Of a stretch of DNA of 51,617 nt, positions 1 to 51,617 are shown in pieces (position 1 is the stretch's first letter; every line of letters starts with the position of its first letter). This DNA comes from Gammaproteobacteria bacterium. GTDB taxonomy: Bacteria; Pseudomonadota; Gammaproteobacteria; UWMA-0217. The stretch is taken from assembly GCA_026981985.1 (NCBI GenBank), contig JALSHZ010000106.1, positions 1 to 51,617 on the forward strand, written 5' to 3'. The notes beneath the pieces are model-generated. The model ran no database searches and was not told the DNA's origin. It was given only the letters and a program-made list of their open reading frames with translations. A program made the position numbers and the translations under genes.

Positions 1-491
1 CCGCAGCAAACATGGCATCGACCCAGGCGGGTAACGCTTGCCAGAATTGAAAACGAATGTGTCGAAATATTGTCACTTCGTCAGGTAAAAGGTTCCGTTG
101 AACATGCTTGCAGCGTGTTCGGAGTGCGAGTGGTTTTACTCGCCGCGGCAACTACAGTATAGTCACCATGTCATGTTGAATTCACATGCTTTTCGCTGTG
201 ATCAGCATTGTCTGAAAAGGCTACGAAAACGGATTGTTGGGGTAAGCCCATTGGGAGGGCGAATGATCCGCTGAGTGGTTGGGCAGTCAGTATTTTGACT
301 GTCTCGTTTTTGCTTGAAACATAAACTACAGGGATGTCAGGGAGTATTGCTGGCGCAGAAAGCGCTTGCCCCTGAAACGTTACCGGCTGGGCGCAAGAAA
401 GATCAGGATGTCGTTGGCCCCATCAGGATTGCCGGAAATTGTCTGGCTCAGCATCGCTGAGTCGTGTCGATGACCAATTGGCTGAAAAACC
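1..491. other. Gene-free 5' region upstream of the PEP synthase-like gene
   Basis: No convincing coding sequence covers this stretch. Two small hairpins lie close together: AACATGC/GCGTGTT at 101-119 (one G-U pair in RNA) and the perfect GCGAGT/ACTCGC at 126-143. A terminator-like hairpin is listed separately at 282-312. The start may hold the tail of an upstream gene cut by the window edge, but the only reading frame that closes there (TGA at 48-50) is too short to judge. The last 50 bases before the ATG at 492 have no strong ribosome binding site. Confidence 0.5.
282..312 (+). terminator. Possible rho-independent terminator
   Basis: CAGTCA (284-289) and TGACTG (296-301) form a perfect 6-bp stem around a 6-nt loop. 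G282-G283 can extend it by pairing with T302-C303, and cgTTTTTG follows at 305-312. This could end an upstream plus-strand transcript that begins before the window. The T-run is short and slightly displaced, so it is only a candidate. Confidence 0.35.
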
Positions 492-3011
492 ATGATCTTT
501 CTATCCAAGAAAAAGAAGAACAATAAGAAAACGCCTCACCAGCTTGCGAGCAATTCTGTTTCGATTGAGCGCCTCCATCTCGTTAAAAAGTTCTCAGATA
601 TCAACCTCGAATCCGCCGCAGAGTATGGGTTCGCCAACGCCATGCTGGGTGAGATGTGTCACGGCATGGCGCAGCGCGGTATTCAGGTGCTTGCCGGGTT
701 TGTCTTGAGTCGAGAGGGCTTCGAACGCTACCTCGAATACAATGAGCTGCGAACATATATCGCAGATTGTGTCGAGACCCTTGATATGGGTGATCTCAGT
801 GCCTTGACCAAGGCCTCTACAGCCATTCAAAACCGCATATTGAGGGGTAAGATACCCGACGAGCTTGCTGCAGAGCTGTGTTCAGCCTATGCCGGGATCG
901 GTTATGGCAAAAGTTCTCAAAGCCCGTTGATTGTCAGAAATGCTCCTTTTATAGGCGGCAATGTATCCCTGATCAGTGAGCAGTCGTCTTGTTTGAACAT
1001 TATCGGCGAAGCAAAGCTGCTGCAGGCGGTGCAGCGTGTCTATGCTGATGCTTTCTCGGCAAAGGTTCTGGCGCATTGTGCCAAGCACCAGCTAGATATC
1101 CGGGATCTTTCGATTGCTGTTTCCGTGCAGGAAATGGTTTATTCGGATCGTTGTGTGTCGGGAATGATGTACAGCGTCGACCCACAAACGGGCTACACCG
1201 ATACGGTGACCATTGCCTCTACCTATGGCCTTGGTGAGAGCATCAATGAAGGGGTTGTCAACCCTGACGAGTTTATGGTCTACAAGCCAGCACTCGAAAA
1301 AGGCTATCGCCCTATCGTCAAGAGAGAGTGTGGCGACAAGAGCATCAAGCGTGTCTATACGGACAGTACCGGTATCTCCAGCTCAGTGATTGATATCAGT
1401 GTGCCAGCGTCTGAGCGTGAGCGGTTCTCACTGACGGACGATGAAGTACTGACGCTGGCGTTGCTGGCGCTGGAGATCGAACAGTATTGCTCGACGCTGG
1501 TGGGCAAGGCTTGCCCCATGGAAGTTGAATGGGTCAAGGACGATGCCACCGGCATGTTCTATATCGTTCAGGCCGCGCCTGAGACAATCAATTTCATCAG
1601 CCGTTCGAATACCTTTGTCGAGCACAAGCTGGAAGAAAGAGGCTGGATTCTGACGACCGGCAAGGGTGTTGGTCAGGCGGTGGTTACCGGGCGTGCTCGC
1701 GTCATTACCGACGTCAGGCAAATGGGCCAGTTAGAGGATGGTGAAATACTGGTAACCGATTGCACCTCGCCTGATTGGGAGCCGGTGCTGGGGCGGGCGA
1801 AAGCCATCGTGACTGACCGCGGTGGGCGGTACTCGCATCCGGTAGCGGTGGCGCACGATATGGGCGTACCCGCGGTTATCGGCTGTGGTGGCGCAACGAC
1901 CAACATCGATACTGGTCAGTTGATCACCGTGGTCTGTGGTGAGCTCGATACCGGTTGTGTGTTCGAGGGCGAGATTCCTTACACGGTCACCGAGTACAGT
2001 ATCGACGATCTTCCCCCGATAAGCACCGGCATGAAGTTGAATTTGGTCAATCCTGACAAGGCTCTGGCTTACGCACGTTTGCCGGTCGAGGGTGTTGGGC
2101 TTGTTGGCCTTGAAAGTATTGTCGACAACTCCATCGGCATTCACCCACGTGCATTGCTGGAGTATGAGGGCCAGGCCCCCGAAGTTCAGTTCGAGATCGA
2201 CGAAATCGTGGCCGGCTATGCTGACAGGCGTGAATACTATATTGAGAAACTGGCAGAAGGTGTGGGCATGATCGCTGCCGCCTTCTATCCACGGCCAGTC
2301 ATGGTGCGGTTCAGCGACTTCCGCAGTAACGAGTACGCAGCGCTCTTTTCCGGTGAATCCTTCGAAGACCATGAAGAGAATCCAAAGCTGGGTCTGCGCG
2401 GTGCAGCGCGGTATTTCTCCCGGAACTTTCAGGAATGCTTCCAGCTCGAATGTGAAGCGCTGCGGCGTGTTCGCTATGAAATGGGGTTGACCAACCTCAA
2501 TGCGATCGTGCCTTTCGTTCGCACCCTCGAAGAGGGCGAAAAAGTGTTGTCGCTGATCGAGGCCAGTGGTTTGCGCCGCGGAGCAGGTGGCATGCAGATC
2601 TACATGATGTGTGAGACACCGGCAAATGTGCTGATGGCTGATGAGTTTCTCGACCTATTCGATGGATTTTCTATTGGTACTGATGATCTTACCGAGTTGA
2701 CGGTTGGTGTGGACAAGGACTGCGGGCATTTCAGTGACATTGACGTGCGCAATCCTGCGGTGAAAAGAATGATCAGCTTGGCGATCGACGCTTCACATCG
2801 CCATGGCAAGCCTGTGGATATATGTGGTTCCAGCTCGTCACACAACAAGGAAATCACTGCTTGGTTGGTGGAGCGGGGAATCGACAGCATTTCTTGTGAT
2901 CCTCGAGACTTTATGGCGGTTCGCCAGGTAGTGGCGCAGACCGAACGGGAAGTATTCGACAGTGATACACAGGAGATTCAGGCGGCGACCATACTCAAGC
3001 TGCACGCCTGA
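492..3011 (+). CDS. Divergent phosphoenolpyruvate synthase-like protein (PpsA paralogue, possibly inactive)
   Basis: This 839-residue protein aligns by eye over its full length with PpsA (E. coli, 792 aa): an N-terminal ATP-grasp domain, a phosphohistidine swivel domain and a C-terminal PEP/pyruvate barrel. Conserved parts include VNPDEFMVYKP, TSPDWEPVL, the swivel His in GGRYSHPVAVAHDMG, VRFSDFRSNEYAAL, MMCETPANV and the catalytic Cys in DICGSSSS. Several usually invariant residues are changed. The GGKNASLGEM lysine motif reads YGFANAMLGEM, RSSATAED reads RNAPFIGG, QARPET reads QAAPET, GLARLEF reads GLVGLES, and SNDLTQ reads TDDLTE. The normal enzyme makes PEP from pyruvate and ATP. Here nucleotide binding or the PEP half-reaction may be altered. 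A lysine-rich N-terminal extension (KKKKNNKK) precedes the family start. The family assignment is firm; enzymatic activity is doubtful. Confidence 0.85.
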   Translation: MIFLSKKKKNNKKTPHQLASNSVSIERLHLVKKFSDINLESAAEYGFANAMLGEMCHGMAQRGIQVLAGFVLSREGFERYLEYNELRTYIADCVETLDMGDLSALTKASTAIQNRILRGKIPDELAAELCSAYAGIGYGKSSQSPLIVRNAPFIGGNVSLISEQSSCLNIIGEAKLLQAVQRVYADAFSAKVLAHCAKHQLDIRDLSIAVSVQEMVYSDRCVSGMMYSVDPQTGYTDTVTIASTYGLGESINEGVVNPDEFMVYKPALEKGYRPIVKRECGDKSIKRVYTDSTGISSSVIDISVPASERERFSLTDDEVLTLALLALEIEQYCSTLVGKACPMEVEWVKDDATGMFYIVQAAPETINFISRSNTFVEHKLEERGWILTTGKGVGQAVVTGRARVITDVRQMGQLEDGEILVTDCTSPDWEPVLGRAKAIVTDRGGRYSHPVAVAHDMGVPAVIGCGGATTNIDTGQLITVVCGELDTGCVFEGEIPYTVTEYSIDDLPPISTGMKLNLVNPDKALAYARLPVEGVGLVGLESIVDNSIGIHPRALLEYEGQAPEVQFEIDEIVAGYADRREYYIEKLAEGVGMIAAAFYPRPVMVRFSDFRSNEYAALFSGESFEDHEENPKLGLRGAARYFSRNFQECFQLECEALRRVRYEMGLTNLNAIVPFVRTLEEGEKVLSLIEASGLRRGAGGMQIYMMCETPANVLMADEFLDLFDGFSIGTDDLTELTVGVDKDCGHFSDIDVRNPAVKRMISLAIDASHRHGKPVDICGSSSSHNKEITAWLVERGIDSISCDPRDFMAVRQVVAQTEREVFDSDTQEIQAATILKLHA

Positions 3012-3023
3012 CCTTCAGGCGTG
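3003..3023 (+). terminator. Hairpin overlapping the ppsA-like stop codon
   Basis: CACGCCTGA (3003-3011) and TCAGGCGTG (3015-3023) form a perfect 9-bp stem with a 3-nt loop, and the left arm ends in the TGA stop codon. No T-run follows. It sits in the 42-bp gap between two convergent genes and may stabilise or end either transcript. Confidence 0.35.
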
Positions 3024-3053
3024 GACGCTCGAACCAAGCCTGTAGGCGCGGCA

Positions 3054-4355
3054 TCAGAAATAGCGTGCAATTAAAGTGCCGGGCGCGGCTGGCCGTTCCA
3101 GGGGCAGCAGAATGAAATGTCCGCTGCCCGGAGCGACATCGACCTGCTCACCCGAGCGGTTGGTCATATAGTCGAGTTGCAGGTCGTAATTGCCGTCGGG
3201 TGAGATGATTTCCAGTCTGTCGCCGACGGCAAAGTGGTTTTTCACGTCCACCTCCGCCATGCCATTCGTCGCATCGTAAGCGATGACCTCACCGACGAAG
3301 TTCTGCTGCCGGCTCTTCGAGGCGCCTTCCATGTAGTTCTGGTATTCGGGCGTGTGGTGGCGCTGGTAGAAGCCATCCGTATAGCCACGATTGGCCAGGT
3401 TCTCAAGCGTTCCAAGCAGCTGTTCGTCGAAGGGCCTGCCAGCGACCGCATCGTCGATGGCTTTGCGATAGGATTGGGTTGTACGGGCAACGTAATAGTG
3501 AGACTTTGTGCGGCCTTCGATCTTCAGGCAGTCGATGCCGATTTGCACCAGTTGGTGTATATGTTCGATAGCGCGTAGGTCTTTCGAGTTCATGATGTAG
3601 GTGCCGTGCTCGTCTTCCATGATCGGCATCAGTTCGCCGGGGCGATTTTTCTCTTCGATGAACCAGGCTTTTTCGGCCAGAGGATGGTGTTGTTTCTCTT
3701 CTTCGGCCGGTCGGAATACGCCGGCGGCGTCTTCCACAGCGGGTTTGGTGTTGTAGTCCCAGCGGCAGGCGTTGGTGCAGGTGCCCTGATTGGGGTCGCG
3801 GTGGTTGAAATAGCCTGATAGCAGGCAGCGCCCCGAATAGGCAATGCATAGGGCGCCGTGAACAAAGACTTCCAGCTCGGTGTCGGGACACTCCTGTCGG
3901 ATCTCCGCGATCTCATCCAGCGACAGTTCCCGGGAAAGAATAATGCGCTCGATGCCTGCCGAGGCCCAGAACCTGACGGCCGCGTAGTTGACCGTGTTGG
4001 CCTGTACCGAAAGGTGGATTGGCACCTCTGGCCAGGTTTCCCTGACCATCATGATCAACCCTGGGTCAGCCATGATCAGCGCATCAGGGCGTAGTGCGAC
4101 AATAGGTTCCAGGTCGTGGATGAAGGTTTTCACCTTGCTGTTGTGCGGCATGGTGTTGACCGTCAGAAAGAACTTCTTTCCCTGGTTATGCGCAGCTGCA
4201 ATACCGGTCGCCAGCATGTCTCCATGGAATTCATTATTGCGAACGCGCAGACTGTAACGAGGCTGACCAGCATAGACCGCATCTGCGCCGTAGGCGAAAG
4301 CGGTTTCGAGGCTTTTGAGGGTGCCTGCGGGAGCGAGCAATTCGGGTTTTTTCAT
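3054..4355 (-). CDS. trhP: U32-family protein TrhP (YegQ), tRNA 5-hydroxyuridine synthesis
   Basis: This 433-residue protein has the U32 'peptidase' hallmark opening (KKPELLAPAGTLKSLETAFA). It also has the conserved cysteine set CIAYSGRC...GTCTNACRWDY, around residues 170-200, expected to hold an iron-sulfur cluster. In E. coli, TrhP (453 aa) works in prephenate-dependent hydroxylation of U34 in tRNAs, which supports decoding at wobble positions. The C-terminal domain (VGDRLEII, from about residue 355) is the U32 beta-barrel. The gene stands alone and convergent to the PEP synthase-like gene. Its start is divergent from the cytochrome gene at 4541. U32 proteases such as UbiU are relatives, but overall length and the C-terminal domain favour TrhP. 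Confidence 0.88.
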   Translation of the reverse strand: MKKPELLAPAGTLKSLETAFAYGADAVYAGQPRYSLRVRNNEFHGDMLATGIAAAHNQGKKFFLTVNTMPHNSKVKTFIHDLEPIVALRPDALIMADPGLIMMVRETWPEVPIHLSVQANTVNYAAVRFWASAGIERIILSRELSLDEIAEIRQECPDTELEVFVHGALCIAYSGRCLLSGYFNHRDPNQGTCTNACRWDYNTKPAVEDAAGVFRPAEEEKQHHPLAEKAWFIEEKNRPGELMPIMEDEHGTYIMNSKDLRAIEHIHQLVQIGIDCLKIEGRTKSHYYVARTTQSYRKAIDDAVAGRPFDEQLLGTLENLANRGYTDGFYQRHHTPEYQNYMEGASKSRQQNFVGEVIAYDATNGMAEVDVKNHFAVGDRLEIISPDGNYDLQLDYMTNRSGEQVDVAPGSGHFILLPLERPAAPGTLIARYF

Positions 4356-4443
4356 TGCGGCAGATAATGGTGCAGAAACGATGGAGTTTATCTTACTATT
4401 GCTACCTGGGTAATCTTCCCTCTATCGACCAAGGTTTGCTGGC

Positions 4444-4492
4444 CTGACGCTCTTACCGCTTTGCGTCGCGAAGCGGTTCGGCGCAGCGTCAG
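4444..4492. repeat. 49-bp two-tier palindrome in a divergent promoter region
   Basis: Outer arms CTGACGCT (4444-4451) and AGCGTCAG (4485-4492) pair perfectly over 8 bp. Nested inside, ACCGCTT (4455-4461) and AAGCGGT (4471-4477) pair perfectly over 7 bp. The element sits between the starts of trhP (minus) and the cytochrome c gene (plus), so it is unlikely to be a plain terminator. It could be a REP-type palindromic unit or structured leader of the cytochrome mRNA. Confidence 0.6.
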
Positions 4493-4540
4493 TGTCGATC
4501 CAATAATGCAGCGGTGGTCTGCACCAACCGGTTGTGGTGA

Positions 4541-5452
4541 ATGAAGCTGACGAGCTGGATACTGGCATTTCTGTTGCTCACCGTTGCGACAGTCATCGCG
4601 CTGACACTGTCGGGTGTTCGGCCGCAGCCGGATATGAAGGTGGCCAGGTTGCAGGCGGTCGAGGTGCTGGTGGATGCCGGCAGGTACCTGGCGGATATCG
4701 CAGGTTGCCGTAACTGTCATTCCGACTTGCAGGACCCCGATTCTGCCTTTGCCGGTGGCCGTGTTTTTGACACCCGTTTTGGTAGCTACTACTCCCCCAA
4801 TATCACCCCGGATGAGAAAACGGGGATCGGTCTGTGGAAAAAAGAGGAGTTTATGGTGGTGATGCAGTACGGCGTCAGTCCAAAGGGTGCGCACTACTAC
4901 CCCGTGTTTCCGTACACATCACTGAGCAGTATGCGGAATGAGGATCTGCTTGCAATCTACCAGTTCCTGAAAGGGCAGCCGCCAGTTGAAAAGAAAAACC
5001 GAAAGAATGGCCGTGCCTTGTTCATCTGGCGTAACGCCGTACAGTTATGGAAGCGCCTGGCATTTGAACGCAAGATCATCCAGCCCGATCCGTTACGTTC
5101 CGCCGCGTGGAATAGAGGCCGCTACCTGGCGGATGCTGTGATGCACTGCGGTGAATGTCATACACCCAGGAATTTCATGGGCATCGTCGATAATAAACGC
5201 TATTTCTCCGGAGATAGCAGTCATATGGTGATGAAAGCGCGGATCCCGGATATCACCCAGAACAAGGTCTCCGGTATCGGTTACTGGAGCGAACAGCATC
5301 TGCTGCGATATTTCAAAACAGGAACCAAGCCTGACGGCAGTGTTAGCCGCCATGAGCTTTCGGGTGTGGCCTATCACACCATGAACTACCTGACCGACAG
5401 CGATGCACGGGCACTGGTGACTTACCTGAAATCGGTTCCCGCCTCGCGTTAG
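4541..5452 (+). CDS. Membrane-anchored diheme cytochrome c
   Basis: This 303-residue protein starts with a hydrophobic signal anchor (SWILAFLLLTVATVIAL, residues about 5-21) and has two c-type heme sites, C56-R-N-C-H60 and C203-G-E-C-H207. Each is followed by the fold seen in the cytochrome subunits of membrane alcohol/gluconate dehydrogenases: YYSPNITPD..TGIG..W in the first half and IPDITQN..SGIGYW in the second. It should transfer electrons on the periplasmic face of the inner membrane. No dehydrogenase subunit lies beside it, so its donor is unknown. Its TAG stop overlaps the TAA of the convergent MFS gene by 4 nt. GGTGA just before the ATG is a weak ribosome binding site. Confidence 0.85.
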   Translation: MKLTSWILAFLLLTVATVIALTLSGVRPQPDMKVARLQAVEVLVDAGRYLADIAGCRNCHSDLQDPDSAFAGGRVFDTRFGSYYSPNITPDEKTGIGLWKKEEFMVVMQYGVSPKGAHYYPVFPYTSLSSMRNEDLLAIYQFLKGQPPVEKKNRKNGRALFIWRNAVQLWKRLAFERKIIQPDPLRSAAWNRGRYLADAVMHCGECHTPRNFMGIVDNKRYFSGDSSHMVMKARIPDITQNKVSGIGYWSEQHLLRYFKTGTKPDGSVSRHELSGVAYHTMNYLTDSDARALVTYLKSVPASR

Positions 5453-6699
5453 CGTCTTTCTTCGAAACGCGCCTGCAGTGCCAGCAGAATGCCGCCGGCG
5501 AAAAACAGTAGTAGTAGCGACAGCATTCCCAGTCGGGCGTCACCGCTGAGAACGCCCACCGTGCCGACCATCATCGGGCCGATGATTGCGGCAAACTTCC
5601 CCAGCATATTGTAGAAACCAAAAAACTCGGCAGCTTTGTCGGCTGGGATAATGCGTGCGTAGTACGACCGACTGAGAGACTGAATGCCCCCCTGGAAAAG
5701 GCCGATACCTGCAGCCAGTGCGTAGAACTCCCAGCTCTGCGCCATTCGTGAGGCCCATACCGTCATCAACGCATAGGCGACAATACCGATCAAAATCGCC
5801 TTGCGTGTGCCGATCCGTTGCCCCAGCCAGCCGAAGAATAGTGCAGACGGGAAGGCAACGAACTGGGTGATCAGCACCGCCTTGATCAATCCTTTGCTAT
5901 CGAAGCCAATGGCCTTGCCGTAGTCCACGGCCATGCGAATAATCGTATCGACACCATCGATATAGAGCCAGTAGGCGGCGAGGAAAAGCAGTACCGGTTT
6001 CAGCTGCCTGATATCGTGGAAGGTGTCGATCAGCTGGTGGTAGCCCGACAAAGCCGCGCCCGAGACGGCCACTTTTTGTCGGCGCCGTTTTTCGTGGACG
6101 AAAAACATCAACGGCAGTGTGAAACAGGCCCACCATGCTGCGGTGATCAAGAAGGTGATTCTTACCGCTTCATCGGCGCCGGCCAGGCCGACGGACTGCG
6201 GGTTCAGCGTGAGCCAGATGCAGCCTGCAAACATCAGCCCACTGCCCAGGTAGCCGAGCGCAAAGCCGAAGGCAGAAACGCGATCGAGTTGCGTCTCGCT
6301 GGCGATATCGAGCAGCAGCGCATCATAGAAAACGTTGGCGCTCATCCAGCTGATCGTAGATACAATAAACAGTGAAACAGCGATGAACCACTCGCCCGGC
6401 GGAACGAGGAAAAAGGCAGCGGTGGTCGCCGCACCACTGCTGGCAAAGAACAGCAGCAGGCGTTTCTTGAATCCTCCCTGATCTGCCACGGCGCCTAGAA
6501 ACGGCGCGGCGACGACAATAAACAGACTGGCCGACGCATTGGCCGTGCCAAGATAGAATGTGGTGTGTGCCGATGAAATGCCCTGTGCCCAGTATTCACG
6601 AAAAAAAAGGGGAAAGAATGTCGTCAGCACGACGACGGCAAAAACCGAGTTGGCCCAGTCGTAGAGAGCCCAGGCGAGTACGGGGCGGTCAATATGCAT
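5449..6699 (-). CDS. MFS transporter, UMF1/ATG22-like family
   Basis: This 416-residue, very hydrophobic protein has about 12 predicted membrane segments. It carries the ATG22/UMF1-family opening ALYDWANSVFAVVVLTTFFP and the family motif FYNMLGKFAAIIGP near the C-terminus (about residue 350). Substrates of bacterial members are mostly unknown; yeast Atg22 exports amino acids from the vacuole. It follows the DUF2063 gene on the same strand after 57 bp with no clear terminator, so it may be co-transcribed with the metallophore genes upstream. That would suggest, but not prove, a role in moving the modified peptide, a metal complex or a breakdown product. Confidence 0.8.
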   Translation of the reverse strand: MHIDRPVLAWALYDWANSVFAVVVLTTFFPLFFREYWAQGISSAHTTFYLGTANASASLFIVVAAPFLGAVADQGGFKKRLLLFFASSGAATTAAFFLVPPGEWFIAVSLFIVSTISWMSANVFYDALLLDIASETQLDRVSAFGFALGYLGSGLMFAGCIWLTLNPQSVGLAGADEAVRITFLITAAWWACFTLPLMFFVHEKRRRQKVAVSGAALSGYHQLIDTFHDIRQLKPVLLFLAAYWLYIDGVDTIIRMAVDYGKAIGFDSKGLIKAVLITQFVAFPSALFFGWLGQRIGTRKAILIGIVAYALMTVWASRMAQSWEFYALAAGIGLFQGGIQSLSRSYYARIIPADKAAEFFGFYNMLGKFAAIIGPMMVGTVGVLSGDARLGMLSLLLLFFAGGILLALQARFEERR

Positions 6700-6756
6700 G
6701 GCGCAGGCAGTAGGGGTGGGCAGAGAATGCCACCTACGATAGCGAACTCAGGGGCG

Positions 6757-7524
6757 CTATCGCAAGCTGCGTGTGCCGGCGATGATGTCAAGTTTGTGCA
6801 GGCGGGTGAGCGTTTGCAGGCCCCCGTCGATGACGCGTTGTGGCTCGGGGTGCCGAAGTTCCATGGCGATGGTTTCGAGCAGCGCCTGGCCGCTGTCATT
6901 TTCGTTGCTGTCGAGCAGCTGGAACAGCCGTGCGGTCACCGCGTTGGCCTCGATGAAGCCGACGGCATCGTTGCGGTCGCGGTAGACGATAATATGATTG
7001 GGCTGTTCCAGTGGCTCCTCAGGCTGGAATTCGGCGCTGATATGCTGTACCGGCCACTGGTAACTCAACAGCCAGGCGGTCGGGCTGAGGACGGGTACGC
7101 TGGACAGCAGGTTGCCGTTGCGATCGACACTGGAAAAATCGATGGTTTCATCCAGGACGCCCAGCGCCAGCTCAACCCATTCATAATGTGCCAGCTCCAG
7201 TAGAAACGGTGGGTCACTGTCCGCTGGCTCATAGCCATTGTTCAGAAATATAAGAAACTCTTCCGCAATCTTGGCGAAGTAAGGCGTTTTACAGTGATGA
7301 TTGGCAAAAAACTGGCGCGCGAGGCGAAGCCACTCGTCGTCGCAATACAGTGACCGCAGTACGGGAAAGCCATTTTCCAGAAAAGAATTGATGTTGTTGA
7401 AGAATAGATCGCGATAGATCGCCATGCGGCGGTCTTCGATATTGTCGGGTGCCGGAACGCCGGTCGGCTTGCGGATATGGGCGCAGAAATGTTGCTGGAT
7501 CTGCTGGAACGGCTGTTCAGCCAT
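6757..7524 (-). CDS. hvfC: DUF2063 family protein, HvfC/BufC-like partner of the MNIO enzyme
   Basis: This 255-residue protein opens with the DUF2063 pattern (FQQIQQHFCAHIRKP, then RMAIYRDLFFNNINSFLENGFPVL). It continues with LLELAHYEWVELAL and a C-terminal half rich in short helices. In bufferin and HvfA-type systems the DUF2063 partner binds the precursor and helps the DUF692 oxidase act on it. The start codon overlaps the 3' end of the DUF692 gene by 8 nt, showing tight translational coupling. No catalytic motif is visible, in line with an accessory role. The symbol follows the Haemophilus operon by analogy of gene order and family. Confidence 0.85.
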   Translation of the reverse strand: MAEQPFQQIQQHFCAHIRKPTGVPAPDNIEDRRMAIYRDLFFNNINSFLENGFPVLRSLYCDDEWLRLARQFFANHHCKTPYFAKIAEEFLIFLNNGYEPADSDPPFLLELAHYEWVELALGVLDETIDFSSVDRNGNLLSSVPVLSPTAWLLSYQWPVQHISAEFQPEEPLEQPNHIIVYRDRNDAVGFIEANAVTARLFQLLDSNENDSGQALLETIAMELRHPEPQRVIDGGLQTLTRLHKLDIIAGTRSLR

Positions 7525-8365
7525 TGGCTACTCCGTGTTGCAAGTAACTTTGCTGGATCTGGCGTACCTGGTGAACCTCGGCCATCATTTCATTGGTCGG
7601 GGGGATATTGAAGTCCCGCTCGATCAGCGTCGGGAATATCCCAAACCGATCATAGGCGATATCGAGCAGGTTCCAGACAGGGTCGATGATATCAGCGCCA
7701 TGGGTATCGACAATCAGATCTTCCGCTTCCTGGTGGTGGCCGGCGATATGGGCATAAGCGATGCGCTCGCCGGGCAGCTTGCGCAGAAATTCTGCTGCAT
7801 CATAGCCATGGTTGACTGAATTGACATAAATATTATTGACGTCCAGCAGCAGGTCGCAGTCGGCCTCTGTCAGCACGGCATTGAGAAAATCGATTTCCGC
7901 CATCTCCTGGCCGGGGGCGGCGTAGTAAGACACGTTCTCCATTGCGATACGCTGTTCCAGGATATCCTGAACACGGCGAATTCTGGCCGCTACATAGCTG
8001 ACCGCTTCTTCAGTAAAGGGGATTGGCATCAGGTCATAGAGATGACCGCTATCAGAGCAATAGCTGAGGTGTTCGCTGTAAAGCAGAATGTCATGCTCTT
8101 GTATGAACGCCTTGATGGCGCTCACCAGGTCTTCATCGAGTGGGGCGGGGCTGCCGATGGAGAGCGACAGGCCATGCGTCACAAACGGAATGCGCTCGGT
8201 GTAGCTTCTGAACTGCTTGCCGAATTTTCCGCCAATGCCAATCCAGTTTTCCGGTGCAACTTCCATGAAGTCGATGGACTGAAGATGGGTGTTCGAGAGC
8301 TCATCAAACATTTCCCGGCGCAGGCCAAGGCCCGTTCCGGAGACTAGAAATTGTTGCGTGCTCAT
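7517..8365 (-). CDS. hvfB: Multinuclear non-heme iron oxidase (DUF692/MNIO), HvfB-like
   Basis: This is the DUF692 (MbnB/BufB/HvfB) TIM-barrel family. Likely iron ligands lie in the conserved motifs FMEVAPENW, VTHGLSLSIG, YSEHLSY, AMENVSYY, LLLDVNNIYVN, AHIAGHH, DTHG and LIERD. Characterised relatives use a two- or three-iron centre and oxygen to convert cysteine-containing motifs of a partner peptide into copper-binding heterocycle/thioamide groups. The start is placed at the ATG at 8365 (MSTQQFLVSGTGLGLR, 282 aa). A TTG 13 codons earlier would add a non-homologous stretch that approaches the hairpin at 8409-8432. The gene follows the EGKCG precursor and precedes the DUF2063 partner on the same strand. 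Confidence 0.9.
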   Translation of the reverse strand: MSTQQFLVSGTGLGLRREMFDELSNTHLQSIDFMEVAPENWIGIGGKFGKQFRSYTERIPFVTHGLSLSIGSPAPLDEDLVSAIKAFIQEHDILLYSEHLSYCSDSGHLYDLMPIPFTEEAVSYVAARIRRVQDILEQRIAMENVSYYAAPGQEMAEIDFLNAVLTEADCDLLLDVNNIYVNSVNHGYDAAEFLRKLPGERIAYAHIAGHHQEAEDLIVDTHGADIIDPVWNLLDIAYDRFGIFPTLIERDFNIPPTNEMMAEVHQVRQIQQSYLQHGVANG

Positions 8366-8408
8366 GGTGATGATTCCGGAAATGGAAATGGGCGGTTGAG
8401 TCAATAAG

Positions 8409-8432
8409 GGCGGATCAGGAGCCTGATCCGCC
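8409..8432 (-). terminator. Intercistronic hairpin between hvfA and hvfB (candidate attenuator)
   Basis: GGCGGATCAGG (8409-8419) and CCTGATCCGCC (8422-8432) are perfect 11-bp inverted arms separated by 2 nt, so the RNA would be a 10-bp GC-rich stem with a tetraloop. On the minus strand it is followed by CTTATTGA, a weak U tract. Placed 18 bp after the precursor stop, it could end most transcripts and allow partial read-through into the modifying enzymes, or protect the precursor mRNA. Confidence 0.6.
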
Positions 8433-8450
8433 GCTCGTAAGGATGTGGGG

Positions 8451-8921
8451 CTATTTATTGCCGCCGCATTTCCCTTCCATGGCTTTGCCTTTCATATCAC
8501 CGCCACACTTTCCTTCCTTTGCCTTATCCATCATGTCGCCACCGCATTTTCCTTCCATGGCTTTGTCCTTCATTTCAGTGGCTTTACCTTTCATATCGCC
8601 GCCGCATTTGCCCTCACCACATTTCCCTTCCATGGCCTTGCCTTTCATGTCGCCGCCGCACTTGCCTTCGCCACATTTTCCTTCCATGGCTTTGCCTTTC
8701 ATGTCGCCGCCGCACTTGCCTTCGCCACATTTTCCTTCCATGGCTTTACCTTTCATGTCGCCGCCGCATTTTCCTTCCATCGCGACCTGGTAGCCGGAGG
8801 ACAGCTCGGTCATACCGAACGGGTTGCTGTCGGCATTCGCATTGGCCATCATGATGGTGGAAGAGGCCAGGGTAACGCCAAGTGCCAGCGCCATGTGTGA
8901 TTTGGATGATTTGTTAGTCAT
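8451..8921 (-). CDS. hvfA: HvfA-like metallophore RiPP precursor with ten EGKCG motifs
   Basis: This 156-residue secreted peptide has a signal sequence (residues 1-30, cleavage after MANANA) and then a spacer NPFGMTELSSGYQVA resembling that of HvfA-type precursors. A low-complexity core from residue 49 follows. I count ten EGKCG pentapeptides, six of them as three EGKCGEGKCG doublets, joined by GDMKGKAM-type linkers. In Haemophilus influenzae HvfA, the EGKCG cysteines become copper-binding oxazolone/thioamide pairs through HvfB and HvfC, and both partners are encoded directly downstream here. The expected product is a periplasmic or secreted copper-binding peptide. The core is encoded by 54-bp tandem repeats. 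The start at 8921 has a purine-rich AGAGAGA upstream. Confidence 0.88.
   Translation of the reverse strand: MTNKSSKSHMALALGVTLASSTIMMANANADSNPFGMTELSSGYQVAMEGKCGGDMKGKAMEGKCGEGKCGGDMKGKAMEGKCGEGKCGGDMKGKAMEGKCGEGKCGGDMKGKATEMKDKAMEGKCGGDMMDKAKEGKCGGDMKGKAMEGKCGGNK
8587..8748. repeat. Three 54-bp tandem repeats inside hvfA
   Basis: Three consecutive in-frame 54-bp units lie at 8587-8640, 8641-8694 and 8695-8748, each encoding 18 residues with an EGKCG doublet and a DMKGK linker. The second and third units differ only at their last base (g versus a). The first unit differs from them at several positions. This implies a recent duplication by slippage or recombination. Shorter related units flank the block on both sides. 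Confidence 0.9.
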
Positions 8922-8963
8922 TCGGATTCTCTCTCTTGATTAAAAAGTTTGGTGTTTTCATCT

Positions 8964-8990
8964 GACGCTCGTGTCAGAGAAAGCGGTTAT
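8964..8990 (-). promoter_or_regulatory. Candidate ECF-sigma promoter of the hvfABC operon
   Basis: Reading the minus strand, ATAACC (8990-8985) is followed after 17 nt by CGTC (8967-8964). AAC-type -35 and CGTC-type -10 elements with 16-17-nt spacing are typical of ECF sigma factors. The inferred start site would give a 5' leader of about 35 nt before the hvfA ATG at 8921. The -10 overlaps an imperfect inverted repeat (CTGAC...GTCAG, 8962-8977). Related bufferin operons are known to be under ECF control, but no sigma gene is in the window. Confidence 0.4.
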
Positions 8991-9026
8991 GAGGTGGTAA
9001 TGCACGAAGCCGGCGGAATGGGGTAG

Positions 9027-9052
9027 GTTGGGTAAAGCGCAGCGTGCCCAAC
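9027..9052. repeat. REP-like palindrome
   Basis: GTTGGG (9027-9032) and CCCAAC (9047-9052) flank AAAGCGCAGCGT. This strongly resembles the widespread extragenic palindromes of the GGTTGGG...GCGCAGCG...CCCAAC type in beta- and gammaproteobacteria. It lies between the end of the DUF1841 gene and the hvfA promoter and might end read-through from the rnf-nth transcript. Confidence 0.5.
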
Positions 9053-9142
9053 AAGTCCACTGATAGCCTTTTCTTCATGAGCCACCCGGTCCCGGAATTT
9101 ACGCCGTGTTGTTTGCGGTAGATGCACGGTGTTCCATCGGCA

Positions 9143-9565
9143 CTACAAAAGTTTACGAATGCATTCGAGATAAGCCAGCTCATCAGGTGGCCGGTTCTCG
9201 CGTTGCGATGTCCATAGCATCGTGCCGAGGCACTCCATCATCCGGTGTTCCGCGTCGGATGCGCCCAGCTGCTCAACCAGCCGGGAATGGAGTGCGGCGA
9301 TGCCAGCTGGCCGGTCGATACTGGCTTGTTCCCGGATCGCAATGTGCATGCCCATGTGCAGGTAGGGATTGGTCTGCCCGTTGTCGATGCCATATTCCTG
9401 TTGTGCGGCCTGATCCGGCGCTTTCAGCAGGTCATGGTATTCGGGGTGGAGCAGAATTACATCCAGCAGCATTCGTTCCATCGGTTCCAGTGGTTGTCCG
9501 TTCAGGTGCTTCAAGAATACCTGACTGTAGAACATCCGCATCTGATCGCGATCCTGGAACATCAA
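9143..9565 (-). CDS. DUF1841 family protein
   Basis: This 140-residue soluble protein opens with DRDQMRMFYSQVFLKHLNGQPL and contains LHPEYHDLL and NPYLHMGMHIAIREQ, the pattern of the DUF1841 family found in beta- and gammaproteobacteria, often beside nth or rnf genes. Function is unknown. No signal peptide, membrane segment or catalytic motif is evident. It lies 46 bp after nth on the same strand and probably ends the rnf-nth transcription unit. Either of two adjacent ATG codons (9565, 9562) could be the start. Confidence 0.8.
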   Translation of the reverse strand: MMFQDRDQMRMFYSQVFLKHLNGQPLEPMERMLLDVILLHPEYHDLLKAPDQAAQQEYGIDNGQTNPYLHMGMHIAIREQASIDRPAGIAALHSRLVEQLGASDAEHRMMECLGTMLWTSQRENRPPDELAYLECIRKLL

Positions 9566-9611
9566 TTAAACAGGAAATGCTGTGGGAAGTTTTCCCGGAA
9601 AAGAAAGTGGC

Positions 9612-10262
9612 TCATTGTTGCTCCGTACAGGGTTCTGGTTTTTTTCGGTATTCGCAGAGATCGCAGATGATGCACTGGCCACAGCGCGGTTTTCTGGCGA
9701 TGCAGGTATAGCGCCCCAGCAGTATCAGCCAGTGGTGTGCATCCTTGAGAAATTCTTCAGGAATGAACTTCAGCAGTTTTTTTTCTACTTCCAGTGGGGT
9801 TTTTCCCGGTGCAATGCCGGTACGGTTTGCCACACGAAAAATATGGGTATCAACGGCCATCGTGGGATGGCCAAAGGCGGTATTGAGCACGACATTGGCG
9901 GTTTTGCGCCCAACCCCGGGGAGCGATTCGAGCGCCTCGCGGTTGTCAGGCACCTGGCTGTCGTATTGCTCGACCAGCAAGCGGCTGGTGGCAATGATGT
10001 TTTTGGCTTTCGTGTTGAACAGGCCAATGGTCTTGATGTATTCCTTGACGCCATCTTCACCCAGCGCCAGCATTTTTTCCGGTGTGTCGGCGACTTGAAA
10101 TAGTTTTTCGGTTGCTTTGTTGACACCTTTGTCGGTGGATTGTGCCGACAGAATCACGGCCACCAGCAGTTCAAAAGGATTGCTGTAATTGAGTTCTGTG
10201 GTGGGGTGGGGGTTGGCTGCCCGTAGCCGGGAAAATATTTCGTATCGCTTCTGGCGGTTCAT
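9612..10262 (-). CDS. nth: Endonuclease III (DNA glycosylase/AP lyase)
   Basis: This 216-residue protein matches E. coli Nth in length and features. The helix-hairpin-helix [13 protein letters not shown] carries the catalytic lysine, the catalytic Asp is in [13 protein letters not shown], and a C-x6-C-x2-C-x5-C iron-sulfur loop ([11 protein letters not shown]...C) lies at the C-terminus. It removes oxidised pyrimidines from DNA and cuts the abasic site. Its ATG overlaps the rnfE stop by 4 nt, the usual rnf-nth linkage in gammaproteobacteria. Confidence 0.95.
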
Positions 10263-10954
10263 TTTTCAGCAGCGGGGTGGAAGGTGAGTGGGAATTCCTG
10301 CACCTTGGTACTGCGTTTTTCCATCCGCTTGTCGATCAGATTCTTGATCGCCAGAAGAATACCAAGGCCGAGAAAGGCGCCCGGTGGCAATATGGCCAGC
10401 AAAAAACCGCTGTGGTCCTGGGCAAGGACGATATGCACATCGCGGAAGGACTCGCCCAGCAGCATATGCGCACCGGAAAAGATGGTTCCCCGTCCTAGCA
10501 CCTCGCGCATCGCGCCCAGTACCAGTAGCACGAGCGTAAATCCGGTCCCCATGGCGAGGCCATCGACAAATGCCAACGGCACCGCGTTTTTTGATGCGTA
10601 GGCTTCAGCGCGGCCAATAATGGCGCAGTTGGTGACAATCAATGGGATGAAAATGCCGAGCGTTTTATAGAGGTCGTAGAACCAGGCTTGCAGGATCAGT
10701 TCGATGGCGGTAACGGTGGAGGCGATGACCAGCACGAACACCGGAATCCGAATCGCGGAAGTCACCACATTGCGAATCAGTGAAATAATGGTGTTGCTGA
10801 AAACCAGCGTCAGCGTGGTGGCGATACCCAGCCCGAGGCCATTGACTGCTGTGGCTGTTACCGCCAGCAGCGGACAAAGCCCCAGCAATTGTACCAGGCC
10901 CGGGTTGTTCTTCCACAAGCCTTCCTTGATCAGATGGTGAATTTCATGGTTCAT
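10259..10954 (-). CDS. rnfE: Rnf electron transport complex subunit E
   Basis: RnfE is an integral membrane subunit related to NqrD, with about six helices. Family motifs include [21 protein letters not shown] at the start and [21 protein letters not shown] mid-protein. The conserved Cys residues in LGLCPL and TNCAI help bind the intramembrane iron-sulfur cluster shared with RnfA. The start is set at 10954 ([12 protein letters not shown], 231 aa) because it matches the family start and overlaps rnfG by 11 nt. An upstream codon at 10993 would overlap rnfG by about 50 nt. Confidence 0.93.
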
Positions 10955-11585
10955 CGTGATTCTCCCGAGCGAATACCTCGTCGCGATGTGCATTGAAATA
11001 CAATAGCGTCTTTTTCACTGTATTGACGACCAGGCGCGGGGTAATGGTTGCGCCCGTGAACTGGTCGAAAACGCCGCCATCCTTTTTTACCGCCCAGCGT
11101 GACAGTGGTGGATCACCGATCGACCGACCGGAAAAGCGCAGGATCCAGTCGCTGCGTTCGACTTCGATGCCGTCACCGAGCCCCGGTGTTTCACGATGCT
11201 CCAGCGCCCGTACGCCCAGCAGGCGGCCGTCGATGCCAATCCCGATCATCAACCGGATTGGCCCGGCGTAGCCTTCCGGCGCGGTGGTTTCAAAGGCGGC
11301 GGCCACCGGCTGGCCGTTGTTGCGCGCGCGATAGACGATGGTTGGGAATTTTGCCGAAAATACGGGGTCATCGATCAGAATCGAGTCATTCAGCAAGTCG
11401 TTATCGTGGATCTTGGGGGGAATGACCGCGTGCAGGCTTCGCAGCCGTGCCGCGATAATCGAGGCTTCGCGTTGGTCACGGGTATATTTCTCCACTGTCG
11501 CCACCAAGCCGGCACCCGCCAGACCGAAGGCGCCGAGAATCAGTGCGGTGGAGATGACCTTGCCCTTGATGCCCATGCTGCTCAC
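10944..11585 (-). CDS. rnfG: Rnf electron transport complex subunit G (flavoprotein)
   Basis: This 213-residue protein has one N-terminal membrane helix ([20 protein letters not shown]) and a periplasmic FMN-binding domain. The flavinylation motif is [11 protein letters not shown], in which the threonine of GAT receives FMN by a phosphoester bond. [15 protein letters not shown] is a second family signature. It passes electrons between RnfD and the rest of the complex. The start overlaps rnfD by 4 nt (ATGA). Confidence 0.93.
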
Positions 11586-12610
11586 CGCTCCCCATACACC
11601 CGGGGACGGGTATATTCGTCAATCATCGGTGCTGCCATGTTCATCAGCAGGACGCCAAATGCGATGCCGTCGGGATAGCCGCCCCAACTGCGGATGACAA
11701 AGGTAATGGTGCCAACCCCGATGCCAAAGAGCAGCCGGCCCAGCGGTGTCGTGCTGCCGGAGACTGGATCGGTGGCGATGAAGAATGCGCCCAGCATCGC
11801 ACCGCCGCCCAGCAGCTGATAGAGCGGCGAGCTGAAATATTCCGGGTCATACAGTGAAAATACAGCGGACAGCAGCCCCAGTGCTGCCAGCAGGCCAACC
11901 GGCACCTGCCAGTCGATAATGCCTTTCCATAGCAGCCACAGACCACCGAGCAAAAACGCGATCGAAATCCACTCCCAGCCCTCGCCAGCCAGCAGGCCGA
12001 AAGGAATCTGATCCTGCATTTCACTGATCGACTCGCCAAGCCGGAGCCCGCTGCGCACCGTATCCAGCGGCGTTGCCGCAGTAATGGCATCCCAGTCCAG
12101 GCCCGGCGGAAATTCGCCCGTGAACGTCACTCGCAGTGCATCGCTCAGGCCAAGATGGAAGTCGGCCAGCGTGGTTGGTGCCATCCAGTTGGTCATGGTG
12201 GCCGGAAAGGAGATCAGCAGCACCACATAGCCGACCATTGCGGGGTTGAACGGGTTGTAGCCCAGTCCGCCGTAGAGCTGTTTGGCAACGACGATGGCAA
12301 AGAACACGCCAATCGTCAGCAACCACCACGGCGCCAGTGGCGGTAGCGCCAGCACCAGCAACCAGGCTGTCACGACGGCGCTGTAGTCGCTGATGACCGG
12401 CACGACGGGACGCCGGCGGATGGCAAGAATCAGCGCCTCGAACCCTACCGCCAGCAGTGTCGCCACGACTAGGTTGATCAAAACCCCCCAGCCAAAATAC
12501 CAGCTGGCCACGGCGATTCCCGGTAGCAATGCCAGCAGCACCTGACGCATCAGGCGGCTGACGTCGTTGACGGGTGGCAGATGGGGCGAACTGTCAATCT
12601 GGAATTTCAC
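11582..12610 (-). CDS. rnfD: Rnf electron transport complex subunit D
   Basis: This 342-residue polytopic membrane protein is homologous to NqrB. Marker motifs are SSPHLPPVNDVSRLMRQVLL at the N-terminus, GGLGYNPFNPAMVGYVVLL in the middle and DPVSGSTTPLGRLLFG near the C-terminus, where the covalent FMN site is expected (usually SGATTP, here SGSTTP). It forms part of the membrane core coupling electron flow to ion translocation. Its start overlaps rnfC by 4 nt. Confidence 0.93.
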   Translation of the reverse strand: MKFQIDSSPHLPPVNDVSRLMRQVLLALLPGIAVASWYFGWGVLINLVVATLLAVGFEALILAIRRRPVVPVISDYSAVVTAWLLVLALPPLAPWWLLTIGVFFAIVVAKQLYGGLGYNPFNPAMVGYVVLLISFPATMTNWMAPTTLADFHLGLSDALRVTFTGEFPPGLDWDAITAATPLDTVRSGLRLGESISEMQDQIPFGLLAGEGWEWISIAFLLGGLWLLWKGIIDWQVPVGLLAALGLLSAVFSLYDPEYFSSPLYQLLGGGAMLGAFFIATDPVSGSTTPLGRLLFGIGVGTITFVIRSWGGYPDGIAFGVLLMNMAAPMIDEYTRPRVYGER

Positions 12611-14208
12611 GGTGATTCGTTACTCTCCTGAGCGGTTTTCCCGGCTTTTTCCTGTTGCAGTGCAGCCTTGCGCGCTTTGGCGCGTTCCAGGGCCGCGGCG
12701 ATGGCATCCTTTTTCGGGTCGGGTGTGTCGCCAGCATCTTGCTTGGCGGCTTTTTTCTTCTCCAGCGCGGCTTTTTTCGCCGCCAGCCGGGCGGCGCGTT
12801 CGGCCTTTTCCCGCGCCAGCCGTTCCTCGCGCAGTTGATGCCGAATCCGCGCGCGATCGGCTTTCTCCTTTTCTTTGCGCAAGTGGCGGATCTCGCCTTT
12901 GGCATGACGGTAATACTGCACCAGCGGAATATGGCTGGGGCAGACATAGTCGCAGCAGCCACATTCGATACAGTCGAACAGATGGTGGTCCTCGGCCTTG
13001 TCGTGATCCTTGGCGCGGGCATACCAATAGAGTTGCTGTGGCAGCAGTTGCGCGGGGCAGACAGTGGCGCACTCGCCGCAGCGGATGCAGGGATGGGCAT
13101 CGTGACGCCGCAGGTTGGCAGGGGTCGATGCCAGTATGCAGTTGGCCGACTTGATCAGTGGCACCTCATCGCTGGGCAAGGCCACGCCCATCATGGGGCC
13201 GCCAATGAGCAGCTCCGCCACACCCTCGACATAGCCACCGGCTGCCGCGATGGCTGCGCTGATCGGCGTGCCGATGCGTAGCCGCAGATTGTGCGGTTGC
13301 TGGACGCCATCGCCGGTGACCGTGACCACCCGTTCGATCAACGGTTTGCCTTCGACAATGGCCTCGAAGATGGCGAAGGTGGTGCCCACGTTCTGGCAGA
13401 CGACGCCAATCTGCAGCGGTAGTCCGCCGCTCGGCACTTCCTTGCCGGTGAGAATCTTGATGAGCTGTTTTTCGCCGCCGGAGGGGTAGAGCGTCGGGAT
13501 GACCACCACCTCGGTATTGTCCAGCCGTGCCGTGGCCAGCGCCTGACGCATCGCCTCGATCGCCTCGGGCTTGTTGTCCTCGATGCCGATCAGGGTCTCC
13601 ATGGGGCGCAGAATGTGTTGCAGAATGGCAATCCCGCTGACGATGCCGCTGGCCTGCTCGCGCATCAGCATGTCATCACAGGTGATCCACGGTTCGCACT
13701 CGGCACCGTTGATGACCAGCGTGCTGATCGAGTTCTTGTCGATGCGCAGCTTGGCATCGGTGGGAAAAGCGGCGCCACCCAGACCAACGATGCCGGCCTC
13801 ACGTATCCGCTGTGTCAGTTCGGGCGCGCTGAGGTTGCGGAAGTCCGCCACCGGCGCTGGCAGCCCTTGCGCCCAGCGATCCTCGCCGTCGGCTGCAATC
13901 ACAATGCTTTCCACCGGCAGGCCAGACGGATGAGGGAATGGCCGTCCCTCGATCGCCACGACCGTGCCCGAGGTGGGCGCATGAATGGCCGCGCTGATAT
14001 CGCCGAATGGTTGCGCGATCAGCTGGCCCTTGCCGACCCGGTCGCCGGGCTTGACCACTGCTTCGGCGTCGTGGCCGATATGCTGGCGCAGCGGCAGCAC
14101 CAGCTCCTTGCCTGGCGGCTGTGGCTCGATGGGTTGCCCGGTGGATTCGGCCTTGTGATCGTCGAGATGCAGGCCGCCGTGGAAATGCCCCAGCTTGTGC
14201 AGCGTCAT
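12607..14208 (-). CDS. rnfC: Rnf electron transport complex subunit C
   Basis: RnfC is the soluble NADH/FMN and iron-sulfur subunit. An N-terminal region with HPSGLPVES and [13 protein letters not shown] precedes two ferredoxin motifs, [12 protein letters not shown] and [13 protein letters not shown] long Lys/Arg/Ala-rich helical tail (from about residue 440) follows, typical of gammaproteobacterial RnfC. The start is set at 14208 ([12 protein letters not shown], 533 aa), where ATGA overlaps the rnfB stop. An upstream alternative at 14337 would run deep into rnfB and lacks homology. Confidence 0.93.
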
Positions 14209-14765
14209 GAGGCCGGCTCCACGATCAGCTTTTCTTTGGGCGTATCCCAAACCCAGTCGTCCAGCTTTTTCGGTATCGGAATCATGTCGATGCAGTCCAC
14301 CGGGCAGGCTGGCGGACACAGATCGCAGCCGGTGCACTCATCGCGGATGACGGTGTGCATCTGCTTCGCCGCGCCAATGATCGCATCGACCGGGCAAGCC
14401 TGGATGCACAAGGTGCAGCCAATGCAGATATCCTCGTTGATGAAGGCGATCAGCGGCTCCTCGGGCGTCGTGCCGCGCTCTTCGTCGAGCGGAATCGGCT
14501 CCTTGCCCAGCAGATCGGCCAGCGCATTGATCGTCGCCTCGCCACCGGGCGGGCAGCGGTTGATCTCGGCTTCGCCCCTGGCAATCGCCTCGGCATAGGG
14601 CCGGCAGCCGGGAAAGCCACACTGGCCGCACTGCGTCTGTGGCAGTACCGCGTCGATCTGATCGACAATCGGATCGCCCTCGACCTTGAAACGGATCGAC
14701 GCATAGCCGAGCACCAGCCCGAGGGCTGCCGCCAGCAGTCCAATGCTGATGATTGCCGTCAGCAT
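14205..14765 (-). CDS. rnfB: Rnf electron transport complex subunit B (ferredoxin-like)
   Basis: This 186-residue protein has an N-terminal membrane anchor ([20 protein letters not shown]). A four-cysteine cluster domain follows (CGQCGFPGC with a later INRCPPGG), then two 4Fe-4S ferredoxin motifs ([12 protein letters not shown] and [12 protein letters not shown]). It is the electron entry/exit point that exchanges with soluble ferredoxin. Its ATG shares one base with the rnfA stop (TGATG), so translation is coupled. Confidence 0.95.
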
Positions 14766-15346
14766 CAGCCCGGAATTAGCCCGGTAAAGCCCATAAAGGC
14801 CAGCGACATCAGTCCCGCAGTGATCAGCGCGATGGAGCCGCCACGAAAAGGCTCTGGCACATCGGCCGCATTGATGCGCTCGCGCATGGCGGCAAACAGC
14901 ACTAGCACCAGTGTAAAGCCGATCGAGGCGCCAAAGCCGTACAGCAGCGAGCCAAGAAATCCATGGTTTTCAGACACATTGAGCAAGGCCACGCCCAGCA
15001 CCGCGCAGTTGGTGGTGATCAATGGCAGGTAGATGCCCAGCACCTTGTACAGCAGCGGGCTGGTCTTATGCACCACCATCTCGGTAAAGCCGACAATGGC
15101 GGCGATGATCAGAATAAAGGTGATTGTGCGCAGATACTCGATGCCCAGCGGTTCCAGCAGCCACACATTCGCCAGCTCGCTGGTCGCCGAAGACAGCGTC
15201 AGCACAAAGGTCGTCGCCAGCCCCATGCCCATCGCCGTTTCCAGCTTGCTCGACACCCCCATGAACGGGCACAGGCCAAGAAACTTCACCAGAACGAAGT
15301 TATTGACAAGAATGGTGCTGACGAGAATAAGAGCGAATTCAGCCAT
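14765..15346 (-). CDS. rnfA: Rnf electron transport complex subunit A
   Basis: This 193-residue membrane protein is first in the rnfABCDGE-nth operon. It is homologous to RnfE/NqrE, with six predicted helices and the signatures [18 protein letters not shown] and [16 protein letters not shown], whose cysteines bind the intramembrane cluster. The complex links NADH/ferredoxin redox exchange to proton or sodium movement and often reduces SoxR or feeds nitrogenase; neither partner is visible here. A 243-bp gap separates it from the LysR gene upstream on the same strand. Confidence 0.95.
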
Positions 15347-15589
15347 GGATGCGACGGGTCGGCAAATCAGGGGCGTATCTTACTATGAGAGCCGCAGCCA
15401 ACCCACAAAAGCGTGCCCACAAAGCGGAATTGTACGGTAGCCCCAGATGAACCCCTTTTTCCTCCCTATGTCGCAGATTCAATAACTTGGTCGTTTTGAA
15501 TCCGGCGCCGCCTCTTTGCCCATGAAAGGGCATGGTTACATGACACACTCATTTCACCCGAGGGTATGCACACCATTGGTGCTGCCAGT

Positions 15590-16444
15590 TTATGACGCCC
15601 GTTGTTTGAGTAGTGCGATCATCGCAGTAGCGGCATTGCTGTTGCTGCGCCGCCGGTGGCGAACCAGGCCGAGTTGTCGTTGTAGTGTCAGCCCCTGGAT
15701 GCGCACGGCACGAAGTGATGGGGAGAGCATTGTTGCGGGGAGTACGCTCCAGCCAAGGCCGATTTCCACCATGCGGCGGATGGTTTCCAGGTTATTGGTT
15801 TCAATCAGCGTGCTGATCTCAATGCCAGCGTTGTCGAAGTAGTGATCGATGATCTGCCGCGTCCATGTGGTGCGTGGCGGCAGGATGGCGCGGCTTTCGA
15901 GCAGGGTTGTGTCGTCGCATTTTGTGTCATGGGCGGTTACGACCGTCAATGGGTCTTGCCAAATGACATCCTTTTCCAGCATGTCCGGCAGTCGCCGGGG
16001 CAGCGTGATGAGCGCAAACTCGAGTTCGCCGCTTTCAACCCGGCGGCATGCAGTCTCCGAATCGAGGAAGCGCAGGTCGAGTTCTACCTTTGGATGGTGA
16101 CGGGAGAAGTGTTTCAGGATTTCCGGCAGCCGATGCAAGCCGATATGGTGCGACGATGCCATCCGCAGTGAACCGGTCACGGCACCGGAGAGCGAGGTCA
16201 GCAACTCCCGGGTTCGGTCGGCGTGGTTGACGATCTCCTGAGCGTTTGGCAGCAGAAGCTGGCCAGCTTCGGTCAGGCGTATTCGCCGCCCTTCCCGGTC
16301 GAATAGCTGTGCGTTCAACTCGGACTCCAGCGATGTGATCCGCTTGCTCACCGCCGGTTGGGTGATGAACAGTCGTTCGGCCGCGCGTGAGAACGAGCCT
16401 TCTTCGGTAACGGTCAGAAACGTTTTCAATGCGGCAATATCCAT
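15590..16444 (-). CDS. LysR-family transcriptional regulator divergent from leuC
   Basis: This 284-residue LTTR has an N-terminal winged helix (MDIAALKTFLTVTEEGSFSR then AAERLFITQPAVSKRITSLE) and a C-terminal effector domain starting near residue 90 (GSLRMASSHHIGLHRLP). It is transcribed away from leuC across 92 bp, a layout that usually means it controls the divergent neighbour, here leucine biosynthesis, and itself. A comparable LysR gene stands next to leuC in pseudomonads. The effector is unknown; isopropylmalate is a plausible guess based on other leu LTTRs. Confidence 0.9.
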   Translation of the reverse strand: MDIAALKTFLTVTEEGSFSRAAERLFITQPAVSKRITSLESELNAQLFDREGRRIRLTEAGQLLLPNAQEIVNHADRTRELLTSLSGAVTGSLRMASSHHIGLHRLPEILKHFSRHHPKVELDLRFLDSETACRRVESGELEFALITLPRRLPDMLEKDVIWQDPLTVVTAHDTKCDDTTLLESRAILPPRTTWTRQIIDHYFDNAGIEISTLIETNNLETIRRMVEIGLGWSVLPATMLSPSLRAVRIQGLTLQRQLGLVRHRRRSNSNAATAMIALLKQRAS

Positions 16445-16536
16445 ATTCCGGATAGTAATCGATTGGATAAAAAATATACATTTGAGTTATGTGTTGCTTT
16501 TCACTATCGTGGCAGCCTCAACAAAGGTGATGGGCG
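16445..16536. promoter_or_regulatory. Shared divergent promoter region of the LysR gene and leuC
   Basis: This 92-bp AT-rich interval (for example GGATAAAAAATATACATT) separates the two divergent start codons and must hold both promoters and the regulator sites. TATCC (16438-16442) and GGATA (16450-16454) form an inverted repeat that touches the LysR start codon. I could not single out a convincing -35/-10 pair. Confidence 0.5.
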
Positions 16537-17943
16537 ATGACTGGCAAGACACTCTACGACAAACTCTGGGAATCCCATGTGGTGCGCGAAGAAGATGATG
16601 GCACGGCATTGCTGTACATCGATCGACATCTCGTGCATGAGGTGACGTCGCCGCAGGCCTTCGAAGGTTTACGGCTGGCAGGCAGGGATGTCTGGAAACG
16701 CAGCTCTGTACTCGCGGTGCCGGATCACAATGTACCGACGACGCATCGGGAAGCCGGTATCACCGATCCGGTGGCGAAGATCCAGATCGAAACGCTCGAT
16801 GAGAACTGCCGCGCCTTTGGTCTGACGGAATTCACGATGGACGATATTCGTCAGGGTATCGTGCATGTCATCGGTCCCGAGCAGGGGGCGACGCTGCCGG
16901 GCATGACTGTGGTCTGTGGTGATTCTCACACCTCGACGCATGGTGCGTTTGGTGCGCTCGCGCACGGTATTGGTACTTCCGAAGTAGAGCATGTTCTGGC
17001 AACCCAGTGTCTGTTGCAGAAGAAGATGAAAAACATGCTCGTCAGTGTGGATGGCGAGGCTGGGCCGGGTGTGACCGCCAAAGACATTGTGCTGGCGATC
17101 ATTGCGGAGATCGGGACAGCTGGCGGCACCGGCTATGCGATCGAATTTGGTGGTGATGCCATTCGCGCCTTGTCGATGGAGGGTCGCATGACGGTTTGTA
17201 ACATGGCCATCGAAGCGGGCGCGCGTGCCGGCATGGTGGCGGTGGATGATGTCACCATCGACTATCTGCGGGGTCGCCCCTGGGCGCCAGCGGGTGATCT
17301 GTGGGAGCGGGCGGTGGCGCAATGGCGTGATCTGGTGTCCGACGCCGATGCGGTGTTCGACAAGGTGGTGCGCATCGACGCATCGGCCATTGAGCTACAA
17401 GTGACCTGGGGGACATCGCCGGAGATGGTGCTGCCAGTTTCAGCGTCGATTCCCGACCCCGCTGCCGAGGCCGATCCAGTCAAGGCTGACGGGATACGCC
17501 GCGCACTCGACTATATGGGGCTCGAAGCCGGTCAGGCGATTACCGATATTATGGTGGATAAGGTGTTCATCGGCTCTTGCACCAATTCCAGAATCGAGGA
17601 TCTGCGTGCCGCGGCAAGCGTGGTCGAGGGCCGCAAGGTCGCTGACAATATCAAGCTGGCGATGGTGGTGCCAGGTTCGGGGTTGGTGAAGAAGCAGGCT
17701 GAGGACGAAGGGCTGGATGCAATCTTCCGTGCCGCTGGTTTTGAATGGCGTGATTCGGGTTGCTCGATGTGTCTGGCGATGAATGCAGATCGGCTGGAGC
17801 CGGGCGAACGCTGCGCATCAACCTCCAACCGCAATTTCGAAGGGCGGCAGGGGCAGGGTGGGCGCACCCACCTGGTGAGCCCGGCCATGGCCGCTGCTGC
17901 TGCCATCGAGGGGCGGTTCGTCGACGTGAGAAATGTGAGCTAG
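16537..17943 (+). CDS. leuC: 3-isopropylmalate dehydratase large subunit
   Basis: This 468-residue aconitase-family protein has the full LeuC length. The three cluster cysteines are visible in [14 protein letters not shown] and in GCSMCLAMN near residue 410. [41 protein letters not shown] (read as two adjacent motifs) and [11 protein letters not shown] are further family signatures. With LeuD it isomerises 2- to 3-isopropylmalate in leucine biosynthesis. It is the first gene of the leuC-lipoprotein-leuD-leuB-asd run. Confidence 0.97.
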
Positions 17944-18112
17944 CTGACGCCAGGCTTTGCAGACATAGTCCGCTCAGCAAGTCACTGGCCAACTCGCTTC
18001 GACCGCCAGAATGTGGGCAAGAAATAACAGTCGTTGTCGTGCCATGTCTCGGTTGGCAGGTTACACTTGCAATGTCGAGTTCATCACAAAAAATCATTCA
18101 GGAGTTAGCCCA

Positions 18113-18433
18113 ATGTTTTTCAAGACAACACTGACCGTTGCTGCACTCGCCGTCGCGCTTTCTGGCTGCAATGCAGCACGGGGATTGGGTCAGGATATTG
18201 AAAACCTTGGCCTGCTGATGCAGGGCAAGAAAGTTCAGAAAAAAGAGCAGGTGCAGGAGGAGGTTGTGGTGTCCGAAGTGATCTCCACGCAGCCGGCGCC
18301 AGCGCCTGCTGCTTCAGGCGCCGAAGTGGTGCCGTTGCCCGAGGGTGGCCAGGTCGAAGTCTATCCCTACCCTTATCCGCAGGACCAGGCCGCGCCACAA
18401 GCCTATCCCGCGCCTGTGCCGCCACCAAAATAG
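18113..18433 (+). CDS. Entericidin-like lipoprotein with extended proline-rich tail
   Basis: This 106-residue protein starts [19 protein letters not shown], a lipoprotein signal with lipobox LSGC at residue 19. It is followed by [14 protein letters not shown], which resembles the short mature region of entericidins (CNTTRGVGEDI). Unlike true entericidins (about 48 aa), it continues with a charged stretch ([13 protein letters not shown]) and a Pro/Tyr-rich tail (YPYPYPQ...PVPPPK). CAGGAG stands 8 nt before the ATG. It is embedded between leuC and leuD on the same strand. Role unknown; entericidins are small envelope lipoproteins linked to stress and lysis balance. Confidence 0.75.
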
Positions 18434-18452
18434 TCATTTTCGAGGCGAATCG

Positions 18453-19097
18453 ATGCAACCTTTCAGCAAGTTTACCGGTCTCGTGATCCCGCTGGATCGC
18501 GCCAATGTCGATACCGATGCGATCATTCCCAAGCAGTATCTGAAGTCGATCAAGCGCACCGGTTTTGGTCCCAACCTGTTTGATGACTGGCGCTATCTGG
18601 ATCCAGGCGAGCCGGGCATGGATCATGGCAAGCGGCGCATCAACCCCGATTTCGTGCTCAACAAGCCGGCCTATCAGGGCGGGGAGATACTGCTGGGGCG
18701 GGAGAACTTCGGCTGTGGTTCATCCCGCGAACATGCTGTCTGGGCGCTGACCGACTACGGCATTCGCGCCGTGATCGCGCCAAGTTTCGCCGACATTTTC
18801 TACAATAACAGTTTCAAGAACGGTTTGTTGCCCATTGCTTTGTCCGAGGCTGAAGTCGATTCGCTGTTCACACGCGCCAACAAAGGCGATGGCTTTTCGC
18901 TGGAGATCGATCTCGAAGCGCAGCAGGTGAGAAGTGGCGATGGCGATGTTTATCGGTTTGAGATCGACCCTTTCCGCAAATATTGCTTGCTCGAAGGCCT
19001 GGATGACATTGCGCTGACTTTGCAGCACGCTGACGATATTCGCGCCTATGAAGCGCGGCGGCAGGCTGAGGCACCCTGGCTGTTCGCTACCCATTAA
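18453..19097 (+). CDS. leuD: 3-isopropylmalate dehydratase small subunit
   Basis: This 214-residue protein starts [20 protein letters not shown], the usual LeuD opening, and includes [11 protein letters not shown], the swivel motif [18 protein letters not shown] and [17 protein letters not shown]. It completes the LeuCD isomerase. The start is taken at 18453 because GAGGCGA precedes it and homology begins there. A longer frame beginning at 18345 would overlap the lipoprotein gene without homology. Confidence 0.96.
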
Positions 19098-19121
19098 GAC
19101 TCCGTGACACAGGAATGATAA

Positions 19122-20210
19122 ATGACCAATAAACTGGCGATTCTGCCCGGCGACGGCATCGGCATCGAGATTGTCCGCGAAGCAATCAAGGTGATCGATG
19201 TATTGCAGAAGGAATTTGGCTTCGATGTTGAATATGAAATCGCGCCGATCGGTGGCGCTGGCTACGATGCCGCAGGCGAACCGCTGCCTGAAGCTACGCT
19301 GAAGCTGGCGCGTGACGCCGATGCGGTGCTGCTTGGTGCGGTGGGTGGGCCGCAATATGACGACCTGCCGCGCGACAAGCGCCCAGAGCGGGGCTTGCTG
19401 GCGATCCGCGAGGCGTTGGCGCTATTTTCCAATCTGCGCCCGGCGATTCTCTATGCGCAGTTGGCCGATGCGTCGACGTTGAAGCCTGAAGTGGTCTCCG
19501 GGCTGGATATCATGATTGTCCGCGAACTGACGGGTGGCATCTATTTCGGGCAGCCACGTGGTATTCGTACGCTTGATGATGGTCAGCGTGAGGGCTTCAA
19601 TACACTGGTCTACTCGGAGAGCGAAATCGAGCGCATTGCGCGCAGCGCGTTTGAAACCGCGATGAAGCGTGACAAGAAGCTCTGTTCGGTCGACAAGGCC
19701 AATGTGCTCGAAGTGTCAGAGCTGTGGCGCGAGGTGGTCGAGCGGGTGGGTTTGGCATATCCCGAGGTGGAACTGTCGCATATGTATGTCGACAATGCGG
19801 CGATGCAGCTGGTAAGAGCGCCAAAACAGTTCGATGTCATGGTCACTGGCAATATGTTCGGCGATATTTTGTCCGATGCGGCTGCGATGCTGACCGGGTC
19901 GATTGGCATGTTGCCTTCGGCTTCGCTCGATGAAAATGGCAAGGGCATGTATGAACCGATTCATGGCTCGGCGCCGGATATTGCGGGCCAGGATATTGCC
20001 AACCCGCTTGCGACCATCTTGTCCGTCGCCATGATGTTGCGCCATTCCCTCGATGAAGCGAACTTGGCTGACGTGATAGAAAAGGCGGTTGGCAAGGTGC
20101 TTGATCAAGGACTGCGTACGGCAGATATCGAAACCGAAGGATCAACTGTGATCGGAACTGCGGCGATGGGCGATGCCGTCGTGGCTGCGATGCAAGAGAT
20201 GGGGAGCTAA
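19122..20210 (+). CDS. leuB: 3-isopropylmalate dehydrogenase
   Basis: This 362-residue protein has the beta-decarboxylating dehydrogenase features: [14 protein letters not shown] at the start, [11 protein letters not shown] near residue 135, the catalytic Tyr/Lys region and [25 protein letters not shown] for metal and substrate binding. [20 protein letters not shown] is the NAD-binding signature. It oxidises 3-isopropylmalate to the leucine precursor 2-oxoisocaproate. It follows leuD by 24 bp and precedes asd by 3 bp. Confidence 0.97.
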
Positions 20211-20213
20211 GCG

Positions 20214-21236
20214 ATGAGCAGGACTTTTGATGTTGCAGTCGTTGGTGCCACCGGCGCGGTGGGTGAAACCATGTTGTCGATTCTGGCGGAGCGCAATTTC
20301 CCAGTCGGCAAAGTCTATGCGCTGGCAAGCGAGAAGTCGGCAGGCAAGAAGGTGCCGTTCGGCGATGCCTGGGTGACGGTTGAAGTGCTCGATGACTTCG
20401 ATTTTTCCAAAGCGCAGATCGGTCTGTTTTCCGCGGGCGCCGGGCTGTCGCGCATCTATGCCCCGAAGGCCGCTGAAGCGGGCTGCGTCGTCATCGATAA
20501 CACATCCGAGTTTCGCTACGATGATGATATTCCGCTGGTTGTTCCCGAGGTCAACCCGGAGGCGATTGCGGGTTACAAAAATCGGGGCATTATTGCCAAT
20601 CCCAACTGTTCGACCATTCAGATGCTGGTCGCGCTCAAGCCGATTTATGATGCAGTAGGTATCGAGCGCATCAATGTGGCGACCTATCAGGCCGTGTCCG
20701 GATCTGGGAAGGAGGCCATCGACGAACTCGCCTCACAGACGGCAGCGTTGCTGAATGGTCGTTCGGTCGAGGCTGAGGTTTATCCCAAGCAAATCGCTTT
20801 CAATGTGCTACCGCAGATCGACGTGTTTCTCGACAATGGCTACACCAAGGAAGAGATGAAAATGGTCTGGGAGACGCGCAAGATTTTTGCAGACGACAGC
20901 ATTCAAGTGAACCCTACCGCGGTTCGGGTGCCGGTTTTCTATGGGCATTCCGAGGCGGTGCATATCGAAACCAAGGAAAAAATCTCGCTCGAACAAGCGC
21001 TGGAACTGCTGGCAAATGCACCGGGTGTGACCTTGCTCGACAAGCGCGAGGACGGTGGCTGGCCGACGGCGGTGACTGAGGCGGCTGGTAACGACGCGAC
21101 GTTTGTTGGCCGGGTGAGGGAGGATGTTTCCCATCCGCGGGGGCTCAATCTTTGGGTGGTCTCCGACAATGTGCGCAAGGGTGCTGCGCTGAACAGTGTC
21201 CAGATCGCAGAAGTTTTGCAAAAAGACTTTTTATAA
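20214..21236 (+). CDS. asd: Aspartate-semialdehyde dehydrogenase
   Basis: This 340-residue NADPH enzyme has VAVVGATGAVGETMLSIL at the N-terminus, catalytic Cys in NPNCSTIQML (residues about 129-138), YQAVSGSGKEAIDEL and RVPVFYGHSEAVHIE. It reduces aspartyl phosphate to the semialdehyde feeding lysine, diaminopimelate, threonine and methionine synthesis. It is the shorter Asd type found beside leuB in pseudomonads. Its stop is followed by AACCTATAG and a long untranslated leader of fimV. Confidence 0.96.
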   Translation: MSRTFDVAVVGATGAVGETMLSILAERNFPVGKVYALASEKSAGKKVPFGDAWVTVEVLDDFDFSKAQIGLFSAGAGLSRIYAPKAAEAGCVVIDNTSEFRYDDDIPLVVPEVNPEAIAGYKNRGIIANPNCSTIQMLVALKPIYDAVGIERINVATYQAVSGSGKEAIDELASQTAALLNGRSVEAEVYPKQIAFNVLPQIDVFLDNGYTKEEMKMVWETRKIFADDSIQVNPTAVRVPVFYGHSEAVHIETKEKISLEQALELLANAPGVTLLDKREDGGWPTAVTEAAGNDATFVGRVREDVSHPRGLNLWVVSDNVRKGAALNSVQIAEVLQKDFL

Positions 21237-21351
21237 CCTATAGTTAGCCCAGATACTTAGAGCTGATTCGCTGAAGTTGGCTGTTGATGGTGCCGTCCCC
21301 GCTCGGTTGTGGGTGTTAAAGTAGCGCCATTTCTAAGAAAAGGATACAGGA

Positions 21352-21394
21352 GGAGAGCTGCTCTCGGTCAACCATGCCGAGGGAGCAGGGCTCC
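21352..21394 (+). promoter_or_regulatory. Structured leader hairpin upstream of fimV
   Basis: GGAG (21352-21355) pairs with CTCC (21391-21394). CTGCT (21358-21362) pairs with AGCAG (21384-21388), and CTCGG (21363-21367) pairs with CCGAG (21377-21381), leaving a 2-nt bulge and a 9-nt loop. The left arm begins inside AGGAGGAG (21348-21355), an excellent ribosome-binding sequence, so folding could hide it. No U-run follows, so it is not a terminator. Confidence 0.5.
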
Positions 21395-21491
21395 GCTACG
21401 GTGACCTTTCAGAAAGGGAATTTAAGTTGGAGACAGCGGGAAGGGATGACGCTGTGGTCTGGAAATCAACTGTTTGAAAGAGGGCAGAACT

Positions 21492-24400
21492 GTGCGTAGA
21501 CGTACATTGGGCTTGGCACTATCGGCAATATTGGCTCCTTCGATGAGCTACGCTGTGGGACTGGGAGAGATCTCGACCTATTCCGCACTCAACCAGCCGC
21601 TGAATGCGCAGATCGAAATGGTCTCCACTACTCCCGATGAGGTGGGTGGTGTCACCGTGCGGCTTGCGCCTGATGCGGTGTTCGAGCAGGTAGGTATTAC
21701 TCGCAGCCCGGTTCTCAGTCACCTGCGGTTCAAGCCCTCCGTCGTCAATGGCGTGCCGGTGATCAAGGTATCGTCTGATCGACCGATTCAGGAGCCGTTC
21801 GTCAACTTCATTGTTGAAGTCTCCTGGCCCAAGGGCAAGCTGCTGCGCGAATACACCGTTCTGCTTGATCCGCCTGTGCTGGGCGGCGGCGCGCCTGCGG
21901 CGACGACTTCCGCAGAAGATATCGCCGAAGTGCCCATCTTTGTTTCCGATACCGAGCCTGCTGACACCGTTGCCGACGTGCCTGCTATCACTGCGCCAGT
22001 CGAGCCCATCGTCACGACTGAAACCGGAATCGGTGAAGGGCTGCCGCCGTTCGTGGGTGAGGCACCGGCGGATCTCGAAACATTCACCGTCGAAGAAGAA
22101 GGCGGTGACATTCCGGAGGCTGAGCTGCTCCCGGTTGCCGAAGAGACTGAAGTTGTCAGCGAAGAACCTGAATTTATCCCGCTGGAGGAAGCTGCTCCTG
22201 CGACGGCAGCTGTCGGACTCGAAGAGACAGAGACCTGGCTGCCTCCCTTTGTTGGTGGTGCGTTCGATGCGGCACAGGCCGAAATCGAGACCTTCCCGGC
22301 TGATGAAGGTGCCGTGGTCGAAACCTTTGCCGACGAAGCGCCGGCTGGTTCTGAGGTCGTAGCTGCCGACAGTTACGAGGTGAGCCGCGGCGACACCCTG
22401 TTCAGTATCGCCAAACGCGCGAAACAAGGGACGCCGGCCAATATCCATCAGATGATGGTTGCGATTCAGCGCGCCAATCCGTCAGCATTTATCCGCAACG
22501 ACATGAACCGCATCAAGGCAGGTTACATCCTGCGTATTCCCGATGCGGAAGATGCAGTCAGTATCAGTCGTGCAGAAGCGAAATCTGTCGTCATGGCAGC
22601 CATGTCAGCCCAGGGCGGTGCTTTCCAGGAATTCAAATCACAGGCGGCCAAGACGGCGGTACCGCAAACAGCTGCCCCGGCAGCGCCTGCTGTGCCTGAG
22701 GCCGGATCTGTTGCCGGGATCGCGGACCTCGAGTCTCGTGTCAAGGAAACAGGGCCCGAAGTGGTGGCTGGTGGTGTGACTACCGAGAAGCCGAATCTGG
22801 AAATCCTCACGCCTGAAGGCAAGGGCGATAGCGCTGGTGGCGGTGAGGCTGGGGACAGCGCTGGCGCTGGCAGCAGTGCCGCGCTGGTGAAAGAGCAGAT
22901 CGAATCGAAAGCTAAAGAGAGCGAAGAGCTGCAGTCGCGTGTCAGCGAACTGGAGTCGATGATTGAAGACAAGGATCGGCTGATCGAGCTCAAGGATGAC
23001 AAGCTCGCCGATCTTCAGACCGACGTGTCCGAGCCAGCACCCACGCCAGAGACCTTTCAGGCTGAAGAAGAGAAAGCAGCTGAGGAGGCTGGCACCGAAA
23101 CAGGTGGCTTGTTACAAGATGCTGCTGGCACGGAAGCAGCCGAGCAGGTAGCCGACGCTGGTGGTCTGACGGAATCGGAGAAAATGGCTGAGCCAGCGGG
23201 CAGCGACGAAACGACGGCGGTGGCCGAGCCCGAACAATCCGAGGCCGGAACCGAGGCGCCGTTTGCAGCTGACGAATCTGCGCAAACCAGTCCTGAGGTC
23301 GATGAAGATAAGCCGGATGAAGCGGCGGCAACGATCGAAGTCGATGAAAGCACCGGCTTGATCGACAAGATCAAGGAGAATCCAGGTGCCCTGGCGGGTG
23401 TCGGCGCGGGTGTGCTGCTGATGTCGGCGCTGGCGTGGCTGATCTTCCGTCGCAAGGAGGAGGAGCCTGTCGTCATCGATGACGCAGAGGAGGCGCTGAT
23501 CGATGATGCGGAAAGCGTTGTCGAAGAAGAGGGTGGTGTTGAGACGCTGGTCGAAGATGAGCTGGCAAGTACCGCGCAGATTTCGGCTGACGAGGTGTTT
23601 GTCGAGCCCCAGGCAGCGGCAGAACCGGAAGCGCCAGCCGAGGAAGAAGAACCTGGTACGTTGATCGGTGCAGCGGATGAAACCGGCGAGATCACTGAGG
23701 ATGAAGTGTTGGCCGAAGCCAATGTCTACCTTGCCTACGGCTTGCACGATCAGGCGGTCGATCTGTTGAAACCGGCAGTGGAGGCCCATCCTGAGCGCAA
23801 CGACTATATCGCGAAGCTGGCTGAGGCCTACCATGCGACCGGCGATAAGGAGGCTTTCATCGCGACCGCGCAGAAACTCCAAGGTCCGGCCGATGGTGCT
23901 GATAAGAAGCTGTTCCAGCGTGTCGCTGTCATGGGTAAGGATATGGCCCCCGAGCATGAAATGTTCGTCAATGCCGATACCGGAGATCTGACGCTGACGG
24001 CGATCACCAATCGCCCGGATGCGCTGACCGAAACCGGCATTGGCAGCGATATGCCGGAAACCATGACCATCGATTCAGAAGATATCGACCTCTCTCCAGA
24101 TGACACGCAGTTGCCGGATCTCGATGAGCTGAGCAAGTCATTGCAGATGGAAGAGACCGAAGCGCTGAAGGAACTGCGCGAATCGGCGATGGATGAGCTG
24201 GAAGACGAGTCGCCGGATGCAACCAGTATCCATCCTGCGCCTGATCTTGGAGAGCTTAAAGACGAAGCGCTCGATGAGGTCAAGGAAGGTCTCAGCGACC
24301 TGACCAGCAAGGCCGACGAATCGGTAGCCGAGCTCGATACCCGTACCTTGACATTGGCGATGGGGAATATCGATGAGGAGGACCTCTCACTCGATGAGCT

Positions 24401-24584
24401 TGAAGACGATTTCAACTCCCTGACGACAGGGGCCGATGAAATCAGCACCAAGCTCGACCTGGCCAAGGCCTACATCGACATGGGGGATGACGAGGGGGCT
24501 CGCGAAGCACTCGAAGAGGTCATCGCCAACGGCAATGAAGAGCAGCAAGGTGCGGCGCGGAAACTGCTGGAGCAGTTGAAGTAA
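21492..24584 (+). CDS. fimV: FimV-family pilus assembly / polar hub protein
   Basis: This large acidic protein has the FimV plan. A signal peptide (GLALSAILAPSMSYA) is followed by the FimV N-terminal domain (GLGEISTYSALNQPLNAQIEM), a LysM domain near residue 293 (DSYEVSRGDTLFSIAKRAK), coiled coil, and a single membrane helix about residues 631-655 (LAGVGAGVLLMSALAWLIF). A long Glu/Asp-rich cytoplasmic part then ends in the FimV C-terminal TPR motif (KLDLAKAYIDMGDDEGAREAL). It binds peptidoglycan and organises type IV pilus machinery at the pole. The start is taken as GTG 21492, with GAGGG 8 nt upstream and homology beginning RRRTLGLAL; a TTG at 21474 is the alternative. Confidence 0.92.
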   Translation: MRRRTLGLALSAILAPSMSYAVGLGEISTYSALNQPLNAQIEMVSTTPDEVGGVTVRLAPDAVFEQVGITRSPVLSHLRFKPSVVNGVPVIKVSSDRPIQEPFVNFIVEVSWPKGKLLREYTVLLDPPVLGGGAPAATTSAEDIAEVPIFVSDTEPADTVADVPAITAPVEPIVTTETGIGEGLPPFVGEAPADLETFTVEEEGGDIPEAELLPVAEETEVVSEEPEFIPLEEAAPATAAVGLEETETWLPPFVGGAFDAAQAEIETFPADEGAVVETFADEAPAGSEVVAADSYEVSRGDTLFSIAKRAKQGTPANIHQMMVAIQRANPSAFIRNDMNRIKAGYILRIPDAEDAVSISRAEAKSVVMAAMSAQGGAFQEFKSQAAKTAVPQTAAPAAPAVPEAGSVAGIADLESRVKETGPEVVAGGVTTEKPNLEILTPEGKGDSAGGGEAGDSAGAGSSAALVKEQIESKAKESEELQSRVSELESMIEDKDRLIELKDDKLADLQTDVSEPAPTPETFQAEEEKAAEEAGTETGGLLQDAAGTEAAEQVADAGGLTESEKMAEPAGSDETTAVAEPEQSEAGTEAPFAADESAQTSPEVDEDKPDEAAATIEVDESTGLIDKIKENPGALAGVGAGVLLMSALAWLIFRRKEEEPVVIDDAEEALIDDAESVVEEEGGVETLVEDELASTAQISADEVFVEPQAAAEPEAPAEEEEPGTLIGAADETGEITEDEVLAEANVYLAYGLHDQAVDLLKPAVEAHPERNDYIAKLAEAYHATGDKEAFIATAQKLQGPADGADKKLFQRVAVMGKDMAPEHEMFVNADTGDLTLTAITNRPDALTETGIGSDMPETMTIDSEDIDLSPDDTQLPDLDELSKSLQMEETEALKELRESAMDELEDESPDATSIHPAPDLGELKDEALDEVKEGLSDLTSKADESVAELDTRTLTLAMGNIDEEDLSLDELEDDFNSLTTGADEISTKLDLAKAYIDMGDDEGAREALEEVIANGNEEQQGAARKLLEQLK

Positions 24585-24607
24585 CGTATAAGCCACTTTT
24601 GTTGATT

Positions 24608-24637
24608 AAAAAGGCCAGGCTCGTGTCTGGCCTTTTT
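24608..24637 (+). terminator. Rho-independent terminator of fimV
   Basis: AAAAAGGCCAG (24608-24618) and CTGGCCTTTTT (24627-24637) form a perfect 11-bp stem with an 8-nt loop, 23 bp after the fimV stop. The A-tract/T-tract symmetry means it could work on both strands, but only plus-strand genes flank it. Confidence 0.9.
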
Positions 24638-24689
24638 GCTTGCAGGGTCCGCCAATGTTCATGACAGGGCCGACAAAACCCTCACGCCA

Positions 24690-25472
24690 ATGATCCGCAT
24701 CGCACTTGGTATAGAGTATGACGGCAGCCGCTATTGCGGGTGGCAGCGGCAGCAGCATTCGCCATCGGTGCAGGAAACGCTGGAGAAGGTACTTTCTGGG
24801 ATTGCTGATCATCCTGTTACCGTCACCTGTGCGGGCCGAACCGACACCGGCGTTCATGCGGTTGCTCAGGTCGTCCATTTCGATCTTCAAAGTACGCGTC
24901 CAGAGCGTGCCTGGCTGCTGGGTGGCAACACCCGTCTACCGGATGATGTATCGATCGTCTGGGCGCGGCCGGTAGCGGATGATTTTCATGCACGTTTCAG
25001 CGCCGTATCGCGCAGCTATCGCTACATCATCTTGAATCGCAGCACGCCGCGCGCGGTGCTGGCGAAGCGCGTCACCTGGATCTACCATCCACTCGACAGC
25101 GAACGTATGGCCATGGCAGCACGCCTATTGCTCGGTCAACACGACTTCTCAAGTTTCCGTGCCGCAGGGTGCCAGGCAAAAAGCCCGGTCAAAACGGTTG
25201 AATCAATCGCGGTCAGCCGCAGTGGCGATTTCATCTATCTGGATATTCGTGCCAATGCGTTTCTCCATCACATGGTGCGCAATATTGCCGGGGTATTGAT
25301 CGAGATAGGCAAGGGCGAGCGTCCAGTGGAATGGGTGGCGGAACTGCTCACGCTGCGTGATCGAAAAAGCGGTGGCGTGACCGCGCCGCCTCATGGTTTG
25401 TATTTTACCGGTGTTGGCTACCCTGACCGCTTTGGTATCGATGCGGTGGGCCCGACGGTAGTCTATGGGTAG
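24690..25472 (+). CDS. truA: tRNA pseudouridine(38-40) synthase
   Basis: This 260-residue protein carries the TruA core: IALGIEYDGSRYCGWQRQ at the start, catalytic Asp in GRTDTGVHA (about residue 57), DFHARFSAVSRSYRY and FLHHMVRNIAGVLIEIGKG. It converts uridines 38-40 of the anticodon stem to pseudouridine. The start is set at ATG 24690 because family homology begins at MIRIALG. The truA-trpF-accD-folC-dedD-cvpA-purF order is shared by many gammaproteobacteria. Confidence 0.95.
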   Translation: MIRIALGIEYDGSRYCGWQRQQHSPSVQETLEKVLSGIADHPVTVTCAGRTDTGVHAVAQVVHFDLQSTRPERAWLLGGNTRLPDDVSIVWARPVADDFHARFSAVSRSYRYIILNRSTPRAVLAKRVTWIYHPLDSERMAMAARLLLGQHDFSSFRAAGCQAKSPVKTVESIAVSRSGDFIYLDIRANAFLHHMVRNIAGVLIEIGKGERPVEWVAELLTLRDRKSGGVTAPPHGLYFTGVGYPDRFGIDAVGPTVVYG

Positions 25473-25489
25473 CAGGGGATACTGCTGCC
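25468..25489 (+). terminator. Possible terminator overlapping the truA stop
   Basis: GGTAGCAG (25468-25475) pairs with CTGCTGCC (25482-25489) with one G-U pair and a 6-nt loop, followed by GTTTCATCTT. The left arm contains the truA TAG. The U tract is interrupted, so termination would be partial. Confidence 0.4.
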
Positions 25490-25646
25490 GTTTCATCTTG
25501 CTAATGGGGGAGAGCTTCAGCTGCTCACAGCTACGATCATTGGAAACCTGCGGAGACAAATAAGCCAGCCAACGCCTATCGTGACCTGAATCACAACACT
25601 GATTATCTGCTAGACTTCACGGTTTTCGACGGTTGGCGGGGCGCGC

Positions 25647-26276
25647 TTGAGAACACGGGTCAAGATTTGCGGTATCACGCGTGGTGAGGATGCAGCGGCG
25701 GCGGTTTCCGCGGGTGCTGACGCGATCGGGCTGGTGTTCTTCGCCCGCAGCCCTAGAAATGTGACCGTTGAGCGGGCTTGCGAGATTGCAGCGGAAGTGC
25801 CGGCTTTTGTTACCGTGACCGGGTTGTTCGTCAATGCCGAAGCAGCATTTGTCGATGCGGTACTAGACAAGGTGCCGCTCGGATTGTTGCAGTTTCATGG
25901 CAGTGAGTCGGGTGAAGAATGCCGTCGCCATGGCTTGCCTTATATCAAGGCGGCGGGGATCGATGGCGTTGCTGATTTTGAACAGTTTGCGGCGACCTAT
26001 CACGATGCTGCCGGCTTGTTGCTGGACAGCCATGCCGCCGGTGAAGTCGGTGGCACGGGCAAGACCTTCGACTGGACACGGTTTCCGACGAGCAGTCCAC
26101 TGCCGCTGATCCTCGCTGGCGGTTTGAAACCGGACAATGTGGCCGCCGCAATTACTGCGGTGAAGCCCTACGCGGTGGATCTGTCCAGTGGTGTCGAATC
26201 AGCGCCCGGTATCAAAGACGCCGGGCGTATCAGAATGTTGATGAATGAGGTTAAACGTGTCGATTGTGAACGCTGA
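25647..26276 (+). CDS. trpF: Phosphoribosylanthranilate isomerase
   Basis: This 209-residue single-domain enzyme has the catalytic Cys in [13 protein letters not shown] near the start, [28 protein letters not shown], and the general-acid Asp and phosphate loops in [15 protein letters not shown]. It isomerises PRA to CdRP in tryptophan synthesis. The start is TTG at 25647, directly before the family start; GGCGGGG lies just upstream. It overlaps trpB by about 20 nt. Confidence 0.93.
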
Positions 26277-27483
26277 CGAGCGCCAGAACTGGGCGGAACT
26301 GCCGGATGAGCATGGGCATTTTGGTCCGTATGGCGGCAAATTCATCGCCGAGACATTGATGGAGCCGGTTGAGGAGCTGCAAAGCGCCTACGACCACTTC
26401 AAGAACGACGCCGATTTTCAGGCCGAGTTCGATCGCGATCTGGCGCACTATGTAGGCCGGCCCAGCCCGCTCTATCATGCCGAGCGCTGGTCGCGGGAGC
26501 TGGGGGGCGCACAAATCTACCTCAAGCGCGAAGACCTCAATCACACGGGCGCGCACAAAATCAACAACACCATTGGCCAGGCGCTGCTGGCGCGGCGCAT
26601 GGGCAAGACCCGTATCATTGCCGAGACCGGTGCGGGTCAGCATGGCGTCGCCTCCGCCACGGTGGCGGCAAGGCTCGGGCTCGAATGCGTCGTCTACATG
26701 GGCGAGGAGGACATTCAGCGCCAGGCACCCAATGTCTACCGCATGAAACTGCTGGGTGCGAAGGTCGTCTCCGTCACTTCCGGTTCCCGTACGCTGAAAG
26801 ATGCCCTCAACGAGGCGATGCGCGATTGGGTTACGAATATCGACAACACTTTCTACATCATCGGCACTGTTGCCGGGCCGCATCCCTATCCAGAGATGGT
26901 GCGAGATTTTCAGGCGATCATCGGCCGTGAGGCTCGCAGCCAGTGTCTCGACATGACCGGCAAGCTGCCTGATGCACTGGTGGCCTGTATTGGGGGTGGC
27001 TCCAACGCGATCGGGCTGTTTTACCCGTTTCTCGATGATGAAGCTGTCTCGCTCTATGGTGTCGAGGCGGCTGGTGATGGCCTCGAAACCGGGCGCCATG
27101 CCGCGCCGCTATGTGCCGGGACGCCGGGGGTGCTGCATGGCAACCGCACCTATCTGATGGAAGATGAGAATGGGCAGATCATTCCAACCCATTCGATCTC
27201 GGCAGGTCTTGACTATCCGGGGGTTGGCCCCGAGCACGCCTGGCTCAAGGATACCGGTCGAGCCAACTATGTTGCTGTCACCGATGCGGAAGCAATGGCA
27301 GGGTTTCATACCCTGATCCGCACCGAAGGCATCATCCCGGCGCTGGAAAGCAGTCATGCGCTCGCCTACGCCATGAAGCTGGCGCCGACGATGCGCAGCG
27401 ATCAGGTATTGGTCGTGAATCTGTCCGGACGTGGCGACAAGGACATCAATACTGTCGCCAGGCTGGAGGGGATCAAGTTATGA
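26257..27483 (+). CDS. trpB: Tryptophan synthase beta chain
   Basis: This PLP enzyme of about 408 residues has [20 protein letters not shown], the PLP lysine in [32 protein letters not shown] and the phosphate-binding [13 protein letters not shown]. It joins indole and serine. I favour GTG 26257 as start because GAGG stands 6 nt before it; ATG 26245, four codons earlier, has no clear ribosome binding site. trpA follows with an ATGA overlap, giving a trpFBA unit. Confidence 0.95.
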
Positions 27484-28289
27484 GTCGGATCACAACACGT
27501 TTCTCGGCGCTTGCCGAGCAGGGGCGCAAAGCCCTGATTCCCTATTTCACCGCCGGTGACCAGGGCCCGGAGATGACGGTGCCACTGATGCATCACCTGG
27601 TTGCATCGGGCGCGGACCTGATCGAGTTGGGCGTGCCGTTTTCCGATCCCGCCGCCGAAGGGCCCGTCATCCAGATGGCCTGCGAGCGTGCGCTGGAGCA
27701 CAATGTCAGCCTGCATGATGTGTTGGCGATGGTGGCGCAGTTTCGGCAACAGGATGATGCAACGCCGGTGATCCTGATGGGCTATCTGAACCCCGTCGAG
27801 GTGATGGGGTATGAAACGTTTGCCGATGAAGCAAGCCAAGCTGGGGTGGATGGTGTCCTGATCGTCGATATGCCACCGGAAGAGGCGGAGATGCCGGTCA
27901 AGACGTTTCGTGCAGCCGGGCTCGATCTGATTTTCCTCGCTGCGCCCACCAGCACTGCCGAGCGTCTTGACAAGATCGGTCAGGCGAGTTCCGGTTTCGT
28001 CTACTATGTATCATTGAAGGGCGTCACCGGTTCCGCTGCGCTCGATACGGCTGCGGTTGCGAGCAAGCTGGAGCAGGTCCGGCAGCATGTGGATCTGCCG
28101 GTTGGCGTGGGCTTTGGTATCAAGGATGCCAGCACAGCAGCGGCCATTGCCGAGGTGGCTGATGCGGTGGTGGTTGGCAGTGCGATCGTCCAGCGTATTG
28201 CGGACAATCAGGGTGATGAGGCGGCGATTTTCGCCAGTGTGGGTGGCTTGGTGGCAGAGATGCGATCGGCCATGGATAAGAACAGGTAG
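27480..28289 (+). CDS. trpA: Tryptophan synthase alpha chain
   Basis: This 269-residue TIM barrel has both catalytic acids in [19 protein letters not shown], along with [11 protein letters not shown], the loop [23 protein letters not shown] and [12 protein letters not shown]. It cleaves indole-3-glycerol phosphate and channels indole to TrpB. Its start overlaps trpB by 4 nt. It ends 13 bp before accD, so trp and accD probably share transcripts. Confidence 0.97.
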
Positions 28290-28302
28290 CAGGTAACGTG
28301 CA

Positions 28303-29193
28303 ATGAGCTGGTTTGAAAAGCTGGTCCCTTCCAGAATCCGAACGCAATCCACCGAAAAACGCGCCGTGCCCGAGGGCTTGTGGCATAAATGCAAATCCTG
28401 CGATGCGGTGTTATATCGCGCCGAGCTGGAGCGCAACCTGGAAGTCTGTCCGAAATGTGGTTACCACATGCGAATCGATGGTCGTAAGCGTCTGGAAACC
28501 TTCCTTGACGAGGAGGGGCGTGAAGAAATTGGCGCCGCGGTCGAGCCGGTCGATGTATTGAAGTTCAAGGATAGCAAGAAATACAAGGATCGCCTGGCCG
28601 CCGCGCAGAAGGCGACTGGCGAGAAGGATGCATTTATCGCGATGCGGGGGTCGGTCCATGGTGTCAACCTTGTTGCCGGTGCGTTTACCTTCAGTTTCAT
28701 GGGCGGCTCGATGGGAGCAGTTGTAGGCGAGAAGATTGTCCGTGCGATCAACGAATGCCTGGCACACGATCTGCCGTTGGTACTGTTCTCTGCCAGCGGT
28801 GGTGCGCGGATGCAGGAAGCGCTGTTTTCGCTGATGCAGATGGCCAAGACCAGCGCCGCACTGGCGCGGCTGCGGGCAGCGGGTTTGCCGTATATTTCGG
28901 TGATGACCGATCCGACCATGGGTGGCGTGTCTGCCAGTTTCGCCATGCTCGGTGATCTCAATATTGCCGAGCCGAAGGCACTGATCGGGTTTGCCGGTCC
29001 CCGGGTGATCGAGCAGACCGTGCGGGAAAAGCTGCCGGAGGGCTTTCAGCGTTCCGAGTTTCTGCTGGAGCATGGCGCCATCGACCGCATCATCGACCGC
29101 CGCGACATGCGCAAGGAGCTGGCGACGATGATTGCCATGATGCGGCATCTGCCATTGCCACAGATCGCACCAGCAACGCTGACAACGTCCTGA
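28303..29193 (+). CDS. accD: Acetyl-CoA carboxylase carboxyltransferase subunit beta
   Basis: This 296-residue protein has an N-terminal four-cysteine zinc ribbon ([14 protein letters not shown]...CPKCGYHM, residues about 29-51) and the crotonase-fold carboxyltransferase domain ([54 protein letters not shown]). With AccA it transfers carboxyl from biotin to acetyl-CoA, the first step of fatty-acid synthesis. The zinc ribbon is known to bind RNA/DNA and regulate the enzyme. folC follows after 13 bp. Confidence 0.97.
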
Positions 29194-29206
29194 GCGGGAT
29201 AAAAGG

Positions 29207-30469
29207 ATGCGCTTCGATGCGCTCGATGACTGGCTGAACTGGCTGGAGGGATTGCACCCGCAAGAGATCGACCTGGGGCTGGATCGCGTCGCCCAGGTGG
29301 CGCAGCGCATGGCGTTGCTGCCGGTAGCGCAGACGGTCATCACGGTTGGCGGTACCAATGGCAAGGGCTCCAGCATCGCGATGCTGGATGCGATTCTGCG
29401 TCAGGCAGGGCATGTGACGGGCTGTTATACCTCACCGCATATTCATCACTACAACGAACGCATTCGTATCGATGGCCGCGAAGCGGACGATGCAGCGATC
29501 ATGGCTGCCTTCAGCGCGGTCGATGCCGCCCGGGGCGACATCAGCCTCAGCTATTTTGAGTTCGGTACATTGGCTGCTTTCTGGCTGTTTGCCCGGGCTG
29601 GCGTCGATATCTGGATTCTGGAAGTCGGATTGGGCGGGCGCCTCGACGCCGTCAATATCATCGATGCGGATGTCGCCTTGCTGACGTCGATTGGCATCGA
29701 TCACGTGGATTGGCTGGGTGACAGCCGCGATGCCATCGCACTGGAGAAGGTGGCGATAGGTCGCCCTGGCAAGCCATTGGTCTGTGGTGATCCCGAGCCG
29801 CCGCCGTCGCTGTTCGAGTATGTCGAGGCGCAGGGTATCGCGCTGAAACAGACTGGCCGCGACTTCAGCTACAAGCTGCATGAACGGGGCTGGGACTGGA
29901 CGGATGGCGATGTGGTGATGGAACAGCTGCCGTATCCGGCACTGGCTGGTGAGCATCAGGTGCAGAACGCGGCAGCGGTGCTGATGGTGCTGGCATCGTT
30001 GCCCCCGCACTTGCGGCCGGCTCGCGATACCATTGTTCAAGGCCTGCGCTCAACAACGCTTGCAGGGCGTTTCGAGCGTCTCGATGCCGGTTTTGAGGTG
30101 GTGCTGGATGTGGCGCACAATCCCCATGGCATGGCGCGGCTGGTGGCGGCATTACAGGTCAGTCCTCTGCCGGGGCGTTCCCTGATCCTGTTCGGTGTCA
30201 TGGCAGACAAGGATGTAGGCGCATTGCTTGGGGAGCTGGCAGAGCTTGGCTGCGACTGGATTGCGGTTGCGCCGCAGACGCCACGTGCCCTGCCGGTTGA
30301 AAACCTTGTGCCGCTGCTGCGGGGCCGGGATGGTATTGGAACGGTGATTGCCGCAGCTTCCGTCGCGGACGGCATTGCTCAGGCGCGCTCGCGACTTGAG
30401 CCGGGAGACAGGCTGATTGTTACCGGTTCGTTTCATACGGTAGCGGAAGCGAGGGAATTGCTCATATAA
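29207..30469 (+). CDS. folC: Folylpolyglutamate synthase / dihydrofolate synthase
   Basis: This 420-residue Mur-ligase family enzyme shows the P-loop VGGTNGKGSSIAML (residues about 46-59), YTSPHIHHYNERIRI, ILEVGLGGRLDAVNI, SIGIDHVDWLGD and DVAHNPHGM. It makes dihydrofolate and adds glutamates to folates. The accD-folC-dedD order is the classic one. Confidence 0.95.
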   Translation: MRFDALDDWLNWLEGLHPQEIDLGLDRVAQVAQRMALLPVAQTVITVGGTNGKGSSIAMLDAILRQAGHVTGCYTSPHIHHYNERIRIDGREADDAAIMAAFSAVDAARGDISLSYFEFGTLAAFWLFARAGVDIWILEVGLGGRLDAVNIIDADVALLTSIGIDHVDWLGDSRDAIALEKVAIGRPGKPLVCGDPEPPPSLFEYVEAQGIALKQTGRDFSYKLHERGWDWTDGDVVMEQLPYPALAGEHQVQNAAAVLMVLASLPPHLRPARDTIVQGLRSTTLAGRFERLDAGFEVVLDVAHNPHGMARLVAALQVSPLPGRSLILFGVMADKDVGALLGELAELGCDWIAVAPQTPRALPVENLVPLLRGRDGIGTVIAAASVADGIAQARSRLEPGDRLIVTGSFHTVAEARELLI

Positions 30470-30548
30470 TGCAGACCCAAACCCGGTCGGCCGGAAAATC
30501 GGGTGTTTCGTCTGCGGACTTTCCGCTACAGCCCCTCACAGGAATGAC

Positions 30549-31262
30549 ATGACAGAAGCAAGCCAAGACAAGGCGCTCCAGAAAAAGCTGGTTGGTGCCG
30601 CCGTACTGATCGCCCTCGCCGTCATTTTTCTGCCCATGCTGTTCGATGGCAAGAAGGATGAAGCACCAGTGAGTATGCAGATCGAGATTCCGCCCAAGCC
30701 TGTCTTTGACATTCCTAACAGATTGGATCGTGAGCGGCCTGCGGTGGCCGAACCGGCGCCGCTCGAAGCGCCCGCGGTTCAGACCATCGAGATTGCTACT
30801 GAACCCGCTGCTACTGATGTGCAAGGTGGACAGCAGGCTGAAAAACAGGCGCCGGCTGCAACTGCCGAGCAACCGCCAAAGCAGGCGGTCGTCGAACCCC
30901 CGGTCGAGCAAAAGCCCGCAGCAAAACCCAAGCCGGCCAAAGTTGACAAGAAGCCGGTGGCCAAGGTTGAGCAGCCGAAACCGCCCAAGGCAGCGTCGAA
31001 GCCATCGACGCCCCCGGCAGCCGGTGGTGCCGGGTTCGTCGTCCAGGTGGGCAGTTTCAGTCAGAAAGCCAATGCCGATACCTTGACGAGAAAACTACAG
31101 GCGAAAGGTTTCCCCGCTTTCGTCGAGGGCACCAAGGCTGGCGGCAAATCGATCTACCGGGTCAAGGTCGGGCCTCGGCCCACACGTGAAGCAGCGGACG
31201 ACCTGCGCCAGCGCCTTATCGACAAGCAGCGGCTCGAAGGCATTATCGTCAGCCATCATTGA
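30549..31262 (+). CDS. dedD: SPOR-domain cell division protein (DedD-like)
   Basis: This 237-residue bitopic protein has a single membrane helix near the N-terminus (LVGAAVLIALAVIFLPML, residues about 15-32) and a long Pro/Lys/Ala/Glu-rich periplasmic linker. A C-terminal SPOR domain (GFVVQVGSFSQKANADTLTR... YRVKVGPRPTREAADDL) binds denuded septal peptidoglycan. DedD helps cell constriction. Position between folC and cvpA fits. The linker repeats PA/KP/VE-type words and is low complexity. Confidence 0.9.
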   Translation: MTEASQDKALQKKLVGAAVLIALAVIFLPMLFDGKKDEAPVSMQIEIPPKPVFDIPNRLDRERPAVAEPAPLEAPAVQTIEIATEPAATDVQGGQQAEKQAPAATAEQPPKQAVVEPPVEQKPAAKPKPAKVDKKPVAKVEQPKPPKAASKPSTPPAAGGAGFVVQVGSFSQKANADTLTRKLQAKGFPAFVEGTKAGGKSIYRVKVGPRPTREAADDLRQRLIDKQRLEGIIVSHH

Positions 31263-31363
31263 CGCGTTTCATCACCGCAATGCGATGAATTTGTTTTCGT
31301 TCCCCATTTCTTCATTCCCTGGCTGGGATCGTTCCCGTCCATTCACATCTGGATGTAGTCAAT

Positions 31364-31849
31364 ATGCATTGGGTTGATATCGTAGTCATTGCCATTATCG
31401 GCATTTCGGTTTTGATAGGCCTGTTTCGTGGGTTGATCAAGGAGTCGATCTCGCTGGCAACCTGGATTCTGGCGCTGTGGGTTGGCCTGACTTACGGCGA
31501 GAGGCTTGCGTCATTGCTGCCCTTTTCCGTTGGCAGCCAGACGGTACAGTCGCTGATCGGTATCGTCATTCTGTTTGTTATCGTCATTCTGGTCGGTGGT
31601 ATTGTGAACTACCTGATTGGCCAGCTGGTCGATCGAACCGGGCTCAGTGGCACCGATCGGATGCTGGGCATTATCTTTGGCGTGTTGCGGGGTGGCCTGA
31701 TCGTCGCCGCGCTGGTGTTGCTGGCGATGCTGACCAATCTTCCCAACGAACCGTGGTGGCAGGAGTCATTGACGCTCCCGTTTTTCCATGACATCGCGGT
31801 ATGGATCAGAGACCTTCTGCCTCCGTCGTTGGCTGAACACTTTTCCTGA
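31364..31849 (+). CDS. cvpA: CvpA family inner-membrane protein
   Basis: This 161-residue protein has four hydrophobic segments and the CvpA signature WVDIVVIAIIGISVLIGLFR followed by GLIKESISLATWILALWVGL. In E. coli CvpA affects purF expression, colicin V production and envelope stress tolerance. It precedes purF by 16 bp, the conserved cvpA-purF pair. The start at ATG 31364 matches the family. Confidence 0.93.
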   Translation: MHWVDIVVIAIIGISVLIGLFRGLIKESISLATWILALWVGLTYGERLASLLPFSVGSQTVQSLIGIVILFVIVILVGGIVNYLIGQLVDRTGLSGTDRMLGIIFGVLRGGLIVAALVLLAMLTNLPNEPWWQESLTLPFFHDIAVWIRDLLPPSLAEHFS

Positions 31850-31865
31850 AACCCGGTAACAACTT

Positions 31866-33374
31866 ATGTGCGGCATTATCGGTATCGTCGGTAGATCACC
31901 CGTCAACCAACAGTTGTACGATGGTTTGACCGTTTTGCAACACCGCGGTCAGGACGCCGCTGGCATTGTCACCTGCATGGATGACCAGCTGTTTCTACGC
32001 AAGGGGATCGGTCTGGTCAGGGATGTGTTTCATACTCGGCACATGGCTCGCCTAGTGGGCAATATGGGTATCGGCCATGTCCGTTACCCAACGGCCGGTT
32101 CGTCCAGTTCGGCGGAGGCGCAGCCGCTCTATGTGAACTCCCCCTATGGTATTGCGCTGGGACACAATGGCAACCTGCACAACGCTGAGGCGTTGAAAAA
32201 AGAGCTGTTCATTCAGGACAGGCGTCATATCAACACAACCTCCGACTCGGAGGTGCTGCTGAATGTGCTGGCGCAGGAATTATTGCGTCAGGAGGGGCTG
32301 ACACCAACGCCAGAAGCCGTTTTCGCGGCGGTCTCCGGCGTGCATGAGCGCTGCAAGGGTGGCTATGCAGTCATTGCCATGCTGGTTGGTTATGGCGTGA
32401 TCGGCTTCCGTGATCCGCACGGTATTCGCCCCGTGGTCTACGGCAAACGGGAGACGCCCGAGGGAGCGGAATATATCGTTGCCTCCGAAACCGTTGCCCT
32501 GGATGCCTTGGGCTTCGAGCTGGTGGCCGACCTTGGGCCGGGCGAGGCGATCTACATCACCGAGCGTGGTGAAGTGCATGTGCAGCAATGTGCCCGTGAG
32601 CATCGGTTGACGCCTTGTATCTTCGAGCACGTCTATTTTGCGCGTCCCGATTCCGTGATCGATGGCATCTCGGTTCACAAGTCGCGTATGCGCATGGGCA
32701 TCAAGCTGGCAGATCAGATCACGGAGGTGTGGCCGGATCACGATATCGATGTGGTGATCCCCGTACCCGACAGTGGCCGAACCGCTGCCATCGAGTTGGC
32801 CATGCGTCTTGGTGTCAAATATCGTGAAGGTTTCGTCAAGAATCGCTATATCGGTCGCACCTTCATCATGCCGGGGCAGCAGGTACGCAAGAAGTCGGTA
32901 CGGCAGAAGTTGAACGCTATCGACCTGGAGTTTCGCGGCCAGAACGTGTTGCTGGTCGATGATTCGATCGTTCGCGGTACGACGTCGCGTGAAATCGTGC
33001 AAATGGCGCGGGATGCCGGCGCCAGCAAGGTCTATTTTGCTTCGGCAGCGCCACCAATTCGCTATCAGAATGTCTACGGGATCGACATGCCGGCAACCGA
33101 AGACCTGATTGCCCACGGCCATACCGACGAAGAGGTCTGTGAGGTGATTGGCGCTGACCGGCTGATCTATCAGCGGCTGGAAGACCTGATCGATGCTGTG
33201 CGTAAGGGCAACCCGAATATGGACGGTTTCGATAGCTCGGTGTTCGATGGCCACTACGTAACCGGGGTTACGCCTGCCTACCTGAAAAACCTTGGCAATC
33301 AGCGTGGCTCGGGTGAAGGCGAAGACAACCGGCAACGTCAGACCGAAGGTGTCGACTTACATAACCACGCATGA
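31866..33374 (+). CDS. purF: Amidophosphoribosyltransferase
   Basis: This 502-residue enzyme begins MCGIIGIVG with the N-terminal nucleophile Cys2 and no propeptide. HRGQDAAGI and [15 protein letters not shown] mark the glutaminase domain. The phosphoribosyltransferase domain has [18 protein letters not shown] and the PRPP loop [19 protein letters not shown]. It performs the first committed step of purine synthesis, moving ammonia from glutamine onto PRPP. Its TGA overlaps the next gene's ATG by 4 nt. Confidence 0.97.
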
Positions 33375-33985
33375 CTCGATGGTTGCGAAGCGCCACGATG
33401 GTGGTGGCGGCATGCTTGGCGCTGTTGTCTATTGCGCCAATGGCGGCTGCTGACGTGGTCGAAGATATTGCCAGGCTGACCGCACGTTACCCCGATTTCA
33501 GCGCAAGACACCTGCTGGTGGTCGATATCTCGGCGCAAACGCTTTCCTGGTTCGAAAACGGTAAGTTGCGGCGGCAGTATCCGGTTTCGACGTCGAAATA
33601 CGGGATCGGTAGCGAAGCGGGTAGCAACAAAACGCCATTGGGTATGCACTATATCCGCCGCAAGATCGGTGCAGATGCCGCCAGTGCCACGATCTTTCGT
33701 GGCAGAGTGGACACCGGACGCATAGCAGTCATCGAACCTCGCCCGGTTGCCACCGGAGATGATTTCGTGACCAGTCGCATCATGTGGCTGCAAGGGCTCG
33801 ACAAGGGGAAAAACACCGGCACTGGGGTGGATTCCTGGTCGCGCTATATCTATATTCATGGAACCCATGAAGAGGGGCTGATCGGACAGCCCGCATCCCA
33901 TGGCTGTATTCGCATGCGCAATGCCGATGTCATTGAGCTGTTTGCCAGCATTCCCACCAAAACGCTGGTCTGGATTCAGCGTTGA
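33371..33985 (+). CDS. L,D-transpeptidase (YkuD domain)
   Basis: This 204-residue exported protein has a signal peptide (residues 1-27, ending PMAAA) and a YkuD catalytic domain beginning [20 protein letters not shown]. The active site is [22 protein letters not shown], with H177 and C179. Such enzymes make 3-3 peptidoglycan crosslinks or attach lipoproteins. Single-domain forms without a LysM, as here, are common in gammaproteobacteria. Start-stop overlap with purF suggests co-translation, an unusual partner for a cell-wall enzyme. Confidence 0.9.
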
Positions 33986-34027
33986 TCGTCCACCACGATA
34001 AATAGTCCACCACAAAGGAGAAACACC

Positions 34028-34678
34028 GTGAAGAAACTCCATATTCATTATCCGGCAATGGTCGGCTTGGCCAGCCTGTTGTTCAGCGGTATCGCCACGG
34101 CCAATCCGCCGCCGCAGGCCCCTGCTGTGGCGCAGCCTGCCCAGATGGTGGCTACTGTCGCTCCGGCTGCACCGACGGCATCGAATGTCCTCGAAGAGGG
34201 GATCACCAGGCTAAACTTTTTCATCGCCAGTGGTCGAGCGCAGGATCCTGTCCAGATGCAGCGTTTCGTCGATAAAACCATCAAGCCATTCTTCGACTTC
34301 AAGCGTATGGCGCAGCTGGCAGCCGGGCCAGCCTGGGCACAGATGAATGCGCAGCAGCAGGAGAAATTTACCCAGCGTGTCGAAGGCATGTTTCTGAAGG
34401 CATTTATCAGGAACGTGGTCAGCCATCGTGGACCACCGCCGAGGACGCAGTTTCTACCCCCACGCCCGTCCAAGGATGCCAGTCGTATTGATCTGATGGC
34501 GCGGTTGCTCTTTCCTGAAGGCAGAACCACGCGGCTGGTATTTCGCTTTGCAAAGTCCGGTGGCAAATGGCGCGCATTTGATGTCTCGGTCGATGGCAAG
34601 AGCGCGGTGCTTTACTATCGCTCGCATTTCATGAAATTGGCACGCGAGGGAGGTATTCCTGCAATGCTGGGGAGTTGA
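34028..34678 (+). CDS. MlaC/Ttg2D-like phospholipid-binding periplasmic protein
   Basis: This 216-residue protein has a signal peptide ending GIATA and a Pro/Ala-rich segment. A MlaC-type domain follows: FVDKTIKPFFDFKRMAQLAAGPAW, TQRVEGMFLKAFIRNVV and a C-terminal VDGKSAVLYYRSHF. MlaC shuttles phospholipids between outer- and inner-membrane Mla complexes. No mlaA, B, D, E or F is nearby, so this is an orphan copy. AAAGGAG stands 6 nt before the GTG start at 34028. Confidence 0.82.
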   Translation: MKKLHIHYPAMVGLASLLFSGIATANPPPQAPAVAQPAQMVATVAPAAPTASNVLEEGITRLNFFIASGRAQDPVQMQRFVDKTIKPFFDFKRMAQLAAGPAWAQMNAQQQEKFTQRVEGMFLKAFIRNVVSHRGPPPRTQFLPPRPSKDASRIDLMARLLFPEGRTTRLVFRFAKSGGKWRAFDVSVDGKSAVLYYRSHFMKLAREGGIPAMLGS

Positions 34679-34709
34679 TCACGCCAATCGCGAAGATAGT
34701 AGCTTAAGT

Positions 34710-34892
34710 TTCGGAGTTAAGGTAAGCAGGCTAGCGGTTCCCCCCTTTCGCAAAGGGGGGTTAGGGGGGATTGGAAAGGCCTTGGGTTGGCAGTAAGCCC
34801 CTGAAAATCCCCCTTTGAAAAAGGGGGAGGCCAACAAAGAAGGCAGCAATGTTCTGCCGATGGTGCCAATATCCATCCAGCTTAACTCCGAA
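34710..34892. mobile_element. 183-bp MITE-like inverted-repeat element
   Basis: Perfect 12-bp terminal inverted repeats TTCGGAGTTAAG (34710-34721) and CTTAACTCCGAA (34881-34892) bound a non-coding segment. Inside are two perfect C/G hairpins: CCCCCCTTT/AAAGGGGGG (34740-34760) and CCCCCTTT/AAAGGGGG (34809-34827). These are themselves arranged as an inverted pair (GGGGGGATT ... AATCCCCC). Similar C5-TTT hairpin repeats occur as non-autonomous elements in many bacteria. No transposase is encoded, and flanking target duplication is not obvious. Confidence 0.65.
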
Positions 34893-34907
34893 CCCCAGAG
34901 AATAGTG

Positions 34908-34941
34908 AGCCTGCCAAAGCCCCGCTTTCGGCAGGCTTTTT
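34908..34941 (+). terminator. Rho-independent terminator downstream of the MlaC-like gene
   Basis: AGCCTGCC (34908-34915) pairs with GGCAGGCT (34930-34937), and the inner AAAGC (34916-34920) pairs with GCTTT (34924-34928) with one bulged C. T37-T41 follow. It is a strong terminator, but stands 230 bp after the MlaC-like stop because the inverted-repeat element lies between. It ends just before the glycerate kinase ribosome binding site. Confidence 0.85.
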
Positions 34942-34963
34942 CATGCAGGGGGAGTGCAAAGTG

Positions 34964-36178
34964 ATGTGTCAGGATTTGCGCGCAGTATTGTTGATGGCTT
35001 TCGGTGCGGCGATTGAGCGGGTCAATGGTGAACGCGCGGTGCTCCAGGCGCTGGCCGGGACGGCGCCAGACCGTCCGGTGCATTTGATTGCAGTGGGCAA
35101 GGCCGCGGCGGCGATGACGCGGGGAGCATTGGCGTCGCTCGGTGATCATATTCGCGACGGGGTGGTGATCACCAAGCATGGTCATCTGGAAGGTCTCTCG
35201 GACCAGCGTTTACGTTTGTTGGAGGCCGATCACCCGGTGCCGGGGCAGGCCAGCCTGACAGCAGGTGCGGCACTGGTCGACTATATTGCCAGCCTGCCTG
35301 CACAGGATCGCCTGCTGGCGCTGATATCAGGCGGAGCGTCGAGCCTGGTAGAAGTGCTTCCGGACGGCTTTTCGCTGGAAGACCTGCGTGCGCTGACACA
35401 AGTACTGCTCGCATCGGGTCTGGATATTCATGCGATCAACCGGATTCGCAAGTCGGTATCGATGATCAAGGGCGGCAAGCTGCTCAATGCTGGCGCGATT
35501 CGGGATATCGAGGTGCTGCTGATTTCCGATGTTCGTGGCGATGATCCGGGGATGATCGGCTCGGGCCTGTTCTATCCCGATACGGATCCGTCAGTGGTCG
35601 AATGGCCCGAGGCTGCCGCCGTTTTTCAGGCGCGCCTACCTCAGTGCGCGCGGGCGTCCGCACAGTTTACTCCACCTCACAGGATCGTCGCGAGCCTGTC
35701 CGATGCAATGTCGGCGGCAGCAGAGCCGGCGCGTGGCGCCGGGTTCGAAGTCTTTCAGCATGACCGGTTTCTGGACGGTGAAGTCGGCGTGGTGGCTGAC
35801 GAGTTGGCGGGTTTCCTGATTTCTGCACCGAAGGGGATTCATCTCTGGGGCGGGGAAACCACGGTCGTCTTGCCGGAAAAACCAGGTCGTGGCGGGCGCA
35901 ATCAGCACCTCGGGCTTTGTTTGGCGCAACGAATCTCAGGGAAGTCGCGCATGGCGATTCTGACTGCGGGTACAGATGGCACCGATGGTCCAGGTGACGA
36001 TGCTGGGGCTCTGGTTGATGGCGGAACGGTCGCCCGGGGGGAGGCGGCTGGTGTAAGTTTGCAGGCTGCACTTGCCGGATTCGACGCGGGACGATTTCTT
36101 GAAGCCAGTGGTGATCTCGTCAATACCGGGCCGACTGGCACCAATGTGATGGATCTGGTGATCGCAGCCGTTGCCTGA
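34964..36178 (+). CDS. Glycerate 2-kinase (GckA/MOFRL family)
   Basis: This protein of about 404 residues has the DUF4147 N-terminal domain (VHLIAVGKAAAAMTRGAL, LALISGGASSLVEVLP, INRIRKSVSMIKGGKLL, LISDVRGDDPGMIGSG). The C-terminal MOFRL domain follows (PGRGGRNQHLGLCLA and ILTAGTDGTDGPGDDAGALVD). It phosphorylates glycerate to 2-phosphoglycerate, feeding glycolysis from glyoxylate, tartrate or serine breakdown. The start is set at ATG 34964, 9 nt after GGGGGAG. A codon at 34943 would begin within the end of the terminator. Confidence 0.88.
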   Translation: MCQDLRAVLLMAFGAAIERVNGERAVLQALAGTAPDRPVHLIAVGKAAAAMTRGALASLGDHIRDGVVITKHGHLEGLSDQRLRLLEADHPVPGQASLTAGAALVDYIASLPAQDRLLALISGGASSLVEVLPDGFSLEDLRALTQVLLASGLDIHAINRIRKSVSMIKGGKLLNAGAIRDIEVLLISDVRGDDPGMIGSGLFYPDTDPSVVEWPEAAAVFQARLPQCARASAQFTPPHRIVASLSDAMSAAAEPARGAGFEVFQHDRFLDGEVGVVADELAGFLISAPKGIHLWGGETTVVLPEKPGRGGRNQHLGLCLAQRISGKSRMAILTAGTDGTDGPGDDAGALVDGGTVARGEAAGVSLQAALAGFDAGRFLEASGDLVNTGPTGTNVMDLVIAAVA

Positions 36179-36568
36179 GCCTGATGGTTGCGGCTTCGTT
36201 TCCCTGAAGCGCTATACTTCCTGATAGGGATGTGTGTTTTAGTGTGTGGATATGCCAGTTCGCGGTTCCTCTTGCTGACGGCCATCGTCTCTTGCCAGAG
36301 CGCATGGATGATGCAACCCGATGCGTTTGTTGAGCGGTATGTAGCGGAAATATATTGAACTTTGTCTCAGCTTGTTGTCGAAATCCAGACTGAAGAGGAG
36401 TAGAATGCGCCGCCATTTCCAGTAATGGCCAGGGCACCACCACAAGCGCTCTGGTTCGATGTGCTGGCAAGCTGAGATGCATGGCGTCACCTCGTTTGGT
36501 TGAGGCAGGCGCAGGCATCGTGATTATGCTGGATCCAATCGAGTAACCTGAAACAAGGGAGTTCAATC
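36179..36568. other. Non-coding interval upstream of the dksA-like gene
   Basis: This 390-bp gap carries no convincing gene. A TAGAAT hexamer at 36401-36406, followed by a GC-rich discriminator (GCGCCGCC), is a plausible -10, but no good -35 is spaced correctly. GCCATT/AATGGC (36412-36429) makes a small hairpin in the putative leader. AAGGGAG precedes the ATG at 36569 and is a good ribosome binding site. Confidence 0.4.
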
Positions 36569-36976
36569 ATGTTGACCGAGAAGGAGCTGCTGAAGCAGCC
36601 CAAGAAAAACTACATGAACGACGAGCAGTTGGCGTTTTTCAAGGACTTGCTGCTCAAGCAGAAGGCAGAACTGGTTGATAGCCTGAAAGAGACGAACAGT
36701 CATCTGCGCAATCAGGAACGGGAAGCCGATGAAAACGACCGCGCAACGCTCGAAGAGGAGCGCTGGCTGGAGCTTCGCATTCGCGAACGTGAAGGCAAGC
36801 TGATCAAGAAAATCGACGAGGCCCTGCGCCGCATCGAAGATGGCGAATACGGCTATTGTGAAGACACCGGTGAGGAAATCGGTCTGGAGCGGCTGCTGAT
36901 CCGCCCGACGGCGACGTTGACCATCGAAGCCAAGCAGCGCCGTGAGAATATCGAGCGGGCGTTCGTCGACAGCTGA
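36569..36976 (+). CDS. dksA: DksA-family RNA polymerase regulator lacking the zinc-finger cysteines
   Basis: This 135-residue protein has the DksA plan: NYMNDEQLAFFKDLLLKQK, then a coiled coil whose tip keeps the key acids and alanine (D54-x-x-D57-R-A59, matching E. coli D71, D74, A76), and a C-terminal globular domain. Only one of the four zinc cysteines remains: C97 in YCEDTG, with T100, T118 and A121 at the other positions. This is the pattern of zinc-independent paralogues such as Pseudomonas DksA2. DksA proteins enter the RNA polymerase secondary channel and work with ppGpp. Whether the genome also has a zinc form cannot be seen here. Confidence 0.88.
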   Translation: MLTEKELLKQPKKNYMNDEQLAFFKDLLLKQKAELVDSLKETNSHLRNQEREADENDRATLEEERWLELRIREREGKLIKKIDEALRRIEDGEYGYCEDTGEEIGLERLLIRPTATLTIEAKQRRENIERAFVDS

Positions 36977-36999
36977 TTTACGCCAGACTTCAACACCGC

Positions 37000-37518
37000 T
37001 TATTCCTGTAGCCGGGGTATCAACATCGCCAGGTTGCAGGGTTTGCTGCGGTTATCGAGCAGCGGCTCGATGATTCTGCTCCACCCGGTACGACAGGCAC
37101 CGCTGGAACCGGGCAGGCAGAACAGGTAAGTGCCGTTGGCGACCCCGCCGAGAGCGCGGGATGCCAGCGTCGAGGTGCCGATCTCTTCATATGACAACAT
37201 TCTGAATAACTCTCCAAAGCCTTCCAGCCGCTTGTCGAGTAAGGGGGCAACCGCATCAGGTGTACCATCACTGCCAGTGACGCCCGTACCGCCGGTTGTC
37301 AGGATGACGTGGATGTTCGGGGCGGCAATCCATGATGAGACCTCAGCCCGAATCTGGTAGATGTTGTCCTTTACGATCTTCTTGTCGAGCGCACAATGAC
37401 CTGCCTCGGTCAGTAGGCGTTGCAGCAGATTTCCCGATACGTCATCGGTTTCGCTTCGTGTATTGGAAACCGTGAGGACGGCGATATTCAGGGAGATGAA
37501 ATTTCGTTTTTCTGGCAT
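37000..37518 (-). CDS. moaB: MoaB-type molybdopterin biosynthesis protein
   Basis: This 172-residue protein matches MoaB/MogA: IAVLTVSNTRSETDDVSGN at the start, ILTTGGTGVTGSDGTPDAV for substrate binding and MLSYEEIGTSTLASRALGG. The family adenylylates molybdopterin before metal insertion, although E. coli MoaB itself appears dispensable. It is convergent with dksA (23 bp apart) and divergent from rluB (48 bp). No other molybdenum cofactor genes are nearby. Confidence 0.9.
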   Translation of the reverse strand: MPEKRNFISLNIAVLTVSNTRSETDDVSGNLLQRLLTEAGHCALDKKIVKDNIYQIRAEVSSWIAAPNIHVILTTGGTGVTGSDGTPDAVAPLLDKRLEGFGELFRMLSYEEIGTSTLASRALGGVANGTYLFCLPGSSGACRTGWSRIIEPLLDNRSKPCNLAMLIPRLQE

Positions 37519-37566
37519 GATGGCTTGCTCTCATCGTTGTTGATGTGTCGCATAGTATAGAACCCC

Positions 37567-38355
37567 ATGGCTTCGGAACGTATCCAGAAATTGCTGGCGT
37601 CAGCCGGTCTCGGCTCACGCCGTGAGGTCGATCGCTGGCTGCAGGAAGGCTTGATCTCAGTTAATGGGGTGAAAGCGAAACCCGGAGATCGTGCGTCTCT
37701 GAAAGACAAGATTCGGGTTAAGGGGCGGTTGCTGCATCTTAACGCGAATGCCTTGAACAAGGTGCGCGTGATTGCCTATCACAAGCCTGTCGGTGAAATC
37801 GTGGCCCGGCGCGATCCGGATGGGCGCACCGATGTTTTTTCGCAGCTGCCAAAACTCAAGCATAGTCGCTGGGTGGCCGTCGGGCGGCTCGATATCAATA
37901 CGTCGGGCTTGCTGCTGCTCACTACGGATGGTGAGCTGGCAAACAAACTGATGCACCCATCATCCGAGATTGAGCGGGAATACGCTGTCAGAGTGCTTGG
38001 TGAGGTGCCGCCAGATATCCTCGAGATGCTTACCGCTGGCGTCGAGCTGGAGGATGGCATGGCCGCTTTCGATTCTGTGGCGGATGCCGGCGGAACCGGC
38101 GCCAATCATTGGTATCACGTCGTATTGCGGGAAGGTCGAAAGCGTGAAGTAAGGCGATTGTGGGAGGCGCTGGGCTTTCAGGTCAGCCGTCTGATTCGGG
38201 TGCGCTATGGTCCGGTCGTACTGGGGCGCCGCCTGCGCCCCGGCAAATGGCGGGATCTGGAGCCGGCAGAGTTGCAACAGCTTTATCAGGCGGCATCATT
38301 GCCCGTTCCCGAGGTTCAGCGGCCACCTTCGAGAAAGCGCCAGAGGCGGCGTTAG
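37567..38355 (+). CDS. rluB: 23S rRNA pseudouridine(2605) synthase
   Basis: This 262-residue protein has an N-terminal S4 RNA-binding domain (ERIQKLLASAGLGSRREVDRW) and the RsuA/RluB catalytic domain with the active Asp in VGRLDINTSGLLLLTTDG (about residue 107). REGRKREVRRLWEALG marks the C-terminal half. It modifies U2605 of 23S rRNA. The short basic tail (RKRQRRR) is typical. Its TAG stop overlaps the stop of the convergent SDR gene. Confidence 0.92.
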   Translation: MASERIQKLLASAGLGSRREVDRWLQEGLISVNGVKAKPGDRASLKDKIRVKGRLLHLNANALNKVRVIAYHKPVGEIVARRDPDGRTDVFSQLPKLKHSRWVAVGRLDINTSGLLLLTTDGELANKLMHPSSEIEREYAVRVLGEVPPDILEMLTAGVELEDGMAAFDSVADAGGTGANHWYHVVLREGRKREVRRLWEALGFQVSRLIRVRYGPVVLGRRLRPGKWRDLEPAELQQLYQAASLPVPEVQRPPSRKRQRRR

Positions 38356-39113
38356 TCGCTATTCTTGCGGCAGTTTATGCCGCTGATACCCCGGCTATCC
38401 GGACTGAGGAAGTAGAGATAGGGTGCGATCACCGATTCCGGTTTCGGGTTCTTGCTCCAGTCTTCGCCGGGAAAGTTCAGCCGGCGCATCTGCGTGTCGA
38501 CCACCCCGGTATCGACTGCATTGAAGCGGATGGGGGTCTCGGTATCGTATTCGTCTGCAAGAATTTTCATCATCGTTTCCAGCCCGGCTTTGGCGATGCC
38601 GAAGGCGCCGGCGTAAGCAACATCGTGTGCATGGGTCGAAAACACAACCGTCGGATCGTCGGACTTTTCCAGTAGCGGCAGCATGGCCTGGGTCAGCATG
38701 AATGGCGCATGCAGGTTGACCATCATGATCTCCTGATACAACTTCATGTCGTAGTGCTGGAAAGGTACGTATGAGCCGATCCAGCCCGCATTGTTGACCA
38801 GTCCATCCACCTTTCCAAACTCTGCCGCAAGTGTGTCGGCCATCGTCTGATAATCCTCTCTTGTCGCTCCTGATAAGTCGATGGGGTAGATGGCAGGTTC
38901 GGCCGAGTCTTGTGCAATGATTTCATCATAGACCTTCTCCAGCCCGTTGATGGTCTTGTCCGTTAGCACAACGGTAGCGCCAAGCCGCGACGTGGCCAGC
39001 GCGAGTGCACGTCCGATACCGCTGGCCGCGCCGGTAATGATCAGAACCTTTGCGCCAAGCGTGTCGGGGCCAGGTTGGTAGTTCCATAGGTCTTGCTGTC
39101 TGGTTGTTGTCAT
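38352..39113 (-). CDS. YciK-like short-chain dehydrogenase/reductase with degenerate active site
   Basis: This 253-residue Rossmann protein is closest by eye to E. coli YciK: NYQPGPDTLGAKVLIITGA, the dinucleotide motif T27-GAASGIG, NNAGWIGSYVPF and MLTQAMLPLLEKSDDP. In YciK the active site reads FTSSSVG...YAASK. Here it reads FSTHAHD...FGIAK, so the catalytic Tyr is Phe171 and the catalytic Ser appears to be Ala162, while Lys175 stays. The protein could bind NAD(P) without ordinary SDR chemistry. The substrate is unknown. Confidence 0.82.
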   Translation of the reverse strand: MTTTRQQDLWNYQPGPDTLGAKVLIITGAASGIGRALALATSRLGATVVLTDKTINGLEKVYDEIIAQDSAEPAIYPIDLSGATREDYQTMADTLAAEFGKVDGLVNNAGWIGSYVPFQHYDMKLYQEIMMVNLHAPFMLTQAMLPLLEKSDDPTVVFSTHAHDVAYAGAFGIAKAGLETMMKILADEYDTETPIRFNAVDTGVVDTQMRRLNFPGEDWSKNPKPESVIAPYLYFLSPDSRGISGINCRKNSD

Positions 39114-39655
39114 TGTTTCGGGTGTATTGAGTGAATGGAATGTGTCGTGTGCTGCGCATCACATTTCCGCATTAGTGTAACAGTGATTCACGTCGCAACA
39201 TGATTGAATACGCCATTTCTTGCGGCCAGCGGCGGCCTTCCCATCGATGAACGAAAGCCGATGAAACTGTCTAACGGTGCGTCTGGCGATCCTGATATTC
39301 GGAAAACTTTGAACTGCGTCCGGGATAGGGTCGGAAACTGTGATGAGAGCGCAATTTTCGGTAATGACCGGTCATATTCGGCGTTGCTAAGATACCGGTC
39401 AGATTCTTCCAGGCATCAGTAGGTGAAAATAGAACCGTAACTGCTCAGATTGCCGCTGAAACGCGTCAGATCAAGGCGGGAAATGTGAGTTTACAAGTGT
39501 AAATGACCATTTCCCAACGCAGAGATGGCGCGTTGCAGTGGTGAGCTGAGTAGTTACCCAGGCAATAAGAATTGCGGTGTGTGACACCGATCTGGTTGTC
39601 ACGAATCGTGGGTCGCTGATGACAGTGACTAATAACTAACAGAGGATTTACAGAA
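39114..39655. promoter_or_regulatory. Long regulatory region upstream of the exopolysaccharide operon
   Basis: No gene is supported in these 542 bp between the start of the SDR gene (minus) and the export gene (plus). It contains the perfect palindrome ATGACCGGTCAT (39364-39375), a second ACCGGTCA copy 27 bp on (39394-39401) and the inverted repeat TTTACA-AG-TGTAAA (39490-39503). AGAGG before the GTG at 39656 serves as ribosome binding site. A long upstream region with several dyads fits regulated EPS expression. Confidence 0.5.
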
Positions 39656-40297
39656 GTGAAGAAGTTGACACATGCAATGAAGGCGGCCGTGTTTGTCGCT
39701 GCAACAGCCTTCCTTGTCAGTAGTTGTGCAACAGCTCCTTCCGGGAGTGAGGGGTCTGGTTCAGCTGCCGCCAGTCAGGTCGCTGAGGCGAGCACTGTGG
39801 CTGACGACCTGATCTATACGATTCAGCCGGGAGACAAGCTGTACATATCCGTCTACAACGAAGAAGAGCTGCAAAAGGATATCGTCGTTCGCCCTGATGG
39901 TGGTATTACATTTCCGTTGATCGGTGATGTCGACGCCAACGGAAAGACGATCTCGGAGCTGCGTCAGGAGATCACTGCAAGGCTGAGTCAGTACATTCCC
40001 GATGCAACGGTTTCGGTGTCGCTCAAAGAGGTCATCGGCAACAAGATCTTCGTCCTCGGTCAGGTCAAGAATCCGGGTGAGTACGTGTTGACCGGTGATA
40101 TCGATGTGTTGCAAGCGTTGAGCATGGCGGGCGGGCTGACGGCCTTTGCCAACAGCAACAAGATCAAGGTGCTGCGCCGCGACAAGGTGACGCACAGCAA
40201 GAAGGTGATTCCATTCAGCTACAAGCGGGTCATGCGCGGGGAAGATCTGGAGCAGAACATCACGCTTCGCAGTGGTGATACGGTGATTGTGCCGTGA
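39656..40297 (+). CDS. Polysaccharide export lipoprotein (Wza/EpsE-like, XrtA type)
   Basis: This 213-residue protein begins at GTG. It has a lipoprotein signal (lipobox LVSSC at about residue 24), a Poly_export domain (IYTIQPGDKLYISVYNEEELQK, VRPDGGITFPLIGDV) and an SLBB domain (KIFVLGQVKNPGEYVL). It forms the periplasmic/outer-membrane channel for exopolysaccharide. Compared with Wza (379 aa) it is short, as is usual for export proteins of XrtA/PEP-CTERM loci. It heads a five-gene run on the plus strand. Confidence 0.9.
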   Translation: MKKLTHAMKAAVFVAATAFLVSSCATAPSGSEGSGSAAASQVAEASTVADDLIYTIQPGDKLYISVYNEEELQKDIVVRPDGGITFPLIGDVDANGKTISELRQEITARLSQYIPDATVSVSLKEVIGNKIFVLGQVKNPGEYVLTGDIDVLQALSMAGGLTAFANSNKIKVLRRDKVTHSKKVIPFSYKRVMRGEDLEQNITLRSGDTVIVP

Positions 40298-40317
40298 CAA
40301 TAACTTTGGGGTGCCGC

Positions 40318-41493
40318 ATGGTGGGGAATAATAGAAAGCTAGCGGGAAACATTGCATTGTTTCCTTTCGCCGCTCTCCTGATCGCCGTGGGAAGTTCGGC
40401 ACAGGCCGACTGGGCGGTCGAACCCTTCGTCAATACTTCCCTGGTGTTCGACGACAATATCCGTTTCTCGACGACGGATGCACAGTCTTCGACCGGCCTG
40501 GCTGCGAATGCGGGTGTCGTCATCAGCAACGAAACCGATGCGGTCAAGACCCGAGTCGAGCCGAGAGTCTCTTACCGCTCCTATGCAGAAGACTCAGACC
40601 TCAACTCGTTTGACCAGTATCTGAGCCTGTCCACCACCTCGTTCGGTGAGCGAAGCGATCTGGGATTGGATCTTTCGTTCGCCAACGACAGCACGCGTAC
40701 CAGTGAGCTGGAAGACTCTGGCATTACCTTTATCAACAAGCGAAGAACCTATTTTTCAATGGCTCCATCGTGGCGCTATCTGTTGACCCAGCTGACGTCG
40801 GTCAAAGTCAGATATCGCTTCGAGGGATCCCAATACGAGGACTCCGGCGAAAATGGTCTGAACGACTTCGAGAATCAGAATGCGACGGTTGATTTTGAAC
40901 GGCGTCTCAGTGAAGAAAGTGATTTCGTTGTACGTGGGTATTACCAGCGTTACAAGGTGCTGGAGTTGACCAACAAGGCAAGTAGCCTGGGGCTGGAACT
41001 GGGTTACAAAAAACGGTTTTCGCCTCGCCTGGAAGGCGGTTTCTTCGTGGGTGGTGTGAACACTGAGTCGACGACTGAAGGAAAGGACGATACAAGCTCT
41101 GGGGGATCGGGAAGTGTGAGCCTGATTTACAAAGGTGAGACGGCGCGGTACTCAGGGAAATACCGCCTGGGCGTCGTGCCCAGTTCGACTGGTGTCGTGT
41201 ATCTGCAGAATAGAATCAGTGCGTCTGTCGATAGTCGAATCAATGAAAAGCTGTCGTGGAAACTCAGTGCGCTGGCGCAAAACCGCGAGACACTCAGCGA
41301 CAACGCAACACAGTCAGATCGCTTGTATTACAGCGTTTCCCCGAGTATTTCCTGGCGCATGAAAAAAGACTGGCGGCTACAGGCGCGATATACCTTCGCG
41401 GCCGAAGATCGAAACGATGACAGTGGTACCGCCAATAGAAACCAGGTTTATGTTGGCGTGGAGTATCGAAAAGCCAGATTGACGGTGTACTAA
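40318..41493 (+). CDS. Exopolysaccharide-associated outer-membrane beta-barrel protein
   Basis: This protein of about 391 residues has a signal peptide (ending SSAQA) and then DWAVEPFVNTSLVFDDNIRF. A run of alternating amphipathic strands follows, ending in YVGVEYRKARLTVY with a C-terminal aromatic residue, as in outer-membrane barrels. The WxxxPxxxxxxxYDDN-like opening is shared by the TIGR03016-type/EpsL-like barrels of EPS loci. Probable role: outer-membrane passage or anchoring of polymer. The start is set at ATG 40318, with GGGG 6 nt upstream; an earlier GTG at 40294 overlaps the previous gene. Confidence 0.75.
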   Translation: MVGNNRKLAGNIALFPFAALLIAVGSSAQADWAVEPFVNTSLVFDDNIRFSTTDAQSSTGLAANAGVVISNETDAVKTRVEPRVSYRSYAEDSDLNSFDQYLSLSTTSFGERSDLGLDLSFANDSTRTSELEDSGITFINKRRTYFSMAPSWRYLLTQLTSVKVRYRFEGSQYEDSGENGLNDFENQNATVDFERRLSEESDFVVRGYYQRYKVLELTNKASSLGLELGYKKRFSPRLEGGFFVGGVNTESTTEGKDDTSSGGSGSVSLIYKGETARYSGKYRLGVVPSSTGVVYLQNRISASVDSRINEKLSWKLSALAQNRETLSDNATQSDRLYYSVSPSISWRMKKDWRLQARYTFAAEDRNDDSGTANRNQVYVGVEYRKARLTVY

Positions 41494-41569
41494 TACGCCG
41501 TTTTTCCGTTTATGAACCATTCTCGGTTTTCCTGAGGACGGATTCAATATTTATCAAGAGAATAGCAAT

Positions 41570-43384
41570 ATGAATGCAGCGGTAGAACATAATCAGGGCA
41601 TCGTGGTTGAACAGGAAGCGAGCCTCAGTGACTACATCGCCATTGTCCGCAGAAGAAAAGGTATCTTTTTTGCGGTATTCGCCCTGGTCACGACGATCGC
41701 AGTCGGATTGGCCTTGGCCTTGCCACCGGTCTATCGTTCGACAGCGACGATTATGATTCAGCAACCCTCTGCGGTGACGTCGGAGTTTGCTGGTGGTATC
41801 GAGCCATCGGTAGAGCAGATGGTGGAGTCGATCGTGCGGTCTGTGCTGATCAAACCCAATTTGTTGGCCATTGTCGATAAATACGATCTCTATTCCGAGC
41901 ATCGTGAAACCGTTCCGCGGGAAGCGCTGGCAAGAAAGCTCGAGAAAGCAATCAACGTCAGTATGTTGAATCCTGAAGTTGGAAACCTGGGGAAAGGTCG
42001 AAAGAAGGGGTCAATGGCCATGGAATTGTCGTTCGAAATTCAGAACGACCCACAGATGGCTCAGCAGATCGTCGCCGAGCTTGCCGAGCTTTTCCTTCGC
42101 GAGAACGACGTCAAGCGTAAAGAGGCATCCGGCAAAACAACCGGATTTCTCCGCCAGGAAGCTGAAAAGCTGGAAAAACGGTTGGCTGAGATCGAACACG
42201 AGATGACGGCGTTCAAGGAGAAAAACCTGGGGATCTTGCCTGAGCAGATGTCGATGATCATCTCAGAGCAGGAGCGTACCGAGCGGGAGCTGCTGGGCGT
42301 TCAGCAGCAGATCCAGTCGATCCGCGGCAGCATAATCCAGTTGCGGGGACAGCTGGCAGGCACCAAGCCATTCATCTATGAAGATCGAACATTGATCAGA
42401 AATGAAGAAGGCGAAAAGGTGCTGAGTGCGACCGGCCGGCTGCAAACACTCCAGCAGGAGTATCACTCGCTTATTTCTAAATATTCGCCAAGTCACCCCA
42501 AGGTTCGTAAACTCAAGCGAGAAATCGAGTCATTGGGCGGCAGTGTGGATGCTGCATCAGCCAGCCCGTTGGTCAGTGACAATCTCGAAATCGCACGGGT
42601 CGAGTTGGCGGAGGCGTTGCAGAAATATTCGCCAACGCATCCGGAAGTGAAACGCTTGCAGGCAAAGGTCTCCCGGCTGGAAAGACAGGCTTCATTGATT
42701 ACGCCGCAAACCAGTGCAAAAGAATTCAACACCCTGCGCCGTACAAACCCGGTGTTCTCAAGTCTCAAATCGGGGATTGCATCGGGCGAGGCGGAACTGG
42801 CTTCATTGAATGCCCGCAAGGCGGAACTCCAGGCCAAACTGGACAGCTATTCAGGTCGCCTCGAACTGGCGCCGCATGTAGAGCAGGAATACAACCGAAT
42901 CAAGCGCCAGTACGATGATACGCTCAAGGAACTGACCACTATCAGGAGCAAATTGAGTGCCGCCGAACGTGTTCAGGCGCTGGAATCATCCGATACCAAC
43001 GAGCGCTTCACCTTGCTTGAGCCGCCAGAGTTGCCAGGTGGGCCAGTCAAGCCGAATCGGCCCGCCATTATGGCCCTGGGTATGCTACTGGGGCTCGGTC
43101 TGGCATTCGCGGTCGTGATGCTGCTGGAAAGCCTAGATGAAAGTATCAATGGCCCGAAGGCGCTGGCTGCAATAACCGGGGCGCGACCTTTGGGTACCAT
43201 CCCCGTTATTCTGTCTCATGCAGAGGCGGCGGTTTATATCAGAAACCGCCGGTTAAAGCTGGCTGCTATCGCAGTTGGGGCGATTGCACTGGCAGCACTG
43301 CTTGGCTGGGGCTTTTCAGAAGACGGCCCGCTGGCGCCAGCATGGGAAGCTTTCAAGGCGTTGGTGGCCAAACGAACGTTTTAG
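41570..43384 (+). CDS. Polysaccharide chain-length determinant (Wzz/GNVR family)
   Basis: This 604-residue inner-membrane protein has an N-terminal Wzz domain (DYIAIVRRRKGIFFAVFALV, helix about residues 28-50) and a large periplasmic coiled coil. A membrane helix follows at about residues 500-522 (AIMALGMLLGLGLAFAVVML), with a second near 565-582. The coiled coil contains a duplicated motif, KYSPSHPKVRKLK at residue 304 and KYSPTHPEVKRLQ at residue 352. Such proteins set polymer length with a partner tyrosine kinase, encoded next. An ATP-binding kinase domain is absent, so kinase and co-polymerase are split here. Confidence 0.9.
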   Translation: MNAAVEHNQGIVVEQEASLSDYIAIVRRRKGIFFAVFALVTTIAVGLALALPPVYRSTATIMIQQPSAVTSEFAGGIEPSVEQMVESIVRSVLIKPNLLAIVDKYDLYSEHRETVPREALARKLEKAINVSMLNPEVGNLGKGRKKGSMAMELSFEIQNDPQMAQQIVAELAELFLRENDVKRKEASGKTTGFLRQEAEKLEKRLAEIEHEMTAFKEKNLGILPEQMSMIISEQERTERELLGVQQQIQSIRGSIIQLRGQLAGTKPFIYEDRTLIRNEEGEKVLSATGRLQTLQQEYHSLISKYSPSHPKVRKLKREIESLGGSVDAASASPLVSDNLEIARVELAEALQKYSPTHPEVKRLQAKVSRLERQASLITPQTSAKEFNTLRRTNPVFSSLKSGIASGEAELASLNARKAELQAKLDSYSGRLELAPHVEQEYNRIKRQYDDTLKELTTIRSKLSAAERVQALESSDTNERFTLLEPPELPGGPVKPNRPAIMALGMLLGLGLAFAVVMLLESLDESINGPKALAAITGARPLGTIPVILSHAEAAVYIRNRRLKLAAIAVGAIALAALLGWGFSEDGPLAPAWEAFKALVAKRTF

Positions 43385-43464
43385 TCTGGCTTCGCAGGAA
43401 ACATAAGGTCTGGTTGCTGATATCGATGTTAACCGACCGAATTTGAAATTATCAGAGTTCAACC

Positions 43465-44283
43465 ATGAAAAAAATTGTCAAGGCAGTAGAAAAACGCAGG
43501 CAGGAATTTGGGGGTGTTGGTGGTCTCGGAGGCTATGGCCTTTCAGGTGGCAGCAGGCGCAATGATGTCGAAATCAATCGCGTCGCACTACAGGACGAGG
43601 TGTTGCGCAAGAACCGTGTGCTGTTTGGTGACCAGATGGAGTCTGCGACGATGGCATACAACATGCTGCGCACCCAGGTCTATAAACAGATGACCAGTAA
43701 TGGCTGGACCACGCTGGCGATTACCAGTGCCAACAAGTCGGAGGGGAAGTCGCTGACAGCCGTGAATCTGGCCGCCAGTCTTTCGCGCTCGGTGCAGCAG
43801 ACTGTGGTGCTGGTTGACCTTGATCTGCGTCGGCCATCGATGCACAAGAAACTCAATATATCACCTTCCAATGGCATGAGTGATTTCTTTGCCGGTGACG
43901 CACGTCTGTCGTCGATCATGTTCAAACCTGAAAAGAGCGATTTGGTCGTGCTGCCCGGTAAGGAGTCATTGGAAAACGCCTCCGAGTTGCTGGCATCCCA
44001 AAAAACGCCCGCGCTTTTTGCAGAACTAAAGAGGATGTTTCCAAGCCGTATCGTCGTGCTTGATTTACCCCCTCTCTTACTGGTGGATGATGTCATGGTG
44101 CTGGCGGACTACATCGACTGTTCGTTATTGGTCGTATCTGAGAGCATGAGCAAGAAGGAAGAGCTCCACCAGGCAGTGGAATTGCTACAGGGGACGAATA
44201 TTCTCGGTACGGTTCTCAATAATTCCCGGTCCAATATGTCTGGTGGTGGTTACGACTATTACTATGGTTATGATGCCGACTAA
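43465..44283 (+). CDS. Capsular/EPS tyrosine autokinase (CpsD/CapB-like)
   Basis: This 272-residue BY-kinase has a Gly-rich N-terminus, then LRTQVYKQMTSNGWTTLAIT. A Walker A variant SANKSEGKSLTAVNLA (usually PGEGK[ST]) and Walker A' VVLVDLDLRRPSMHK follow, with Walker B IVVLDLPPLLLVDD. It ends in a tyrosine cluster GGYDYYYGYDAD, the expected autophosphorylation site. It should pair with the chain-length protein upstream to control polymerisation. The gene starts at ATG 43465, 80 bp after its partner. Confidence 0.88.
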   Translation: MKKIVKAVEKRRQEFGGVGGLGGYGLSGGSRRNDVEINRVALQDEVLRKNRVLFGDQMESATMAYNMLRTQVYKQMTSNGWTTLAITSANKSEGKSLTAVNLAASLSRSVQQTVVLVDLDLRRPSMHKKLNISPSNGMSDFFAGDARLSSIMFKPEKSDLVVLPGKESLENASELLASQKTPALFAELKRMFPSRIVVLDLPPLLLVDDVMVLADYIDCSLLVVSESMSKKEELHQAVELLQGTNILGTVLNNSRSNMSGGGYDYYYGYDAD

Positions 44284-44359
44284 AGCACATATCCAATGAC
44301 TTTCGGGTGATAGCGCCGCTGTTGCCCCAATTCTCGAATACAACCACGAGTGGTTTACC

Positions 44360-45241
44360 ATGTACGAAGCTTTTTACAATTTCAAAGAAAAGCCATTTTC
44401 GCTGCTTCCAGACTCCGATTTTCTCTATCTTGGTGATCGGCACCAGGAGGCACTGTCATTGCTGGAGTATGGACTCATACAGGGTGCTTCGATTGTGCTG
44501 ATTACAGGTGAGATCGGCTGTGGCAAGACCACGCTGGTCAGACATCTGATCAAGAATCAGGATCTCGACATGATCGTCGGGAATATCACCAATACCCATC
44601 AGTCATTCGGCGAGCTGCTGAAGTGGGTCATGCTCGCGTTTGACCTCGAATTTCGTGACCGGGACAAGGTGGAGCTCTACCGCGACCTGATGGAGTTCCT
44701 GCGCGCCAAGTACCACCAGGGCAAGCGCGTGACACTCATTATCGATGAAGCGCAGAACTTGAGCATGGAAGGGCTGGAAGAGTTACGGATGCTCTCCAAT
44801 ATCAATGTCGACAAGGAGCAGATGCTGCAAATCATTCTTGTCGGGCAGCCGGAACTGCGTGAAGTCCTTAGAAAGGCTGAGTTACGTCAACTGGCGCAAA
44901 GAGTGGGTGTCGATTATTTTCTTGATGCCATGAATCCAAAAGAGGCGTTCGAGTATATTCGTCATCGTGTTGAAATCGCGGGTGGAAATCCTGAGCTGTT
45001 CGACCTCGAAGCGATTAGGGAGATCTATTTGCACAGTAACGGCGTACCTCGCCTTATCAATACGATCTGCGATACCGCACTGGTGTATGGATACGCGGAG
45101 CAGGCAAAAACGATCACCGGGAAACTGATTGAAGAGGTCATCCGCGACAAGAGTCAGGGACATATTCTTCCTCTGCACAATGACGCAGCCATGCCCGCGG
45201 CTGTCACTTCTGATTCGCCGGTGCATATCAGCATCGGCTGA
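44360..45241 (+). CDS. AAA ATPase of the EPS locus (ExeA/GspA-like, XrtA-associated)
   Basis: This 293-residue ATPase opens MYEAFYNFKEKPFSLLPDSDFLYLG, the standard start of ExeA-like ATPases in XrtA loci. Walker A is ITGEIGCGKTTLVRHL, Walker B VTLIIDEAQNLSMEGLEELR, and sensor region IILVGQPELREVLRK. A C-terminal winged region (HSNGVPRLINTICDTALVYGY) follows. The role in EPS export is unknown. It is the last gene of the operon; the next plus-strand gene is sbcC, not a polysaccharide gene. Confidence 0.88.
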   Translation: MYEAFYNFKEKPFSLLPDSDFLYLGDRHQEALSLLEYGLIQGASIVLITGEIGCGKTTLVRHLIKNQDLDMIVGNITNTHQSFGELLKWVMLAFDLEFRDRDKVELYRDLMEFLRAKYHQGKRVTLIIDEAQNLSMEGLEELRMLSNINVDKEQMLQIILVGQPELREVLRKAELRQLAQRVGVDYFLDAMNPKEAFEYIRHRVEIAGGNPELFDLEAIREIYLHSNGVPRLINTICDTALVYGYAEQAKTITGKLIEEVIRDKSQGHILPLHNDAAMPAAVTSDSPVHISIG

Positions 45242-45548
45242 GTGCTGTTTTCTGGCCTCGTGAGGTCGTGGGCCTTCCCGACGAATAGGGTAGGCGTGTA
45301 GCTGCTCAACCTGCCTGGTCTATGCTGCACGACCCGACTGATTGTCGGGTCGCTGGGTTTCCCTGGCACCATAACTTGCCCCCTGATTGGGTAACCACTG
45401 CTCATACATCCACCGATACCCTCCGACAGCGTCGTTTTCTCCCGCGCCTGAAGAGTAAGTTACACTGTCATCCTGTCAGATACACTGGCAAACTTCCCGA
45501 TTGTCTTCCGCACTATACTGATAGTACGAACAGGGGTGGCCGAGCCAG
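45242..45548. other. Intergenic region between the EPS operon and sbcC
   Basis: This 307-bp stretch has no supported gene. It contains the hairpin at 45330-45352 and a possible -10 TATACT (45514-45519) before sbcC. The CTG-N10-CAG motif at 45518-45533 is listed as a finding. No clear -35 is paired with the -10. Confidence 0.4.
45330..45352 (+). terminator. Hairpin downstream of the EPS operon, possible terminator
   Basis: CGACCCGAC (45330-45338) and GTCGGGTCG (45344-45352) form a perfect 9-bp GC-rich stem with a 5-nt loop. Only CTGGGTTT follows, so intrinsic termination would be weak. It is 89 bp after the last EPS gene. Confidence 0.45.
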
Positions 45549-48500
45549 ATGCGTATCCTCCAGCTTCGATTTCAGAACCTCAATTCCCTCGTTGGTGAGT
45601 GGCAGGTCGATTTCACCGATCCCGCCTATATCAATGAAGGCATTTTCGCCATCACCGGACCGACCGGGGCTGGCAAGTCCACCATTCTCGATGCGATCTG
45701 CCTCGCGTTGTATGGATGCACGCCGCGTTTGCCGACGATCAGTGGCAGCGCTAATGAACTGATGTCGCGGCAGACAGGGGAGTGTTTTGCCGAAGTCGAG
45801 TTCGAGACCGCGAAAGGGCAATTTCGCGCCCACTGGAGTCAGCGCCGGGCACGGGCGAAGCCGCAGGGCAAGCTCCAGCAGCCACAGCATGAAATTGCTG
45901 ATGTGCGTTCGGGCAACGTGCTTGAATCGAAACTGCGCCCAGTCGCCAGGCGCATTATCGATGTCACCGGCATGGACTTTGAACGCTTCACCCGCTCGAT
46001 GCTGTTGGCGCAAGGTGGTTTTGCTGCGTTTCTGCAGGCCAAGGCGGACGAGCGTGCGCCTATTCTCGAACAGATCACCGGCACCGGGATTTATAGTGAC
46101 ATCTCGATCCGCGTACACGAAAGGCGAGCAGCAGAAAAGGGCAAGCTCGAAGCGCTTCAGGCCGAGACAGCTGGAATGCGCCTGCTTGATGTTGAGGAGG
46201 AGGCGGCGCTGGCATCGGATTTCGAACAGAAGTCAGAACAGACAAAGCGGGTACTGGATGAAATCAGTGCGCTGAGAGACCGCATTGAATGGCTCGACAG
46301 CATCAATCGCCTGCAAATTGAGCTGCATGATAATCAGCGCCAGCTGGAACGTTGGCAACAAAGTGTCGAGCGTTTTTCCCCCGATCGCGAGCGTCTCGAA
46401 TGGGCCAAGCGCGCGCTCGAACTTGAAGCGGAGTTTTCACTGCTAGAGGGTCTCAGGCGAACCCAGAAAAAAGACCGCGAGCAGCACGAATTGGCTCTGG
46501 CCCAGTTGCCGAAACAGCGGTCGGTGGTGGACGAGTTGCTTCGAACCCAGCAGAAGGCAATCAGGCAGGTTGAAGAATGTCAAAAACGCCAAAGTGATCT
46601 GTTGCCAGTGCTGAACCAGGTTCGCGTGCTGGATGTTCAGATCACCGCATCGAAAACGGCATTGGCGCAGGCTGAAGCGGATTTGCTCGGCCACGACGAG
46701 AACCTTGCAGTAGTGCGCCTGGCCATTGAAAAGGATGCCGCTCAACTGGAACAGCAGCGCCTTGCGCTAAACACTGTCATTAGTCAGGTCAAAGACAACC
46801 AAGCAGATGCCGCACTGGTGGCAGAACTCGAAGGTCTTCGCAGCCGGACCGATGCATTGCAGCGGCTAGAGGTCAGGCGCCGTGAAAAAGAAGAGCGGTT
46901 GTCAGCGCAGCGCAGCGATATCGAAAAACTGGCAAAGTGCCAACGTCAGCAGAAAGCCGCTTTAGACAAACAGCAGACGGCGCTCAATGAACATGCCGCG
47001 CGCCTGCAGCAACGCCAGGAGGCCTTGAGCGGCCTGCTACGGAATCGACTGGCTGCTGAATGGCGCCAGGAACAATTGACCTTGATGGCTCGAGCGGCGC
47101 AATTGTCGCAGCTGGAGGCAGATGCCCGGCGTTTGTTGGAAATGACCTCGGAAACCGACGAATTATCTCGCCAGCGCAAGCGGATGCAGGCGACCCTGGC
47201 CGATGCTGTCAGTCAATATGACAGTCTCGGGCAGCAGCGGGAGTTGCTGGAGCAGCAGCTTGCATTGCTGGAAGACAAGATGCGGCTGATGCAACGCATC
47301 GAGAGTCTCGAAGAAGCTCGTCAGCAATTGCGTGAGGGTGAGCCCTGTCCCCTGTGTGGTGCGCTTGATCACCCCTGGGGCGAAGGTGAGCATGTTGTCG
47401 ATAATGCGGTAGCTGAACAGCTGAAGGATGCCAAGGCCAAGCTCACAGCAGTCAACAACGCGCTTCACGAGCTGGAGATTGACCGTGTCAGTACGGCAAA
47501 AGACCTGGAGCAGGTCGAGGCGAGTTTGGCGCTATTACGCCAGCAGCAGTCTGAAATGGAAGCAGGAATGCGCAAGGCTTGCGCGCAGTTGTCGCTCGAT
47601 GCAGAGGCCCCGGAGCTGGTGGAGGAAGCGGCCAGATTGCAGCAGGAAATCGGCGTAACCTTGGCGGAGGTGACAGCTGTCGTTGAATCCATCGAAGATA
47701 TCGACAACGAATTGACTGCCCTGCGTGAGGCGCACGAGCAGGCGCGTGAAACTGTCGCCAACCTGGAACGAGAGCAACAGCAAGCGGTGTATGACTTGTC
47801 AGCGGCGCAGCAGGCTGAGACAGGTATTCGTAAGGAAATCGACGAACTGAAACAAGAATACGATAACGCCATGGCAGTGCTGCGTCGTGAATTGGCGCAA
47901 TATGTGGAGTTGCCAGCAGCCATCATTGACTTGCCTGATATTCTTTTGCAACTCGAAAATCGCCGGCAGCAGTGGCTAAAAAGGCAAGACGAAAAGAATC
48001 ATCTCGAAGCTGCCATCGGTCGGCTTGAAATCAGTATCCAGCATCATCAAAGCCAGCAACAGCAACTGACCAAGGCGCGCAATGCGGCAAAGGCAGAAGT
48101 CGATGCACAGAAAAATGCCCTCGCTGATATAGAAGAAAAACGATTTTCCCTGTTCGGCAGCAAGATGCCAGATGAAGAAGAAAAGCGTCTGGCCGCTGCC
48201 CTCGACAATGCCGCAGCCACGCTGGAACAGGCCAGAGAAGAAGCAGATACAGTATCACACTCGCTGGCTGATCTGGAGCGGCGCATTGCCGACCTCGATG
48301 CCGCAATGACTGCTCGTGCTGATGAACTGCTGCACAAAGAAGCCGCCTTTGCCGATCGCCTCCACGCATCGGGCTTTGATGATGAAAAAGCATTTCTCTC
48401 GTCCCGCTTGTCAGAGCAGGAGCGCAAAATACTGGAAGAAAAAGCGCAGGAATTGTCCAGCAAGAAACTCGCCCTGGAAACGGCCAGGGAGGCCATCGAA

Positions 48501-49235
48501 AAGAAATTGCACAGCCTGCGTGAGCAATCGCTGACGACGGAATCTCGCGAGGCGATCGTTTCTAGGCTGGAGGAAAAACAGCGCCAGCATGCTGAACTGC
48601 AACAGGAAATCGGTGCCATTCGGGAAAAACTCGACCAGAACACCCGCCTCAAGGTCCGGCTTGAAAAGCAATTGCAGGCCATCGAAGCCCAGCGTCAGGA
48701 GTGCAGTCGCTGGGATTTGCTGCATGATCTGATTGGCTCGGCTGATGGCAAGAAATACCGCAACTTTGCTCAGGGTCTCACCTTCGAGCTGATGATCGCG
48801 CATGCCAACCGGCAGTTGCAGAAAATGACCGACCGCTACCTGCTCGTGCTTGATCGCGACAGCCCTCTGGAGCTCAATGTCATCGACAACTACCAGGCAG
48901 GCGAAATTCGTTCCACCAAAAACCTGTCCGGTGGCGAGAGTTTTATTGTCAGTCTTGCGCTCGCGCTAGGACTGTCGCGCATGGCCAGTCAGAACGTTCG
49001 CGTCGATTCCCTGTTTCTCGACGAGGGCTTTGGCACGCTGGATGACGATGCGCTCGAAACCGCCTTGGGTACGCTCTCGGGCCTGCATCAGGATGGCAAG
49101 CTGATCGGCGTCATCTCTCATGTTGCCGCGCTCAAGGAGCGCATTCCCACGCAAATCGAGGTTGTGCCGGGGCCGGGGGGGCGGAGTGTGATCAAAGGCC
49201 CGGGCTGTGCGGCCATGGAAGACAAAGCGAACTGA
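45549..49235 (+). CDS. sbcC: Exonuclease subunit SbcC (Rad50-like SMC ATPase)
   Basis: This 1228-residue protein has split ABC ATPase halves around a long coiled coil. Walker A is GPTGAGKST (37-45), the zinc hook is C600-P-L-C603 (EPCPLCGALDHPWGEG), the signature motif is LSGGESFIVSLALALGLS and Walker B is SLFLDEGFGTLDDDALE near the C-terminus. With SbcD it cleaves DNA hairpins and processes blocked ends. Its length is near that of pseudomonad SbcC. The usual upstream partner sbcD is absent; the preceding gene is an EPS ATPase. Confidence 0.95.
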   Translation: MRILQLRFQNLNSLVGEWQVDFTDPAYINEGIFAITGPTGAGKSTILDAICLALYGCTPRLPTISGSANELMSRQTGECFAEVEFETAKGQFRAHWSQRRARAKPQGKLQQPQHEIADVRSGNVLESKLRPVARRIIDVTGMDFERFTRSMLLAQGGFAAFLQAKADERAPILEQITGTGIYSDISIRVHERRAAEKGKLEALQAETAGMRLLDVEEEAALASDFEQKSEQTKRVLDEISALRDRIEWLDSINRLQIELHDNQRQLERWQQSVERFSPDRERLEWAKRALELEAEFSLLEGLRRTQKKDREQHELALAQLPKQRSVVDELLRTQQKAIRQVEECQKRQSDLLPVLNQVRVLDVQITASKTALAQAEADLLGHDENLAVVRLAIEKDAAQLEQQRLALNTVISQVKDNQADAALVAELEGLRSRTDALQRLEVRRREKEERLSAQRSDIEKLAKCQRQQKAALDKQQTALNEHAARLQQRQEALSGLLRNRLAAEWRQEQLTLMARAAQLSQLEADARRLLEMTSETDELSRQRKRMQATLADAVSQYDSLGQQRELLEQQLALLEDKMRLMQRIESLEEARQQLREGEPCPLCGALDHPWGEGEHVVDNAVAEQLKDAKAKLTAVNNALHELEIDRVSTAKDLEQVEASLALLRQQQSEMEAGMRKACAQLSLDAEAPELVEEAARLQQEIGVTLAEVTAVVESIEDIDNELTALREAHEQARETVANLEREQQQAVYDLSAAQQAETGIRKEIDELKQEYDNAMAVLRRELAQYVELPAAIIDLPDILLQLENRRQQWLKRQDEKNHLEAAIGRLEISIQHHQSQQQQLTKARNAAKAEVDAQKNALADIEEKRFSLFGSKMPDEEEKRLAAALDNAAATLEQAREEADTVSHSLADLERRIADLDAAMTARADELLHKEAAFADRLHASGFDDEKAFLSSRLSEQERKILEEKAQELSSKKLALETAREAIEKKLHSLREQSLTTESREAIVSRLEEKQRQHAELQQEIGAIREKLDQNTRLKVRLEKQLQAIEAQRQECSRWDLLHDLIGSADGKKYRNFAQGLTFELMIAHANRQLQKMTDRYLLVLDRDSPLELNVIDNYQAGEIRSTKNLSGGESFIVSLALALGLSRMASQNVRVDSLFLDEGFGTLDDDALETALGTLSGLHQDGKLIGVISHVAALKERIPTQIEVVPGPGGRSVIKGPGCAAMEDKAN

Positions 49236-49307
49236 CCGGGCTTTCTCGCTGCACGGCGTTGATCTGCTAAGATTCGCGCCTTCTAAAGGGCAACGATTCG
49301 ACACGAG

Positions 49308-51608
49308 ATGAACCTGGAAAACCAGATTGCAACAGAGCTTGGCGTCCAACCCGGACAGGTCAAAGCGGCGGTGGCGCTGCTGGATGAAGGCGCGACGGTG
49401 CCGTTCATCGCGCGTTACCGCAAGGAGGTGACGCAAGGACTCGATGACACGCAGCTGCGGGCGCTTGAGGAGCGGCTGGGCTACTTGCGTGAGTTGGCTG
49501 AGCGGCGCGGGGCCATACTCAAGTCGATCGAAGAGCAGGGCAAGCTCGACGATGATCTCAAGGCGAGAATCATGGCGGCCCCGACCAAGACGGCGCTCGA
49601 AGATCTCTATCTGCCGTACAAGAAAAAGCGTCGAACCAAGGCGCAGATCGCCCGCGAGGCTGGCCTGGAGCCGCTGGCGCTGGCGTTGCTCGACAACCCG
49701 ACGCTGCAACCCGAGGCCGAAGCGCAGCAATTCGTTGATGCCGACAAAGGCATTGCTGACGTCACCGCAGCACTCGACGGGGCGCGCCAGATTCTGATGG
49801 AGCGCTTCGCCGAAGATGCCGAGTTACTCTCGACTCTGCGCGAATTCTTCTGGAACAAGGCCGAACTCCGATCAACCGTCGTCACTGGCAAGGAGCAGGA
49901 AGGCCGCAAGTTTGCCGACTACTTCGACTATGCTGAACTGATCAGCAAGATTCCCTCTCATCGTGCCTTGGCCCTGTTTCGGGGGCGTAACGAAGGCATC
50001 CTCAACCTCATACTCGATGTGCCTGAGCCTGCCGGGCCGCATCCTTGCGAGGCGCGCATTGCCAGTCATTTTGGCGTTGTCGACCGGGGCAGGGTGGCCG
50101 ATGCCTGGCTGATGAAAGCGGTCGCCTGGACGTGGAAAGTCAAACTCCACAACAAGCTCGAAGTCGAACTCAACCTGCGCCTGCGCGAGATGGCCGAAGA
50201 AGCGGCCATCGATGTGTTTGGGCGCAATCTCGGCGATCTGCTGCTGGCAGCACCGGCCGGGCCGAAGACCTGTATGGGGCTCGACCCCGGCATTCGCACC
50301 GGCGTCAAGGTCGCGGTAATCGACGCCACGGGCAAGCTGCTCGACACTGCGACCATCTATCCGCACCAACCCCGGAACCAGTGGGATCAGTCCATCAATG
50401 AACTCGCCAAGCTCGCCGCGCGGCACGGTGTCGAACTGGTCAGCATCGGCAACGGCACGGCATCGCGCGAAACCGATCGGCTGGTGGCTGATTTGATGTC
50501 ACGTCATCCTGAATTGAAGCTGACGCGCGTGGTCGTATCGGAAGCGGGCGCGTCGGTCTATTCCGCGTCCGAACTCGCCGCCACCGAGTTTCCTGATCTC
50601 GATGTTTCCCTTCGTGGTGCGGTGTCGATTGCGCGCCGCCTGCAAGACCCGCTGGCCGAATTGGTCAAAATCGACCCCAAGGCCATTGGCGTCGGCCAGT
50701 ATCAGCACGACGTCAATCAGTCGGCACTGGGGCGAAAGCTCGATGCCGTGGTCGAAGATTGCGTCAACTCGGTGGGTGTCGATGTGAACACCGCGTCGGC
50801 TCCCTTGTTGATGCGCGTATCCGGTCTTTCGAAAACGCTCGCGGAAAATATCGTTGCCTATCGCGATGAACACGGTGCCTATCGAAATCGCCGTGTGTTG
50901 AAAAAAGTGCCGAGGCTGGGGCCAAAGGCCTTCGAGCAGGCGGCCGGATTTCTGCGCATCATGGCGGGGGACGATCCGGTAGACGCATCCGCAGTTCATC
51001 CTGAAGCCTATCCGGTCGTCAAGCGAATTGTCGAATTCAGTGGCAAGCCAATCGACGCCCTGATCGGCGACAGTGCGCTGTTGCGGTCGCTCGATCCGGC
51101 CCGCTTCACTGACGAAAAATTCGGCCTGCCGACGGTGCAAGATATCATCAGCGAGCTGGAAAAACCTGGCCGCGATCCGCGCCCCGAGTTCACTACCGCC
51201 ACGTTCCGCGAAGGCGTCGAGACGCTCGCCGACCTGACACCCGATATGGTGCTCGAAGGCGTCGTCACTAACGTCACCCATTTTGGTGCCTTCGTCGATA
51301 TTGGTGTGCATCAGGATGGTCTCGTGCATATCTCCTGTCTGGCCGACCGCTTTATCAAGGACCCGCACGACGTCGTCTCCGCCGGCCAGGTGGTCAAAGT
51401 GAAGGTGCTGGAGGTCGATGCCGAACGCCAGCGTATCGCGCTCACCATGCGTCTCTCTGACAACAGCCGCGACCGGCATGCCGACAAACCGGCAGCGAAT
51501 CAGCGCAAGGATCGCAATGCACGCGGCACGCAGCAGCGATCCAGAAAACAGCCGGAAACACAGCAGCAAAGCGCCATGGCGGCGGCCTTTGCCAAAGCCA
51601 GAAAGTAA
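49308..51608 (+). CDS. tex: Tex-family transcription accessory protein
   Basis: This 766-residue protein has the complete Tex layout: an N-terminal helical domain ([17 protein letters not shown]), a YqgF/RNase H-like domain ([20 protein letters not shown]), tandem helix-hairpin-helix motifs ([23 protein letters not shown], read in parts) and a C-terminal S1 RNA-binding domain ([20 protein letters not shown]). A basic, Gln-rich tail (KQPETQQQS) follows. It binds nucleic acid and affects transcription and translation-coupled quality control. The stop lies 9 bases before the window end. Confidence 0.96.
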
Positions 51609-51617
51609 CCAGACGAT

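Follow-up and report, generated by a model that had tools for sequence, protein, structure and literature searches.

An hvfABC operon with a ten-motif EGKCG precursor in an uncultured gammaproteobacterial lineage

Background

Among the closest known relatives of the operon described here is the HvfABC (oxazolin) system of Haemophilus influenzae, in which an EGKCG precursor with a signal peptide is accompanied by the MNIO enzyme HvfB and the DUF2063-RRE protein HvfC. The modification of Haemophilus HvfA was first reported as an oxazolone/thioamide and was later revised by NMR to a 5-thiooxazole, which has also been assigned to fontiphorin and gonophorin and is installed by MNIO-PME1 pairs (PMC13097082). 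A 2026 preprint from the Haemophilus group describes six 5-thiooxazoles, a mixed-valent diiron cofactor and a requirement for HvfC; HvfA without its signal sequence is poorly modified, and the signal peptide acts as the leader (PMC13419390).

The captophorins fontiphorin (FonABC, from Fontimonas thermophila) and gonophorin likewise combine EGKCG repeats with an MNIO-PME1 pair. A mass loss of 8 Da, or about 4 Da per modified cysteine, was observed with two repeats. Fontiphorin binds up to four Cu, gonophorin also binds Cu, and a role in sequestration has been proposed; related pathways are induced by copper excess, gold or oxidative stress (PMC13097082). In Microbulbifer, the comparable MmrABC (bulbicupramide) cluster again encodes a precursor, an MNIO and a DUF2063 protein, with paired EGKCG units, and a copper-protective role has not been established (PMC12538549). 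A survey of approximately 2,000 EGKCG precursors, the Buf_EGKCG or oxazolin bufferins, found lengths from 31 to 506 residues and a 17-residue repeat that contains two motifs; one published member has as many as 58 cysteines (PMC12452194). The locus considered here is an ordinary member of this recently described and widespread family, in which a secreted copper-binding peptide is encoded with two modifying proteins. It extends the confirmed occurrence of a known RiPP system for copper handling to a further lineage of uncultured gammaproteobacteria.

Operon content and identity

The window, meaning the whole stretch of 51,617 nucleotides that was analyzed, carries three genes of interest on its minus strand. 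The gene hvfA (8451..8921) encodes the precursor, a 156-residue protein with ten EGKCG motifs and a predicted Sec signal peptide. It is followed by hvfB (7517..8365, with its ATG at 8365), encoding a 282-residue MNIO (DUF692) peptide maturase, and by hvfC (6757..7524), encoding a 255-residue DUF2063-RRE partner. The latter two genes overlap by 8 bp, and both this overlap and the A-B-C order are as in the described clusters. All three proteins are named as HvfA-, HvfB- or HvfC-type by NCBIfam models. No other such locus exists in the 3.35-Mb genome, which contains one MNIO, one HvfC and one EGKCG precursor; neither a second copy of the system nor a stand-alone MNIO is present elsewhere.

An earlier note on this DNA had placed a precursor, an MNIO and a DUF2063 protein together on one strand at 6757-8921 and had described them as an HvfABC-type copper metallophore RiPP locus. 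The locus is real and its coordinates are right, and the family call is backed by curated models and by the literature: in searches against the DUF692, DUF2063 and HvfA families, PF05114, PF09836 and NF050137 all score above their cut-offs. The oxazolone/thioamide chemistry offered in the note has since been superseded by the 5-thiooxazole (PMC13097082, PMC13419390), and the novelty of the locus was overstated.

The precursor

The hvfA reading frame encodes MTNKSSKSHMALALGVTLASSTIMMANANADSNPFGMTELSSGYQVAMEGKCGG..., in which there are exactly ten EGKCG pentapeptides, as had been counted previously. A degenerate DNA pattern for EGKCG has 10 matches in the 51.6-kb window, all within hvfA, compared with 0 matches in 100 shuffles of the window, and it is found nowhere else in the 3.35-Mb genome. 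The motifs run along the protein as 1,2,2,2,1,1,1, giving three EGKCGEGKCG doublets and four isolated motifs. It had been claimed that most motifs lie in doublets; six of ten do, barely a majority, and the other four are isolated. The core (8454..8777, minus strand) combines a doublet repeat of 54 bp (18 residues) with a one-motif unit of 39 bp (13 residues); the published repeat of the Buf_EGKCG bufferins also contains two motifs but is 17 residues long.

The N-terminus, judged by eye, is Sec-like: a K-rich start (KSSKSH) precedes the hydrophobic stretch MALALGVTLASSTIMMA, and the predicted signal peptide (residues 1-30; 8832..8921, minus strand) would end between ANA and DS. Directly after this predicted cleavage site is an NPF-x7-GY segment (residues 33-44; 8790..8825, minus strand), a candidate further recognition element for HvfC. 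The spacing from PF to GY is seven residues in 60/60 precursors carrying PF...GY; these precursors were picked by PF...GY itself, with a loose spacing of 4-9, and it is the fixed spacing alone that is informative.

The precursor passes the model for the HvfA-family repeat domain (NF050137; 75 bits, cut-off 19.5) and does not reach that for the strict HvfA equivalog (NF050188; 70.6 bits, cut-off 95), which places it in the broad EGKCG family but outside the strict equivalog. In this it differs from Haemophilus HvfA, which also has other spacers and six motifs rather than ten. FonA has seven modified sites (PMC13097082), and Microbulbifer MmrA has five to eight cysteines (PMC12538549) as against the ten here. 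The precursor has no Pfam match, including to DUF2282 (bufferin 1). Identity as bufferin 1 or bufferin 2 was rejected, given this result and an MNIO that scores below the BufB cut-off. An AlphaFold2 model, made with a four-sequence alignment, has a mean pLDDT of 36.6; it provides no confident structure and neither favours nor rules out the beta-helix proposed for members with 17-residue repeats.

The biosynthesis proteins

HvfB matches the MNIO family PF05114 (MbnB_TglH_ChrH) with 355.5 bits against a cut-off of 25 (2.1e-106) and the HvfB family NF003818 with 449.6 bits against a cut-off of 360. It is below the cut-off on the BufB model (267.6 bits, cut-off 310) and on the ApyH, MbnB and ChrH models, and HvfB type is thus the correct label. 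The nearest solved structure by sequence is 3bww. Among 93 HvfB sequences, 83 positions agree with the window sequence in at least 98% of aligned relatives, and H64, H99, E143, D175, N177, N178, H206, H210, D220, H222 and E249 are near-invariant. These residues are typical of MNIO metal sites, and the metal-binding residues are probably intact; the earlier note had named missing iron ligands as grounds for doubting its reading, and the conserved residues are present. Activity of Haemophilus HvfB requires N175, D242 and H244 (PMC13419390). From 3bww-alignment offsets, we infer that N175 corresponds to N177 or N178, D242 to D220 and H244 to H222.

HvfC consists of a DUF2063 domain (PF09836, 1.5e-27) and an RRE-like C-terminal domain, NGO1945_C (PF22106), both over the cut-off. 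It matches the HvfC family NF050145 with 317 bits (cut-off 142), and its nearest solved structure by sequence is 3dee. Relatives encoding this enzyme pair are abundant: HvfC adjoins HvfB in 80/80 of the best loci from the scan for MNIO relatives.

Motif number and array history

Relatives were taken from the best 80 loci of the MNIO scan, with extra loci from relatives of the genome. From these, 60 precursors with a leader were compared, a set that includes the window and is skewed towards the best matches to its MNIO. Within this set, the strict EGKCG count has a median of 7 and a maximum of 16, with ten or more motifs in 14/60 precursors and exactly ten in 8/60. The comparison drawn earlier with the six motifs of Haemophilus HvfA is correct as to the six, but ten is ordinary, and an unusual motif number was rejected as a feature of this locus, ten being well within the family range (PMC12452194). 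A spacing of 5, which denotes a doublet, is the commonest (182/385 gaps), and doublets are mixed with isolated motifs in 30/60 precursors. Because doublets are the family norm, they imply no special paired geometry here, and the suggestion of one is not supported. Other arrangements also occur: one family member has five EGKCG motifs 16-17 apart with TGKCG after the last, and a further one has triplets.

The nearest relative found, L009/L092, belongs to the same genus, and its HvfB is 78% identical. The two loci have in common the order rnfD-rnfG-rnfE-nth-DUF1841-hvfA-hvfB-hvfC-MFS-cytochrome c-U32 over approximately 9 kb. Recent horizontal acquisition is unlikely, since the same-genus locus keeps the gene order on both flanks. 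In L009/L092, HvfB and HvfC are intact, but all five EGKCG motifs of the precursor stand singly and none forms a doublet. In the window, comparisons among the full 54-bp doublet units of hvfA show just 1, 5 and 6 mismatches over the 54 bases. Such near-identical copies suggest that the array was recently amplified, probably through tandem duplication of the 54-bp unit. The leader and enzymes are thus conserved, whereas the core array evolves rapidly, most simply by tandem duplication; between these two species the array may have either grown or shrunk.

Proposed function

The operon very probably directs synthesis of a captophorin, an oxazolin-like EGKCG bufferin whose cysteines would be converted to 5-thiooxazoles and which would be exported by Sec to buffer periplasmic Cu(I). 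The sequence itself establishes the genes, their family membership, the conserved enzyme residues, the repeat structure and the single copy in the genome. The chemistry, export and copper role in this reading are taken from characterised relatives, among which fontiphorin and gonophorin have been shown to carry 5-thiooxazoles (PMC13097082). In the cytoplasm, HvfB and HvfC would bind the N-terminal part of the precursor, probably through its signal peptide, possibly together with the NPF-x7-GY segment. With an iron cluster and O2, they would convert the EGKCG cysteines to copper-binding 5-thiooxazoles, and the modified peptide would be exported by Sec to the periplasm, where it may sequester Cu(I) and buffer copper stress. 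Periplasmic Cu(I) sequestration is the most likely function, as the best-supported role in the family, and copper storage or detoxification, as proposed earlier, would be the mainstream expectation. The neighbouring genes that were inspected include no copper-responsive regulator, no sigma/anti-sigma pair and no exporter of copper. There is no DoxX gene at the locus; two are located on other contigs. In a scan for sigma-70 promoters and terminators, sites were no more frequent than in shuffled sequence.

It may instead be that the modified peptide is released as a methanobactin-like chalkophore for copper acquisition rather than retained as a periplasmic buffer. Methanobactin is likewise made by MNIO enzymes, and the Microbulbifer products of the same type, for which protection is not established, have been called chalkophore-like. 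Yet no receptor, exporter or TonB transporter adjoins the genes, and related pathways are reported to be induced by excess copper, not by starvation (PMC13097082), so that a released chalkophore seems highly improbable. Somewhat less remote, but still quite unlikely, is a role in other metal or redox stress (gold, oxidative or sulphur stress, for example) to which copper is incidental. Related clusters do respond to gold and oxidative stress, and 5-thiooxazole peptides have been only partly assessed for metal specificity (PMC13097082); copper binding is nevertheless the demonstrated activity of the characterised members.

If only doublets were modified, the four isolated EGKCG motifs would be unmodified thiols or decayed copies, and FonBC did modify a substrate with two repeats but failed to modify one with a single repeat (PMC13097082). 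The single-repeat FonA peptide also differed in being shorter, however, and the sister species L009 maintains intact HvfB and HvfC with five isolated motifs and no doublet. The mixture of doublets and isolated motifs in half of the 60 precursors also argues against such a restriction, which we regard as unlikely. More speculatively, HvfBC in this genus may treat isolated EGKCG motifs as full substrates while the amplified doublets of this genome provide a second, closely paired class of copper site; duplication of the 54-bp unit would then tune the capacity or affinity for copper, with the enzymes and leader conserved. We offer this only tentatively. The array of ten motifs with three doublets and the sister array of five isolated motifs, which occupy one chromosomal position within a single genus, constitute a natural substrate pair for relating motif spacing to modification and copper binding.

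Genomic neighbourhood and related loci

The hvf operon is located directly downstream of rnf-nth on the same strand, often with DUF1841 between, in the window (6757-12610) and in relatives including L009, L012, L021, L022, L028, L030, L038, L041, L042, L065 and others. In 28 of the 55 relatives with a full flank, nth is at most 4 kb upstream of hvf. On the HvfB tree, this link turns up here and there in several groups of gammaproteobacteria, requiring at the fewest 11 changes as against a mean of 20 when shuffled, and well-supported branches force only 3. The scatter would fit an old position that has been repeatedly lost. One search of the literature for DUF692 in connection with endonuclease III was without result.

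Some loci among the relatives depart from the usual content. L013, L014, L015 and L026 encode an HvfB (72% identical) and an HvfC, but a search of these loci for an EGKCG precursor found none; hvfB is preceded in L013 and L014 by a membrane protein that by eye is DoxX-like. In L043 and L074, from methanotrophs (Methylococcales), the same leader type is followed by EGSCGEGMCG-type and SCGAMMKGKEGACG-type cores in place of EGKCG arrays, and no EGKCG array was found at several other methanotroph hvfB loci. In the precursor reading frames of L020 and L093, EF-hand-like segments are flanked on either side by EGKCG motifs; the EGKCG family is known to include EF-hand fusions, which have been described as C-terminal to the EGKCG domain (PMC12452194). 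Elsewhere in the window (39656-45241), Poly_export/SLBB, Wzz-like, ParA-like and AAA ATPase genes form an apparent exopolysaccharide cluster.
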